The notes: generated by a model not told the origin, from the sequence alone. A stretch of 64,000 bases of DNA from Sphingobacteriaceae bacterium (GCA_947463785.1 CANHRG010000003.1:248001-312000), one strand, 5' to 3'; shown: positions 1-64,000, counted from the first letter of the stretch. Program-made: numbers and translations.

Positions 1-201
1 TTTTTAGAACAATTTTGCCATCCCGCAACTAGCTCGAACTTGGTTAAAAACACTGTTTTAAAAGGTTAAAAGCTGATTTTAATCCGGTTTTATCAAGATC
101 TGTTCAATCGTAATTGGTTTTGGTCGAGCTGTATTGGTATCAAATTGGCTTAGGTTAATTGAGATCTAACACTAGACGTAAATCCATTAAAACCTAACAC
201 T

Positions 202-366
202 ATGAAAAAGAGCAAAAACCCAGATCTGAAAACGCTTACCGAACCCTTCGATCAACTACTAGTTCAACTCATTTACGATGACTTGAGGAATATTAGATTT
301 CAACAGTTTAAATCACATCTGATAGCAAATCGAGTAAGTAATGTACCCGTCTACAAAAGAAATTAA
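202..366 (+). CDS. small hypothetical protein, 54 aa (MKKSKNPDLKTLTEPFDQLLVQLIYDDLRN...)
   Basis: Uninterrupted ATG-to-TAA frame read manually; below the length cutoff of the ORF track; followed by a terminator-like hairpin at 417-443. Confidence 0.4.
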   Translation: MKKSKNPDLKTLTEPFDQLLVQLIYDDLRNIRFQQFKSHLIANRVSNVPVYKRN

Positions 367-416
367 ACTAGATAACGCTAATTTTTGCGAGAAAAAGCTT
401 TGATTATTAACGTTTA

Positions 417-443
417 AGGGCCTCTTTAGGGGCTCTTTTTTTT
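417..443 (+). terminator. Rho-independent terminator-like hairpin
   Basis: AGGGCCTC-TTTA-GGGGCTCT stem (with wobble pairs) followed by a T run. Confidence 0.6.
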
Positions 444-496
444 ATGGGTTAAACTTTTAGATCTTTGCGGCATCTTAAAAAAGCATACCAATTGAC

Positions 497-1270
497 ATGA
501 TTCAACTCAATAAAAAAATAAACTGCCTGTTCATTGTGCTAATTCTGGCTGTTATGGGCAATACCAGCATAGCTGTGGCTCAGAAAAATATAAAAGACCT
601 GGTTCAAAGCAGTAAAGCTCCTGCTACGGTAAGTATTGATGCAAAGCTAAACGAATGGAATTTGGGCGATTTGCAACACAACAAGGCCAGCCAAATCTCT
701 TTTTTAATTGCCAATAACGACTCTACGTTATTATTGGTTGTAAAAAGTGATAAAGTAGCGGATACCAAACGCTTGTTGGCCGGAGGAATTAGCTTTTCTG
801 TAAATACCAGTGGCCAAAAGAAACCGAAAGAGACTCTTATTTTCCCGCTTTTTAATCGAAACAACCGTTTGGCTTCCTCCAACAACTCCAAGAAACCTGT
901 TGACCCGGCGCAAAGACTAAAAGAAGAACTTGCCGGACTGAATGAAATTGGAGTAAATGGATTTGACCAAATTTTAGATGGCAAAATTGCTCTAAATAAC
1001 GATTACGGAATACGTGCCGCGGCCGGACTCAATGAAGATGGATTTCTTGTTTGTGAGTATGCCTTACCCATGAAATTGTTACAAATGAATGGCATTAAAA
1101 GTGATATTTTTGCTTGCCAAATTAGTGTAAATGGATTGAACCTGATACCCGGAAATGGTACAAACACACCAATGCGAATGTCCGGTAGACCTGGATTCCC
1201 AATGATGTCAAGTACTGTAGCTGGGTTCGAACCTTCGGAGTTCTGGGTACTTGTTCGACTTTCAAACTAA
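497..1270 (+). CDS. secreted hypothetical protein
   Basis: 257 aa ORF with N-terminal signal-peptide-like hydrophobic segment; directly upstream of an outer-membrane barrel gene. Confidence 0.75.
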   Translation: MIQLNKKINCLFIVLILAVMGNTSIAVAQKNIKDLVQSSKAPATVSIDAKLNEWNLGDLQHNKASQISFLIANNDSTLLLVVKSDKVADTKRLLAGGISFSVNTSGQKKPKETLIFPLFNRNNRLASSNNSKKPVDPAQRLKEELAGLNEIGVNGFDQILDGKIALNNDYGIRAAAGLNEDGFLVCEYALPMKLLQMNGIKSDIFACQISVNGLNLIPGNGTNTPMRMSGRPGFPMMSSTVAGFEPSEFWVLVRLSN

Positions 1271-1295
1271 TTGACAATACTGAAGAAAACCCCTT

Positions 1296-4097
1296 ATGAA
1301 AAAAATATCTCTTTTAGCTCTGTTTATCGTTTTATGTTCTAAGATCTTTGCACAAAGTAGTTACGAAGTGCAAGGTGTAGTGCGTGATACCGCTGGTCAG
1401 AGTGTTATTGCAGCCTCAGTAAAACTAATTGCTGCAAAAGACACCTTATTTACCAGAAGCAATGCCGATGGGATATTCGTGTTTAAACTCGTAAAATCTG
1501 GTCAATTCAGTATCAATATTACCAGTATCGGTTTTGAAACCGTTAACCGGAAATACCTCTACAACGAAGGCGAAGGAGTATTGAAACTCGACCCAATTAC
1601 CATGAAAGCTGCAGCAAAACAGCTGAATGAAGTGGTAATTTCTGGTACACCAAGTGTTACCGTGAAACAAGATACCGTGGAATACCGAGCTGCAGATTAC
1701 AAACTGAAAGAGGATGCACAGGTAGAGGATCTCTTAAAAAAACTTCCAGGTGTTGAGGTTGACCAAAACGGTAATGTGAAGGCTCAAGGCAAGCAAGTAA
1801 CACGTGTACGCGTAAACGGTAAAGATTTTTTTGGTGGAGATGTAAAAACAGCAACTCAACAATTACCGGCAAACCTCATTGATAAAGTACAGATTGTGGA
1901 CGATTACGGCGATCAGGCTAATTTTACCGGTATTAGAGAAGGTGAACCTGAAAAAATCCTGAATATCCAAATCAGACCGGATAAAAACAGAGGATATTTT
2001 GCAAGAGGAACTTTTGGTGAAGGAACCGAAGGTCGTTATCAAGCCAATTTAACAGCCAATAGCTTCAGCAATACTCAGCAAATATCTTTCCTGGGTAACC
2101 TGAATAATACCAATACCAACTTATTCAGTTTTAACGGCGGTGGCGGCGGTGCCCGTATACAGATTGGTGGCGGCGGCGGTGGCGGCGGAGCGCAAGTTCA
2201 AATTAATCGTGGAGGCGGAGGTGGAAATAATGGTGGTGATGGTATTACCAATGTAGGTTCTGTGGGCTTAAACTACCGCGATCAATGGGGCACAAAAATT
2301 ACGTCTTATGGTAATTACAGCTATTCGAATCGCGACAATACGGTACTAAGAACCACTTTACAGCAAAACGTAAATGCAAGCGGTTCCATTTTAAATGACC
2401 AAAGCAGCGTAAACAATACCAATAACATTAACCACCGCTTAAACTGGAATTTAGAGTACAAGATCGACAGCTTGAACTATCTAAAAATAACCCCATATTT
2501 CAATCTTGCCCAAACAAAAGGAAACAGTGATGCAGACTTTATGTTCCTGCAGAACGGAAGTACTAAAACTTCTGAGGGTACAAACCTTGGTAACAACTCA
2601 TCAGAAACGCCAAACTTTGGAGCAGAGTTTCTGTTCAATCACCGTTTTGCTAAAAAAGGACGTACTGCTTCGGCAAACTTCTCCATAAATAGAAACATCA
2701 TCGACCAAAATAATGATGCGGTTAACCAGTCTACCAACTATGTAAATAGCAATCCGGTGGCCATTTATCAGCGTCAATTGGTTACTAACGACAACAGCAA
2801 TACCACTACTCGATCAAGCATTTCGTACATCGAGCCTTTGGCACGTAAACAGAGCTTAGAATTGAACTGGAATTTCTCTTTAGCTGATTATAACAACAAC
2901 AGAAAAACTTTAGGTACAAGTATAGATGGCGGGAATTTATTGCCTATTGCGTCGCAAAGCAACGAATTCAACTATACATTTATGACCAACCGTTTAGGTT
3001 TTAATTATCGATTAACGGACAAGAAATACAATTTTGCATTGGGATTAGCCTTGCAGCCAACCCTATTAACCGGAAATTCGGTAACCAACCAAAGCACGTC
3101 GAGAAGAACAGGTTTATACCTGATTCCGGTTGCTAGGTATTCATACAGTTTTTCGAGAACAAAAGAATTCAATGCCTCTTACAACGGACGAAATAACGAG
3201 CCTTCATTTGCTCAAATCCAGCCGGTTACAGACTTATCAAATCCACAGTTCCCAATAGTCGGTAACCCAGATTTGAAGGCGGAGTTTGTGCATACCCTAA
3301 ACATGCGTTTCAACAATTTCAATTTCGAAAAAGGAGATGTATTGTTCACCAACATTTCTGTGAATATGAGTCAGGATAGGGTAGTTTCCAATACACTTTA
3401 TTTAACCGGGAATAAAATTGAAACCCGCTATTTAAATGCCGACGGAAATTACGGTGTGAATGGTTTCTATACCTGGTCTAAGCCTTTGGCAGAACGCAAA
3501 TACACCGTTTCATTTAATGGCTTTGCAAACTTTAGCCACAACATCAACTATGTAGATAATGCCAAAAACATTGGAAAAAACCTAATATTAAGTCAAGGTG
3601 CCAGTTTCCAGATTAACCCAAAGGAATGGATAGACTTTAGTCCAGGCTTAAATTATACGCTTAACAAAAACGATTACAGCTTGGCTAGTCAAAACAACAC
3701 CAAAGTTTCTACCTGGAACTTTACATTCAATGGTAAGGTCTATATCAGAAAAACCTGGATTTTAGGTGCAGATTTCATTAAAACCATTAACCAAGGTTTC
3801 AGCAGCTCTCTAGCGGTAAATCCATTTATTTTGAACACCTACCTAGAGAAACAGTTTCTTAAAAACAAAGCGGGAGCTATTCGTTTACAGGTATTTGATG
3901 CCTACAATGAAAACACCAGTGTATCGCGATCCGTAAATGGAAATAGCATTACCGATACCAGAAGTAATCGCTTGGCACGATATGCTCTATTGACATTCAG
4001 TTTTAAACTGCAAAAATTTAATGGGCAACAAATGCCAACTAACAATATGCAAATGCCAGGAGGTGGCATGATGATACGAAGAGAATTTGGCAATTAA
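1296..4097 (+). CDS. outer membrane beta-barrel / TonB-dependent receptor-like protein with N-terminal carboxypeptidase-regulatory-like domain
   Basis: Signal peptide, YEVQGVVRDTAGQSVIAASVKL (CarboxypepD_reg-like), plug-like VEDLLKKLPGVEVDQNGNVKAQGKQVTRVRVNGKDFFGGD motif. Confidence 0.85.
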   Translation: MKKISLLALFIVLCSKIFAQSSYEVQGVVRDTAGQSVIAASVKLIAAKDTLFTRSNADGIFVFKLVKSGQFSINITSIGFETVNRKYLYNEGEGVLKLDPITMKAAAKQLNEVVISGTPSVTVKQDTVEYRAADYKLKEDAQVEDLLKKLPGVEVDQNGNVKAQGKQVTRVRVNGKDFFGGDVKTATQQLPANLIDKVQIVDDYGDQANFTGIREGEPEKILNIQIRPDKNRGYFARGTFGEGTEGRYQANLTANSFSNTQQISFLGNLNNTNTNLFSFNGGGGGARIQIGGGGGGGGAQVQINRGGGGGNNGGDGITNVGSVGLNYRDQWGTKITSYGNYSYSNRDNTVLRTTLQQNVNASGSILNDQSSVNNTNNINHRLNWNLEYKIDSLNYLKITPYFNLAQTKGNSDADFMFLQNGSTKTSEGTNLGNNSSETPNFGAEFLFNHRFAKKGRTASANFSINRNIIDQNNDAVNQSTNYVNSNPVAIYQRQLVTNDNSNTTTRSSISYIEPLARKQSLELNWNFSLADYNNNRKTLGTSIDGGNLLPIASQSNEFNYTFMTNRLGFNYRLTDKKYNFALGLALQPTLLTGNSVTNQSTSRRTGLYLIPVARYSYSFSRTKEFNASYNGRNNEPSFAQIQPVTDLSNPQFPIVGNPDLKAEFVHTLNMRFNNFNFEKGDVLFTNISVNMSQDRVVSNTLYLTGNKIETRYLNADGNYGVNGFYTWSKPLAERKYTVSFNGFANFSHNINYVDNAKNIGKNLILSQGASFQINPKEWIDFSPGLNYTLNKNDYSLASQNNTKVSTWNFTFNGKVYIRKTWILGADFIKTINQGFSSSLAVNPFILNTYLEKQFLKNKAGAIRLQVFDAYNENTSVSRSVNGNSITDTRSNRLARYALLTFSFKLQKFNGQQMPTNNMQMPGGGMMIRREFGN

Positions 4098-4110
4098 ATC
4101 AGTACCATCT

Positions 4111-4143
4111 AAAAAAAGCCCTTTGATTTCAAGGGGCTTTTTT
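4111..4143 (+). terminator. Rho-independent terminator
   Basis: AAAAAAAGCCCTTTGATTTCAAGGGGCTTTTTT. Confidence 0.75.
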
Positions 4144-4259
4144 GTTGGTGCTAAAACCAAATTGCTAGGTTTTATTATGATTCGATAAAATAGATAAGTA
4201 TTTTTATTGAGGATGTTAATTTGTAGCGATTTTTAACGCATAGAACACAAAAAGAAAGC

Positions 4260-4895
4260 ATGTCAAACTCGACAATCAAAATCGGATTTATTGATAATAA
4301 CGAACTGTTATTGGCCAATTACAGAGAGTTTTTTGAAAGCGATCCTCAATTTTCTTGTGTATTTGCTGTTGGATCATTTGCCGAGTTAAATCAGCAAAGA
4401 GCAATTCATCAACCAGATGTGATTCTGCTTGAAATTAATTTGCCTATTACCAATGGAATAGCTGCATTACCTTTTCTAAAGACAAAATTTGCCGGTGCGC
4501 AACTGATCATGATGACCACTTCTGACAGTGAAGAAAACGTAATAAATTCATTTAAAAATGGTGCAAATGGTTTTTTGTCCAAAAATATGTCCTTGGGTGC
4601 AGTAAAAGAGTCTGTTTTAAGCGCTTTTGATAATGGGGCAGCCTTATCGCCAAGTGCCGCCAAGATTTTGATCAATAGTTTTTCTGAAAAACGCGAACAA
4701 ATGAGTGCTGTTTTAGTTAACCTAACTCCCAGAGAACAAGAAATAGCCAAGTGTATCAAACTCGGACAGTCTTATAAAGAAATTGCCCAAACCTTATTCA
4801 TCTCCTCACGAACGGTGAATCAACACCTCAAACACATCTACCAAAAAACAGGAGTTAAATCCAGATCACAACTTGCCGCCAAAATGGGAGAATAG
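4260..4895 (+). CDS. response regulator transcription factor, NarL/LuxR type
   Basis: Receiver domain (KIGFIDNNELL...DVILLEINLP...) and C-terminal LuxR HTH (LTPREQEIAKCIKLGQSYKEIAQTLFISSRTVNQHLKHIYQKTGVKSRSQL). Confidence 0.9.
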   Translation: MSNSTIKIGFIDNNELLLANYREFFESDPQFSCVFAVGSFAELNQQRAIHQPDVILLEINLPITNGIAALPFLKTKFAGAQLIMMTTSDSEENVINSFKNGANGFLSKNMSLGAVKESVLSAFDNGAALSPSAAKILINSFSEKREQMSAVLVNLTPREQEIAKCIKLGQSYKEIAQTLFISSRTVNQHLKHIYQKTGVKSRSQLAAKMGE

Positions 4896-4917
4896 CCAAG
4901 TTTTGGCAAGATTAAAC

Positions 4918-5295
4918 TCATTTACTTTTTTCGTAACTCTTATCGTACCGAATTGGTGATAAAAAGTGCAGAAGCACAACTCGTGCATAACGAAAATTAA
5001 ATGGCATCAAAACCAATATAGGTGAGAGCACAATACCGATTAACCACCAAATTTCATTTTCGCCCAAAAATTGTGCTGCAATTATGCCTGTAGTTACCAA
5101 TTCAGCAACGTTAAACGCATAACTCACATACATGGCTGCCCAAAAAAATCCAGGTTCAATCTCGAAGCGCAATCTGCATTTAGGACAAAATTCATGCATT
5201 TCGTCGTACTTAAAGCTAAACAAACTGTGTTTATACATATTGCCTTTACGGCAACGAGGGCATTTGCATTGAACAAGGGCTTGTAATTGAGTCAT
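4918..5295 (-). CDS. DUF983 domain-containing protein
   Basis: CPRCRKGNMY zinc-ribbon start, CPKC, followed by hydrophobic helices. Confidence 0.8.
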   Translation of the reverse strand: MTQLQALVQCKCPRCRKGNMYKHSLFSFKYDEMHEFCPKCRLRFEIEPGFFWAAMYVSYAFNVAELVTTGIIAAQFLGENEIWWLIGIVLSPILVLMPFNFRYARVVLLHFLSPIRYDKSYEKSK

Positions 5296-5323
5296 AAAGT
5301 TAACCTGAATTTGGTGTTTAGTG

Positions 5324-5737
5324 TTAATGAGGCAATTTATCTTTTAAAATTCCGTATACATATGTACCAATTAGGGCACCGAATATAATAAGCAGAAAGG
5401 CCCAATAACCTTGACCAAGATTGACAAACATAGGACCGGGGCAAGCACCTGTTAAAGCCCAACCCATTCCGAAAATCGTTCCGCCAAAAATGCCTTTTTT
5501 CCACCCTTTCTCCTTTACAGGAATGACGATCACATTGCCATCCACATCTTTAACTTGATATTTTTTGATGAGGTAAATACCTACAATACCGATGGCTACT
5601 GCCGTACTGATAATGCCGTACATGTGAAAAGACTGGAAGCGGAACATCTCTTGAATTCGATACCACGAAATTGCCTCAGATTTGCTCATTACGATGCCAA
5701 AAAACAGGCCAGAGAATATAAATTTTAGACCTTTCAC
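5324..5737 (-). CDS. YeeE/YedE family (DUF6691-type) transporter subunit, C-terminal half
   Basis: Small membrane protein with GACPGPMFVNLGQG motif; adjacent to the other YeeE half. Confidence 0.85.
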   Translation of the reverse strand: MKGLKFIFSGLFFGIVMSKSEAISWYRIQEMFRFQSFHMYGIISTAVAIGIVGIYLIKKYQVKDVDGNVIVIPVKEKGWKKGIFGGTIFGMGWALTGACPGPMFVNLGQGYWAFLLIIFGALIGTYVYGILKDKLPH

Positions 5738-5740
5738 GGA

Positions 5741-6298
5741 TTAAAAAATTAAAGGGAAAATGAAGTGAGTCATGGTTAAACCACCAATAAAAAATCCAAT
5801 TACGGCAACCAATGAGGGCCACTGAAGGCTAGACAAACCGGTAATTGCATGCCCTGAAGTGCACCCTCCGGCATAACGTGATCCAAAACCTACGAGTAAG
5901 CCTCCTCCAAGTAAGGTCAAAAATCCTGCTGGTTGACCTAGTGTCTCCAAACCAAAGAGCTGCATCGGATTCATTTTACCATCAAACTGAATACCTAAAG
6001 CTTTTAAGTCAGTAACCGTAGTTTCTGCAAGTCGCAATGCTTGTCCATCACTTAGAAAATTGGCTGAGATATATCCACCCAAAACAGACCCTGCTAAAAA
6101 CAAGAGGTTCCATTGTTGTGATTTCCAGTCGAAATCGAAGAATTTGGTTTTCTTGCCAGCACCGCAAGCGGCGCAGATGGTTCTGAAGTTCGAAGAAAAT
6201 CCGAAAGTTTTTCCAAAATAAAATAAGGAGAGCATGATGAGTGCAATCATGAGCCCGGAAAAATACCAGGGCCATGGTGCCAAAATAAAGTCGATCAT
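5741..6298 (-). CDS. YeeE/YedE family thiosulfate transporter subunit, N-terminal half
   Basis: CAACGAG, GFGSRYAGGCTSGHAITGLSSLQ motif typical of YeeE/YedE. Confidence 0.85.
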   Translation of the reverse strand: MIDFILAPWPWYFSGLMIALIMLSLFYFGKTFGFSSNFRTICAACGAGKKTKFFDFDWKSQQWNLLFLAGSVLGGYISANFLSDGQALRLAETTVTDLKALGIQFDGKMNPMQLFGLETLGQPAGFLTLLGGGLLVGFGSRYAGGCTSGHAITGLSSLQWPSLVAVIGFFIGGLTMTHFIFPLIF

Positions 6299-6311
6299 AT
6301 AAGTTTAAGGA

Positions 6312-7730
6312 TTATGACATGGTACTTGGGCAAACGTAATCGCTCAGATTAAACTTACCCGATTCTTTAATCGCTTTAAATCCACCTTTCACGTCAATCA
6401 GCTTGCCGAAACCACGAGCTTTGAGTATGGAGATGAACACCATAGAGCGGTAGCCGCCGGCACAGTGTACATAATAGGTTTTATCCTTATCAATAGCCGA
6501 CATTTGATCATTGATATAATCTAAAGGCAGGTTTTCAGATCCATTAATGTGTTCTGAATAATTTTCGGAAACTTTACGAACATCCAAAATATGAATTGAA
6601 GGATCTTGAGCCTGACGTTTAGCCAATTCATCCGCATCGATTGATTCAATCGAATCGAGTTCAAAACCCGCTTTTTTCCAAGCCTCTACCCCGCCTTTTA
6701 AGTAACCAATGGCATTATCGTAACCTACACGAGCCAAACGGGTAACTACTTCTTCCTCTCTTCCTTCTTCATCAATAATTAATATTTCTTGATTGATATC
6801 AGGAATCAAAGCGCCTACCCAAGGGGCAAAACTTCCATTTAGACCAATGTTGATGGAATTCGGAATAAATCCGTGGGCAAAAGTTTGTGCATCGCGGGTA
6901 TCGAGTAAAATTGCTCCTGTTTCATTTGCTGCCGCTTCAAACTCTGCGGGGCTTAAGGCACGAGTACCTTTTGCCAACACCTGATCAATGCTTTCGTAAC
7001 CCATTTTATTCAAGCGTACGTTTTCAGGAAAATAAGCAGGAGGAGGCAATAAGCCGTCGGTCACCTCCTTTACAAACTCTTCGCGTGTCATGTTGGCACG
7101 CAACGCGTAGTTGAATTTTTTCTGGTTACCCAAAGTATCGCTAGTTTCTTTGCTCATGTTTTTACCGCAAGCAGAACCGGCACCGTGAGCCGGATACACA
7201 ATTACCTCATCGGGTAAAGTCATGATCTTTTGGCGTAAAGAATCGAATAAAGTAGCTGCCAACTCTTCTTGGGTAAGGTGTGCTGCTTTCTGTGCCAAAT
7301 CTGGCCTACCTACATCCCCAATAAACAAGGTATCACCAGAAAACAAAGCCGTTTCTTTACCGTTTTCATCCATCAACAAATAACAGGTAGATTCCATGGT
7401 ATGCCCCGGGGTATGCAACACTTTAATTTTTACTTCACCCAGGGTAAAGATTTCTTCATCTTTGGCTATATAGGCATCAAAACCGGGTTGAGCGGTTGGA
7501 CCATAAATAATTTTAGCACCAGTGGCTTTGGCTAAATCCAAGTGGCCTGAAACGAAATCGGCATGAAAATGCGTCTCAAATACATATTTAATTTGAGCAC
7601 CATTGGCTTCAGCTTTCTCAATGTAGGGTTTTACTTCGCGAAGCGGATCAATAATGGCCACTTCAGTTCCTGATTGGATGTAATAAGCGCCTTGGGCCAG
7701 GCATCCGGTATAAATTTGCTCTATTTTCAT
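6312..7730 (-). CDS. MBL-fold persulfide dioxygenase-rhodanese protein (CstB-like architecture)
   Basis: MBL motif THFHADFVSGH and HTPGHT; two C-terminal rhodanese domains, the second with CAGGYRS active-site loop. Confidence 0.9.
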   Translation of the reverse strand: MKIEQIYTGCLAQGAYYIQSGTEVAIIDPLREVKPYIEKAEANGAQIKYVFETHFHADFVSGHLDLAKATGAKIIYGPTAQPGFDAYIAKDEEIFTLGEVKIKVLHTPGHTMESTCYLLMDENGKETALFSGDTLFIGDVGRPDLAQKAAHLTQEELAATLFDSLRQKIMTLPDEVIVYPAHGAGSACGKNMSKETSDTLGNQKKFNYALRANMTREEFVKEVTDGLLPPPAYFPENVRLNKMGYESIDQVLAKGTRALSPAEFEAAANETGAILLDTRDAQTFAHGFIPNSINIGLNGSFAPWVGALIPDINQEILIIDEEGREEEVVTRLARVGYDNAIGYLKGGVEAWKKAGFELDSIESIDADELAKRQAQDPSIHILDVRKVSENYSEHINGSENLPLDYINDQMSAIDKDKTYYVHCAGGYRSMVFISILKARGFGKLIDVKGGFKAIKESGKFNLSDYVCPSTMS

Positions 7731-7754
7731 GAAGCTGTTGTTTTCTGTTTTAAA

Positions 7755-7775
7755 TTTCTGAACAAATATCAGAAA
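7755..7775. promoter_or_regulatory. inverted repeat TTTCTGA-N7-TCAGAAA upstream of the CstB-like gene (putative operator)
   Basis: Perfect 7-bp arms read directly; overlaps a GATATTTG -7-like element on the minus strand. Confidence 0.45.
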
Positions 7776-7780
7776 AGCAG

Positions 7781-8596
7781 TTATAAAGAATGGTAACTAA
7801 AGTCACAAATGCTTGAAATTTCTTTAAGAATAATGTAGATACCCATCACCAAAACAAACCAGCCGAAAGCTTTTTTCAAGGATGATGCATCCATTTTTTG
7901 AGCGAGTAATCCGCCAACAAAAATCCCACCAACCGCTATACTTGTTATACTCAGCAGCAAAAACCAGTCAATGGGGTAATTCCCAATATCGCCGGTAAAC
8001 CCAATAAGTGAATTCAAGGCTATAATTAATAATGAAGTGCCTACTGCCTGTTTCATGGGTAATTGCAAGAGCAATACCAGCACCGGAATAATTAAGAAAC
8101 CTCCACCCGCTCCTAAAAAACCTGTAACCAAACCAATGAAAATGCCGTAAGCAAACAGTTTGGGGTAATTAATTTGCTTAGACTGTTCCTGATTTTCCTC
8201 TTTTTTAGTTCGGATCATGGCAGTAGAAGCCATCAACATAAGTATGGCAAATACCAGCATGGTTGCCATTGCTCTGCTAAACACAAAACTACCCAGGCTA
8301 AATAGTTGGTCAGGAATTTGCGGAACCAGGAATTTGCGGGTTAAAAACACGGTGGCTATGGAGCTGAGTCCGAAAAGCAAGGCGGTTTGAATACTTACCA
8401 ACCCTTTGCGGTAATTGGTATAAGCCCCCACCAAAGCTGTTGTACCCACCACAAAAAGAGAATAAGAAGTGGCCAGTGTTGCATCGAGACCTAATACATA
8501 AACCAAGATAGGCACCATGAGGATTGATCCGCCTCCGCCAATTAAGCCCAGTGAAATACCGACCAATGCGGCCAAAAAATAGCCTAAAATTTCCAT
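7781..8596 (-). CDS. sulfite exporter TauE/SafE family protein
   Basis: MEILGYFLAALVGISLGLIGGGGSILMVPILVY start typical of TauE/SafE; ORF track begins at TTG (8605) but ATG at 8596 fits better. Confidence 0.88.
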   Translation of the reverse strand: MEILGYFLAALVGISLGLIGGGGSILMVPILVYVLGLDATLATSYSLFVVGTTALVGAYTNYRKGLVSIQTALLFGLSSIATVFLTRKFLVPQIPDQLFSLGSFVFSRAMATMLVFAILMLMASTAMIRTKKEENQEQSKQINYPKLFAYGIFIGLVTGFLGAGGGFLIIPVLVLLLQLPMKQAVGTSLLIIALNSLIGFTGDIGNYPIDWFLLLSITSIAVGGIFVGGLLAQKMDASSLKKAFGWFVLVMGIYIILKEISSICDFSYHSL

Positions 8597-8642
8597 TCTG
8601 AACAAATGTACTGTATTGTCAGGCTACTGAGGGTGACTAATG

Positions 8643-9614
8643 TTACAAATTGCTGAAATACTTAATCAAACTCAAGTAAACTGGCATCCCAATGGTTATA
8701 TTAAAAGGGAAAGTAACCGCCAAGGCCATGGGTATGTAAAGCCCTGGATTTGATTTCGGAGCGGCTAGTTTCATGGCTGCCGGAACAGCGATGTAAGATG
8801 CACTGGCAGCTAAGGTGGCAAACATAAAGCGATTAGCTACATCATCGGTTACCCAGGCACTCACAATAGCCACCACAGAGCCATTAATTAATGGTACTGC
8901 CACAGCGAAAATGGCTGGGAACCACCCCTGATGCAAAAATGAACTTAATTTTTTGCCACTGGTAATACCCATATCCAATAAAAAAATAGCTAAGAAGCCT
9001 TTGAAAATATCGTTGGTAAATGGTTTGATACCTTCAGCTTGTTTGGCATCGGCTAAAAACCCGATGATTAAGCTACCTAAAATCAACAATACACTACCAT
9101 TGGTGAAAGAGTGACTAATCACCTTCCTTTTACTCACTTGTTGACTTAAATCTTTGCTGTATAAGCTAATTAAAAGCAAACCGGCAATAATTGCCGGAGA
9201 CTCCATCAGTGCCATAATGGCAACCATGTGACCGTGAAAATCCATTTTCATGGATTCTAAATAAGCTGCGGCAGTTACAAAAGTTACTGCACTTACTGAA
9301 CCATAGGCTGCTGCAATTGCTCCGGCATCGAATACATTAAATTTTCGTTTCAGGATAAAAAAAGTGTAGACGGGTATCAAAACCGATATGCCTAAACCAA
9401 ACAACATCGACCATACAACCTCTATCGTAAATGCTTCATGAGAAAGTTCTTGTCCTCCTTTAAATCCGATGGAAAATAATAAGTATAGCGATATAAATTT
9501 GGAGGAGTTCTCAGGAATTTCAAGATCGCTTTTAAGTTTTACTGCCAGAATTCCCAAAATAAAGAATAGGAATGCCGGATTGGTTACATTGGATATTAAG
9601 AGGTCGAGGTTCAT
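8643..9614 (-). CDS. SbtA-like sodium-dependent bicarbonate transport family permease
   Basis: Polytopic membrane protein with PAFLFFILGILAVKLKSDLEIPE...YLLFSIGFKGG, typical of the SbtA family. Confidence 0.85.
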   Translation of the reverse strand: MNLDLLISNVTNPAFLFFILGILAVKLKSDLEIPENSSKFISLYLLFSIGFKGGQELSHEAFTIEVVWSMLFGLGISVLIPVYTFFILKRKFNVFDAGAIAAAYGSVSAVTFVTAAAYLESMKMDFHGHMVAIMALMESPAIIAGLLLISLYSKDLSQQVSKRKVISHSFTNGSVLLILGSLIIGFLADAKQAEGIKPFTNDIFKGFLAIFLLDMGITSGKKLSSFLHQGWFPAIFAVAVPLINGSVVAIVSAWVTDDVANRFMFATLAASASYIAVPAAMKLAAPKSNPGLYIPMALAVTFPFNITIGMPVYLSLIKYFSNL

Positions 9615-9619
9615 ATAGC

Positions 9620-10579
9620 TTATTGATATTGGTAAGATGCTCTTTTCATTCGATCGTTCATACTTCTACCCAAGCCAGTATCGGGCATGTACTCAGCAAT
9701 AATTAAATCTAAACCTAGCCGATCTAATTGATGCATGGTGGCATACAAGTTTGCAGCCGCTTCGGCTAAATTTGCTTGCAAAGATAATGGAATACAGGTG
9801 TTAACCGCAGGGTGAGTAATTGTTCTGTTCAGGGTAATCAAGCCTATCTTTTGTTCAATCCGATTTTCGATAATTGATTCAATATCATCGGTCAAAATGA
9901 ACTTGGTGGCTGGCGAATAGTGTTTTAGCAACATACCCGGCGCTTCGGGAGCTTCATTATTTTGGTTTTTAACTAATAGCGGACCAATTACAGTTTCAAT
10001 TTCTTCGACGGTGATCGATCCGTGACGGTATAAAACCGGTTGCTGGTTTTCAAACCCAATAATTGTTGATTCAATACCTCTCTGGCATTCTCCACCATCT
10101 AAAACTAAAGGCAATTGATCGGCAAAATAATTCTCTACATGTACCGCAGAGGTAGGACTAACCGTCCTAAACGGGTTTGCACTGGGAGCAGCAAGTGGAA
10201 AATCCAACTGTTTGAGCAAAGCTAAAGCCATTGGATGTGCAGGTACTCTTAGTGCCACAGTAGATTTTCCAGCAGTTATCCAATCTGGAATATGGGCTTG
10301 TTTTTCTAAGACTAGGGTAAGTGGACCCGGCCAGAATGCTTCAGCAAGCTGGTACGCTTTGCCGGGTATTTGGGTAGCCACAGTGTCTATTTGCTCAATC
10401 CCTTTGAGGTGAGCGATAAGCGGATTAAACATTGGCCTTTGCTTAACCTCATAAATTTGTTTTACAGCCTTTTCAGAGAAAATATTACCCGCAAGTCCAT
10501 AAACAGTTTCGGTAGGAAAACCGATTATGCCCTCCTGTTGTAGAATGCTGACAGCCAGATTGATGTCTTTACTGATCAT
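9620..10579 (-). CDS. L-threonylcarbamoyladenylate synthase
   Basis: Sua5/YciO motifs GIIGFPTETVYGLAGN, KQRPMFNPLIAH, TVALRVPAHP, PLAAPSANPFRTVSPT; C-terminal Sua5 domain. Confidence 0.93.
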   Translation of the reverse strand: MISKDINLAVSILQQEGIIGFPTETVYGLAGNIFSEKAVKQIYEVKQRPMFNPLIAHLKGIEQIDTVATQIPGKAYQLAEAFWPGPLTLVLEKQAHIPDWITAGKSTVALRVPAHPMALALLKQLDFPLAAPSANPFRTVSPTSAVHVENYFADQLPLVLDGGECQRGIESTIIGFENQQPVLYRHGSITVEEIETVIGPLLVKNQNNEAPEAPGMLLKHYSPATKFILTDDIESIIENRIEQKIGLITLNRTITHPAVNTCIPLSLQANLAEAAANLYATMHQLDRLGLDLIIAEYMPDTGLGRSMNDRMKRASYQYQ

Positions 10580-10591
10580 GTGCTCGTTCGT

Positions 10592-11440
10592 TTAGGGATT
10601 ACAAAAATCGCAATACATCGGATCTTCCTGCTCCTTTTGGTTTGGGTACTTTTTATCTTCCACAAAATTACACTTCTGACAAGAATACCGATGAACTAAA
10701 ATGGAGCGTGTAGGTAAACCACATAAACTACAAGGCAAGCCTGGTAGTGCCTCTTTAACTGCAAAACCAGGCGTTTGACAGTTTGGACACTCTGTTTTAA
10801 GCAAGGTGACTAATTTTTCTGTTGCTTGTGCAATAACCGACATACGGGTTGGATTGTACATGGCACGCATATCGGTTTCAACGTAAACTTGTCCGTATAG
10901 ATTTATTAACTGCATGAAATGCCTTTTTAATACCGCCTCGTCAACTATTCCCTTGAGCTGCTCATCGTAGGTATCTGCAGACTTGCGTAAGATTAAACCG
11001 TGTTCCGGAAAACCACTTGCTTCGGCAAAATCCATCAATTCTTCGATGCTGCTCACGCTTTTGGCATTGAAGTTGGTTATCAGACTCAGTTCCGTAGCCA
11101 CAAACTCCAATTGATTTTTCTGGTCAATCATTACCACTAATTCTTCGTCTGCTGAAGCAAAAAATATACTTGGGTGTGGACCAAAAGAACCCTCACTGGC
11201 TATGGCCAAATCATGGCCGGTTAAGGATAAAGCCGCTAAACACTTCGCTCTGGCCGTTGCCAAGGGGCTAGCTGATCGTTGTTGCTGGCCACAAAAAGTT
11301 CCAAACGTATCGGTATTTAAGGAGTCACAAAGTACCGCTTTCAGACCAAAAGTACTTTCCAAAACGGGTGCAATCACCTGTTCCTTTTGGTGCATGGTTG
11401 CAATTACCACCGTTCTACCCTCAAATACTTGCTGACTCAA
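10592..11440 (-). CDS. DUF6671 family protein with C-terminal zinc-ribbon cysteines
   Basis: GRTVVIATMHQKEQVIAP start; CPNC, CSLC, CQKC, CDFC pairs at C-terminus. Confidence 0.7.
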   Translation of the reverse strand: MSQQVFEGRTVVIATMHQKEQVIAPVLESTFGLKAVLCDSLNTDTFGTFCGQQQRSASPLATARAKCLAALSLTGHDLAIASEGSFGPHPSIFFASADEELVVMIDQKNQLEFVATELSLITNFNAKSVSSIEELMDFAEASGFPEHGLILRKSADTYDEQLKGIVDEAVLKRHFMQLINLYGQVYVETDMRAMYNPTRMSVIAQATEKLVTLLKTECPNCQTPGFAVKEALPGLPCSLCGLPTRSILVHRYSCQKCNFVEDKKYPNQKEQEDPMYCDFCNP

Positions 11441-11461
11441 TTTTACGATTTAAGAACTCCT

Positions 11462-12871
11462 TTAGTTCAGTAAGCCCGCACTCCATTGCAAAGCATAAAT
11501 GGTTTTGTAGTACTTCGTTTTAAGCTCTATTAATTTTTCCTGGGCTTCGAGTGCTTTGGTTTCTCTGGCATTGATCAAAAACATCGAACTTTCTCCGTTA
11601 AAAAATCTAGTTTCTTCAGCTTTTACCAATTCAGTATAGTTTGTAAAATTGTTGCTTTGGAGGCTGGTTTGATTTTTCAAGTTTAGAAATTCGTTGAAAT
11701 ACGATTGTACTTTCAATTGAACTTTTAATCGGCTTTGATCCAAATCAAGTCTGGTTTCCTGTAATTTTAAATTGGCTTCTTTGTACGCACCACGTCCTTG
11801 AGAAAAACGCAATGGTATGGCTACTTTTAAGCCGTATTGGAAATTGTTTTCAAACAGATTATTTACGCCGTTGCTCGGAAACCACTGAGACCCTTTTGCC
11901 AAATGGTTGTAGGTTAAATCAATTTTTGGAAGTAAATCTTGAAACTTTAACCTTTTATCAATCACCAAGGATTCAATTTTATAATTGTATTGTCTCAAAT
12001 CGGGATGATTTTTTTCAGCGGCATCCATCAAATCGTTCAAAACCAAATTGAAATTCTGAATATTCAGTTCATTTTCCCATCCTTCCTGCGGAGTTACCTG
12101 CTCCGGAAGTCCATACGGATCACCATTGGCTTTCCACAAATAAGCAGAAAGCTGCAAGCCAGAATTTTGAAAATCGAGTAAGCGTTGATTTCGCTCAAAT
12201 TTGAAACTATTGAGTTGTGCAAGTGCTTCAACAGTATCAATTGCAGGTCGTTCTCCCAACAAATAGGCTTGTTTAACCAAATCGAAGCGCTTCTCGTTTA
12301 CTTCAACCACGCTTTTCAAGATAACCAAACTTTGATGAGCTTTAACCCAGTGCCAGTAGGCGTCCATCGCTTCCATCAACAAATTATTGATCACCGACTC
12401 TTGTGCTACCTTGGCCAAGCTATTCATCACTTTAGCCTGTTGTAGGGCTGCTCTACGCTTGTCTATCAGTAAGTTTTTAGCCAAGGGTATGCTAATGCCC
12501 AGGTAGCTAGATTGTCCGCTGGTTTCTGTAGGGTCTAAACGGTTTCCTGTCAGATTTTCTAAACCACTCGAAATTTCAATGCCGTACCAAGTTGGTATAC
12601 TGATTTCTGGCGAATTGTAATCGTAATAATTCAAACCATTAACCGTTTTTTTAGCCGTATAATTGCTAATAATTGGATCGAATGCTGCACGGGCCTGTGT
12701 AATTTCGGCTTTACTCTTCGCAATCGATATTGTTGTTTGCTTTACAACCGGGTGGTAGGTTCTAACAATAGCCAAAACCTGTTCAGCATTGAGTGTAATG
12801 AGCGAGTCTTGAGCCTGGAGCCGTACCGAAGTACAAATCAGGAAGAATAAAAACACACTTCTGAGTTTCAT
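11462..12871 (-). CDS. TolC family outer membrane efflux protein
   Basis: Signal peptide, long helical repeats, OEP-like architecture; overlaps upstream HlyD gene by TAATG. Confidence 0.88.
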   Translation of the reverse strand: MKLRSVFLFFLICTSVRLQAQDSLITLNAEQVLAIVRTYHPVVKQTTISIAKSKAEITQARAAFDPIISNYTAKKTVNGLNYYDYNSPEISIPTWYGIEISSGLENLTGNRLDPTETSGQSSYLGISIPLAKNLLIDKRRAALQQAKVMNSLAKVAQESVINNLLMEAMDAYWHWVKAHQSLVILKSVVEVNEKRFDLVKQAYLLGERPAIDTVEALAQLNSFKFERNQRLLDFQNSGLQLSAYLWKANGDPYGLPEQVTPQEGWENELNIQNFNLVLNDLMDAAEKNHPDLRQYNYKIESLVIDKRLKFQDLLPKIDLTYNHLAKGSQWFPSNGVNNLFENNFQYGLKVAIPLRFSQGRGAYKEANLKLQETRLDLDQSRLKVQLKVQSYFNEFLNLKNQTSLQSNNFTNYTELVKAEETRFFNGESSMFLINARETKALEAQEKLIELKTKYYKTIYALQWSAGLLN

Positions 12872-14214
12872 TACTTTTTAGCTTTAGTTGGCGCAGTATC
12901 TTTACTAACTTCATTTTTAACCTGATAAAAATCAGGAGGGAAGCCATTCACATTTCGCCACAATTCATACCAAATCGGCACGTCTTTAAGCAAAACGATT
13001 CCTTGAGCACCACTACCAATTTTCAATTGTGGGGGCCAGGGTTTTTCCGCCTTATCTTCCACCACCAAAATTCTGAACAAGCCATTCGGGCTGATGGTAT
13101 TTTCGTATGCAATGATTTTAGCCCCAAAGGTTCCATAACTGGCATTTGGCCAACCGCTGAATACGATTGCAGGAAAACCATCGAACATAAAGCGTACAGA
13201 CTGACCTACACCAATTAGCGGCAAGTCAACCGGGCGAACAAACATTTCAACCGCATAGTTTTTAACTTGAGGCACGATAATGGTGATTCGCTCTCCTTCT
13301 TTCAATACCTCACCAATGCCGCCTTTATTCGCTTGTACAATTTGTCCATCCTGTGGTGCCAAAATAATGTACATTCCATTCCGAATGATGTAATTACTCA
13401 ACTGATTCTCCAGTTTGGCAACTTCGCTCTGCCCGCTAGCCACCTGACTCAGGGTTTGATACCTATCGCCTTCTGCCTTACTTATTTTTTCGGTGTATTC
13501 TTGTTCAACACTGTTTTGTTCAATTTTTGTGTTTAACACCTCTTGCTGTGTTTGCGCCAATTTGTTTTCAGCGATTACTCTCTTTGCCAATGCATTTTGG
13601 AAAGCAATATTTCGTTGTTGCAATTGCGTTTGAGAAACTAAACCCTTTTCAAACATCAATTGCTGACGTTCGTATTGGTCTTTTGCAAGTTTGAATTCAT
13701 TGTTGGTAGCCGTAATTTCAGCGGCTTCAGCTGCCAGTTTATTATCTAACTGAATCAGTTTATTTTTAAGCTGTTCCAATTTCAAATCTCTGGCTTGTTT
13801 CAAGGCCTCAATCTGCGAACCAGTGGCAGTAATTTTACCTTCGTAAAAACCGATTGATCCTTTTTTTGCTTGCAATTGCTCTTGGGTTCTTCCAACCAAT
13901 TTTGGATCGAGGTAATCTTCTTTAATCTCCGAAATCTGGAGTAGTGTATCTCCCTTTTTTACATAATCGCCCTCTTTTACCCACCATTTAACTATTCGGC
14001 CGGGAATTGGAGAGTGAATATCTTGTGGACGTTGATCTTGATAAAGCGTTGTAATTACTCCCTTGGCTTTGATATTTTGTGTCCAAGGCAAAAAGAGGAT
14101 AATGAGTAAAAACCCGATAATTCCGAAGAACCAGTACTTTACTTTACTGTTTCTATCTACCAAATAAATCTGTTCGAATGATTTGAATGAAAATTGCTTC
14201 TTTGAGTTTTTCAT
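12871..14214 (-). CDS. HlyD family secretion periplasmic adaptor subunit
   Basis: Single N-terminal TM, lipoyl-like halves (IHSPIPGRIVKWWVKEGDYVKKGDTLLQI), coiled coil, APQDGQIVQANKGGIGEVLKEGE. Confidence 0.9.
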   Translation of the reverse strand: MKNSKKQFSFKSFEQIYLVDRNSKVKYWFFGIIGFLLIILFLPWTQNIKAKGVITTLYQDQRPQDIHSPIPGRIVKWWVKEGDYVKKGDTLLQISEIKEDYLDPKLVGRTQEQLQAKKGSIGFYEGKITATGSQIEALKQARDLKLEQLKNKLIQLDNKLAAEAAEITATNNEFKLAKDQYERQQLMFEKGLVSQTQLQQRNIAFQNALAKRVIAENKLAQTQQEVLNTKIEQNSVEQEYTEKISKAEGDRYQTLSQVASGQSEVAKLENQLSNYIIRNGMYIILAPQDGQIVQANKGGIGEVLKEGERITIIVPQVKNYAVEMFVRPVDLPLIGVGQSVRFMFDGFPAIVFSGWPNASYGTFGAKIIAYENTISPNGLFRILVVEDKAEKPWPPQLKIGSGAQGIVLLKDVPIWYELWRNVNGFPPDFYQVKNEVSKDTAPTKAKK

Positions 14215-14216
14215 AG

Positions 14217-15878
14217 TTAGTTATTTGTAACAAAATTTGCCGAACCATTCGTTAATACAATTTGCGCATCACACTTACTTGCAAAATCTACATCTTGTGA
14301 AGTGATAACAAGCGTGGTATGCGGAAGATTATTGAGCAAATACTGCTTAATTTTTGCTTCCACTTCCGGCTCCAGCCCTTCCCATGGATCTTCAAGCAAT
14401 ACCAATTTGGGTTGGTTAGCAAAAGCTCTTAGCAACAAAATATACCTCACTAAAGTACTTGGCATCTTTTTCCCGCTAGGGTCAAGTTGTGCATTGAATC
14501 CCCCTGGAAGCTGGTTTAAAAAATTTGAAATACCAAGCCCCTCTGCCATCATCATTACATCCTCCTGTTTAATCTCTTCTCTACCCATGGCAATATTTTC
14601 CCAAACGGTGCCCATAAAAATGTCCTGCTGATTCAAGAAAATACCAACCTGAGTTCTTAAACTTTCCAGCTGATAAGAGTTTATTGGAAGTTTATTCAAT
14701 AATAATGACCCCTCAAAATCGGCATAATTACCACTCAGCACCTTGAGTAGTGTAGATTTTCCAGAACCCTCTTGTGTTCTAACGCATACGGTGCTGTTAG
14801 ATTTAATGTGAAAATTCAAATCGCGAAGAACTTTTTTGGCATTTGGATAGCTAAAGCTGAATTCTTTAAACTGAATATCCAAACCTTCTCCCCGGGTATC
14901 CAATTCCACGTCGCCTTCATTTTCAAGCGGACTCTCAGAGATTACAGCTAATTTTTCTAGGCCAGTTACAACATCGTAAACACTTTCCAAGCTTCCTATT
15001 AATTTTTCGACCGCACCAATAACTGTAAGAATCACAATTTCTGCCGCAATAAATTCACCAATATTTAATTGCTGATTGATCAAAAGGTACGTTCCGGCAG
15101 TAAGCATAACCGTGGTAATTGCTACTTTGAATACCACAAGGGTTTGGTATTGAAACAATAACACTTTGAAGTGAGCCGTACGGGCACTCAAATAGCCAGA
15201 AACACGTTCATCGGTTTTCTTGAGGTTTAAGTGGGTACCTTGGCTAAACTTGAACGATTTAATTACACGTGCAATTTCAGAAAGCCATTCTACTACGGCA
15301 TATTTATAAGTGCTCTCTTTTAAACTGCTGGCCAATCCACTTGTCGCAGTCATTTTTAGGATTAACCACAAAACTAAAATGAGTAGCAACCCAAAAACAA
15401 TAAATACCGGATGGTAAAGTGATAATAATAACAGGCCAAATAGAATTTGGATACTCGCCCCAGGCACATCCAATAACAATTTGGATAGACCCTTCTGAAC
15501 ATTGAGTGTATCAAAGAAATAATTTACTTTTTCAGGTAGATAATAACTATCCATTTTGATCAGGTCGAAACGAGGTACCTTCTCCGCAAAATCATAGGCA
15601 TTTCGCGTGAAAATACGTTGTTGAATTTTCTCGATAATTTTCATCTGATTGATTTGCATCATACCCACCGAAAAAACTCCAATCACCACTAATACAATCA
15701 AAATATAAATAGAAGTAACCATGGAGGCGCCTAGTACAAAACTGATGATGGCTTGTACGCCTATTGGCACACTCAACTGGAGTAATCCGCTAAGAATTGC
15801 GTAAAAATAGACCGAACCTATTTCCTTTTTATCTAATACTATAAGCTCCCAAAGGCGTTTTAATGAATTCATAAACAC
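14217..15878 (-). CDS. ABC transporter permease/ATP-binding protein with degenerate nucleotide-binding motifs
   Basis: N-terminal TM domain and C-terminal NBD fold (RTQEGSGKSTLLKVLSG; Q-loop NQQDIFMGTVWENIAMG); signature, Walker B and H-loop altered. Confidence 0.85.
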   Translation of the reverse strand: MFMNSLKRLWELIVLDKKEIGSVYFYAILSGLLQLSVPIGVQAIISFVLGASMVTSIYILIVLVVIGVFSVGMMQINQMKIIEKIQQRIFTRNAYDFAEKVPRFDLIKMDSYYLPEKVNYFFDTLNVQKGLSKLLLDVPGASIQILFGLLLLSLYHPVFIVFGLLLILVLWLILKMTATSGLASSLKESTYKYAVVEWLSEIARVIKSFKFSQGTHLNLKKTDERVSGYLSARTAHFKVLLFQYQTLVVFKVAITTVMLTAGTYLLINQQLNIGEFIAAEIVILTVIGAVEKLIGSLESVYDVVTGLEKLAVISESPLENEGDVELDTRGEGLDIQFKEFSFSYPNAKKVLRDLNFHIKSNSTVCVRTQEGSGKSTLLKVLSGNYADFEGSLLLNKLPINSYQLESLRTQVGIFLNQQDIFMGTVWENIAMGREEIKQEDVMMMAEGLGISNFLNQLPGGFNAQLDPSGKKMPSTLVRYILLLRAFANQPKLVLLEDPWEGLEPEVEAKIKQYLLNNLPHTTLVITSQDVDFASKCDAQIVLTNGSANFVTNN

Positions 15879-15964
15879 TTATCCGATTTTAATTAATTTG
15901 TAAATTTTGATGTTTCACTGCATCAGGGCGCATTGCTACCATGGCCAATTAGATGCGAAAAAAA

Positions 15965-16276
15965 TCAAACCAGCTCCGGAGGGAGATCGGATGAGCTCAA
16001 ATGTGGTGTGGAATGTTTCTCGATGTATCGATCAGATACTTTGCTGTTGATCACAAGAGAGAATGGACTAGCTTGTGCAGCTACAAGTAATTTTTCTTTG
16101 AAATCTTGTTTTAGCTCATTTGAAGAATCAGATCGCTTTTCGTTGCTTTTTTTAGGCTCAATTTCAAGAATGACAATAGATGCAACATTCGTATTTCTCC
16201 AATAGTCAGCGGTTATTACTGCTGAAAAAGAGAGAATCACTAAACAAGCTAAAATATGTTTTGCAGCTTTTATCAC
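15965..16276 (-). CDS. hypothetical small membrane or secreted protein
   Basis: 103 aa ORF with N-terminal hydrophobic segment; intergenic between exporter operon and tRNA-Ala. Confidence 0.5.
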   Translation of the reverse strand: MIKAAKHILACLVILSFSAVITADYWRNTNVASIVILEIEPKKSNEKRSDSSNELKQDFKEKLLVAAQASPFSLVINSKVSDRYIEKHSTPHLSSSDLPPELV

Positions 16277-16340
16277 GCTGCAAACATAAAACCTGTTTAG
16301 CTTACCGATGCATCATCAATGTAAAAAAAATGTCAATTAT

Positions 16341-16372
16341 GTTAAAAAAGAAGGCCCATGAATATGGGCCTT
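16341..16372 (-). terminator. terminator downstream of tRNA-Ala
   Basis: Minus strand AAGGCCCAT-ATTC-ATGGGCCTT followed by CTTTTTT. Confidence 0.75.
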
Positions 16373-16380
16373 GGATTTAG

Positions 16381-16455
<75 letters not shown>

Positions 16456-16478
16456 TTTTGGATTGCAATTTTCAGCAT

Positions 16479-17594
16479 TTAATTTGAATTGCGCAAATAT
16501 TTCTGAATAAGTGCAGCCGTCCGTTCAGAAGCACCAGCCGGACCAACCTTTTGTGCCAACTCATAATAAGCTAATAGCATTTTCTCTCTGGATTCTGAGT
16601 TATTTATGATTTCTTTCAATTCATCAGCTATTTGCTCAGGATTGGCTGCTTCCTGGATCAATTCCCTAACAACTTCACGGTCCATGATTAAATTAACCAA
16701 AGAAATAAAGCGGATTTTAACCAGCATCCGGGCAATAGCAACCGAAATTTTGCTACCGCGATAGAGCACCACCTGCGGACAATTCAACAAAGCGGTTTCC
16801 AATGTAGCCGTTCCAGAAGTAACTAAAGCAGCCTCGGCGTTTTTTAGCAAATCGTAAGTGGCGTTGAAAACGATCGGCAATTTTCTACCGGCCAGGTAAG
16901 GTAAATAAGTTTCTAAGCTAAAATTTGGTGCGCCAGCAACAACAACCTGATAATCTGTAAAACGATCGCTGGCAGTCAGCATTTGAGGCAAAATATGCTT
17001 CAATTCCATTTTGCGGCTGCCCGGCAAAAGTGCCAGAATAGGTTTTTTATCAAGTTTATGGTCTTTACGAAAATCAGGATTGAATGGATACGAGCTGATG
17101 GCATCCATGAGCGGATTGCCCACATAATCTACTTCCATACCCCAGCTCTTGTAAAAATCTACCTCGAAAGGTAAAATACAATACAGTCGATCTACCACTT
17201 GTTTGATCTTTAGAACGCGTTTTTGATTCCAAGCCCAAACTTTTGGAGAGATATAGTAATGAACTGGTATGCCCAATTTTTTGGCATACTCCGCAATCTT
17301 CAAGTTGAATCCGGGAAAATCAATCAGAATTAAAGCATCAGGCCCATAGTTTTGAACGGATTGCTTGGCCAACTTTAGGTTTTTGGCAATAGTACGGAGG
17401 TTAGCTAAAACCTCAATAAAACCCATAAAAGCCATCTCGGAGTAATGCTTGTCACAAATACCGCCCTGTGCCTGCATCAAATCGCCACCAAAAAATCGAA
17501 ATTCCGCGTTTTTATCGAGCCCTTTTAGGGCTTTCATCAAATTAGCACCATGCAAATCGCCCGATGCTTCGCCGGCTATCAGGTAATATTTCAT
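16479..17594 (-). CDS. lpxB: lipid-A-disaccharide synthase
   Basis: MKYYLIAGEASGDLHGANL, FFGGDLM, LLPGSRKMEL, ALVTSGTATLETALL. Confidence 0.96.
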   Translation of the reverse strand: MKYYLIAGEASGDLHGANLMKALKGLDKNAEFRFFGGDLMQAQGGICDKHYSEMAFMGFIEVLANLRTIAKNLKLAKQSVQNYGPDALILIDFPGFNLKIAEYAKKLGIPVHYYISPKVWAWNQKRVLKIKQVVDRLYCILPFEVDFYKSWGMEVDYVGNPLMDAISSYPFNPDFRKDHKLDKKPILALLPGSRKMELKHILPQMLTASDRFTDYQVVVAGAPNFSLETYLPYLAGRKLPIVFNATYDLLKNAEAALVTSGTATLETALLNCPQVVLYRGSKISVAIARMLVKIRFISLVNLIMDREVVRELIQEAANPEQIADELKEIINNSESREKMLLAYYELAQKVGPAGASERTAALIQKYLRNSN

Positions 17595-17609
17595 GCGTGC
17601 AGTATCAAA

Positions 17610-18392
17610 TTATCCGTTTTGAACATTGAAATCCCAGGTATTTAATAAGGGAATTGCATGGTGAGCGGTCATATCAAATTGAACCGGCACTACTGAAGCG
17701 TAACCGTGCTCCAAAGCCCATACATCCGTGTCTTCACCATGGTCATTGTTTTGAAAAACACCTGTTAGCCAATAATAACTCCGTTTATAAGGATCTAAAC
17801 GTTCGTCAAATTCTTCGGCCCATTTTGCATTGGCTTGACGGCAAATTTTGATGCCTTTGATCTGTTCCAACTTCGGGAAGTTGACATTCAGCAAGGTGCC
17901 TGCCGGAAGGCCATTGGCCAAAACCTGACGAGCCACAGTTTGTACCAATTCGGTGAGCGGACTAAAATCTGCATCGTAACCAAAGTCATCTAAGGAAAAA
18001 CCGATAGAAGGAATGCTCTCAATAGCACCCTCCACAGCTGCCGACATGGTGCCTGAATAAATTACATTGATGGAATTATTTAAACCGTGGTTGATACCAG
18101 AAACACACAAGTCAGGTTTTTTGCCTTTGAGCACTTTGTGTACCGCAAGTTTCACGCAATCTACTGGGGTTCCTGATGTTTTGTACATCTCCACACCTTC
18201 ATACAAATGCACCTGAGTTAAACGAAGCGGTTTACCAATGGTTATGGCATGCCCCATTCCCGATTGCGGACTGTCTGGTGCTACCACCACCACTTTGCCC
18301 AAAGGTTGCATCATATCAATCAGGGCTTTGATACCCGGAGCATCTATGCCATCATCGTTCACGACCAGAATGACGGGTTTTTCTTGTTTCAT
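17610..18392 (-). CDS. surE: 5'/3'-nucleotidase SurE
   Basis: ILVVNDDGIDAPGIKAL, PDSPQSGMGHAIT, SGINHGLNNSINVIYSGTMSAAVEGA. Confidence 0.96.
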   Translation of the reverse strand: MKQEKPVILVVNDDGIDAPGIKALIDMMQPLGKVVVVAPDSPQSGMGHAITIGKPLRLTQVHLYEGVEMYKTSGTPVDCVKLAVHKVLKGKKPDLCVSGINHGLNNSINVIYSGTMSAAVEGAIESIPSIGFSLDDFGYDADFSPLTELVQTVARQVLANGLPAGTLLNVNFPKLEQIKGIKICRQANAKWAEEFDERLDPYKRSYYWLTGVFQNNDHGEDTDVWALEHGYASVVPVQFDMTAHHAIPLLNTWDFNVQNG

Positions 18393-18428
18393 CCTGCTAA
18401 AATAAGAAATAAAGCTTTTACCCTTTCA

Positions 18429-20336
18429 TTACAAGGCACCAGCTTTGATTTCGTCAACCACAGAAGGATCTAGCAAGGTACTCGTATCTCCCAGGCTATC
18501 CATTTCACCCTCGGCTACTTTACGTAAAATACGTCGCATAATTTTACCAGAACGGGTTTTGGGTAAGCCCGAAACGAATTGAATTTTATCGGGTTTGGCA
18601 ATGGCGCCAATAATTCGAGTAACCGTTTGAAGAATATCTTTGCGGGTCAGCTCATGATCGTGTAACGATGTACCTAGAATAACATAGGCATAAATCCCCT
18701 GACCCTTGATATCGTGTGGATAACCCACCACAGCACTTTCAATTACATCAGCGTGCATGTTGATGGCATTCTCCACCTCTGCGGTACCTATACGGTGACC
18801 CGATACATTGATTACATCATCAACCCGTCCCGTAATGCGGTAATAACCTTGCTCATCGCGTAAGCAACCATCGCCGGTAAAATATTTGTTATCGTAAGTG
18901 GAGAAATAGGTGGTCCGGCAACGCTCATGATCGCCATAAGTGGTGCGGATAATACCTGGCCACGGGAATTTGATACACAGGTTTCCGCTTACGCCATTGC
19001 CTTCAATTTCCTTACCGTTCTCATCAACCAAACAGGGCTGAATGCCCGGTAGTGGCAGGGTGGCATAGCTTGGCTTAGTTGGCGTAATACCCGCTAGAGG
19101 CGAAATCATAATACCACCGGTTTCGGTTTGCCACCAAGTATCAACTATTGGACACCTGCCTTTACCTATTTTTTCGCTGAACCAATTCCAGGCTTCTTCA
19201 TTAATCGGCTCCCCCACAGAACCTAGCTTGGTCAATGAACTCAAATCTTTGCCTTTCAATGGTTCATTGCCATAAGCCATTAAGGAACGGATAGCCGTTG
19301 GAGCAGTATATAAAATATTGACCTGGTGTTTGTCTACAATCTCCCAAAAACGTCCGGCATCAGGCCAGGTGGGGACTCCCTCAAACATCAAAGTAGTGGC
19401 ACCCTGCAATAGGGCCCCATATACCAGATAAGAGTGCCCGGTAATCCAGCCAATATCGGCTGTACAGAAGAAAACTTCACTTGGTTCATATTGAAACACA
19501 TTGGCAAAAGTATAGCCGGTGTAAACCATATAACCTCCGCAGGTATGGACCACGCCTTTGGGTTTACCAGTAGAACCGGAAGTATATAAGATAAATAATT
19601 CGTCCTCGGCATCCATTGGCTCTGCCGGGCATTCCGAATTGCCCATGCTTTCTACCTTTTTTAGTTCATCTTCCCACCATACATCGCGACCTTTTAGCAT
19701 AGAAACTGGTGTTTGACTACGGGTTAATACGATTACCCGGCGTACCGAGGGACATTGCACCAATGCATCGTCAATCACATTTTTTAGTGGAACTTCTTTA
19801 GTACCCCGAAAACCACCGTCGGCAGTAATCACTAGCTCACATTGGGCATCTTGAATACGATCGGCAATAGATTGGGCCGAAAAACCTCCAAATACTACAG
19901 AATGTATAGCGCCTACACGAGCACATGCCAGCACCGAAATGGCCAATTCAGGAACCATAGGCATGTAAATACAAATCCGATCGCCTTTCTTAACGCCATT
20001 ATTTTTAAGCATGTTTCCCACCTGGCTCACTTTGTGGTGCAACTCTTTGTACGTGATTTCACGGTGTTGCTCCTCCGGGTTGTTCGGTTCCCAAATGATG
20101 GCAGGCTTATGGCCTTGATTTTCCAGGTAACGATCAATGCAATTTTCAGTGATGTTTAATTGTGCGCCCGAAAACCATTTGGTATTCGCTTTGCGAAAAT
20201 CACTCTCTAATACTTTATCCCACTTCTTTTTCCATGTAAAATTTTCGGCAATTTCTGCCCAAAATAGTTCGGGTTGGGTTACACTTTTTTGGTAAGCCTG
20301 CTGGTATTCTTCGAAAGTTTTGATGCGAAAACCCAT
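18429..20336 (-). CDS. acs: acetate--CoA ligase
   Basis: 635 aa; YTSGSTGKPKGVVHT, DIGWITGHSYLVYG, TRSGKIMRRILRK. Confidence 0.96.
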   Translation of the reverse strand: MGFRIKTFEEYQQAYQKSVTQPELFWAEIAENFTWKKKWDKVLESDFRKANTKWFSGAQLNITENCIDRYLENQGHKPAIIWEPNNPEEQHREITYKELHHKVSQVGNMLKNNGVKKGDRICIYMPMVPELAISVLACARVGAIHSVVFGGFSAQSIADRIQDAQCELVITADGGFRGTKEVPLKNVIDDALVQCPSVRRVIVLTRSQTPVSMLKGRDVWWEDELKKVESMGNSECPAEPMDAEDELFILYTSGSTGKPKGVVHTCGGYMVYTGYTFANVFQYEPSEVFFCTADIGWITGHSYLVYGALLQGATTLMFEGVPTWPDAGRFWEIVDKHQVNILYTAPTAIRSLMAYGNEPLKGKDLSSLTKLGSVGEPINEEAWNWFSEKIGKGRCPIVDTWWQTETGGIMISPLAGITPTKPSYATLPLPGIQPCLVDENGKEIEGNGVSGNLCIKFPWPGIIRTTYGDHERCRTTYFSTYDNKYFTGDGCLRDEQGYYRITGRVDDVINVSGHRIGTAEVENAINMHADVIESAVVGYPHDIKGQGIYAYVILGTSLHDHELTRKDILQTVTRIIGAIAKPDKIQFVSGLPKTRSGKIMRRILRKVAEGEMDSLGDTSTLLDPSVVDEIKAGAL

Positions 20337-20430
20337 GTCTGAAAATTTAATCGAGTTTAATCAGAATATCACTAAGAATCAATACTAATGTGTCCTGTTC
20401 TGGAAAAGAATAGAAATAATCATTTTAGTA

Positions 20431-20461
20431 TTGCGTATTAAATATTTAATCCAGATATTTG
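20431..20461 (+). promoter_or_regulatory. putative Bacteroidetes-type promoter of rpmB (TTG-N20-GATATTTG)
   Basis: TTG at 20431 and GATATTTG at 20454-20461 upstream of the L28 gene. Confidence 0.45.
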
Positions 20462-20508
20462 CAAGCCCTAAAACAAGGGTTTATTTATAAACGATACATA
20501 GTACAGTC

Positions 20509-20742
20509 ATGTCGAGAGTTTGTGATTTAACAGGAAAAATGCCGATTAAAGGTCACCACGTGTCGAATTCGAACGTGAAAACCAATCGCAAGTTTTATCC
20601 TAACCTGAAGGTGAAAAAATTCTACATCCCTGAGGAAGACCGTTGGATTACGTTGAAAGTAAGCACTTCAGCGATTAAAACCATTAACAAAAATGGTATT
20701 ACTGCGGTAATCAATAAATTCCTTAAAAAAGGATACATTTAA
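20509..20742 (+). CDS. rpmB: 50S ribosomal protein L28
   Basis: MSRVCDLTGKMPIKGHHVSNSNVKTNRKFYPNL. Confidence 0.96.
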   Translation: MSRVCDLTGKMPIKGHHVSNSNVKTNRKFYPNLKVKKFYIPEEDRWITLKVSTSAIKTINKNGITAVINKFLKKGYI

Positions 20743-20770
20743 TAGGCAAACGCATTAAAAGAAAAGAACA

Positions 20771-20953
20771 ATGGCTAAGAAAGGCAATAGAGTTCAGGTT
20801 ATTTTAGAATGCACCGAGCACAAAGAAAGCGGTATGCCAGGCATGTCTCGTTACATTACCACCAAGAACAAGAAAAACACCACTGAGCGCTTGGAGTTGA
20901 AAAAATACAACCCCGTTTTACGCAAAGTAACTGTACACAAAGAAATTAAGTAA
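20771..20953 (+). CDS. rpmG: 50S ribosomal protein L33
   Basis: [37 protein letters not shown]. Confidence 0.96.
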
Positions 20954-20984
20954 TCGTCGGTTTACCGATATAAACGCATAAATC

Positions 20985-21158
20985 ATGGCTAAGAAAGTAG
21001 TAGCAACCCTGAAAACCGGAACCGGTAAAGAATATTCAAAGGTGATTACGATGACTAAATCGCCTAAGACCGGTGCATACAGCTTCAAAGAGCAAATCGT
21101 GCACAACGATCATATTAAAGACGCCCTTGCTTCTGCTAAAGAGCAAAGCGCAGAATAA
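20985..21158 (+). CDS. DUF4295 family protein, 57 aa, Bacteroidetes ribosome-associated
   Basis: Manual translation MAKKVVATLKTGTGKEYSKVITMTKSPKTGAYSFKEQIVHNDHIKDALASAKEQSAE; directly downstream of rpmB-rpmG; absent from ORF track because under 60 aa. Confidence 0.9.
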   Translation: MAKKVVATLKTGTGKEYSKVITMTKSPKTGAYSFKEQIVHNDHIKDALASAKEQSAE

Positions 21159-21177
21159 TTATTTTTAAAAGTATTCT

Positions 21178-21215
21178 AAAAGCCTCCCCGATTATTCGTG
21201 GGCGGCTTTTTTTGT
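21178..21215 (+). terminator. Rho-independent terminator of rpmB-rpmG-DUF4295
   Basis: AAAGCCTCCCCGATTATTCGTGGGCGGCTTTTTTTG hairpin plus T run. Confidence 0.65.
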
Positions 21216-21228
21216 TTAATTTCGCATT

Positions 21229-22476
21229 ATGGGATTATTTGACTTATTCAGAAAAAAACCTAAACCTGCTCCAGAACCCGAAGTAGTTGAACACGTAAGT
21301 GCTGAACCAATTACCGAACCCGTTCGTGAGCAAGAACCTACTGTGATTGAGGCAGCTGAAGTCGTTCAAGAAGCGCCTATTGAAGAAATTTTACCTGTAG
21401 AACCGCTAGCTGAAGAAGTTTCAACAGAACCGGAGCCGGAAATTGAGGTGGAAATCCCACAAAGTGAGCCTGAGAAAAGTCCGGAACCAGTAAGCGTACC
21501 AACTCCTGTTAGTACAAGTATTCCAAAAGTAGAACCTTCGCCAGAAGAGCTCGAGAGTAAAGAAGATCTGGAAAAGAGTTTAGAAAAAACCAAATCCGGG
21601 CTTTTCTCGAAACTAACCAAAGCAGTTGTTGGAAAATCAACGGTTGATGCAGAAGTTTTAGATGAGCTAGAAGAAATTTTGGTAACCTCTGACGTAGGCG
21701 TAAACACCACCTTAAAAATCATTGAGCGTATTGAGAAACGTGTTGCCCGTGATAAATACCTCAACGCCTCTGAACTAAATAGCATTTTAAGAGAAGAAAT
21801 TCAGGCGCTATTAGCAGAGAATAACAGCAACGATTTCGAAAATTTTGAATACGGCAAACAAAGTCCGTACGTGATCATGGTAGTAGGTGTAAATGGCGTT
21901 GGCAAAACCACCACTATCGGAAAACTTGCACATAAACTTAAAGCGGCAGGAAATAAAGTCGTTTTAGGCGCCGCCGATACGTTCCGTGCTGCTGCTGTAG
22001 ATCAGCTCAAACTTTGGGGTGAGCGTGTTGGGGTGCGGGTAGTTGCCCAAGATATGGGATCTGACCCGGCTTCCGTAGCTTTTGATACCGTACAATCGGC
22101 AGCCGCAAATGGTGATGACGTAGCGATTATTGATACCGCCGGTCGATTACACAATAAAGTGGCCCTCATGAATGAGTTAGCCAAAATCAAAAAAGTAATG
22201 GATAAGATTGTTCCGGGGGCTCCTCACGAGATTTTATTGGTATTGGATGCCTCTACCGGACAAAATGCCATTGAGCAATGTAAACAATTTACCGAAGCAA
22301 CCGACGTAAATGCATTGGCCTTAACCAAGCTCGATGGTACTGCCAAAGGTGGGGTAGTTATTGGCATCTCTGATCAATTTAAAATTCCGGTTAAATACAT
22401 AGGAGTTGGGGAAAGCATTGATGATTTACAGTTATTTAACAAAAAAGCGTTCGTAGATTCGCTATTTAAAAACTAA
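21229..22476 (+). CDS. ftsY: signal recognition particle-docking protein FtsY
   Basis: Acidic N-terminal domain; NG domain VGVNGVGKTTTIGKLAHKL, DTFRAAAVDQL, DTAGRLH, TKLDGTAKGG. Confidence 0.97.
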   Translation: MGLFDLFRKKPKPAPEPEVVEHVSAEPITEPVREQEPTVIEAAEVVQEAPIEEILPVEPLAEEVSTEPEPEIEVEIPQSEPEKSPEPVSVPTPVSTSIPKVEPSPEELESKEDLEKSLEKTKSGLFSKLTKAVVGKSTVDAEVLDELEEILVTSDVGVNTTLKIIERIEKRVARDKYLNASELNSILREEIQALLAENNSNDFENFEYGKQSPYVIMVVGVNGVGKTTTIGKLAHKLKAAGNKVVLGAADTFRAAAVDQLKLWGERVGVRVVAQDMGSDPASVAFDTVQSAAANGDDVAIIDTAGRLHNKVALMNELAKIKKVMDKIVPGAPHEILLVLDASTGQNAIEQCKQFTEATDVNALALTKLDGTAKGGVVIGISDQFKIPVKYIGVGESIDDLQLFNKKAFVDSLFKN

Positions 22477-22479
22477 TTC

Positions 22480-23808
22480 ATGAAGACCAAAACGGCGGAA
22501 ATAGAGGTGAAAAAACCGAAAGTGAATGTGATTACCTTAGGTTGCTCGAAGAATGTGTACGACTCTGAGGTATTGATGGGGCAATTAAAAGCTGGTCAAC
22601 TCAATGTGGCTCACGAATCGGATGAATTAGGTGCAGAGGATATTGTGGTGATCAATACCTGCGGCTTTATTGACAATGCCAAACAAGAATCAATCGACAC
22701 CATTTTACAATACAGCGAGTTAAAAGATCAGGGAAAAATTGGTAAAGTGATTGTAACCGGATGCCTTTCTGAGCGCTACAAACCCGAATTAGCAGCCGAA
22801 ATTACCAATGTAGATTCCTATTTCGGAACTAACGATCTACCCGAATTATTAGCCAGTATTGGTGTAAATTACAAACACGAACTCATTGGCGAGCGTTTGC
22901 TAACCACACCCTCCCATTTTGCCTATTTTAAAATAGCTGAAGGATGTAATCGTCCCTGCTCGTTTTGCGCCATCCCTTTAATGAGGGGCCAACACGTCTC
23001 CAAATCAATCGACGATTTGGTTAAAGAAGCCAAGCATCTGGCAAAAAACGGCACCAAAGAACTCATACTCATTGCACAAGATTTAACGTATTACGGACTG
23101 GATCTGTACAATGAACGTAAACTGGCCGATTTATTACGAAATCTTTCGGATGTAAACGGCATTGAATGGATTCGCTTGCAATACGCCTACCCTTCCGGTT
23201 TCCCAATGGAAATTTTAGATGTGATGAAAGAGCGTGAAAACATTTGCAAGTACCTCGACATGCCTTTACAGCACATTTCTGACCCGATGCTGAAATCGAT
23301 GCGAAGGGGTATCACCAAGCAAAAAACGATCGAATTGGTTGATCAAATTCGGAATAAAGTGCCAGAAATTGCGTTACGCACTACCCTAATTTGCGGCTAC
23401 CCGGGAGAAACTGAGCAAGACTTTGAAGAAATGAAAGCTTGGGTGGAAGCCACTCAATTTGACAGATTGGGATGCTTTACCTATTCGCATGAAGAAAAAA
23501 CGCATGCCTATAACTTGGAGGACAACGTGCCTGAAGAAGTTAAACAGCAGCGTGTAGAAGAAATTATGGACATCCAGCAAGGAATTTCGCTCGAGAAAAA
23601 TCAAACAAAAGTGGGGCAGACTTTCAAGGTTTTGATTGATAAAAAAGAAGGAGATTTCTTTGTTGGACGTACCGAATACGATTCTCCGGAAGTGGATAAC
23701 GAAGTGCTTATTGATGCCAAAACGGATTACGCTCCGGTGGGTAGTTTTGTACAGGTAAAAATAGACCGGGCAGAAGATTTTGACCTCTACGGCCATCTGG
23801 TAAACTAA
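22480..23808 (+). CDS. rimO: ribosomal protein S12 methylthiotransferase RimO
   Basis: VITLGCSKNVYDSEVLMGQL; radical-SAM CNRPCSFCAIP; C-terminal TRAM. Confidence 0.96.
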   Translation: MKTKTAEIEVKKPKVNVITLGCSKNVYDSEVLMGQLKAGQLNVAHESDELGAEDIVVINTCGFIDNAKQESIDTILQYSELKDQGKIGKVIVTGCLSERYKPELAAEITNVDSYFGTNDLPELLASIGVNYKHELIGERLLTTPSHFAYFKIAEGCNRPCSFCAIPLMRGQHVSKSIDDLVKEAKHLAKNGTKELILIAQDLTYYGLDLYNERKLADLLRNLSDVNGIEWIRLQYAYPSGFPMEILDVMKERENICKYLDMPLQHISDPMLKSMRRGITKQKTIELVDQIRNKVPEIALRTTLICGYPGETEQDFEEMKAWVEATQFDRLGCFTYSHEEKTHAYNLEDNVPEEVKQQRVEEIMDIQQGISLEKNQTKVGQTFKVLIDKKEGDFFVGRTEYDSPEVDNEVLIDAKTDYAPVGSFVQVKIDRAEDFDLYGHLVN

Positions 23809-23817
23809 AATCAAAAG

Positions 23818-25416
23818 ATGAAAGCCAGCTACATCGATTATCGAGATACCCAACGCTTTTCATCCGGACTACTTCGCTACCTGGACCAGGATGGCTCATT
23901 ACAGCCTTTTTACAGCCATCCGCCCAATTTAAATGGGTTTAAAAAACTAGTAGCCAACAAAAAAGTAACAGCTAACCGTGTAACATTGGTTAAGGTGCTT
24001 CAGCAGCAGTATGCCAAAATGCAATTACACCTACCGGATAGCATTACTAAAAATATCCAATTACTTGGTCAAGAAAACACCTTTACCGTAACCACCGGCC
24101 ATCAGCTTAATTTGTTTACCGGTCCGCTATATTTCATATATAAAATAGCTACCGCGATTAAATTAGCTCAAGAACTCAAGGCCGAATTTCCGGATAAAAA
24201 TTTCGTTCCGGTGTATTGGATGGCTACAGAAGATCACGATTTTGAGGAAATTAATCATGCCTTTATTGGCGGGAAAAAGATTAGCTGGGATATAGAAACT
24301 AAGGGCGCATGCGGACGGCTCAGTACCCAAGGTTTAAGCGAAGTATTAAAAGCTTACCAAGGCATTCTAGGAGTTTCGCCCAATGCCCTGCAGCTAGCTA
24401 GCTGGATAAAAGAAGCCTATGCGCAACAGCATACTTTGGCAGATGCTACTCGCTATTTAGTCCATAAATTATTTGAAAATTACGGATTGCTCATCATCGA
24501 TGCAGAACATCCCGAACTCAAAAAACAATTTATAGAGGTAATGGAAGCCGATATCATGGAACAGCATAGCGCTAAGCTGATCTCGGAAACCAATACACAA
24601 TTGAAAGCAACAGGCATCGAGCCGCCAGTAAATTCGAGAGAAATCAATTTCTTTTATGTGAAGGGTGAAATACGTGAGCGGATTGTTTACCAAAATGGGC
24701 AATACCAGGTGCTAAATACAACCATCCAATTTACGGAAGCTGAGCTGCGAAAACACATTAATGAGCGCCCGGAAAATTTTAGTCCGAATGTGGTGATGCG
24801 ACCATTGTACCAGGAAAGCATCCTCCCCAACTTGGCCTATATCGGCGGTGGTGCGGAAATTTTGTATTGGTTGGAATTGAAAAGCACATTCAGTTGGTAC
24901 AACTTAGATTTCCCTGTTTTGCTATTACGCAATTCTGCTCAGTTGATTACCGAACAGCAAGAGCATCAAATCAAACGCTTGGGACTGGAAGCAATAGACC
25001 TGTTTCAATCACTTGATGAGTTAAAAAAAACCTGGATTTTAAAAAATAGCACGCACAACTTGAGCGTAGCAAAAGAGTCGGAAGCGATCAAATCGACTTT
25101 CACCGAACTAAAAGATCGAGCAAAAACGATTGACCCCACTTTGGTGCCCAGTACTGAAGCTATCGAAGTTCGTTTATTCAAAGCCATGGAACGTTTGGAG
25201 AAAAAAATGGTGAAAGCAGAAAAGCGAAATCACGAGGAGGCCATGCTTCAGCTTGAAAAACTGCATAATGGATTCTTCTATCAAGATGGACTACAAGAAC
25301 GCTCCGAAAATTTTGGCATGTATTTCACACTTTTCGGACAAAGTTTTATTGATCAACTCATTTCAGCATTCCAGCCGCTAAATGCTAAATTCACTCTCCT
25401 TACTTTAAGCAAATGA
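23818..25416 (+). CDS. bshC: bacillithiol biosynthesis cysteine-adding enzyme BshC
   Basis: 532 aa; TVTTGHQLNLFTGPLYFIYKIATAIKLAQELK, PVYWMATEDHDFEEINH. Confidence 0.95.
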   Translation: MKASYIDYRDTQRFSSGLLRYLDQDGSLQPFYSHPPNLNGFKKLVANKKVTANRVTLVKVLQQQYAKMQLHLPDSITKNIQLLGQENTFTVTTGHQLNLFTGPLYFIYKIATAIKLAQELKAEFPDKNFVPVYWMATEDHDFEEINHAFIGGKKISWDIETKGACGRLSTQGLSEVLKAYQGILGVSPNALQLASWIKEAYAQQHTLADATRYLVHKLFENYGLLIIDAEHPELKKQFIEVMEADIMEQHSAKLISETNTQLKATGIEPPVNSREINFFYVKGEIRERIVYQNGQYQVLNTTIQFTEAELRKHINERPENFSPNVVMRPLYQESILPNLAYIGGGAEILYWLELKSTFSWYNLDFPVLLLRNSAQLITEQQEHQIKRLGLEAIDLFQSLDELKKTWILKNSTHNLSVAKESEAIKSTFTELKDRAKTIDPTLVPSTEAIEVRLFKAMERLEKKMVKAEKRNHEEAMLQLEKLHNGFFYQDGLQERSENFGMYFTLFGQSFIDQLISAFQPLNAKFTLLTLSK

Positions 25417-26498
25417 GCTATACCGTTTTCTCAGCAGATACATTAAGAAGCTTTACTGAAACTGTATTCAAATCGATGGGCTGTTCGGCAGCGCATGCAA
25501 GCTTGGCAGCCGATGTATTAATCAAGGCCGATTTACGCGGTATCGATTCGCATGGTGTGGCTCGTTTAAGTGGTTACGTTCGGCTTTGGGAGAAAAAAAG
25601 AATAAATGCTACACCAAACATTCGCATTGTTCATGAAACAGCCAGCACAGCCACTATAGATGGCGATGGTGGATTAGGATTGGTTATTGCACCTTTCGCG
25701 ATGCAAATTGCCATGCAAAAAGCAGAAAATTGTGGCTCAGGATGGGTATCCGTTCGCAATTCCAACCATTTTGGAATCGCTGCTTACCACACCTTAATGG
25801 CTGTTGAAAAAGACATGATTGGTTTCGCCATGACAAATGCCAGCCCGCTGGTGGCGCCTACGCATGCCAATGAACGTTTGCTTGGCACCAACCCAATGTG
25901 CTATGCTTTTCCGGCAGGAAAATACCCGCCCGTTGTAGTAGATATGGCTACTTCGGCGGCAGCAAACGGTAAACTGGAAATTGCACAACGAACCGGTAAA
26001 CCTGTTCCTGAGGGTTGGATCATCGACAAAAATGGACAGCCTTCTACCAATCCACACGAATTGAAAGAAGGTGGTTCTTTAGTTCCCCTAGGTAGCGATA
26101 GTACACATGGTAGCCACAAAGGCTTCGGATTGGGAGCTACGGTTGATATTTTATCTGCGGTGCTTTCAGGAGCAAATTACGGCCCATGGGTTCCGCCATT
26201 CGTCGCTTTTTTAGAACCTCCTGCTGATCCGGTTGGCTTGGGTATTGGTCACTTTTTAGGGGCTATGCGTGTTGATGGTTTCCGACCAAAAGAAGAATTT
26301 AAAAATCATTTAGATAATTGGATCCAACGGTTTAAATCGGCAAAAACTATTGATCCTAATCAACCTGTGATAATTCCGGGAGAGCCTGAATTAGAAGCCG
26401 AACAAGACAGAAAAACAAACGGCATCCCACTTGTGAATGCCGTTGTTGAAGATTTAAATGCCTTGGCAGCTAAACTAGAGCTTGCCCCCTTGGTTTAA
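25413..26498 (+). CDS. Ldh family oxidoreductase (malate/lactate dehydrogenase-like)
   Basis: ADLRGIDSHGVARL, VRNSNHFGIAAYH, GTNPMCYAFPA, GSHKGFGLG; ATGA overlap with bshC. Confidence 0.92.
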   Translation: MSYTVFSADTLRSFTETVFKSMGCSAAHASLAADVLIKADLRGIDSHGVARLSGYVRLWEKKRINATPNIRIVHETASTATIDGDGGLGLVIAPFAMQIAMQKAENCGSGWVSVRNSNHFGIAAYHTLMAVEKDMIGFAMTNASPLVAPTHANERLLGTNPMCYAFPAGKYPPVVVDMATSAAANGKLEIAQRTGKPVPEGWIIDKNGQPSTNPHELKEGGSLVPLGSDSTHGSHKGFGLGATVDILSAVLSGANYGPWVPPFVAFLEPPADPVGLGIGHFLGAMRVDGFRPKEEFKNHLDNWIQRFKSAKTIDPNQPVIIPGEPELEAEQDRKTNGIPLVNAVVEDLNALAAKLELAPLV

Positions 26499-27610
26499 TG
26501 TATGCCCTTAAAGATTCGGCTCCAGCGAATTTTATCTAGGAATGTGCCTTCAGAATCCCAGCTCATCCAAATAAATAAGGCTTTACCCACAATGTGATCT
26601 TCGGGAACAAAACCCCAGAATCGCGAATCCAATGAATTGTGACGATTATCGCCCATCATCCAATAGTAATCCATTTTAAAGGTATAGCTATCTGCTTTTT
26701 TGCCGTTAATTAGCAATTCATTAGCGCCCGAACGCTCCACCTTATTTCCTTCATATACCGAGATTGCTCGCTCATACAGCGGAATGGTGGTGCTGTCTAA
26801 CTTCACCGTCCAGCCTTTTTTAGGCACAATCACCGGACCGAAATTATCCTCATTCCATTTAAAATTTGGATTGTGCGGAAAAACTTGCGGTTCGTATTCA
26901 TTAACCGGACGAATAATTGGATTCAGCACTTTTACATTAGACCATTGCTTGATAGTTGCAGCTTCCTCGGCCGTCATATTGAAATAGTACTCATCAGCAG
27001 TGGCACGTTGAACTTCGATGCGCATGTCTTGCAGAGCCGATGGGTTGAAATCTGTGCCATCGGTGCGAACGTAATAGGTAGTTTCGCCAAACTGCGGATT
27101 TTCTGCCGCTTTGCCGTTCACATAAACTTGCGTATTCACAATTTTCAAGGTATCTCCGGCTATGGCCATGCAGCGCTTGATGTAATTCTCACGTTTATCA
27201 ACCGGACGGTTATAAGGTTCATCAGCTTCCATGGGCCAGTTAAATACAACTGCATCGCCACGTTTGATTTCTGAAAATCCGGGCAAACGGTGATAGCCCC
27301 ATTGAACTCCGTCCCAATAAGCTTTGGTGCCAATGATAGGCATGGTATGGTGTGCAAATGGAAAAGCTACAGGAGTCATCGGAATTCGTGCTCCGTAATT
27401 TACTTTACTCACGAAAAGAAAATCGCCGACCTTTAAGCTCTTTTCCATTGATCCGGTTGGGATGGTATAGGCCTCAATAAAAAATGTTCTGATCAGCGTA
27501 GCAGCGATAACTGCAAAAACGATGGCATCAAACCATTCTCTGGAAGCACTTTTCTTTTTCTTTTCGACTTTTTTTTCTTGAGGGTCCTTTGACCAAAATT
27601 TCAATTTCAT
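26495..27610 (-). CDS. lepB: signal peptidase I
   Basis: FIEAYTIPTGSMEKSLKVGDFLFVSK, PIMEADEP...KRCMAIAGDTL, MMGDNRHNSLDSRFWGFVPEDHIVGKA. Confidence 0.95.
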   Translation of the reverse strand: MKLKFWSKDPQEKKVEKKKKSASREWFDAIVFAVIAATLIRTFFIEAYTIPTGSMEKSLKVGDFLFVSKVNYGARIPMTPVAFPFAHHTMPIIGTKAYWDGVQWGYHRLPGFSEIKRGDAVVFNWPMEADEPYNRPVDKRENYIKRCMAIAGDTLKIVNTQVYVNGKAAENPQFGETTYYVRTDGTDFNPSALQDMRIEVQRATADEYYFNMTAEEAATIKQWSNVKVLNPIIRPVNEYEPQVFPHNPNFKWNEDNFGPVIVPKKGWTVKLDSTTIPLYERAISVYEGNKVERSGANELLINGKKADSYTFKMDYYWMMGDNRHNSLDSRFWGFVPEDHIVGKALFIWMSWDSEGTFLDKIRWSRIFKGIH

Positions 27611-27627
27611 ATTGTATTTATCACTGA

Positions 27628-28368
27628 TTATTGAAAATCAAACATATCTGCTATCGAGTAAAAACCCTGTTTACCCTGTAACCATTCGGCGGCAACTATG
27701 GCCCCTAAAGCAAATCCGGCACGGTTGTGGGCGGTATGCTTAAACTCTAGTTCATCCACCTCAGAACTGTAAACCACAGTATGGGTTCCAGGCACCTGAT
27801 CTATTCGGTGCGATTCAATCAAGAGTTCATTGGGTTTCGCAACGAGTTCTTCATTCTGACCCACTACTTCATTCACCCACGCTGATTTGCGATCCAAGCC
27901 CTCCAAAATTCCTTCTGCTATCGTAATTGCCGTTCCACTTGGGGCATCCAGCTTTTGCGTATGGTGGATTTCTTCAACTTGTACGTCGTATTGTGGGTAA
28001 CGATTCATCAGCCTGGCTAAAACACGGTTCACATGGAAGAAAACATTTACTCCAATACTAAAATTAGATGCATAGAGTAAAGTTTTGTTACCCGATTCAC
28101 ATTTTTGCTTGATGACAGGTATTTGATCGTACCAACCGGTGGTTCCTACCACTATGGGCACACCAGCAGCAAAACAAGCTTCAATATTACTCAAAACAGC
28201 ATGTGGTGTACTAAACTCAATGGCTAAATCAGCTTCTTTGAAACGATCGGACTGAAAATCTGAATGATTATCCTGATCAATCGTCAAAATAATTTCATGA
28301 CCACGTTCGGTTGCAAGCTGTTCAATCAGCTTGCCCATTTTTCCGTAACCGATTAGGGCTATTTTCAT
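27628..28368 (-). CDS. dapB: 4-hydroxy-tetrahydrodipicolinate reductase
   Basis: MKIALIGYGKMGKLIEQLA, VVGTTGWYD, SNFSIGVNVFF, EIHHTQKLDAPSGTA. Confidence 0.95.
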   Translation of the reverse strand: MKIALIGYGKMGKLIEQLATERGHEIILTIDQDNHSDFQSDRFKEADLAIEFSTPHAVLSNIEACFAAGVPIVVGTTGWYDQIPVIKQKCESGNKTLLYASNFSIGVNVFFHVNRVLARLMNRYPQYDVQVEEIHHTQKLDAPSGTAITIAEGILEGLDRKSAWVNEVVGQNEELVAKPNELLIESHRIDQVPGTHTVVYSSEVDELEFKHTAHNRAGFALGAIVAAEWLQGKQGFYSIADMFDFQ

Positions 28369-28976
28369 AAACTAAGTTTAATGGTAAAAGCTGGATTTGG
28401 ACGATAAGCATTCAAAACCCATTGGTTTTGTACCGATGGACGGATTTGTAAAGCCAAGTTTTCACTGATATCGAATCGGAAAAATTTAGCATCTACATAG
28501 GCATCAATAATGTTGACGGCATGCAAAACAACGCCGCCAATTATGGACAATTCTTTGTTTCTTCTGAAATTATCTTTAATCCTGACCAAGCCTTCAAAAC
28601 TGTATCCGGCAAAGTCCGGGTTCCCGGGATTTCCATTGTTGGCTAGTCTGTATTGAACCTCTTCTAGAAAAGTATGGTATTGTTTGTTATTGTCCTGATA
28701 TGCGATTACAAAACTGGCAAAACCACCGTAAATTAAAGGCAATTTCCACCAGCGTTTATTTTGAATTTGACCTAAACCGGGCAGAATAGCGGAGCTGATT
28801 GCCGCTTTACGGGGCAAACGTTCCAAAGCCAAACGAACGGAATCTTTTACAGGACCAGCTGCTTGAGCTGTGGTATCTGATTTGAGGGAAGGAGCTTCCT
28901 TTTTTCGCTGTGCCCAAGCAGGCAAAGCAAGCATCATGACGATGATAAGTATGAAAGCTCGAACAGGCATTACCAA
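28365..28976 (-). CDS. DUF5683 domain-containing protein
   Basis: AAISSAILPGLGQIQNKRWWKLPLIYGGFASFVIAYQDN; conserved position between parB and dapB. Confidence 0.85.
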   Translation of the reverse strand: MVMPVRAFILIIVMMLALPAWAQRKKEAPSLKSDTTAQAAGPVKDSVRLALERLPRKAAISSAILPGLGQIQNKRWWKLPLIYGGFASFVIAYQDNNKQYHTFLEEVQYRLANNGNPGNPDFAGYSFEGLVRIKDNFRRNKELSIIGGVVLHAVNIIDAYVDAKFFRFDISENLALQIRPSVQNQWVLNAYRPNPAFTIKLSL

Positions 28977-29866
28977 TCTAAAAGCTCCAAAATGCGGTTT
29001 AAATCGTTTTCAGAAAGAAAAGGAATCTCAATTGAACCGGAGTTTTTACCTTTCATTTTCAACTTCACACGAGTACCCAATCTGGATGCCAAATCGTCCT
29101 GAACCTTTTGGTACTGAAAAGAAATTGGCTCCTGGGCGTTCTTTTTACTTTTCCGGATGCCTCCAGCCTGAACTTCTCTAACCAACTCTTCTACTTTACG
29201 AACCGAAAGACCTTGACTGATGATTTCTTTATGGATAAACAACTGATGGTCAACATTCTCTACGCTTACTAATGCCCTAGCATGACCCATCGAAATTTGA
29301 TTATCACGGATAGACGCTTGAATAACCGGCGGCAATTTCAATAAACGCAAATAATTGGTTACGGTTGAACGGTTTTTACTCACCCGATCTCCCAACTCTT
29401 CCTGCTTCAAATTACACTCGTCCAGCATGCGCTGAAAGCTTAGTGCAACCTCAATGGCATTCAAATTTTCACGCTGAATATTCTCGATCAACGCCATCTC
29501 CAACATCTGCTGATCGTTTGCACTGCGGATATAGGCTGGAATTTCAGTCAATCCGGCCATTTTAGAAGCTCTCAAACGGCGTTCACCAGAAATTAGCTGG
29601 TAACTGTTAGGACCCGCTTTACGTACAGTAATTGGCTGAATCAATCCTTGCAGTTTGATCGAATCGGAAAGCTCTTGAAGTGCTTCGGCATCAAATTCGG
29701 TTCTGGGCTGATACGGGTTTACCTCGATTTGACTAATCAAAACCGGCTGAATGGTACTTAATACGCCCGTTTCATTCCCCAATGGTTTGTGCTGCTGAAC
29801 AATTTCATTATCGTCGAGCAGTGCACTTAAACCTTTTCCTAATCCTGTTTTTTTCTGATAAGTCAT
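28970..29866 (-). CDS. ParB/RepB/Spo0J family partition protein
   Basis: GLGKGLSALLDD, NPYQPRTEFDAEALQELSDSIKLQGLIQPITVR, GERRLRASKMAGL, KNRSTVTNYLRLLKLP. Confidence 0.95.
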   Translation of the reverse strand: MTYQKKTGLGKGLSALLDDNEIVQQHKPLGNETGVLSTIQPVLISQIEVNPYQPRTEFDAEALQELSDSIKLQGLIQPITVRKAGPNSYQLISGERRLRASKMAGLTEIPAYIRSANDQQMLEMALIENIQRENLNAIEVALSFQRMLDECNLKQEELGDRVSKNRSTVTNYLRLLKLPPVIQASIRDNQISMGHARALVSVENVDHQLFIHKEIISQGLSVRKVEELVREVQAGGIRKSKKNAQEPISFQYQKVQDDLASRLGTRVKLKMKGKNSGSIEIPFLSENDLNRILELLDW

Positions 29867-29871
29867 TGCTA

Positions 29872-30675
29872 TTATACGGTAGCTTGTGCGGCTAATTCTT
29901 CGGCAGGTGCCAAACCATTTTTACGAATAATTTCACGTGCCAAATTCAGGTAATTAATTGCGCCTTTAGAATTTGCATCGTGCATAATAACCGATACACC
30001 AAAACTTGGAGCTTCACTCAGGCGGGTATTTCGTTGTATGATGGTATCAAAAACCAATTCTTGGAAATGCGATTTCACCTCTTCAACCACTTGATTTGCC
30101 AAACGTAAGCGCACATCGTACATGGTTAATAATATTCCTTCGATGGCCAAATTGGTATTTAAGCGGTTCTGCACAATTTTGATGGTATTGAGCAATTTAC
30201 CCAAACCTTCCAGGGCGAAATATTCGCACTGAACTGGGATGATAACCGAATCGGCAGCAGTCAAGGAATTGATGGTAATTAAGCCTAAGGATGGCGAACA
30301 ATCAATGATGATAAAGTCGTATTCCTGACGAATTTTATTGAGCACGGCTTTCATGCGGTACTCTCTTTCGGTAAGGTTAATCATCTCAATCTCTGCTCCT
30401 ACCAAATCAATATGTGCCGGTAGCAAATCCAAAAATGGAGTCTCGGTTTTGCAAATTGCCTCTCTTGGATCTAAATCATTGATGATACACTCGTAAATGC
30501 TCGATTTGATGGCACGCGGATCAAAGCCCACACCAGAAGTAGAGTTTGCTTGCGGATCAGCATCAACCAATAAGGTTCGGTACTCTAAAACAGCTAAGCT
30601 GGCAGCCAAATTAATGGATGAGGTGGTTTTACCTACACCTCCTTTTTGATTCGCTAAGGCAATGATTTTACTCAT
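29872..30675 (-). CDS. ParA family chromosome partitioning ATPase (Soj-like)
   Basis: MSKIIALANQKGGVGKTTSSINLAASLA, DADPQANSTSGVG, DCSPSLGLIT. Confidence 0.95.
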   Translation of the reverse strand: MSKIIALANQKGGVGKTTSSINLAASLAVLEYRTLLVDADPQANSTSGVGFDPRAIKSSIYECIINDLDPREAICKTETPFLDLLPAHIDLVGAEIEMINLTEREYRMKAVLNKIRQEYDFIIIDCSPSLGLITINSLTAADSVIIPVQCEYFALEGLGKLLNTIKIVQNRLNTNLAIEGILLTMYDVRLRLANQVVEEVKSHFQELVFDTIIQRNTRLSEAPSFGVSVIMHDANSKGAINYLNLAREIIRKNGLAPAEELAAQATV

Positions 30676-30834
30676 TAGTGGAAATTTACAAAAAACTGAG
30701 ATTAAAAATCTGATTAATACTCCAGCTGGATCAAATTTAATCTACTTTTACCAGCGGAAAACAAAGTCCTAAGATACAAATTAATGTCATTTATACCGAC
30801 TCCAGCTTAAGCAATTTTAACTAATTTTTATCCC

Positions 30835-31356
30835 ATGATCACCTTAATTTCAGGAACTAACCGACCCGGCAGCAATACCTTAAAATTGTGCTCATATTAT
30901 CAGGCAGAATTAGCCAAAAAAGGCTGCGAAAGTCAGATTTTATCCCTGAGTGATTTGCCTGGCACCTTAATTAGTTCCGATTTATACGGTAAGCGTAGCC
31001 CGGCGTTTGAAAAAATTCAGGAACAGGTGAGCGCCAGTACTAAATTCTTGTTTGTGATTCCTGAATACAATGGAAGCTTCCCCGGGGTTTTGAAAACTTT
31101 TATCGATGCCTGTAAATTCCCAGAGAGTTTTTATGGTAAAAAAGCGGCTTTGGTTGGGCTTTCTTCTGGGAAATACGGAAATGTTCGTGGTTTAGAGCAC
31201 TTTACAGGAATTTGCCATTACATTCATTTGGAAGTTATGCCCTTGCGGATTCATATTCCTGCTATTGAATCGGAATTGAATGAAAATGGCATGCTTTGGA
31301 AAGAAGATACCCTGAAATTTACCGATCAACAGATCGAGAAATTTATCCGATTTTAA
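30835..31356 (+). CDS. NADPH-dependent FMN reductase family protein
   Basis: MITLISGTNRPGSNTLKLCSYYQ, FVIPEYNGSFPGVLKTFIDACK. Confidence 0.9.
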   Translation: MITLISGTNRPGSNTLKLCSYYQAELAKKGCESQILSLSDLPGTLISSDLYGKRSPAFEKIQEQVSASTKFLFVIPEYNGSFPGVLKTFIDACKFPESFYGKKAALVGLSSGKYGNVRGLEHFTGICHYIHLEVMPLRIHIPAIESELNENGMLWKEDTLKFTDQQIEKFIRF

Positions 31357-31838
31357 AGGCTCAGTTTAAGCCAAGCTTTACCATCGTGGCCAAAGGCAAA
31401 AAATTTAGGATAAATCACTTCGGCTAGTATTTCTAACTTTTCCAATTCACTGGCCGACTGGTAAACCTGATCGTCGAAGAGGTATACACGTTGATTCAGA
31501 ACTGCCTGACAGTTGGCCCAGCCTGGTATACTCATTAGTTCTGGCAATAAAGCCAAGCTTACCGCAATGCTTTGTTTTGGAAGCTTGAAGATCAAGATTT
31601 CAGCAGTTTTGGGCAGTTCAGCATTGATTTGAAGTTCAGCAATTCCGAAGTGCTGCAAGGTTGCTTTCCAATCAGGATCATTTACCGTTTGTAGCGGATC
31701 TATAGACGCTAGAGTCAGGAGGGTACACGGATCCGTGATAAATTTTAGTTTATGGCCAATTAATTCAATTAAGTCTTCCTCAGGATTCATTTCAAGCTTT
31801 TTGCAAAGGTAGCAAAGCGCTTGATTTTGAAAAATCAC
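31353..31838 (-). CDS. hypothetical protein
   Basis: 161 aa ORF; no family recognised. Confidence 0.65.
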   Translation of the reverse strand: MIFQNQALCYLCKKLEMNPEEDLIELIGHKLKFITDPCTLLTLASIDPLQTVNDPDWKATLQHFGIAELQINAELPKTAEILIFKLPKQSIAVSLALLPELMSIPGWANCQAVLNQRVYLFDDQVYQSASELEKLEILAEVIYPKFFAFGHDGKAWLKLSL

Positions 31839-32732
31839 TTATTGCTTAATGATCATAACTGTTCCATGGCTTCTTATGTTATATGTTTTTGGATTTGCAC
31901 TAAGCACAATCTCAGGACCAAAACTGTACGATGAACCTGCGGTTAATGGATAGATTAAACTAATACTACAAAACGCTGTGTAACTGTTAGCTATTCCAAA
32001 CCGGCTTGGTTCTGAACCTGGAACTGTTGTAAAAGCAGCACCATCAATAGAAACTCCTACATTAAGCTCAATAAGGGTTGAATTAATAGTTGCAGATTCT
32101 GCAGAAATATCCATGTTAATGACCGCAAATTCCCCAGAGCCCGCAAGATAACTCGGCATTTTAAACTCGTTAGGATATACTGGATTTGTACCCAATGAAA
32201 CACCGTAAACAATAGTATTGTAACTTATCAACTTCACTACCCCATTTCCCGGTGGCCCTTGCGCTCCTGTTGCACCCTGAGTACCTTGAAGGCCTGTATC
32301 TCCTTTCGGCCCCTGTGGCCCCACATTTCCTTTTACGGCAAATTGTGCGTAGGGTACACTCATTAAGGCAATTGCTCCAATGTTTTGAAATACATTTCCA
32401 CCATTGATATCGGCTTCTACTTTTAAAAATTGATTGGCATTTTGAAAGGGGATCGCATTAAATGTTCCTGATGCAGGGGTACCCTTACCCACAATGTGAT
32501 TTGCCAAACCACTGGCATTTGTGGTAATTAATTGCGTTTCTATATACTGAGGGGCGCCATTTACGCCTCCATCTAAAATTGAAAAACGAAAATTAATGGC
32601 TTTGTTAACAATGGGGACTCCTGCATTATCACGTACGATGGTTTGGTAATTAAAACCCTCCAAACCCGTTTGAGCATACATTTTGCCGCCCAAGGCCATA
32701 AATAAGATCAGAAAAATTGCAAGTCGTTTCAT
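31839..32732 (-). CDS. secreted collagen-like repeat protein
   Basis: Signal peptide; GNVGPQGPKGDTGLQGTQGATGAQGPPG Gly-X-Y run. Confidence 0.8.
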   Translation of the reverse strand: MKRLAIFLILFMALGGKMYAQTGLEGFNYQTIVRDNAGVPIVNKAINFRFSILDGGVNGAPQYIETQLITTNASGLANHIVGKGTPASGTFNAIPFQNANQFLKVEADINGGNVFQNIGAIALMSVPYAQFAVKGNVGPQGPKGDTGLQGTQGATGAQGPPGNGVVKLISYNTIVYGVSLGTNPVYPNEFKMPSYLAGSGEFAVINMDISAESATINSTLIELNVGVSIDGAAFTTVPGSEPSRFGIANSYTAFCSISLIYPLTAGSSYSFGPEIVLSANPKTYNIRSHGTVMIIKQ

Positions 32733-32855
32733 AGGAAATAGGTTAAGGAATTCCTAACCAATTTCCAGCCAAACCCACTTGCCTGTATCAAATATCCGAT
32801 AACAGGTAAATATTAGCTGATATACTGACAAAATTAGTGGATGGGTTGTAAAACA

Positions 32856-32889
32856 AAATGCCGGCATTCCATTCAGAAGCCGGCATTTG
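32856..32889 (-). terminator. Rho-independent terminator of the receptor gene
   Basis: AAATGCCGGC...GCCGGCATTT perfect 10-bp arms with T-rich minus-strand tail. Confidence 0.75.
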
Positions 32890-32909
32890 AAAGCAGTTGT
32901 ACTCGTTAA

Positions 32910-35375
32910 TTATTGTATTCCCTGTCCCTGATCGCCTTGTTTCAAGTCGTCGTTGTTTACACCGCGTTTCTTCTTAGGCTGTGATTGGAAATTGATTTTT
33001 CCGAAAGACCAGCTGAAATTTACACCAATAGAACGGAATGGTACAGAAACGTTAGAGGTTTGACGGAAGTTCTGACCATTTACTGCTGATCTGAAATTCT
33101 TATTCTCATTAAATGGATCAATCATATTAATTCCAATACTTCCTTTCTTCTTCAAGATCTCCTTCTTAAAGCCTAAGTTCCACATGTTAAAGGTTGGATT
33201 GGTTCCTTGTGCGGTACGGCGAACAGAGTTTAAAATAAAGAATGTCTCGGCAGAAAAACCTCCCTTTAAGACTAAACTGGCACTAATAAACGCATTGTAC
33301 ATCATGTACGTTTTATTTTGAGCACTCGTTAAACTTAAACTCGTTTGACTTGGCGCAATATCGTAGGTATACATATTGATATTGCCTCGTAAAGTTAGCT
33401 TGGTAATTGGGTTTACAGAGCCGAACAAATTCATACCAAATGAATTGTTGCTACCTATATTCCTGAACGTAGTTAAAGAGATCGGATTATTATTGGCATC
33501 TGCAACAGGCACAATAACCGACTCAATAATATCTTGCGTACGGCGGTAATACAAGGATGCATTGATCACGGTAGTTTTTACAAAAGTTGAGTACCCCAAT
33601 TCAATATTGTGCGATATTTCTGGGGATAAGGATGGATTACCCTGAGATTGGTTCAAGGGATCGGCCGTATTTCTAAATGGATTTAAGTAAAACAAACTAG
33701 GTCGTTGAATACGCTGATTGTAACTTAATTTAATGGTTTGGTAGTTTTTCAAAGAACGTGAGATTACTATACTTGGAATAAAGTTTTGGTAATCGTTGGC
33801 GAATGAACTATTTCCGGCACTAGAACTACCTGCAATCTTCGTGAGTTCTAAACGCCCGCCTACCTTAGCCTGATAGTTTTTGCCCAAACTGAAGGAGAAA
33901 CTGGCATAGCCTGCAAAAACATCCTGATGGTAATCGTAGGTGTTGGATAAAATGGCACTAGGCTGGTAAGCACCATTAATTTCCTGCTCCACAAGCGTTG
34001 GACTATTAATATCTCTCAAAATTGCTTTTAAACCGGTTTCAAATGTCAGCTTTTTAAATGGCTGAGCATAGTCGGTTTGGAAAGTTAGCTCTTGGTTATT
34101 CGCATCGTTATTACCTATTTCATTCGGACGGAAACCTCCAGTGTAAAGGGTCGTATAATCCTGAATGTTCTTATTCTGGGTTAATTGTCCGGCAAAAGAA
34201 ATTTCCTGACCTGATTTTTTGAATTTGTGAGTATAATCGGTATTCCAATCAAAGCCATTCATCCGCATGGTACGATCGGTATTACTATTTGCAGCAATAC
34301 TGGAACCGTTGGCATAAATTGTAGAAAAAACATCGCCATCAAACTTATTTTTCATTTCATTGAATGTTAAGTTTGACGACACCGAGTTTGAATTATTGAT
34401 ATCGTAATCCAAACCAACCGAACCACGATAACCCAATCGATACGTTTCGCTGGTACTTTGTTGAATAAACGTAGGATTACCTGTAGCATCGGTTCTGTTA
34501 ACTGCCACTCCGGTAGTTTGCGGCCAAGAACCATTACCCCCGATATTTCCGGTTAAACCTAAACGACCCTTCTTGATATTTAAATTGGCATTTCCATTGT
34601 TCTGACGAATACCCAAACCTCCTCCAACAGTTCCGTTTACTCCTTCCGCATTTCGTTTTTTAGTAATGATGTTGATGATACCAGAAGTACCTTCTGCATC
34701 GTATTTGGCAGATGGGCTGGTAATCACTTCCACATTTTTGATTTGATCGGCCGGAATCATTTTAAGGGCATCGGCAATATTATTTGCCATTGAGCCCGAT
34801 GGCTTTCCATTGATTAAAACAAGGATATTTTGGCTTCCGCGAAGCGAAACATTACCATCAATATCAACCGATAAAAGGGGCACTTTTCGCAATACATCCG
34901 TTGCATTTCCACCACCAACAGTCACATCTCTTTCCGCATTGTACACCAAGCGGTCAATTTTATTTTCAACCACAGCAGCTTCACCTGTAACAACCACCTC
35001 ATTCAGCGATTTTAAATTAGGGGACAATAAAATCACACCTAGATTTAAGTCGGGTTTTTGAGGAGTAGTTTTAACCATTGTAAGAGTTTTGGTTTGATAA
35101 CCCAAAAAACTAATGGTTAAACGGTAGCTACCCGGAGCGATATTCTCAATTTTGAATGATCCTTTTTCATCGCTCAATGCACCATTGGTATTCTTAGTCG
35201 ACCCGGCTCTGCCCATACTCACCGTTGCATAATCAACCGGTTTTTGAGTAAGCGAGTCGATAATTTGCCCACTAATTTTACCCACAATACTCGGTCCGGA
35301 AGCACCCCCAGGCATTTGTGCAAAGGTTGCACCGGTACAGCATAAGGCAATAATCAGAACTACTACTTTTTTCAT
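32910..35375 (-). CDS. outer membrane beta-barrel / TonB-dependent receptor family protein
   Basis: Signal peptide; CarboxypepD_reg-like domain; plug motifs VLRKVPLLSVDIDGNVSLRGSQNILVLINGKPSG, IEVITSPSAKYDAEGTSGIINIITKK. Confidence 0.9.
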   Translation of the reverse strand: MKKVVVLIIALCCTGATFAQMPGGASGPSIVGKISGQIIDSLTQKPVDYATVSMGRAGSTKNTNGALSDEKGSFKIENIAPGSYRLTISFLGYQTKTLTMVKTTPQKPDLNLGVILLSPNLKSLNEVVVTGEAAVVENKIDRLVYNAERDVTVGGGNATDVLRKVPLLSVDIDGNVSLRGSQNILVLINGKPSGSMANNIADALKMIPADQIKNVEVITSPSAKYDAEGTSGIINIITKKRNAEGVNGTVGGGLGIRQNNGNANLNIKKGRLGLTGNIGGNGSWPQTTGVAVNRTDATGNPTFIQQSTSETYRLGYRGSVGLDYDINNSNSVSSNLTFNEMKNKFDGDVFSTIYANGSSIAANSNTDRTMRMNGFDWNTDYTHKFKKSGQEISFAGQLTQNKNIQDYTTLYTGGFRPNEIGNNDANNQELTFQTDYAQPFKKLTFETGLKAILRDINSPTLVEQEINGAYQPSAILSNTYDYHQDVFAGYASFSFSLGKNYQAKVGGRLELTKIAGSSSAGNSSFANDYQNFIPSIVISRSLKNYQTIKLSYNQRIQRPSLFYLNPFRNTADPLNQSQGNPSLSPEISHNIELGYSTFVKTTVINASLYYRRTQDIIESVIVPVADANNNPISLTTFRNIGSNNSFGMNLFGSVNPITKLTLRGNINMYTYDIAPSQTSLSLTSAQNKTYMMYNAFISASLVLKGGFSAETFFILNSVRRTAQGTNPTFNMWNLGFKKEILKKKGSIGINMIDPFNENKNFRSAVNGQNFRQTSNVSVPFRSIGVNFSWSFGKINFQSQPKKKRGVNNDDLKQGDQGQGIQ

Positions 35376-35403
35376 TTGTATGATTTTATTTTCAATTAAG
35401 TCG

Positions 35404-35446
35404 CAAAAAAGAACGCTTTGTTACAACATTATCGTAACAAAGCGCT
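35404..35446 (-). terminator. terminator downstream of leuS
   Basis: CGCTTTGTTAC...GTAACAAAGCG 11-bp perfect stem, minus-strand tail TTCTTTTTT. Confidence 0.75.
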
Positions 35447-35466
35447 TACAATGGGTTTGATAAAAT

Positions 35467-38259
35467 TTAAACAACCAGGTTAACTATGCGGCCTTTAACC
35501 ACAATAACCTTCTTCGGTGTTTGACCGTCTAGGTATTTCTGCACATCGGCATTATCCAAAACTGCTTTTTCAATTTCGGGCACTTCCATGCTTAGCGGGA
35601 GATTAAGATTCATGCGCATTTTGCCATTTACAGAAATTGGGTAAGCAAACTCATCTTCTACTAAATAATCTGGATTAAATTTTGGATAAGCTGCGTAACT
35701 GATGCTTCCCGGCTCATTCCCCAACAATGCCCATAACTCCTCGGTAATGTGAGGTGCATACGGCGAAAGCACAATGGTCAACTCTTGTAAAATCTGACGT
35801 TTGTTGCATTTCAAATCGGTGAGTTCATTGACACAAATCATGAAGCTGGAAACAGAGGTATTGAAAGAGAAACGATCAATGTCTTCTTCCACCTTTTTAA
35901 TGATTTTATGTAAGGATTTCAGTTCTGCTTTAGTTGGCGCCTCATCAGATACCGAAAAATTAAACTGCTCATCGTGGAACAGACGCCAGAATTTACGCAA
36001 GAACTTGAAAACACCTTCAATTCCATTGGTATTCCAGGGTTTACTTTGCTCCAGCGGACCCAAAAACATTTCGTACAAACGAAGCGTGTCGGCACCGTAA
36101 CGCTCTACCATGTCGTCCGGATTCACCACATTGAATTTGGATTTCGACATTTTCTCCACTTCGCTACCACATACGTATTTGCCGTTTTCAAGAATAAATT
36201 CCGCATTGGCAAAATCCGGTCGGAAGGCTTTGAATTTTTCGATATCAAGGATATCCTGCTCTACACTATTCACATCCACATGGATGGCTGTGGTTTTGTA
36301 CTGATCTTTAAAACCGTAAGAAACAAAGGTATTGGTGCCCTTTCCGGCTTCATCGATTAAGCGGTAAACAAAACTAGACCGCCCTTGAATCATTCCTTGA
36401 TTGATGAGTTTCTTGAAAGGTTCCTCGGCTTGTACATAGCCCAAATCTTTCAAAAACTTATTCCAAAAGCGGCTATACAGTAAGTGCCCGGTGGCATGCT
36501 CCGAACCACCAATGTACAAATCCACATCCTGCCAATAATTTATGGCTTCTTTAGACGCAAATTCACTAGTATTTTGCGCATCCATGTACCGGTACCAGTA
36601 CCAGCTAGAGCCTGCCCAACCCGGCATGGTGCTTAATTCGTATTCGTATTGATTTTGGTATTTCCAACTTTTAGCACGACCCAACGGCGGTTCTCCGTCT
36701 TCGGTTGGCAAGTATTTATCTACTTCAGGTAAAACCAAAGGCAACTCGGCTTCTTGGATTAAGTAGGGCAATCCATTTTTAAAATAAACAGGCACGGGCT
36801 CGCCCCAATAACGCTGACGCCCAAAAATGGCATCGCGTAAGCGGTAATTTACTTTTGCTTTTCCTTGGCCTTTTTCCTCCAGCTTAGCAATCAAGGCATC
36901 AACCGCTTCCTGATAGGTTTTACCGTTAATGAAATCAGAATTGATGTATCGGCCCTCTTTGGTTGGGTCAGCCTGTTGGTCTAAATCTTTCTGTGCATCA
37001 GAAATTGGGACAATAGGCAGGTTAAAATGTTTGGCGAATAACCAGTCACGCTGATCGCCGGAAGGTACACCCATTACTGCACCGGTTCCGTAACCAGCCA
37101 GTACATAGTCGGCAATCCAAATGGGAACCGGATTTCCGGTAAAAGGATGAACCGCATAAGCTCCAGTAAAAGCTCCCGAAACCGTTTTGGTATCGGCCAT
37201 ACGGTCGAGTTCTGATTTCATTTGCGTTTGCTCGATATATGCCTGAACGGCTGGCTGCTGATCGGGCGTGGTAATTTGCGAAACCAATTCATGTTCTGGA
37301 GCAAGCACCAAAAATGAAGCTCCGAAAATAGTATCTACACGGGTTGTGAAAACTTCAATAAAGTCTCCCGACTCCAAACTCCCAACTCCAAATTTAACCG
37401 AAGCCCCTACACTTTTACCAATCCAGTTGCGCTGCATTTCTTTGAGCGGTTCCGGCCAATCAATGGTATCTAATCCCTGTAGCAGTCGATCTGCATAAGC
37501 AGTGATTCGCATGCTCCACTGCATCATTTTCTTTTGCACTACCGGATGTCCACCACGTTCCGAAAATCCATCTTTCACCTCATCATTGGCCAATACCGTA
37601 CCTAAAGCCGGACACCAGTTTACCGTACTTTCTTTCAAGTAAGCCAAGCGATATTTCAACAGCACGTTTTGCTGCTCTTCTTCTGTGAATCGTTTCCATT
37701 CTTCTGCAGTGAAAGGACTTACATCCTCATCGCAAACAGCTTTTGTACCAGCTGTCCCCGAAGTTTGAAATGCTGCAATTAGCGTTTGTATAGATTCTGC
37801 ACGATCAGTGGTTACATTGTACCACGAATCGAAAAGTTGCATAAAAATCCACTGGGTCCAACGGTAATAGTCCGGATCACTGGTGCGCACCTCTCGACTC
37901 CAATCGTACGAAAAACCTAGATTATCTAATTGTTCGCGGTAGCGATTAATGTTGGTTTCTGTAGTTATTGCCGGATGCTGACCGGTTTGAATGGCGTATT
38001 GCTCTGCAGGTAAACCAAAGGAATCGTAACCCATGGGGTGCAAAACGTTGAAGCCTTTTAGTCGTTTATAACGTGAAAAGATATCGGATGCGATATAACC
38101 CAGCGGATGGCCCACATGCAAGCCTGCCCCGGAAGGGTAAGGAAACATGTCTAACACATAATATTTAGGTTTCGAGCTTTGTGTGTCGACTTTATACGTC
38201 TGCTTTTCTGCCCAATACTTTTGCCATCGTTGTTCTATATCGCGGTACTGATAATCCAT
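35467..38259 (-). CDS. leuS: leucine--tRNA ligase
   Basis: 930 aa; [48 protein letters not shown]. Confidence 0.97.
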
Positions 38260-38364
38260 TTCGTATTCACGTTTAAACCGCGAAAATACGAAAATTGCCC
38301 GAAATTACTCCGTAGGACAAGAACCAAAGACCTTTTTAAAGTCTTATTCAAGCATCCACAGTAT

Positions 38365-39393
38365 TTAGTTTTTAGCCGATACATAAATAGCAGTAGCGAC
38401 AGAATTTGGGGTTTTTAGCAAAATCAATTGCTTATTTAACCAGTAACACGCTTCCGCCAGCTCTCGACCGGCAATGTATCGATTCCCATTGAAAGAAGTT
38501 ACAGCTGTTGCCCTTGAAGAGTTGTTTGATAGAACAAATGGCGCACCCTTCTCCCAAAAGGTAGCATGATTTTCTAAATCAGCGCCCTTGCTGTACCCAA
38601 CCAAATAGATATTACCTTGAGCATCAAGATCAATATCACTTAGGTTCATTTCGCTATTATTACCTAGTTTGAAGAATGTAATATTTTTCCAATACCCTGA
38701 CTCGTATAAATTAGTTGTTGAATTTTTTCGATCACCACATAGGTGTACAGAGCCAACATAGGCCTTAAATCCTGCTACTATATCATAAGATTCACCCAGA
38801 TCAATTTTTTGCCCACCAATAATCCATTGAACTGCATGACCATCACTTTTGCCAGCAACTCGAACAGAACCCGGAATTGAGACAAATCCGTATGCACTAC
38901 TAGTATTACTGGTAATATCTTCGAAAAAAATAGACTTATTGTCGAATTTCATTACAAAAGCATGTGTAGCAGGTTTTTGTAATGACCCTTTTTCACCATA
39001 TAATACTAGGTAATTGCTCCCTGATTCTTGGTAAAAAGCAAACCCATATATCTTTCCTGGATAATTGTCTTCTATTGAAATTCGCACCCCGTCTTCCCAA
39101 ATACAAGCCTTGTTATTGTAATTACCGCCCACATATATTTTACCATTGTATTTAATGATACTTGTTGCTTGAGATACTGCTGCAGTGCCATCTTCCAAGG
39201 GCACAAAAGTGCCATCTTTCCAATACGCTGCTGATTCAAATTTACCCGCAGGTGTGTAATCCCCAGCGATCAATACTTCTGCACTTGGGTCTACTGGCAC
39301 TGCATTAGGTTGGCTTTGATTTTTTTTACAAGAAAATAAACTTAGGCATACTAGTATACCGAAATGATATACGATTAGATTTTTCATAAGCAT
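38365..39393 (-). CDS. hypothetical lipoprotein, repetitive beta-rich
   Basis: Lipobox-like LSLFSC; repeated W-K-G / VGG-like beta blades. Confidence 0.7.
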   Translation of the reverse strand: MLMKNLIVYHFGILVCLSLFSCKKNQSQPNAVPVDPSAEVLIAGDYTPAGKFESAAYWKDGTFVPLEDGTAAVSQATSIIKYNGKIYVGGNYNNKACIWEDGVRISIEDNYPGKIYGFAFYQESGSNYLVLYGEKGSLQKPATHAFVMKFDNKSIFFEDITSNTSSAYGFVSIPGSVRVAGKSDGHAVQWIIGGQKIDLGESYDIVAGFKAYVGSVHLCGDRKNSTTNLYESGYWKNITFFKLGNNSEMNLSDIDLDAQGNIYLVGYSKGADLENHATFWEKGAPFVLSNNSSRATAVTSFNGNRYIAGRELAEACYWLNKQLILLKTPNSVATAIYVSAKN

Positions 39394-39593
39394 GTTATTA
39401 AAATAGTTCTACTCTAGTGTGAGATCAAAAATATTTCCAATAACGCTCTTAAAACTAAATATTCAGATGTTTGACAGAATAAGGGAGATGAAATAGCATA
39501 ATTACAAGACGAACGGAAAATACCGGTTTGAGGATCGTTTTAATGCAATTTTCTCATCCGAAATAATTATTTTCGTAGATCTAATCTCATTGC

Positions 39594-40469
39594 ATGGAAG
39601 TTTTGGAAAGAAACGTACCTCAAAAACAAAATAAAACCATTCGTTTTTCAACCGTTATCAGCATTTCGCTGGTTTTACTCATGGGCGGCTTGTTGAGTTT
39701 AATCTTAGTCCACTCCCGTAATCTTTCCAATTATGTGAAAGAGAATATTGTACTGAATATTATTGTTAATGAAGGGACCAAAGAATCGGCTATTCTGGAG
39801 TTGCAGTCGCAAATCAAAGCCAATCCTGAAGTGCTCAAAGTAGAATACATTAGCAAAGAACAAGCAGCCCGCAACCTCACCAAAGACCTCGGTGAAGATT
39901 TTGTAGAGTTTTTAGGGTACAACCCCCTGCTACCTTCTCTAGATGTTTACTTAAAAGCAGAATATGCAGATAATGCCAGCATAACCAAATTGGTAAAACG
40001 TTTGGAAAAGAAAGAGGTGGTAAAAGAGGTTGTGTATCAAAAATCGCTAATCGACTCCATTAACCGAAATGTGCGACTTATCAGTCTGAGCTTCCTTGGC
40101 TTCGGATTGATCTTATTGCTCATAGCCATCACGCTCATCAACAATACCATTCGCCTTGCCATCTATTCACAGCGTTTTCTGATTAAAAGCATGCAATTGG
40201 TTGGCGCAACCAAAGGTTTTATTCGTAAACCTTTCATCAAATACGGAATTGTTCATGGCTTAGTGGCCAGCTTAATCGCAATTGCTTTATTGATGGTAAT
40301 TATGTACTTCATTAAAAGTGAAGTGCCAGAATTAGGTGTTTTAAATGATTGGGCACAATTTGGCATGGTATTCTTTGGAATTATCGTGTCAGGAATTGTT
40401 ATATCTGGACTCAGTACTTGGTTTGCGGTCAGCAAATTCTTGCGATTGAAAATCTACGAACTGTACTAA
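39594..40469 (+). CDS. ftsX: cell division protein FtsX / permease-like
   Basis: FtsX extracellular and 4-TM organisation; VEYISKEQAARNLTKDLGEDFVEFLGYNPLLPSLDVYL. Confidence 0.92.
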   Translation: MEVLERNVPQKQNKTIRFSTVISISLVLLMGGLLSLILVHSRNLSNYVKENIVLNIIVNEGTKESAILELQSQIKANPEVLKVEYISKEQAARNLTKDLGEDFVEFLGYNPLLPSLDVYLKAEYADNASITKLVKRLEKKEVVKEVVYQKSLIDSINRNVRLISLSFLGFGLILLLIAITLINNTIRLAIYSQRFLIKSMQLVGATKGFIRKPFIKYGIVHGLVASLIAIALLMVIMYFIKSEVPELGVLNDWAQFGMVFFGIIVSGIVISGLSTWFAVSKFLRLKIYELY

Positions 40470-40478
40470 TAGCTTACT

Positions 40479-40706
40479 ATGTCATCATCAAAAAACAACC
40501 CTGAGAATTCTTCTAAAAACGATTTCATATTCGGTAAAGCGAATTACCAACTCATGCTATTAAGCATTGTGGTAGTCATCATTGGCTTTGCACTCATGAC
40601 CGGAACCACGGATATCTACGATTTCCGGAAAATTGTGTTGGCACCAATTGTAGTATTGATCGGTTTCGGCATCGGATTTTTTGCAATTCTTAAAAAGAAA
40701 TCATGA
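40479..40706 (+). CDS. DUF3098 domain-containing small membrane protein
   Basis: [27 protein letters not shown]...[19 protein letters not shown]; two TM segments. Confidence 0.88.
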
Positions 40707-41500
40707 CATTTTTTGAAGCCATAGTTTTGGCTATCATTGAAGGAGTTACCGAATTCCTACCCATCTCCTCTACAGGTCATATCATTTTAGGATCGAGCCT
40801 CTTGGGCATGGATCCCAGTCAGCCGTTCTTGAAACTGTTTACAGTTGCCATTCAATTTGGCGCCATACTATCGGTAGTTGTGCTGTATTTTAAACGCTTT
40901 TTTCAACGTTTAGATTTTTACTTCAAGCTAGTGGTAGCCTTTATCCCCGCTGTGGTTTTCGGATTGCTGTTCAGCGATAAAATAGATCAGTTACTAGAAA
41001 GTCCGCTTGGTGTGGCTTGTGCTTTGCTACTCGGCGGTATCGTGTTACTCTTTGTTGATCGATGGTTCAACAAACCTGAAGTAGATGAAGTAGCAGATAT
41101 TTCTTACTCAACTGCTTTGAAAATTGGCTTGTTTCAGTGTTTATCAATGATTCCAGGAACTTCCCGTTCTGCAGCAACTATTGTGGGCGGTATGAGTCAG
41201 CAATTATCACGGAAAGTAGCCGCCGAGTTTTCCTTCTTTTTAGCGGTGCCGACCATGTTAGGTGCCACCGTAAAAAAACTGTACGACTTTTATAAAGACG
41301 GCTACATCATTAGCTCGGAAGAGCTACAATTATTAGCTGTTGGCAATTTGGTTGCTTTTATCGTGGCTATGCTCGCCATCCGTTTCTTCATTACTTTTTT
41401 ACAAAAAAGAGGATTTCAATTGTTCGGATGGTACCGTATTGCCGTGGGTCTGGTCATTCTAATTCTGCTGTTAAGCGGACATACTTTAAGCGTGGTTTAA
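40703..41500 (+). CDS. uppP: undecaprenyl-diphosphate phosphatase
   Basis: [38 protein letters not shown]. Confidence 0.96.
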
Positions 41501-41506
41501 CACCTA

Positions 41507-42214
41507 ATGGAAAACCAAAAATTCCCTGATTTTAATTTTGCCGAAGGCCAGATGCTCCTTATCAATAAGCCCTACCACTGGACCAGCTTTGACGTGGTGG
41601 GTAAAATCAGAAATAGTTTAAAACCTCTAAAACTCAAAGTCGGCCACGCCGGAACACTCGATCCACTAGCAACGGGTTTACTCATTATCTGCACCGGCAA
41701 ACTCACCAAAAAGATTGACGAATTTCAGGCTCAGGACAAAGAATATACGGGCACGTTTACTTTGGGAGCTACAACTCCATCTTTCGATTTGGAAACTGAG
41801 CCAGGAAATCAACTTCCTACAGATCACCTCACTGAAGAGCAAATTAAAACAGCCTGCCTACCTTTTATAGGTGCCATTGAACAATTGCCACCGGCTCACT
41901 CTGCAGTAAAGGTAGATGGAGAACGACTTTACCTGAAGGCACGTCGTGGTGACGAAGTAGCATTAAAGCCTCGGCAGGTACACATTTCAACATTTGAAAT
42001 TACCCGGATTGAATTACCCGAAGTCGATTTCAGGGTTGTGTGCAGCAAGGGAACGTACATTCGATCATTGGCCAATGATTTTGGACAAGAATTGGGCTGT
42101 GGCGCATACTTATCAAAACTTTGTCGCACACGTAGCGGCGATTATCGGTTGGAGAATGCTTTTGAGGTAATGGAACTGGTCAATCATATTCGAATGCTAA
42201 AAGAAACCGGATGA
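41507..42214 (+). CDS. truB: tRNA pseudouridine(55) synthase TruB
   Basis: LLINKPYHWTSFDVVGKIR, KVGHAGTLDPLATGLLIICTG, SKGTYIRSLANDFG. Confidence 0.96.
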   Translation: MENQKFPDFNFAEGQMLLINKPYHWTSFDVVGKIRNSLKPLKLKVGHAGTLDPLATGLLIICTGKLTKKIDEFQAQDKEYTGTFTLGATTPSFDLETEPGNQLPTDHLTEEQIKTACLPFIGAIEQLPPAHSAVKVDGERLYLKARRGDEVALKPRQVHISTFEITRIELPEVDFRVVCSKGTYIRSLANDFGQELGCGAYLSKLCRTRSGDYRLENAFEVMELVNHIRMLKETG

Positions 42215-42233
42215 ATCGTGTAATTTTGAAGCG

Positions 42234-43163
42234 ATGAAAACCTACTCCGATATCCATGAGTTTAAACCCGTTAAAAATGCTGTCGTTACCATCGGCACGT
42301 TCGATGGGGTACATATCGGACATCAGCAAATTATTGCCCGACTTAAAGAATCGGCTGCCGAATTGGATGGAGAAACGGTTATTCTTACTTTTTTTCCACA
42401 TCCGCGGATGATTTTACATCCGGAAGATCAAAACCTGAAGCTGATTACAACCATCCAGGAAAAAACAGCACTGTTGGAAAACTTAGGTGTCGATCATTTG
42501 ATTATCACACCATTTACCCGCGATTTCTCCAATTTATCTGCTGACGAATACATCAAACAAATCCTCGTAGAAAAAATTGGTATCCGTAAAATCATCATTG
42601 GTTACGATCACCGCTTTGGTAAAAATCGCGAAGGAAGTGTAGCCGATTTGAACAGGCTAGCTTCTGTATTCAACTTTGAGGTGGAAGTTATTCCTGAACA
42701 AGATATTCGTGAAGTGGCCGTTAGTTCCACGAAAATCCGAGAAGCGGTGTTAAGCGGCAACGTGGCTACGGCTCAAGAATTTTTAGGACATCCGTTTTCG
42801 TTAAATGGCAAAGTAATTCGGGGCGATCAAATTGGACGCAAAATGGGTTACCCTACAGCCAATTTATTTGTGGAAGAACCGTATAAATTGATCCCATCAG
42901 ATGGCATCTATGCTGTAAACGTACTCGTTAACGGTGAAACATTTGGAGGAATGGCTTATATCGGCCACCGCCCAACCGTAAATGGTATGAGCAGAAATAT
43001 TGAGGTGAATATTTTCAATTTTGATCAGGAGATTTACGGTCAAAAAATTCAACTGGACTTTTTAGCCTACATCCGTGGAGATCAAAAATTCAATAGCCTC
43101 GAAGAGCTTCAAGCACAACTTGGCAAAGACCAAGAAGCTGCATTAGCAATCTTAAAATCGTAA
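42234..43163 (+). CDS. ribF: bifunctional riboflavin kinase/FAD synthetase
   Basis: VVTIGTFDGVHIGHQQIIARL, IIGYDHRFGKNREG, SSTKIREAVLSG, GYPTANL. Confidence 0.96.
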   Translation: MKTYSDIHEFKPVKNAVVTIGTFDGVHIGHQQIIARLKESAAELDGETVILTFFPHPRMILHPEDQNLKLITTIQEKTALLENLGVDHLIITPFTRDFSNLSADEYIKQILVEKIGIRKIIIGYDHRFGKNREGSVADLNRLASVFNFEVEVIPEQDIREVAVSSTKIREAVLSGNVATAQEFLGHPFSLNGKVIRGDQIGRKMGYPTANLFVEEPYKLIPSDGIYAVNVLVNGETFGGMAYIGHRPTVNGMSRNIEVNIFNFDQEIYGQKIQLDFLAYIRGDQKFNSLEELQAQLGKDQEAALAILKS

Positions 43164-43763
43164 AGCAAGTTTGACGATATAGTAGAACGCCAGAACGAAA
43201 AGTAAAATGGCGATACTCCGGTTGATGAGGTGGCTGCTCAAAGAAAACTTGTTCTGGATGTAGCGGGCAAAATGGGCAAAGCCATACAAACACAAAAACG
43301 AACCAACAGCCGAACCAATACTGAAAATAAGTAAAGCTGTATTGCCGGTTAAAATCCACCCTTTACTAATCACGTAGGTTCCGCCAATGAGCCAAAAAGG
43401 CAACTGCATGGGATTCACAAAACCTAAAAGAATACCGAGTTTAATGCTATCGCGACGAGAAAAATCTTCTTTTGGTGCTTGCTTATGATTTTTCCAGGTA
43501 ATGGTTCCCATGGTCAAAAAAACGACAATCAACACCCAGTCTAAAATGTTCAACAAATTTGCCTGACCACTAAACCACTCGGCAAATTTCATGATGCAAA
43601 ACGTAAAGATGAGTTCAACAAGAGAGAAGGCAATTAGAAAATACCAAACCTGCCTCATGCCTCGATTAATGGCCAATTTCACCACAGTTAGGTTAATGTT
43701 TCCCAAGGGCACATAACCAATGAAATTCATTAAAAAACCAATAAGAAACGTTAAAATCAGCAT
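43152..43763 (-). CDS. LysE family translocator
   Basis: IGYVPLGNINLTVVKLAINRGMRQ; six-TM-like hydrophobicity. Confidence 0.8.
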   Translation of the reverse strand: MLILTFLIGFLMNFIGYVPLGNINLTVVKLAINRGMRQVWYFLIAFSLVELIFTFCIMKFAEWFSGQANLLNILDWVLIVVFLTMGTITWKNHKQAPKEDFSRRDSIKLGILLGFVNPMQLPFWLIGGTYVISKGWILTGNTALLIFSIGSAVGSFLCLYGFAHFARYIQNKFSLSSHLINRSIAILLFVLAFYYIVKLALRF

Positions 43764-43794
43764 TCAGATTTAGATTTCAGAACCACAATGATAC

Positions 43795-46602
43795 TTATTT
43801 TTGAGAAAACCGTTCCCTGAGGTATTGCCCCGTGTGAGAATCACTATGTTTGATCAGGTCTTCGGGTGTTCCTTCAAATACCAAATTGCCACCTTTTTCT
43901 CCACCCTCCGGACCAATGTCAATTACCCAATCGGCACATTTAATCACATCCATGTTGTGCTCAATCACCAAAATTGAGTTGCCTTGGTTAATTAAAGCAT
44001 CAAAAGATTTCAATAATTTTTTAATGTCGTGAAAATGAAGCCCGGTTGTAGGTTCATCAAAAATGAATAAGGTCTGCTTTGCCTGGTTGCCTTTCACCAA
44101 AAAAGAAGCCAGCTTGATGCGTTGTGCTTCTCCCCCAGATAAAGTGTTTGAAGATTGGCCCAAATGCACATAGCCCAATCCCACATCTGCCAAAGGTTGT
44201 AAGCGAGCTATAATTTTAGGTTCATCTACAAAAAAATTCAGGGCCTCGTCTATAGTCATCTCCAACAAATCGGCCACATTTTTATCCCGGTAGGTGATGT
44301 CCAATACGTGTTGTTTAAAGCGTTTACCGCCACAAGATTCACAAGGCAAATAGATATCGGCCATAAACTGCATCTCTACTTTCACTTCTCCTTCACCCTG
44401 ACACACATCGCAGCGACCACCCTCCACATTGAACGAAAACGCAGAAGGCTTGAGTCCGGCAGCTTTGGCCGCAGGCTGCGAAGCCATCAGATTTCGGATT
44501 TCATCCCAAGCCTTTACATAGGTTACCGGATTGGAGCGTGAGGAACGGCCAATAGGGTTTTGATCAACCAATTCCACTTGCGCAATTTTTTCAAAATCGC
44601 CGGCAAGAGCATCGTAAACACCGGTTTGCTCACCCGAATAATTTCCAATTGCTTTTTGAATGGCAGGCTGTAAAATTCGTTTTACCAAAGATGTCTTCCC
44701 CGATCCGGAAACACCGGTTACGCAAGTCAACACATGCAAGGGGAATTTCACATCGATATTCTTCAGATTATTTTCCCGAGCACCTTTTACCTCCACAAAA
44801 TCACTCCATTTACGACGCTGTTTAGGCACTTCAATTTCTTCTTCACCGCTAAGGTATTGCCCGGTTAAACTTTTCGAATTTTTTAAAATTTCAGCGAAGG
44901 TACCGGCAAATACCAGCTCTCCACCATGCGTTCCGGCATACGGGCCAATGTCCAAAATATGATCGGCAGCCTTCATCATTTCTTCTTCGTGCTCCACCAC
45001 CAAAACGGTGTTGCCCACATCACGTAACGATTTTAATACCCCTACCAAACGATTGGTATCACGGGGGTGAAGCCCAATACTTGGCTCATCGAGCACATAA
45101 ACAGACCCTACCAATGAACTTCCCAAAGAAGTAGCTAGGTTAATTCGCTGCGACTCTCCGCCCGAAAGTGTGTTCGACAAGCGGTTTAAGGTCAGGTAAC
45201 TCAACCCTACATCATTTAAAAACTGAATTCGGTTCGTGATCTCCATCAACAAACGTTTGGCTATTTGCTGATCGTGAGCGTCTAATTCTAAATTTTTGAA
45301 AAAGCTTAAAGCCTGATCCAAGGGCATCAAAACCACATCGGTGATTGATTTATCAGCAATCTTAACATACGCTGCGTCTGGTCGCAAACGGCTGCCCTTG
45401 CAATCGGGGCAATTGGTTTTTCCGCGGTACCGCGATAACATAACCCGATACTGAATTTTATAGGTTTGCTCTTCTAAATACTTAAAAAACTCGTTAAGAC
45501 CATTAAAATATGGGTTACCCGACCAAATTAGTTGTTGCTGTTCGGCGCTCAGCTGATTATAGGGCCGATGTATCGGGAAATCGAATTTGATGGCATTTTT
45601 TATTAGCTGATCGAGCCATTCACGCATTTTTTCACCACGCCAAGGAGCAATGGCTCCATCGTATACCGATTTGCTTTTATCCGGAATAACCAAATCTTCA
45701 TCAATGCCCATTACTTTGCCATAACCTTCGCAACGTTTACAGGCACCGTATGGATTATTGAAACTGAAAAAATTGGGGCTGGGTTCCTCAAATTTTAAGC
45801 CATCGGCTTCAAATCGATCGCAGAACACATGTGTATTGCCATTTTCTTCCAAAATGCAATCTCCCTTACCCTCGAAAAATGCCGTTTGTACCGAATCAGC
45901 CATTCGACTGAGGGTCTCATCTTCATTATTCACAGTTATACGGTCAATCACAATTTGAACACTTTTTTCATCCTGGAGCTTTTCATTAAGAATCGCTTTA
46001 TCCTCCAGCAAATCTTCAATTTTACACAGCTTCCCTCGGTAAACTACCCGTAAAAATCCTTTTTGGAGCAATACGGCCAGCTCTTCTTTCAAGCTGCGAT
46101 TATTGTGCGGATGTAGCGGGCACAAAACGGTTACGCTGGTATCGGCCGGCAAAGCACAAAAAAAGTTCACTACGCTACTTACTGTATCTTTTTTAACCAC
46201 CGTTCCCGTTACCGGGGATATGGTTTTGCCAATGCGTGAAAACAAGAGCTTCAGGTAATCGTAAATCTCGGTTGAAGTGCCCACGGTTGAACGCGGATTA
46301 CTGGTAATTACCTTCTGCTCAATGGCTATGGCCGGAGCAATCCCTTTGATGTAATCTACATCCGGTTTGTTCATCCGGCCCATAAACTGACGGGCATAGG
46401 CAGAAAGACTTTCTACATAACGGCGCTGCCCTTCGGCGTAAAGGGTATCAAAGGCCAAGGAAGATTTGCCTGAACCCGACATTCCGGTGATGACCACCAA
46501 TTGATTTTTAGGAATGGCCACATCCACATTTTTCAAATTATGGACCCGAGCACCTTTAATCAGGATGTATTTTTTAGGGTCTTTTTCTTCAACTGAACTC
46601 AT
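43795..46602 (-). CDS. uvrA: excinuclease ABC subunit UvrA
   Basis: 935 aa; GMSGSGKSSLAFDTLYAEGQRRYVESLSAYARQF, TLSGGESQRINLA, GVSGSGKTSLV. Confidence 0.98.
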   Translation of the reverse strand: MSSVEEKDPKKYILIKGARVHNLKNVDVAIPKNQLVVITGMSGSGKSSLAFDTLYAEGQRRYVESLSAYARQFMGRMNKPDVDYIKGIAPAIAIEQKVITSNPRSTVGTSTEIYDYLKLLFSRIGKTISPVTGTVVKKDTVSSVVNFFCALPADTSVTVLCPLHPHNNRSLKEELAVLLQKGFLRVVYRGKLCKIEDLLEDKAILNEKLQDEKSVQIVIDRITVNNEDETLSRMADSVQTAFFEGKGDCILEENGNTHVFCDRFEADGLKFEEPSPNFFSFNNPYGACKRCEGYGKVMGIDEDLVIPDKSKSVYDGAIAPWRGEKMREWLDQLIKNAIKFDFPIHRPYNQLSAEQQQLIWSGNPYFNGLNEFFKYLEEQTYKIQYRVMLSRYRGKTNCPDCKGSRLRPDAAYVKIADKSITDVVLMPLDQALSFFKNLELDAHDQQIAKRLLMEITNRIQFLNDVGLSYLTLNRLSNTLSGGESQRINLATSLGSSLVGSVYVLDEPSIGLHPRDTNRLVGVLKSLRDVGNTVLVVEHEEEMMKAADHILDIGPYAGTHGGELVFAGTFAEILKNSKSLTGQYLSGEEEIEVPKQRRKWSDFVEVKGARENNLKNIDVKFPLHVLTCVTGVSGSGKTSLVKRILQPAIQKAIGNYSGEQTGVYDALAGDFEKIAQVELVDQNPIGRSSRSNPVTYVKAWDEIRNLMASQPAAKAAGLKPSAFSFNVEGGRCDVCQGEGEVKVEMQFMADIYLPCESCGGKRFKQHVLDITYRDKNVADLLEMTIDEALNFFVDEPKIIARLQPLADVGLGYVHLGQSSNTLSGGEAQRIKLASFLVKGNQAKQTLFIFDEPTTGLHFHDIKKLLKSFDALINQGNSILVIEHNMDVIKCADWVIDIGPEGGEKGGNLVFEGTPEDLIKHSDSHTGQYLRERFSQK

Positions 46603-46771
46603 CTAATTTCCTAAAAACAGGTTAGTACAAAAACACCGAAAACCATTCGTCGGCATATAGTGCATTTCGTCTGCTAAAATACGTCTATCGTCGGTTCTAT
46701 CTAGCATCATAGAACACATTTCTTTGATATTGGCAAAATAATTGGATGCTGTAAATAGATCTTGATTATCC

Positions 46772-47380
46772 ATGAATATAAAAGAAAGTCCTATGAAGCT
46801 TCAACTTAAAACCGACCAAGAGCTTATCCGAATGTTTCTCGAAGGTAAGCAAACTGGACTTGAAGAATTAATCAGACGACACAAGTCTAAAATTTACACC
46901 TCCATTTACTTGCTTGTTAAAGACTCCTATTTGGCAGAAGATCTTTTTCAAGACACGTTTATCAAAGTAATCAACAACCTTAAATGCGGGAAATACAATG
47001 AGGAAGGCAAATTTCTTCCTTGGGTAATGCGTGTAGCCCACAATCTGGTGATTGATCACTTCCGCCGGGAAAAGAGAGCTCCCATGATTACCAGTGTAGA
47101 AGGTTTCGATATTTTTGAAGTGTTGAAATTTCACGATGAAACCATCGAAAACAAACTCGTTAAAGAACAAACGCATCGAGATCTCAAACGACTTATTCAG
47201 CTATTACCCGCTGAGCAAAAAGAGGTGCTCATTATGCGCCATTATGGGGATTTGAGTTTCAAAGAAATTGCCGATATAACGGGCGTAAGTATCAATACTG
47301 CACTCGGAAGAATGCGCTATGCCTTGAATAATTTGCGCAAAATGATTAGCGAAAAAGAGCTGGTGCTGAAGTATTTTTAA
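46772..47380 (+). CDS. RNA polymerase sigma factor, ECF/sigma-70 family
   Basis: Region 2 (LVKDSYLAEDLFQDTFIKVI) and region 4 (LPAEQKEVLIMRHYGDLSFKEIADITGVSINTALGRMRYALNNLRK). Confidence 0.93.
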   Translation: MNIKESPMKLQLKTDQELIRMFLEGKQTGLEELIRRHKSKIYTSIYLLVKDSYLAEDLFQDTFIKVINNLKCGKYNEEGKFLPWVMRVAHNLVIDHFRREKRAPMITSVEGFDIFEVLKFHDETIENKLVKEQTHRDLKRLIQLLPAEQKEVLIMRHYGDLSFKEIADITGVSINTALGRMRYALNNLRKMISEKELVLKYF

Positions 47381-47399
47381 AAATTTCATTAGAAATCGG

Positions 47400-47642
47400 A
47401 TGAACCGTAAAATATTGGTGCATCTACCAACGTTTCTAAAGAAATTTTTGCTTATGTCTAGAATCTCTACACCCCCAGATTTAAGCTTTATCCAAAAGAA
47501 ACGGCTGATGGAGAGAGCGGATTTTTTGCAACAAGATGAGCAAGAAGTTCTACAATTGATTGAACAGGAACTTGATCAATTACTTAGAGAGCCCTCGGAA
47601 CTAAGCATAAAAAAAATTCTAATCTACGCCGCCCTACTTTAA
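47400..47642 (+). CDS. small hypothetical protein downstream of the sigma factor
   Basis: 80 aa ORF 19 nt after the sigma gene; no TM or zinc-finger anti-sigma hallmark. Confidence 0.6.
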   Translation: MNRKILVHLPTFLKKFLLMSRISTPPDLSFIQKKRLMERADFLQQDEQEVLQLIEQELDQLLREPSELSIKKILIYAALL

Positions 47643-47685
47643 GATTTTTAGGCTTAAAAAACCGCGTTCATGCGTATATTTGAGT

Positions 47686-48441
47686 ATGCTCAAAAAGGAA
47701 CGCTATCAAGCCTTTGTAGATTACTTTTCTAAACATCAACCGAATGCAGAAACTGAACTACAGTATAGCAATCCATACGAATTACTTGTGGCAGTAATCC
47801 TCTCTGCCCAGTGCACAGATAAACGCATTAATCAGGTTACTCCGAAATTATTTGAACGATTCCCTAATCCGGAAAGCTTGGCTGAAAGTAACAGTGATGA
47901 GGTTTTCGGGTATATCCGTAGCGTCAGCTATCCAAATAATAAAGCCAAACATTTAGTAGGCATGGCGCAACTGCTGGTAAGTGAGTTTAATAGTGAAGTG
48001 CCCTCTACTGTAGAAAATTTGCAAAAATTGCCAGGTGTAGGTCGTAAAACTGCGAATGTAATTGCATCGGTGGTACACCAGGCCCCGGCCATGGCGGTAG
48101 ATACTCACGTTTTTAGAGTAGCTAACCGTTTAGGGTTAACCAGTAAAGCTAAAACGCCCCTTGCAGTTGAAAAACAGTTGGTAAAGCATTTACCAAAAGA
48201 TAAAATCCATGTTGCTCACCATTGGCTTATTTTACATGGCCGTTACATCTGTTTGGCCAGAAACCCAAAATGTGAGCAATGCCCCATCAGTTGGTTTTGT
48301 AAATATTACGAACAACAACATACCGAAGCTGCATTAATTAAGGCAGAAAAAGCTAAGCAAGACAAAAAAGAGTTACTCAAAAAGAAAAAAGCGCAACAGA
48401 AAACTGATTCTATACTAAAGAAACTAAGTATCAAAAACTAA
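47686..48441 (+). CDS. nth: endonuclease III
   Basis: LLVAVILSAQCTDKRINQVTPKLF, LPGVGRKTANVI, 4Fe-4S CxxxxxxCxxCxxxxxC (CLARNPKCEQCPISWFC); ATG at 47686 preferred over TTG at 47680. Confidence 0.96.
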   Translation: MLKKERYQAFVDYFSKHQPNAETELQYSNPYELLVAVILSAQCTDKRINQVTPKLFERFPNPESLAESNSDEVFGYIRSVSYPNNKAKHLVGMAQLLVSEFNSEVPSTVENLQKLPGVGRKTANVIASVVHQAPAMAVDTHVFRVANRLGLTSKAKTPLAVEKQLVKHLPKDKIHVAHHWLILHGRYICLARNPKCEQCPISWFCKYYEQQHTEAALIKAEKAKQDKKELLKKKKAQQKTDSILKKLSIKN

Positions 48442-48517
48442 GGCTTGAAATTTTTTTTGATAAAATTTTTAGCATTTTATAAATTTTTATTAATTTCGAA
48501 TTCTATAAACTAAAAAT

Positions 48518-49531
48518 ATGAGCAATACAGATAAATTAAAGGCCTTACAATTAACGTTAGATAAACTAGAAAAGTCGTTCGGTAAGGGGGCGATTATGAA
48601 ATTAGGAGATGACGCCGTTGAACCCATTGAAGCCATTTCAACAGGTTCACTCGGATTAGACATTGCATTAGGCATTGGCGGATTACCCAAAGGCCGTGTG
48701 ATTGAAATATATGGACCTGAATCGTCGGGTAAAACTACTTTAGCTACACATGTAATTGCCGAGGCACAGAAAAAAGGCGGTATTGCCGCCATTATTGATG
48801 CTGAGCATGCATTTGATAAATATTACGCTCAGAAATTAGGCGTAGATGTAGAAAACCTATTGATTTCACAACCGGACAATGGTGAGCAGGCTTTGGAAAT
48901 TGCCGATAACCTGATTCGCTCGGGCGCCATTGACGTGTTAGTAATCGATTCCGTTGCAGCCTTAGTGCCTAAAGCAGAAATTGAGGGTGAAATGGGCGAC
49001 TCAAAAATGGGTTTACAAGCTCGTTTAATGTCACAAGCACTGCGTAAGTTAACCGGAACCATAGCCAAAACCGGCTGTTGCTGCATTTTCATCAACCAAT
49101 TGCGTGAGAAAATTGGTATCATGTTCGGTAATCCGGAAACAACGACCGGTGGTAATGCACTGAAATTTTATGCTTCAGTACGTTTAGACATTCGTCGTGT
49201 TTCGCAGATTAAAGAGAGTGATGAAGTTTCTGGTAATCGCGTGAAAGTGAAAATTGTGAAAAACAAAGTTGCTCCGCCGTTCCGTATTGCAGAATTTGAT
49301 ATCATGTTTGGCGAGGGAATTTCTAAAGCTGGCGAAATCATTGATTTGGGAGTAGATTTTGACATCATCAAGAAATCAGGATCTTGGTTCAGCTACAACG
49401 ACACCAAGTTGGGCCAAGGCCGCGATGCGGTTAAAGCCTTGTTGCTCGAAAATCCAGATTTAATGGATGAACTGGAACTGAAAATTAAAGAAGTGGTTAC
49501 CGGCGATAAGCTGGAAGTTCAACCAGAATAA
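48518..49531 (+). CDS. recA: recombinase RecA
   Basis: [71 protein letters not shown]. Confidence 0.98.
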
Positions 49532-49545
49532 AAAATAACTACTAA

Positions 49546-49582
49546 ATAAAAAAAGCCTCCAGTAAAATGGGGGCTTTTTTGT
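49546..49582. terminator. terminator between convergent recA and tsaD
   Basis: AAAAAAAGCCTCCAGTAAAATGGGGGCTTTTTT; A and T tracts on both sides, so possibly bidirectional. Confidence 0.75.
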
Positions 49583-50583
49583 TAGAAGGACATTCGAGCC
49601 AACGGAGCAATATCTTGTCCAACAAAATCTTGCTTAAGGAATTTGTGATAACCTGCCATGGCAATCATAGCCGCATTATCGGTACAATATTCAAACTTCG
49701 GGATGTACACTTTCCAGTCTTGACTATCGGCAAGCTCCTGCAAAGCTTTTCTTAAACCAGAATTTGCAGAAACTCCACCTGCAATCGCAATATCTTTTAT
49801 AGCGTATTCCTGCGCCGCTCGCTTCAACTTGCCTAATAAAATGGTAATAATTCGGTGTTGCACACTGGCACAAATATCTGTTAAATGGTGCTCAACAAAG
49901 TGCGGGTTTTGCTTGGTTTGCTCCTTTAAAAAATATAAAATGGACGTCTTTAAACCGCTGAAACTATAATTTAAACCAGGAATTTGAGGCTCCGGAAAAG
50001 TGAACGCAAGGGGATTCCCTTCTTGCGCATACTTGTCGATTAGTGGGCCACCCGGATATGGAAGACCCAAGATTTTAGCTGTTTTATCAAAAGCTTCACC
50101 AGCAGCATCATCCAGGGTTTCACCTACAATTTCCATATCAAAATAATCTTTAACCAAAACAATTTGGGTATGTCCGCCAGAAACAGTCAAACAGAGAAAT
50201 GGAAACGCAGGTTTTGGATCGTCGATAAAATGAGCCAAAATATGGGCTTGCATGTGGTTTACCTCAATCAATGGAATATTTTTAGCCAAAGCAAATGCTT
50301 TAGCAAAAGAGGTTCCAACCAAAAGTGAACCTAAAAGTCCCGGACCACGGGTAAAAGCTACCGCATCTACCTCATTTTTGCTTATTTTAGCGTTGGAAAT
50401 GGCTTCCTGGATAGTCGGTATAATGTTTTGCTGGTGAGCACGCGAAGCCAATTCGGGCACAACACCGCCGTAATGCTGATGAACAAGCTGATTAGCAATG
50501 ACATTGGAACGAATTTCGCCGTTTATACAAATAGCGGCAGAAGTTTCGTCGCAAGAAGATTCGATTCCAAGGATGATGGCCAA
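49582..50583 (-). CDS. tsaD: tRNA threonylcarbamoyladenosine biosynthesis protein TsaD
   Basis: ILGIESSCDETSAAIC, NHMQAHILAHF, LTVSGGHTQIVLV, PGLNYSFSGLKTS; start codon appears to be TTG. Confidence 0.96.
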   Translation of the reverse strand: MAIILGIESSCDETSAAICINGEIRSNVIANQLVHQHYGGVVPELASRAHQQNIIPTIQEAISNAKISKNEVDAVAFTRGPGLLGSLLVGTSFAKAFALAKNIPLIEVNHMQAHILAHFIDDPKPAFPFLCLTVSGGHTQIVLVKDYFDMEIVGETLDDAAGEAFDKTAKILGLPYPGGPLIDKYAQEGNPLAFTFPEPQIPGLNYSFSGLKTSILYFLKEQTKQNPHFVEHHLTDICASVQHRIITILLGKLKRAAQEYAIKDIAIAGGVSANSGLRKALQELADSQDWKVYIPKFEYCTDNAAMIAMAGYHKFLKQDFVGQDIAPLARMSF

Positions 50584-50616
50584 AATTGTTGAGTTAAATC
50601 TTAGAAGGGCAAAACT

Positions 50617-53600
50617 ATCAAAAAAGCGTTAAAAATAAGTTTATGGATTGTAACATCGGTTGTATTGATGTTTGCAACGCTATTGCTTGCCCTTCAATTC
50701 AAACCGGTTCAAACGTACTTCGCTCAACGGGCTGCCGCTTACCTTTCAAAGGAATTAAAAACACGAGTTGAAGTAAAAAGTCTCTATCTCAAACCTTTTA
50801 AATCGTTGGTATTGGAAGGATTTTACATCCAGGATTTAGACCAAGACACTTTGCTCTACACCCAAAAATTAACCGTAGATATCAACGATCTATCCCTCAG
50901 AAGGAGACGGATTTCGGTGAATACTGCACGGCTAGACCAAGGACAATTTTATCTCAAAAAATATAAAAACAAAAGTAGCAACCTGCGTTTCATCATCAAC
51001 TATTTCAATACCGGTAAAACAGATAAAAAAGATAGAAAGCCTTATGACATCACCTTTGATAAAATTGTGGTTAATGGGCTCAATTTCAAGTATAAAAATC
51101 TAACTGTAAATCGCGATGTGAGGGGCATTAATTTTGCAGACATTGGCGTCAGCGATTTGAAGGTAACGGTACTGGATCTAGATACTAAAAACCATTTGGC
51201 GAAAGCTGAAATTAAAGGACTAAGTTTTAGAGAAAAATCTGGCTTTTACCTTAAGAATTTAAGTGCAAAAACCACTATCGATAGCAATAAAATGGAGTTT
51301 AAAGACCTTTTGTTGGTCACTCCTAAAACTATTATCAGAGACTATTTGGTGATGAAGTTCAAGAGTTTCGATGACTTCAATCATTTCAATGACCGTGTTT
51401 TCATGGAAGGTCATTTCAGCAAAACGCGTGTGGTTTCTACCGATGTAGCCTACTTTGATCCCGAATTGAACAAGAACTACATTGATGTTAAACTGAATGG
51501 TGTGATCAGTGGCTATGTAAAACATCTGCAGTCCAGAAATCTGAGTATACAATCTGGCAACAGCACCTTATTGAAAGGTAATTTTTCAGTGAAGGGCTTA
51601 CCATCGTTAAAAAACACTGAATTCACCCTGAATTTTGATAGATTGTTGACCACCCAGAACGATTTTGACTTGATTCTAAATCGAATTACCGGTAATGAAC
51701 GGAATAATTTACCGAAGGAGTTGGGCCGATTGGGCAAAATTATTTTCAAGGGTTACTTTAAGGGGTATACCCATCAGTTTGAAACAAAAGGAGTTTTTGA
51801 TACGGATTTGGGGCGTATTATTACCGATTTCAGCTTAAGTAGAGATGCCGATAACGTACCAGAATATGCGGGCAATATAACCGCAATCCAATTCAATCTA
51901 GGTCGTTTGCTCAACCAGGCCGAATTAGGAAAAACCAGCTTGGAAGGAAAATTTGCAGGACGGGGATTCAAGTTGGAAGACTTGCAAAATGAGCTGGATA
52001 TTCGAGTTAGTGAATTAGAATTTAAAAAATACAATTACCAAAATATAGCGATTAAGGGCGATGTAAGTCAACGCGTTTTCAATGGGAACATTAACGTAGA
52101 CGACCGAAATGTTAGCCTGAATTTTAACGGTAAAATGGATTTAAATCCGGAGCTCCCTGTTTTTAACTTCGGTGCTCAAATTCAAAAAGCTGATCTATTT
52201 GCCTTAAATCTCCTTAAGGACAGCATTCAAGTTGATGGAGAGCTCTACACCAATTTCAACGGAAATTCACTAGACAATATTCAAGGAAGCATTTCAGCCA
52301 GAAACATTTGCCTCAACCGTTTGGGAGAAAATTACCTCATTGATTCTATTGATTTAGTGGGATCAGGATTAGGCAACAAGCGCTCAATCCTTGTTCATTC
52401 TGACTTGCTGGAGGGCAGCTTAAAAGGCCAATACGATTTATTGACCTTGCCTTCCTATTTCAAATCAGTCATCAAAAAATATATCCCATCGCTAAAGACC
52501 CAAATTGTGGCCTTTAAACCAGAAAACTTTGAACTGAATCTCAATTTGAAACGCTTTGAACCTATTGGGCTCTTCGTTAAGGATGTAAAACTACCTTATG
52601 GCGCTGTGTTGAATGGCAAGTTTGTTTCAGACAGTAATGTTTCAACCATTAATGGTTTTACTCGCTTAATTCAATACCAAAAAATAAAGGCAAACAACCT
52701 GATTATTGATGAGGCCACGGAAGAAAAGCAAATGAACATTTTCTTAACCTCAGATCGAATTGATCTTACCGACAGCATTTTCGTTAAAAATGTCAACATT
52801 GCGAACATTCTTAGAAACGATAGCCTCAGTCTGAACATCAAATTATCTGATAAGGATGCCGTAAACCAATTAGACTTGAACGCCTTGGTGGAGTTTAGTG
52901 CGGATAGTTTGGCCAAATTGAACATATTGCCATCAGATGTAGTGATTAATCGGGAGGTTTGGAAGATACAGGAGAAAGCTCGAATCAGATTTGACGGGGG
53001 CAAAACGCTGATCAATAATTTTGGACTGGCCAGAAATAATCAGCTGATCACCTTAGATGGAATCATTTCTCCAAATCCGGAAGAAGAACTCCAAGTCGGC
53101 TTTAAACAATTCAACCTCAACACAGTCAACCCCTTAACCAAAGCTGCTGGCATACGCCTCAAAGGTGAAATGAATGGTGTAGCCAAGCTGAAAGCACTAA
53201 GTGGTAAAATGCGTTTAGGTTCGAATTTAAAAATAGACTCTCTCGATTTTAACGACAATTTCATCGGCGATCTGAAGCTTAGTGCAGATTACGACAATGA
53301 AACCAAGCTGGCTTCTTTGAATATGAGTGTGATGAAAAAAGAACTCAAAACACTCGACATTCAAGGCACTTACGATGCAGACCCCAAACAGGATAATTTG
53401 GACCTAGATGTACGTATGGACAATACACCCATTGCCATTTTTGAACCCGTTTTGAAACACCTGGTATCTGATTTAAAGGGAAGCGTATCTACCGATTTAA
53501 AAGTAAGTGGCAAACTGGCCAACCCGAAAATTGATGGTAGCCTCAGCTTGAATAATACCAGCATGACGGTGAATTACTTGAAAACCAATTACCGGATTTC

Positions 53601-55023
53601 TCAGAAAGTGGATGTGAATAATACGGTGATAGAACTCAATGATCTTCGGATCAAAGACATCAATAACAACGAGGCCTTGGCAAATGGAACGGTTGATTTG
53701 CAACATCCTAACAACCCGACCATTAATGTGACCTTGGTAGCCAACAATTTCATGGCGCTCAATACAACGGCAAAGGATAATACGGCCTACTACGGTACCG
53801 CTTTCGGAACCGGATTTTTTAGTTTCGATGGGCCTACCGACAATATGAATATCAATATTGATGCAAGAACAGAGGCTGGAACCATATTTAATATCCCTTT
53901 GAATTCATCAGAAACCATTAGCGATAACGATTTCATCACTTTTGTTGGTCGTGATTCGAGTAAAATAGCAGCTAAGCAGAATTTCTTTAAAGGCTTAACG
54001 ATGAACTTCTCGCTAAGCGTAGACGAAGCCTCACAAGCCACTATTTTCACCTCTTTAGGCCGATTAACTGGAAAAGGAAAAGGTGATCTGAGTTTGCGTA
54101 TTTCGAGTTTGGGCGATTTTGAGATGTTTGGCGACTACCTGATTTCACAAGGAAAGTTCGAGTTTACCGCCAAAGACTATATCAATAAGGTTTTTGACAT
54201 TACACAAGGTGGATCAATCAGATGGACGGGCAGTCCGACCGGAGCAACCATCAACCTCAGATCAAGCTATGGCGTACGCACCAATTTAGGACCATTGTAC
54301 ACTGCGGCCGGACTTCCTACACCTCAAGACAGTCGGGTTCAGGCTGAAGCCATCATGAACCTGAGCGGGAGCTTACTAAAACCAGACATCGCATTCGATA
54401 TCAACTTCCCAACCGATTCTTACATTAAAGATCAATTGCAGGGTTATTTGAATGATGTTAATAACGTGAATCAGCAAGCGCTCAGTTTGATTGTGAGACG
54501 TAGTTTTGCTCCTGGAAATGGATCAGCTGGTATTACTAAACAAATCAACTCTACAGTGATAAGTGCTGGCACCGAAATTGCCTTCAATCAGCTAAATAAT
54601 ATTCTTAGTGAATCGCTAAACCTCAACTTTGTTGATTTAAATATACGCTCCTTGAACGAGGCCAGTGCTTCAATCCGCTTGCTAAATGACCGTTTAATAC
54701 TAACCGGCGGCGTAACGGATAGACGCAATACGATTACCGATTTCGATGTAATTGGTAATGATGTTGCCCGTGATGTTGAAGCACAATATTTAATCAATAA
54801 GGATGGAAGCGTAGTCCTTCGTCTGTCTAATCGATTAAACAACAGAAATTCACTCGATTTTAGCCAACAAGACTATGTGAGCGCCCTCGGCTTGGTTTAC
54901 CGTCGTGATTTTGACAGTTTCGATGAATTTTTGAAACAGCTCATCGGTAAAGAGCGTAAAGAAGCCCGTAAGCGAGAAAGCGAAATTAAGCCCAAACCCG
55001 CACCCATTAAATCCGATAAGTAA
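50617..55023 (+). CDS. translocation/assembly module TamB domain-containing protein
   Basis: Very large AsmA/TamB-like beta protein; C-terminal DUF490-like region (GDYLISQGKFEFTAKDYINKVFDITQGGSIRWTGSPTGATINLRSSYGV); start inferred at ATC 50617, ORF track starts at TTG 50665. Confidence 0.85.
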   Translation: MKKALKISLWIVTSVVLMFATLLLALQFKPVQTYFAQRAAAYLSKELKTRVEVKSLYLKPFKSLVLEGFYIQDLDQDTLLYTQKLTVDINDLSLRRRRISVNTARLDQGQFYLKKYKNKSSNLRFIINYFNTGKTDKKDRKPYDITFDKIVVNGLNFKYKNLTVNRDVRGINFADIGVSDLKVTVLDLDTKNHLAKAEIKGLSFREKSGFYLKNLSAKTTIDSNKMEFKDLLLVTPKTIIRDYLVMKFKSFDDFNHFNDRVFMEGHFSKTRVVSTDVAYFDPELNKNYIDVKLNGVISGYVKHLQSRNLSIQSGNSTLLKGNFSVKGLPSLKNTEFTLNFDRLLTTQNDFDLILNRITGNERNNLPKELGRLGKIIFKGYFKGYTHQFETKGVFDTDLGRIITDFSLSRDADNVPEYAGNITAIQFNLGRLLNQAELGKTSLEGKFAGRGFKLEDLQNELDIRVSELEFKKYNYQNIAIKGDVSQRVFNGNINVDDRNVSLNFNGKMDLNPELPVFNFGAQIQKADLFALNLLKDSIQVDGELYTNFNGNSLDNIQGSISARNICLNRLGENYLIDSIDLVGSGLGNKRSILVHSDLLEGSLKGQYDLLTLPSYFKSVIKKYIPSLKTQIVAFKPENFELNLNLKRFEPIGLFVKDVKLPYGAVLNGKFVSDSNVSTINGFTRLIQYQKIKANNLIIDEATEEKQMNIFLTSDRIDLTDSIFVKNVNIANILRNDSLSLNIKLSDKDAVNQLDLNALVEFSADSLAKLNILPSDVVINREVWKIQEKARIRFDGGKTLINNFGLARNNQLITLDGIISPNPEEELQVGFKQFNLNTVNPLTKAAGIRLKGEMNGVAKLKALSGKMRLGSNLKIDSLDFNDNFIGDLKLSADYDNETKLASLNMSVMKKELKTLDIQGTYDADPKQDNLDLDVRMDNTPIAIFEPVLKHLVSDLKGSVSTDLKVSGKLANPKIDGSLSLNNTSMTVNYLKTNYRISQKVDVNNTVIELNDLRIKDINNNEALANGTVDLQHPNNPTINVTLVANNFMALNTTAKDNTAYYGTAFGTGFFSFDGPTDNMNINIDARTEAGTIFNIPLNSSETISDNDFITFVGRDSSKIAAKQNFFKGLTMNFSLSVDEASQATIFTSLGRLTGKGKGDLSLRISSLGDFEMFGDYLISQGKFEFTAKDYINKVFDITQGGSIRWTGSPTGATINLRSSYGVRTNLGPLYTAAGLPTPQDSRVQAEAIMNLSGSLLKPDIAFDINFPTDSYIKDQLQGYLNDVNNVNQQALSLIVRRSFAPGNGSAGITKQINSTVISAGTEIAFNQLNNILSESLNLNFVDLNIRSLNEASASIRLLNDRLILTGGVTDRRNTITDFDVIGNDVARDVEAQYLINKDGSVVLRLSNRLNNRNSLDFSQQDYVSALGLVYRRDFDSFDEFLKQLIGKERKEARKRESEIKPKPAPIKSDK

Positions 55024-55038
55024 ATCGGCTCGAAAATT

Positions 55039-56244
55039 TTATTGATTTTTTAAGATCTGATGCCCCATCTTATCCCGTTTGGTTTTGAGATAGGCTTCAT
55101 TGTGTTTGTTAGATGGGATTTCGATCGGCACATTCTCAACCACTTCTAAGCCGTAGCCAATTAAACCAGCACGTTTTGTAGGATTGTTAGAAATCAATCT
55201 CATTTTGGAGATCCCCAAGCTGCGGATGATCTGAGCACCCACACCGTAATCACGCTGATCCATCTTAAAACCCAATTGCAAGTTGGCTTCAACCGTATCA
55301 AAACCATTTTCTTGCAAACTGTAGGCATTTAATTTATTAATCAGGCCAATACCTCTCCCCTCTTGATTCATGTAAATCACCGCACCCTTGCCCTCTTTCT
55401 CAATTTGCTGCATAGCGGCATGTAATTGGGGTCCACAATCGCAACGGCACGAACCAAAAATATCTCCGGTAACACATGAGCTGTGCACCCTAACCAGGAC
55501 AGGTTCGTTAGGTTCCCAGCTGCCTTTTACCAAGGCCAAATGCTGCTCTCCGGTATTAATTTGCGTGTAGGCAACCATCTCGAATTCGCCCCATTCGGTG
55601 GGCATGTGTACGGCTACTTCTTTTTTGATTAGGCTTTCGTTTTGTAAACGATAGGCTATTAAATCTTCTATGGAAATGATCTTCAGATCGAACTTTTTGG
55701 CAATTTCCAAAAGTTCGGGCAAGCGAGCCATTTCTCCATCGGCATTCATGATCTCCACAATCACACCCGCAGGCTCAAAACCTGACATACGAGCTAAATC
55801 TACAGCTGCCTCGGTATGGCCAGCACGACGTAATACGCCGCCTTCTTTAGCTCGTAGTGGAAATATGTGCCCCGGTCTGCCCAATTGATCAGGCCTGGTA
55901 TCGGAATCAATCAAGGCCATCACCGTTTTAGAACGGTCTGAAGCCGAGATTCCGGTGGTACAACCATTCCCGATCAGGTCAACAGAAACCGTGAAATTCG
56001 TTTCGTGAGTCGCTGTGTTTTTACCAACCATCAATTCCAGATCCAACTCGTCACAGCGCTCTTCGGTAAGTGGCGCACAAATTAAGCCCCTACCGTGAAT
56101 GGCCATAAAATTAATCACCTCAGGCGTGGCATTTCTTGCGGCAGTGAGGAAATCTCCCTCATTCTCCCTATTCTCATCGTCAACTACAATAATCACTTTA
56201 CCAGCCTGAATATCGGCTATTGCTTCTTCTATGGTATTCAACAT
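55039..56244 (-). CDS. ribBA: bifunctional 3,4-dihydroxy-2-butanone-4-phosphate synthase/GTP cyclohydrolase II
   Basis: [53 protein letters not shown]. Confidence 0.94.
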
Positions 56245-56357
56245 TTCTTTTTCTGATTAAAGAATGGTTCTAAAACCGGATACAAAGTTAGCTATTCTGC
56301 CGTCAAAAAGCAGGTAGAAGCGTTGAGCTACGTCAGTTTAATGACATAATCGTTGCT

Positions 56358-57785
56358 TTATGCGTCTTTACTTCGCTTGAACAACCTTACAAACCATTGT
56401 TTGTACAAATTGGCATCAAACAATACCGAATCTACACTGGCTTTGTAGGTAAGGAAAATTCCGAGTGGTGTTAGAATGATGATCGCCATCCACATACCCA
56501 AAATAGGAGACACATCGCCCTCTTTGGCATATTTTTCTCCAATGGTTGAGATGATATGGTAAAATAAAAAGAAGATCACCGACATCACAACCGGTAGGCC
56601 CAGACCTCCTTTTCGAATGATGGCTCCTAAAGGTGCGCCTATGAAAAACAAGACCAAACAAGAAAAAGCCAAGGTGATTTTACGATTGTACTCCACAATG
56701 AAGTTGCGAATCTGCTTGTCAAATCCGTCTTCTGAACTTACAATATAGCTAATGCCCTCACGTGCCGAGCGGACATCATCGCCAGCCATGCGATACAGCT
56801 GCTCTTGATTTGGTGCCGATAGCATCTTGATAAAATCTCTTGATTTTAGGCTTTTTTGTGGAACAAGATCTTGAGGTTTTAGGTTTAAGTTGAAGATTTT
56901 ATACCGGAATCTGAGTTGCTGAAAAGCAGATTTTCGCGTACTGTCTGCTTGATTGAGGACGGAATCTTTGGAATAGCTCAGCTGCCTCATGTTCATCATG
57001 GCATAGTTTGATTTGAACAGATTTTCATCTGTACGTTGCATTTTAAAGCCCGATAAATCGAATTTTTGTTCCGTTTCTTTGAATTTAGATCGAATAAAGC
57101 GCTGCCGTGGATTGTATGCCTCATCGCCCGAACTTTCTTCGTAGCGGATACCATCTTTGAGTTTCAGGATCAGGTAACTATTATCGGCTGTTTTAAACAT
57201 CTTGCCTTCTTTCGCCATAACCACATTCACATTACCGTTGGTATTCATGCGGTCGTAAATCACAATGCCATGCAAGGTTTGACCGTCTGCATCTTTCTTT
57301 TCTACGCGAATGGAATAACCCGGAATACTGCTATTGAAAACCCCCTCATTGATCAAAAACGCCGCCTTTTGGTTTCTCACATCCCACAATAAAGAACCCA
57401 TTTTCAAATTGGCAACCGGGAGCATGTAATCCGAAAACAGAAACGCCGCCACACTAAGCATAGAAATCACAATGAGTAGAGGAAACATGGCTTTGCGTAG
57501 TGAAATACCTGCCGATTTGATGGCAACCAATTCGTAATTCTCGCCCAAACTGCCAAATGTCATGATGGAAGAGAGCAAAACGGCGAGCGGCAAGGCCATG
57601 GCTACATTGGTAGCAGAGGCATACATTAAAAGCTGTAGGATTACATACCAATCAAAGCCTTTACCAATGAGGTCGTCGATGTATTTAAATAGAAATAGCA
57701 TCAACAACACAAACATCACAATTAAAAAGGTAGCGATGAATGGTCTGATGAAAGCCTTAAGTACTAAGTAATGCAGCTTTTTCAC
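56358..57785 (-). CDS. LptF/LptG family permease
   Basis: N-terminal and C-terminal TM blocks; GAPLGAIIRKGGLGLPVVMSVIFFLFYHIIS. Confidence 0.9.
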   Translation of the reverse strand: MKKLHYLVLKAFIRPFIATFLIVMFVLLMLFLFKYIDDLIGKGFDWYVILQLLMYASATNVAMALPLAVLLSSIMTFGSLGENYELVAIKSAGISLRKAMFPLLIVISMLSVAAFLFSDYMLPVANLKMGSLLWDVRNQKAAFLINEGVFNSSIPGYSIRVEKKDADGQTLHGIVIYDRMNTNGNVNVVMAKEGKMFKTADNSYLILKLKDGIRYEESSGDEAYNPRQRFIRSKFKETEQKFDLSGFKMQRTDENLFKSNYAMMNMRQLSYSKDSVLNQADSTRKSAFQQLRFRYKIFNLNLKPQDLVPQKSLKSRDFIKMLSAPNQEQLYRMAGDDVRSAREGISYIVSSEDGFDKQIRNFIVEYNRKITLAFSCLVLFFIGAPLGAIIRKGGLGLPVVMSVIFFLFYHIISTIGEKYAKEGDVSPILGMWMAIIILTPLGIFLTYKASVDSVLFDANLYKQWFVRLFKRSKDA

Positions 57786-57810
57786 AAGACAAAAATAGGG
57801 AAATTATCCC

Positions 57811-58191
57811 CTAAGCGCCCAGCACACTAATTAAATATTGGATTTGATTATCCCAGATGAGTTTACGGTCGGCTAAAGTATCGTCTGTTGCGAAATCGGT
57901 AATGAGCAATGCAACATCATTGGTTAATTCATCCTGCACTATTTCCATTTCTAAATAGCAATGCGGCTCATCGTCTAACCACTTAAATTTTACCGACTTA
58001 TTTTCTTTCACACTCAGCAATTTGGCTTTTTGCAGTTCACCGTCCCAAATAAAAGAATAGGTTTGGTCACGATAGGTAACATCATCGGCAAACCATTGTG
58101 CCAATCCATTGGGTTCATTCAAAAAACTGAAAAGTATTTTTGGGGATGATTTTATTTCGTACTCGAGTGTAAATTTTTTCTTTTCTGCCAT
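57811..58191 (-). CDS. START-like/SRPBCC domain-containing protein
   Basis: KFTLEYEIKSSPKILFSFLNEPNGLAQWFADDV. Confidence 0.85.
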   Translation of the reverse strand: MAEKKKFTLEYEIKSSPKILFSFLNEPNGLAQWFADDVTYRDQTYSFIWDGELQKAKLLSVKENKSVKFKWLDDEPHCYLEMEIVQDELTNDVALLITDFATDDTLADRKLIWDNQIQYLISVLGA

Positions 58192-58259
58192 GATCTGGTC
58201 TTAAACATTGTCCGCCTAGGCGAATTTTATCATTTTTTCTAAAGAAAGGGATTTTGTTC

Positions 58260-58267
58260 TATATTTG
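58260..58267 (+). promoter_or_regulatory. -7 element TATATTTG upstream of tRNA-Met
   Basis: Matches TAnnTTTG, 24 nt before mature tRNA 5' end. Confidence 0.55.
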
Positions 58268-58291
58268 CAAACCAATTTCGAATAGAAATTT

Positions 58292-58365
58292 GGCGGGGTA
58301 GCTCAGCTGGTTAGAGCGCAGGATTCATAACCCTGAGGTCGGCAGTTCGATCCTGCTCCCCGCTA
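58292..58365 (+). tRNA. tRNA with CAT anticodon, probably tRNA-Met (elongator)
   Basis: GGCGGGGTAGCTCAGCTGGTTAGAGCGCAGGATTCATAACCCTGAGGTCGGCAGTTCGATCCTGCTCCCCGCTA cloverleaf; tRNA-Ile2 not strictly excluded. Confidence 0.92.
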
Positions 58366-58367
58366 CT

Positions 58368-58393
58368 AAATGCCCCTTTTAGGGGCATTTTTA
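58368..58393 (+). terminator. terminator of tRNA-Met
   Basis: AAATGCCCCTTTTAGGGGCATTTTTAG. Confidence 0.75.
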
Positions 58394-58427
58394 GTTTACG
58401 CGAAAATGAACAAAGGATTATCCAGAA

Positions 58428-60047
58428 TTATCGAGCAGTTTTCATAGCCAATTCAACTGCCCGATGCGCATTGACCACACCACCCGTTAAACACACCTCA
58501 GAAAACGGCACTCTTACCGTTCCCTCATCGGCTTTCACTTTTACTTTCTGATCAATCTTGGTAACCGATTTCAGGATGATTTCTTTAACCTCTTGGGCGT
58601 TTAATTTTGGGAAATAGGAACGCAAAAGTGCAGCCAATCCGGAAACTACTGGAGCAGCCATACTGGTACCGTTATTGTCTTTGTATTTTGATTCTGGTAT
58701 GGTTGAATTGATTTCAACTCCGGGTGCAAAAACATCCACATTCTTTTTGCCATAGTTAGAAAAAACGGCCATAATGCTTTCGTCGTTCTTCCATCCCGAA
58801 GCCCCAACTTCGATCCAGTTGGCCGCCGATCCGGTTGTTAAACCGGTACTGTCTGAATAAAAACGCGAAGGATAGTTTTTGGCAACATCCGTATTCTTGG
58901 CATCGTTACCGGCTGCATGCACCAGCAAAACATCTTTAGATTGTGCATAACGTACGGCATCATCTACCACCGATTTATCCCACACGTAACTCTTACCAAA
59001 ACTCATGTTGATTATTTTAGCACCATTATCAACGGCATAACGAATGGCATTGGCCACATCTTTGTCTCGTTCATCGCCATCGGGCACTATGCGTAAGGGC
59101 ATAATCCAAACTTGGTCAGCAACACCTTGAATACCAATACCATTGTTTCGAACAGCTCCAATGATGCCTGCTACGTGGGTTCCGTGCTCAGCATCCGGAC
59201 CTTTAACATCCGGATTTCCATAAAAACGCTCTTTACTATCCTGATAGTTATCGCCAACTAAACCACGGGGATCGTAATCTAAATTCAATTGGTAATTCAA
59301 TTTGATCTCGTAAGTCTTGTAGGCTTCCTCCATTTCGTCGTAAAATTTCTTAAAATCAGGCTCATCCTTTAGAGCAGATTTCACCGATTTGATCACTTCT
59401 TTTTCTACTTCACTAGCGGGAGAATAGTTCTCAAAATCTTTAACAGAAGGATTCTGAACAGCTATTTTAGCCAGTATTTCTTTTAAAGTTTTGCGAAAGA
59501 AACCAATGTTGTTGAAATAATTTTGAGCTTCTTCCCACTGAGCCATATAATCGGTAATTAATTGTTGATACAGCTCAAACTCCTTACGTTCCTTCGGAGA
59601 AAAAGCAGTACTATTCAAGGCCGATTCGTATTTGGGTTTGTACTTGCGAATAAGCCTGGTTAACTCCATGTTATCGTACTGCACATTTCCCTTGGCCGAA
59701 CCAATAAAACTCCAGCCATGCACATCGTCAATGTAACCATTGGCATCATCATCCTTACCATTACCCGCAATCTCTTTGGTATTTGTCCAAATTCGTGCAT
59801 TCAAATCCTCATGCTCAATATCCACGCCACCATCAATAACAGCAACAATTACAGCTTGAGGGCTTTTCTTCTGCACTAGAGTGTAGGCTTTTTCGGTACT
59901 GATACCAAACACCCCATCGGTCTTAAAATCTAAATTTTGCCAATTCGCTACGGGCTTCTCCTTTTTTTGCGCAAATGCAGCGAAAGAAACCGCGAACAAT
60001 ACTACCAGTAACCGGTACTTTAAAAACTTTGTATTCATAGCATGCAA
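58428..60047 (-). CDS. S8 family serine peptidase (subtilisin-like) with large insertion
   Basis: Catalytic motifs VIDGGVD, HGTHVAG, GTSMAAPVVSG; signal peptide; start may be the internal ATG at residue 4. Confidence 0.93.
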   Translation of the reverse strand: MHAMNTKFLKYRLLVVLFAVSFAAFAQKKEKPVANWQNLDFKTDGVFGISTEKAYTLVQKKSPQAVIVAVIDGGVDIEHEDLNARIWTNTKEIAGNGKDDDANGYIDDVHGWSFIGSAKGNVQYDNMELTRLIRKYKPKYESALNSTAFSPKERKEFELYQQLITDYMAQWEEAQNYFNNIGFFRKTLKEILAKIAVQNPSVKDFENYSPASEVEKEVIKSVKSALKDEPDFKKFYDEMEEAYKTYEIKLNYQLNLDYDPRGLVGDNYQDSKERFYGNPDVKGPDAEHGTHVAGIIGAVRNNGIGIQGVADQVWIMPLRIVPDGDERDKDVANAIRYAVDNGAKIINMSFGKSYVWDKSVVDDAVRYAQSKDVLLVHAAGNDAKNTDVAKNYPSRFYSDSTGLTTGSAANWIEVGASGWKNDESIMAVFSNYGKKNVDVFAPGVEINSTIPESKYKDNNGTSMAAPVVSGLAALLRSYFPKLNAQEVKEIILKSVTKIDQKVKVKADEGTVRVPFSEVCLTGGVVNAHRAVELAMKTAR

Positions 60048-60131
60048 TTTACAGGATAAAACGAAATCTAGCTATCGGAATTATCACATTTGCCAGTAAA
60101 GCGGTCAAATACTTAATAAATGTTAAAATAA

Positions 60132-60161
60132 TTGACCTTTAAGCGAATTAAGCTATCTTTG
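60132..60161 (+). promoter_or_regulatory. Bacteroidetes-type promoter of bamD (TTG-N19-TATCTTTG)
   Basis: TTG 60132-60134, exact 19-nt spacer, TATCTTTG 60154-60161; ATG begins at 60166. Confidence 0.65.
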
Positions 60162-60165
60162 CAGG

Positions 60166-61017
60166 ATGTTTTCAGCTAAACGTGTATTATTTTTTTTCGT
60201 AACAGTCTTTATGCTCACCGCTCAAGGCTGCAAAAGCAAATTCGAGAAGATTCGATTGAGCTCGGATATTGCTAAGAAATACCAGGAGGCTGTTAAATAT
60301 TACGATAAGAAAGATTACAATAAAGCATTGATTTTGTTGGATGATTTGGTGCAGCGCTACAGAGGTCGTGCCGAAGCAGAAGATTTATACTATTACTTTG
60401 CGTATACCAATTACAACCTGAAAGATTACACCACTGCCAGGTACCACTTCAAAATTTTTGCCGACACCTATCCAAACAGTACAAAAGCCGAAGAATGCAG
60501 ATACATGGCTGCGTATTGCTTCTATTTGGAATCGCCAAATTATTCACTAGATCAAAGCAATACCATAAAAGCTATTGAAGCTTTACAACTGTTTATCAAT
60601 TTGTATCCAAGAAGTGATCGAAGTGCAGAGGCGGCAAAACTAATCCAAGATTTGAGAGACAAATTAGAGATTAAATCTTTCGAAAACGCCAAATTATACC
60701 TGACCATTGGTGACTATAAATCGGCAGTAATTGCATTCCGTAACTCAATGCGTGAGTATCCAGACACAAAATTTGCCGAAGAAATGGAATATCTGGCTAT
60801 CGAGTCTCAATGCCTGTATGCTAAAAACAGTATTGAAGCTAAACAGGAAGAACGTTTTACTGAAGCCATTCAAATGGCGAATGAATTTGCAGAAAACTAT
60901 CCGGAAAGTAAATTTCTGAAAGATAGCGAACAACTGAAAAAAGATGCTTTAAAAGGCATTGAAGAAGCTAAGAAAATTTTAGCCATTCAAGCTGCCGAAC
61001 AAAAAATTAAAAATTAA
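60166..61017 (+). CDS. bamD: outer membrane protein assembly factor BamD
   Basis: Lipobox MLTAQGC, TPR-like repeats YYDKKDYNKALILLDDLVQRYRGRAEAEDLYYYFAYTNYNLKDY. Confidence 0.92.
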   Translation: MFSAKRVLFFFVTVFMLTAQGCKSKFEKIRLSSDIAKKYQEAVKYYDKKDYNKALILLDDLVQRYRGRAEAEDLYYYFAYTNYNLKDYTTARYHFKIFADTYPNSTKAEECRYMAAYCFYLESPNYSLDQSNTIKAIEALQLFINLYPRSDRSAEAAKLIQDLRDKLEIKSFENAKLYLTIGDYKSAVIAFRNSMREYPDTKFAEEMEYLAIESQCLYAKNSIEAKQEERFTEAIQMANEFAENYPESKFLKDSEQLKKDALKGIEEAKKILAIQAAEQKIKN

Positions 61018-61028
61018 AAATTAATACA

Positions 61029-61355
61029 ATGACAAACAAACCGTCTGTTCCAACCAGCACAATTACCCGCGATTTGCGTGAATTGGATAAAGAAACAGGT
61101 AACATCTACGAGTCAATCGTAGTGATTGCAAAACGTGCAAACCAAATTTCAAACAACATGAAAGAAGAGCTACATGCTAAATTGGCTGAGTTCGCTTCAT
61201 CAAGTGATAATTTGGAGGAAGTGTTTGAAAATCGCGAACAAATCGAAATTTCAAAACACTACGAGCGTTTACCAAAACCTACATTGGTTGCAGTTGATGA
61301 ATTCATCAACAAAAAGGTTTACCACCGCAATCCAAGCAAGGAACAAAATTCCTAA
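61029..61355 (+). CDS. rpoZ: DNA-directed RNA polymerase subunit omega (Bacteroidetes type)
   Basis: TITRDLRELDKETGNIYESIVVIAKRANQISNNMKEEL. Confidence 0.9.
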   Translation: MTNKPSVPTSTITRDLRELDKETGNIYESIVVIAKRANQISNNMKEELHAKLAEFASSSDNLEEVFENREQIEISKHYERLPKPTLVAVDEFINKKVYHRNPSKEQNS

Positions 61356-61369
61356 CTCATACAGATTTT

Positions 61370-62569
61370 ATGCTTCAGGGCAAAAAAATCATTCTGGGCG
61401 TTTGCGGTAGTATTGCCAGTTATAAAACCGCGAATCTCATTCGCTTGTTTGTAAAAGCAGGTGCCGAAGTCCAGGTTTTGATGACAAAAGATGCCACTGA
61501 ATTCATTACTCCTCTAACATTAGCTACACTTTCCAAGCGTCCGGTATTGGTTGATTATTTCAAAGCCGATACCGGAGAATGGAACAACCACGTAGATTTA
61601 GGCCTTTGGGCCGATTTATTCCTCATTGCTCCGGCAAGTGCCAATACCTTGGCCAAAATGGCCACCGGAGTTTGTGACAACCTGTTATTAGCTACCTACC
61701 TTTCTGCCAAATGTCCGGTTTATTTCGCTCCGGCTATGGATTTAGACATGTGGAAGCATCCGGCAACACAGCAAAATATTGAAAAGCTTCAACAATTTGG
61801 CAATCAGCTGATCAAACCCGCCTTTGGTGAACTAGCCAGCGGGTTAGTGGGCGAAGGCCGCATGGCCGAACCGGAAGAAATTGTTGCATTCCTGGATGGG
61901 GAACTAAAAAAAAAACTTCCGCTAAACGGTAAGAAAGCCTTAGTCACAGCAGGTCCAACTTTTGAAGCCATTGATCCGGTACGCTTTATCGGCAATCACT
62001 CTTCAGGAAAAATGGGCTTCGCTATTGCCGAAAAGCTGAATCAATTGGGGGCAGAGGTAACCTTAATCAGCGGACCATCTGCCATGCAGTTAAACAGCAA
62101 GCAAATTTCTCGTATCGATGTAGTTTCTGCAGACCAAATGCTGGAGGAGGTCAATCGGCATTTCCCAAAAGCCGACATTACGGTCATGAGCGCAGCTGTT
62201 GCCGATTACAAACCGGCATCTGCTGCTAGCGAAAAAATCAAAAAGAAAGAAGCAGAATTTTCAATCCAATTGATAAAAACAACAGACATTCTTTCCGGCT
62301 TAGGTGCTCAGAAAAAATCTGGACAAGTGCTCATTGGCTTTGCTCTTGAAACCGAAAACGAGCAAGAGCATGCCATTCAAAAGCTGAAAAATAAAAATCT
62401 GGACTTCATTGTATTGAATTCTTTAAAGGATGAAGGAGCTGGGTTCAAAGGCGATCAGAATAAAATCACCATCATCGACAAGAATTTGACTACCGAAACG
62501 TTTGATTTAAAACCTAAAACCGAGGTTGCGGCAGACATTTGCCAGAAAATCATAAATTTAGTCTCCTAA
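61370..62569 (+). CDS. coaBC: bifunctional phosphopantothenoylcysteine decarboxylase/phosphopantothenate--cysteine ligase
   Basis: KKIILGVCGSIASYKTANLIRL, PAMDLDMWKHPATQQN, VTAGPTFEAIDPVRFIGNHSSGKMG. Confidence 0.96.
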   Translation: MLQGKKIILGVCGSIASYKTANLIRLFVKAGAEVQVLMTKDATEFITPLTLATLSKRPVLVDYFKADTGEWNNHVDLGLWADLFLIAPASANTLAKMATGVCDNLLLATYLSAKCPVYFAPAMDLDMWKHPATQQNIEKLQQFGNQLIKPAFGELASGLVGEGRMAEPEEIVAFLDGELKKKLPLNGKKALVTAGPTFEAIDPVRFIGNHSSGKMGFAIAEKLNQLGAEVTLISGPSAMQLNSKQISRIDVVSADQMLEEVNRHFPKADITVMSAAVADYKPASAASEKIKKKEAEFSIQLIKTTDILSGLGAQKKSGQVLIGFALETENEQEHAIQKLKNKNLDFIVLNSLKDEGAGFKGDQNKITIIDKNLTTETFDLKPKTEVAADICQKIINLVS

Positions 62570-63465
62570 TGAAGCGATTTTGGATCATACTTCTGCTCAC
62601 CTGTAGCTTTCAAGTCGTTAAGGCTCAAGATCTCAATGCCAGAATTCAAATTCTTGCTCCTAAAATTCAAAGTGCCAATAAGCGAATTCTGGATGTTTTG
62701 AAGACGGCTATGAGCGATTTTCTGAATGGGCGAAAATGGAGTAACGATGCCCTCCGACCACAAGAACGCATTGATTGCAATTGGGTAATTACCATAACCG
62801 ACTGGGATGGCTCATCGCCCAACTTTAAAGCAGAAGCGCAAATTCAGTCTAGCCGACCTGTTTACAATACCTCATACAACAGCACTATCCTCAATTTGAG
62901 CGATAAAAATTTCGATTTTTATTATGCGGAAGGCCAAGCTATCGACTTTTCTGATCAGAATTACATCTCGAATTTGAGTTCGCTATTGGCATTTTATGCC
63001 AATGTCATCGTTGGAATGGATTACGATTCGTTCAGTAAAATGGGCGGAACACCCTACTATGCAAAAGCGCAGAACATCCTAAATAATGCCCAAAATTCTG
63101 CAAATATCGGTTGGAAGGCTTTTGAAGGTTTACGCAACCGATTTTGGCTTATCGAAAACCTCAACAATAAAAGCTTTCTGCCCATTCGTGAGGCACTGTA
63201 TACCTATCATCGAAATGGCTTAGACGAAATGGCCGATAATCCGACTAAAGGACAAAAATCCATTGTTGAGCTTTTACCTGAATTTGAGAAGCTTGACCAA
63301 CTGAAACAAGGCGCCATGCTTACCCAATTGTTTTTCACTGCAAAATCAGACGAATTGGTAGATGTACTCCAGAATGCTTCTGCTCAGGGTAAAATGCAAG
63401 CTTATCAAATTTTAAGCAAAATAGACCCTACCAATGCGGCTAAATACGAGGGCCTGAAAAAATAG
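62569..63465 (+). CDS. DUF4835 family protein
   Basis: Signal peptide MKRFWIILLLTCSFQVVKAQ; DLNARIQILAPKIQSANKRILDVLKTAMSDFLNGRKWSND; ATG overlaps coaBC stop (TAATG); ORF track start at TTG 62539 is too early. Confidence 0.88.
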   Translation: MKRFWIILLLTCSFQVVKAQDLNARIQILAPKIQSANKRILDVLKTAMSDFLNGRKWSNDALRPQERIDCNWVITITDWDGSSPNFKAEAQIQSSRPVYNTSYNSTILNLSDKNFDFYYAEGQAIDFSDQNYISNLSSLLAFYANVIVGMDYDSFSKMGGTPYYAKAQNILNNAQNSANIGWKAFEGLRNRFWLIENLNNKSFLPIREALYTYHRNGLDEMADNPTKGQKSIVELLPEFEKLDQLKQGAMLTQLFFTAKSDELVDVLQNASAQGKMQAYQILSKIDPTNAAKYEGLKK

Positions 63466-63532
63466 TTAAGCCAATAAACTTAGCCCCAGTCGAGTGTTAT
63501 AAAATTGCTATTTTAGCGAAAACCTTCAAAAA

Positions 63533-64000
63533 ATGCTACAAAGGCTTTCCATCAGCAATTATGCATTAATAGATAATTTGGACATTAGTTTCGCCAAAGA
63601 TTTGAACATCCTGACTGGCGAAACGGGTGCTGGTAAGTCTATTATTTTGGGAGCCCTTTCCTTGATACTCGGACAACGGGCAGAAAGTAAGTATTTCTTC
63701 AATCAGGAAAAAAAATGTGTTATTGAAGGCACCTTTCTAATCAAAGACTACGATCTGAAAAGCTTTTTTGAAGAAAACGATCTTGATGAAGAACAAGAAA
63801 CTGTATTACGCCGCGAAATTTCTGCAGACGGCAAAACCCGCTCATTCATTAATGACACACCGGTAAACCTAAATACACTGAAACAACTCGGAGAGCAATT
63901 GATTGATATCCATTCTCAGCATGCAACATTGGCTATCAATAACGAGCGTTTCCAATTGGTAGTACTCGACACTTTGGCGGCTCACACTGAAACGCTGAAT
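63533..64000 (+). CDS. recN: DNA repair protein RecN, truncated by window end
   Basis: MLQRLSISNYALIDNLDISFAKDLNILTGETGAGKSIILGALSLILGQRAE; open frame to last base of window. Confidence 0.93.
   Translation, partial: MLQRLSISNYALIDNLDISFAKDLNILTGETGAGKSIILGALSLILGQRAESKYFFNQEKKCVIEGTFLIKDYDLKSFFEENDLDEEQETVLRREISADGKTRSFINDTPVNLNTLKQLGEQLIDIHSQHATLAINNERFQLVVLDTLAAHTETLN

Follow-up and report, generated by a model that had tools for sequence, protein, structure and literature searches.

Tripartite pumps are sorted by their energy source into ABC, RND, and MFS systems. Three described systems are closest to the locus presented here. The type I secretion system HlyB-HlyD-TolC is encoded by an operon that combines an ABC subunit, a HlyD adaptor, and a TolC channel. 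TAP and TM287/288 contain one chain with non-consensus motifs in its nucleotide-binding domain (NBD) and form one complete ATP site with a canonical partner. This is a common arrangement, and many heterodimeric exporters have one degenerate half and one complete site. The third system is SbmA/BacA (SLiPT), and SbmA works without HlyD or TolC. Its ABC-type membrane domain (TMD) carries conserved acidic residues and is proposed to derive from a full ABC transporter through loss of the NBD (PMC13316013). SbmA is proton-driven via a glutamate ladder; it is an importer, has extra helices, and lacks coupling helices (PMC13316013). The likeness of SbmA to the family below is drawn by description.

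The window, meaning the whole 64,000-nucleotide stretch that was analysed, contains an ABC-HlyD-TolC operon at 11462-15878 (-) with intact frames in all three genes. The ABC and HlyD genes are separated by 2 bp, and the HlyD and TolC genes overlap by 1 bp. The features of the locus are listed below.

11462..12871 (-), TolC-type outer membrane channel (Pfam OEP)
12871..14214 (-), HlyD-type periplasmic adaptor, a membrane fusion protein (Pfam HlyD_3)
14217..15878 (-), pseudo-ABC exporter subunit, frame intact (Pfam ABC_tran, 9e-14)
15878 (-), GTG start of the pseudo-ABC gene; the ATG at 15872 is more likely
Residues ~1-315 of the pseudo-ABC protein, six-helix ABC TMD
Residues ~330-553 of the pseudo-ABC protein, degenerate NBD fused to the TMD
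~14960..15050 (-), TM6 region with the family-specific conserved charges E280, E291, K292, and D302 (GTG numbering)
14751..14780 (-), Walker A, RTQEGSGKST, first Gly replaced by Thr and GSGKST kept
14451..14465 (-), signature position, MPSTL instead of LSGGQ
14388..14393 (-), Walker B Asp/catalytic Glu position, E-D instead of D-E
14295..14297 (-), H-loop position, Gln instead of His (the SQ of TSQD is 14295-14300)
15965..16276 (-), small protein of 103 aa upstream of the operon, with a hydrophobic N-terminus and no known domain

An earlier note on this DNA had read the three genes as a full tripartite exporter, and the Pfam matches and intact frames bear this out: HlyD and TolC are encoded alongside the inner-membrane subunit. 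That subunit joins an ABC exporter TMD to an NBD fold and aligns over its full length to ABC exporters. The Pfam ABC_membrane model is matched in relatives, including one member without an NBD. When compared with the NCBIfam type I secretion models TIGR03375 (LssB) and TIGR01842 (PrtD), the best match of the ABC protein was the LssB type I secretion permease/ATPase, at 8e-48 and far below the cut-off. Unlike type I secretion systems, the family has no LSGGQ, catalytic Glu, or H-loop, and one clade lacks the NBD altogether. No secreted substrate gene was recognised adjacent to the operon. PADLOC returned one weak match for the operon, to the ABC C-terminus, and none for the other genes. Promoter-like sites in the window were at the level of the shuffled background, and terminator-like sites were slightly above it. 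An AlphaFold model of the window protein, built on an alignment with only two relatives, had a pLDDT of 41 and was set aside.

The sequences and coordinates that had been given for the Walker A, MPSTL, ED, and TSQD motifs were correct on rechecking. The ABC signature is missing, and E, D, and Q stand in place of the Walker B Asp, the catalytic Glu, and the H-loop His. The Q-loop region NQQDIF had been described as remaining, but an alignment to five canonical exporters from its own genome places an Asn at the Q-loop Gln position, and Gln occupies that position in only 8 of 73 family members. The Thr for the first Gly of Walker A is restricted to the window's genus (3/73). The remaining losses are family-wide.

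The named near relatives of the window's genome are MAGs of Sphingobacteriaceae. Homologues of the pseudo-ABC protein, at 35-83% identity, were found in 17 of 60 relatives and, at the profile threshold used, in 100 of 393 genomes of the phylum. TMD-profile scores fall into two sets: a core family of 81 loci at no less than 391 bits, and an outer group of 19 loci at 213-335 bits, which comes from less closely related families of the phylum. Persicobacter, Aureibacter, and Riemerella plasmid copies are among the named members. Where annotated, the proteins are labelled as ABC transporter ATP-binding proteins, and because pipelines apply this name the loss is invisible in current annotation. No description of the family was found in the open-access papers searched. 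The single parts are familiar; a dead or absent NBD within a conserved HlyD-TolC operon is a new combination. Six loci (L065, L066, L067, L076, L081, and L096) and most of the outer group have an N-terminal extension of ~150-280 aa before the TMD, with no Pfam match in those tested.

Motif retention was counted over 73 distinct NBD-bearing core loci across Bacteroidota. Five residues of the nucleotide sandwich and of hydrolysis were scored: the signature Ser and second Gly, the Walker B Asp, the catalytic Glu, and the H-loop His. None is kept in 22 core loci, one in 46, and two in 5; scores are 2-5 in the outer group and 4-5 in the canonical exporters of the window genome. By residue, the signature second Gly and the H-loop His each persist in 1/73, the Walker B Asp in 5/73, and the catalytic Glu in 10/73. 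The swapped E-D pair is present in 39/73. The Walker A Lys is found in 71/73 and the A-loop aromatic in 51/73, with Walker A lost or badly altered in three scattered members (L124, L152, and L191). Recurring in 73/73 NBD-bearing homologues, this pattern is far beyond chance. Homologues with canonical motifs beside the same HlyD and TolC genes, the finding that would have spoken for strain-specific decay, do not occur in the core family. Only the distant outer group retains Walker B and mostly the H-loop, and its members L144, L157, and L133 are nearest to consensus (LSTGQ, D-E, H). It is very probable that the pseudo-ABC chain runs no normal ATPase cycle.

The NBD is nonetheless under selection. 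Close pairs whose dS is usable give NBD omega values of 0.03-0.11, averaging roughly double those of the TMD. As dS is saturated between the window and its two congeners (L014 and L015), omega for the window lineage was taken from the L014/L015 pair, where it is 0.04, and from the other close pairs. Across 16 matched genomes, the median pairwise identity of the pseudo-ABC protein is 66% in the TMD and 42% in the NBD. A canonical exporter from the same 16 genomes shows the reverse, 74% in the TMD and 82% in the NBD. Purifying omega values together with the inverted identities indicate an NBD that is maintained while constraint has shifted to the membrane domain. The proposed collection of homologues and check on selection thus came out in favour of the view that this is not simple decay, as the same losses are conserved throughout the family.

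Seven core proteins (L135, L136, L137, L140, L142, L143, and L153) end after TM6 and are 332-339 aa in length. They form one clade with a support of 99, nested in the core family. Its sister is L096, in which the NBD is strongly eroded. In four of these loci the TMD gene runs a few bases into the HlyD frame, and gaps of 35 and 67 bases occur in the others, leaving no NBD remnant between TMD and HlyD. A split-off family-like NBD was sought elsewhere in these genomes and not found; the best NBD matches are ~30% identical, versus 38-44% among family NBDs, and the top matches belong to full-length exporters. The clade retains its coupling loops at full length. In the loop of coupling helix 2, which contacts the NBD, relative identity is 0.62 in the clade and 0.87-0.95 in NBD-bearing relatives, for positions assigned by homology in a small set. 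Relaxation in this clade only is expected if no NBD docks there. An ABC-type TMD without an NBD, the SLiPT arrangement, is found only in these seven proteins; the window protein keeps its NBD.

The TMD-HlyD-TolC order is present in all core loci, with or without an NBD, except for two short contigs that end in HlyD. HlyD and pseudo-ABC co-occur in the same 17 of 60 relatives in equal copy number, with two of each in G050.

Several charged residues in or near membrane helices are conserved and kept in the NBD-less clade: E83, E280, E291, K292, and D302. In that clade the residue at E291 may also be D; canonical paralogues lack the TM6 residues. These conserved residues could serve in proton coupling or bind the substrate. 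The same acidic residues are also found in the outer group, which retains most catalytic residues. They therefore did not emerge together with the loss of the NBD, and their role may be to bind substrate and not protons.

On balance, the locus is best read as a tripartite pseudo-ABC/HlyD/TolC exporter that is ABC-descended, non-hydrolysing, and plausibly proton-driven, a reading that as a whole is somewhat more likely than not. Its energy probably comes from a source other than ATP hydrolysis. The working unit would be the TMD with HlyD and TolC. The TMD would alternate access on the proton-motive force via the family-specific acidic residues, and the substrate would exit through HlyD-TolC. 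The NBD, with Walker A kept, may still bind nucleotide and would be at most a regulatory or structural remnant. Taken alone, the proposal that the proton gradient drives transport is plausible, a little short of probable. It is favoured because SbmA shows protons driving an ABC-derived TMD that has no NBD, and it draws on this analogy together with the conserved acidic residues. Most members of the family, unlike SbmA, still have an NBD, though a dead one, and are encoded in a tripartite export operon. The suggestion in the earlier note of a non-hydrolysing or differently energised exporter gains support, and is strengthened by the relatives without any NBD. Several points speak against the whole statement. 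The acidic residues are shared with the outer group, and the coupling loops of the NBD-less clade have their full length, unlike in SbmA. Walker A and the NBD frame are strongly kept, which speaks for a continuing role of nucleotide binding in most members, and the window lineage itself still carries an NBD.

The retained Walker A also speaks for a second explanation, in which nucleotide is bound and left unhydrolysed, gating a passive TMD-HlyD-TolC path through which substrate leaves down its own gradient. The near-universal Walker A Lys and common A-loop aromatic, beside the loss of the residues for the sandwich dimer and hydrolysis, favour such a gate, and the purifying selection on the NBD agrees with it. 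The NBD-less clade, however, keeps the same operon, so nucleotide gating is not essential to the core function, and Walker A itself has deteriorated in the three scattered members named above. An ATP-gated conduit is a possible but rather unlikely account.

Pairing of the pseudo-ABC chain with a canonical half-exporter encoded elsewhere, which would supply the ATPase, is improbable. Degenerate halves are common among heterodimeric exporters, and the search for a canonical NBD partner did turn up five other half-exporters in the genome; no canonical NBD gene recurs in or beside the core operons. In ABC ATP sites the usual geometry is cross-chain. Because one and the same chain has lost Walker B, the H-loop, and the signature, both composite sites would be broken, and the chain can form no complete ATP site with itself or, by that geometry, with a canonical partner. 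TAP and TM287/288 differ in this respect, having one complete site with a canonical partner. All members of this TMD family in the genomes are degenerate, with one per genome apart from two in G050, and the relaxed coupling loop of the NBD-less clade is also at odds with a docked partner. The idea of a pseudo-ABC half pairing with another NBD is thereby disfavoured.

A slow but real ATPase, in which E-D for D-E and a divergent signature would support weak hydrolysis, is slightly less probable again. Some ABC proteins tolerate an E-to-D change at the catalytic position. The E-D pair is held by more than half of the NBD-bearing core loci, Walker A is kept, and the half-exporter L005 of the window genome has D-D at the Walker B/catalytic position (its LSGGQ and H-loop are intact, the usual degenerate-half pattern). 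Set against this are the joint loss of the signature second Gly, the H-loop His, and the Walker B Asp, and the existence of a clade with no NBD. A decaying pseudogene, suggested by the streamlined genome of 1.8 Mb and by NBD change at about twice the TMD rate, is refuted for practical purposes by frames intact throughout, the low omega of the congeneric pair, and the family-wide pattern.

Homologues of the pseudo-ABC protein, their NBD beyond recognition, also occur on alphaproteobacterial plasmids of Sphingobium, Novosphingobium, and Sphingopyxis (L193, L194, and L195). In Sphingobium and Novosphingobium the adaptor and TolC follow, and neither Walker A nor the catalytic motifs survive; in the Sphingobium protein Pfam no longer detects an ABC domain. 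The gene in Sphingopyxis is truncated, with an IS3-family transposase at the break. The plasmid homologues group with the outer group in the tree, on a long branch with unsure rooting, and this position suggests that NBD erosion occurred more than once. As the tree was rooted with canonical exporters of the window genome, whose outgroup branches are very long, motif states and not the root are the basis for the direction of change. A DUF2309 protein, of the DabA-like kind, lies beside the Sphingobium homologue and was considered as a functional clue; it was rejected, being absent beside the Novosphingobium homologue.

More tentatively, a whole Bacteroidota lineage of tripartite exporters, and in parallel the Sphingomonadales plasmid lineage, may have switched from ATP to the proton-motive force. 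In such a switch the signature would be lost first, then catalysis, in some branches nucleotide binding, and lastly the domain itself in one clade, with the HlyD-TolC conduit unchanged throughout. If proton-driven export is true, RND and MFS would be joined by a further, new class of tripartite export pump that runs on protons. A widespread family with the ABC membrane fold and the HlyD-TolC conduit but without ATPase would blur the division of tripartite pumps by energy source. Such a family would also provide a natural intermediate series, from a near-canonical NBD to none, in which a change from primary to secondary transport could be tested one step at a time.

In 51 of the 81 core loci, one kind of TetR-type regulator is encoded just upstream, a hint that a small toxic compound may be exported on induction. 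The regulator is absent at the window and at the NBD-less loci except L137. No other neighbours were seen to recur across families at core loci. The 103-aa protein upstream of the window operon is conserved in two MAGs of the genus and ends in SDLPPEL/SDLPPEF; it is at most a candidate associate of the exporter. In front of several NBD-less operons in the same family lie comparable short proteins whose last residues are PPP. A DUF6671 protein (10592-11440, same strand) lies directly downstream of TolC; this position is without it elsewhere in the family and is held by an ORF of equal length in the window's genus. Upstream of the operon, a tRNA-Ala (ggc) followed by a strong terminator-like hairpin occupies 16351-16454.
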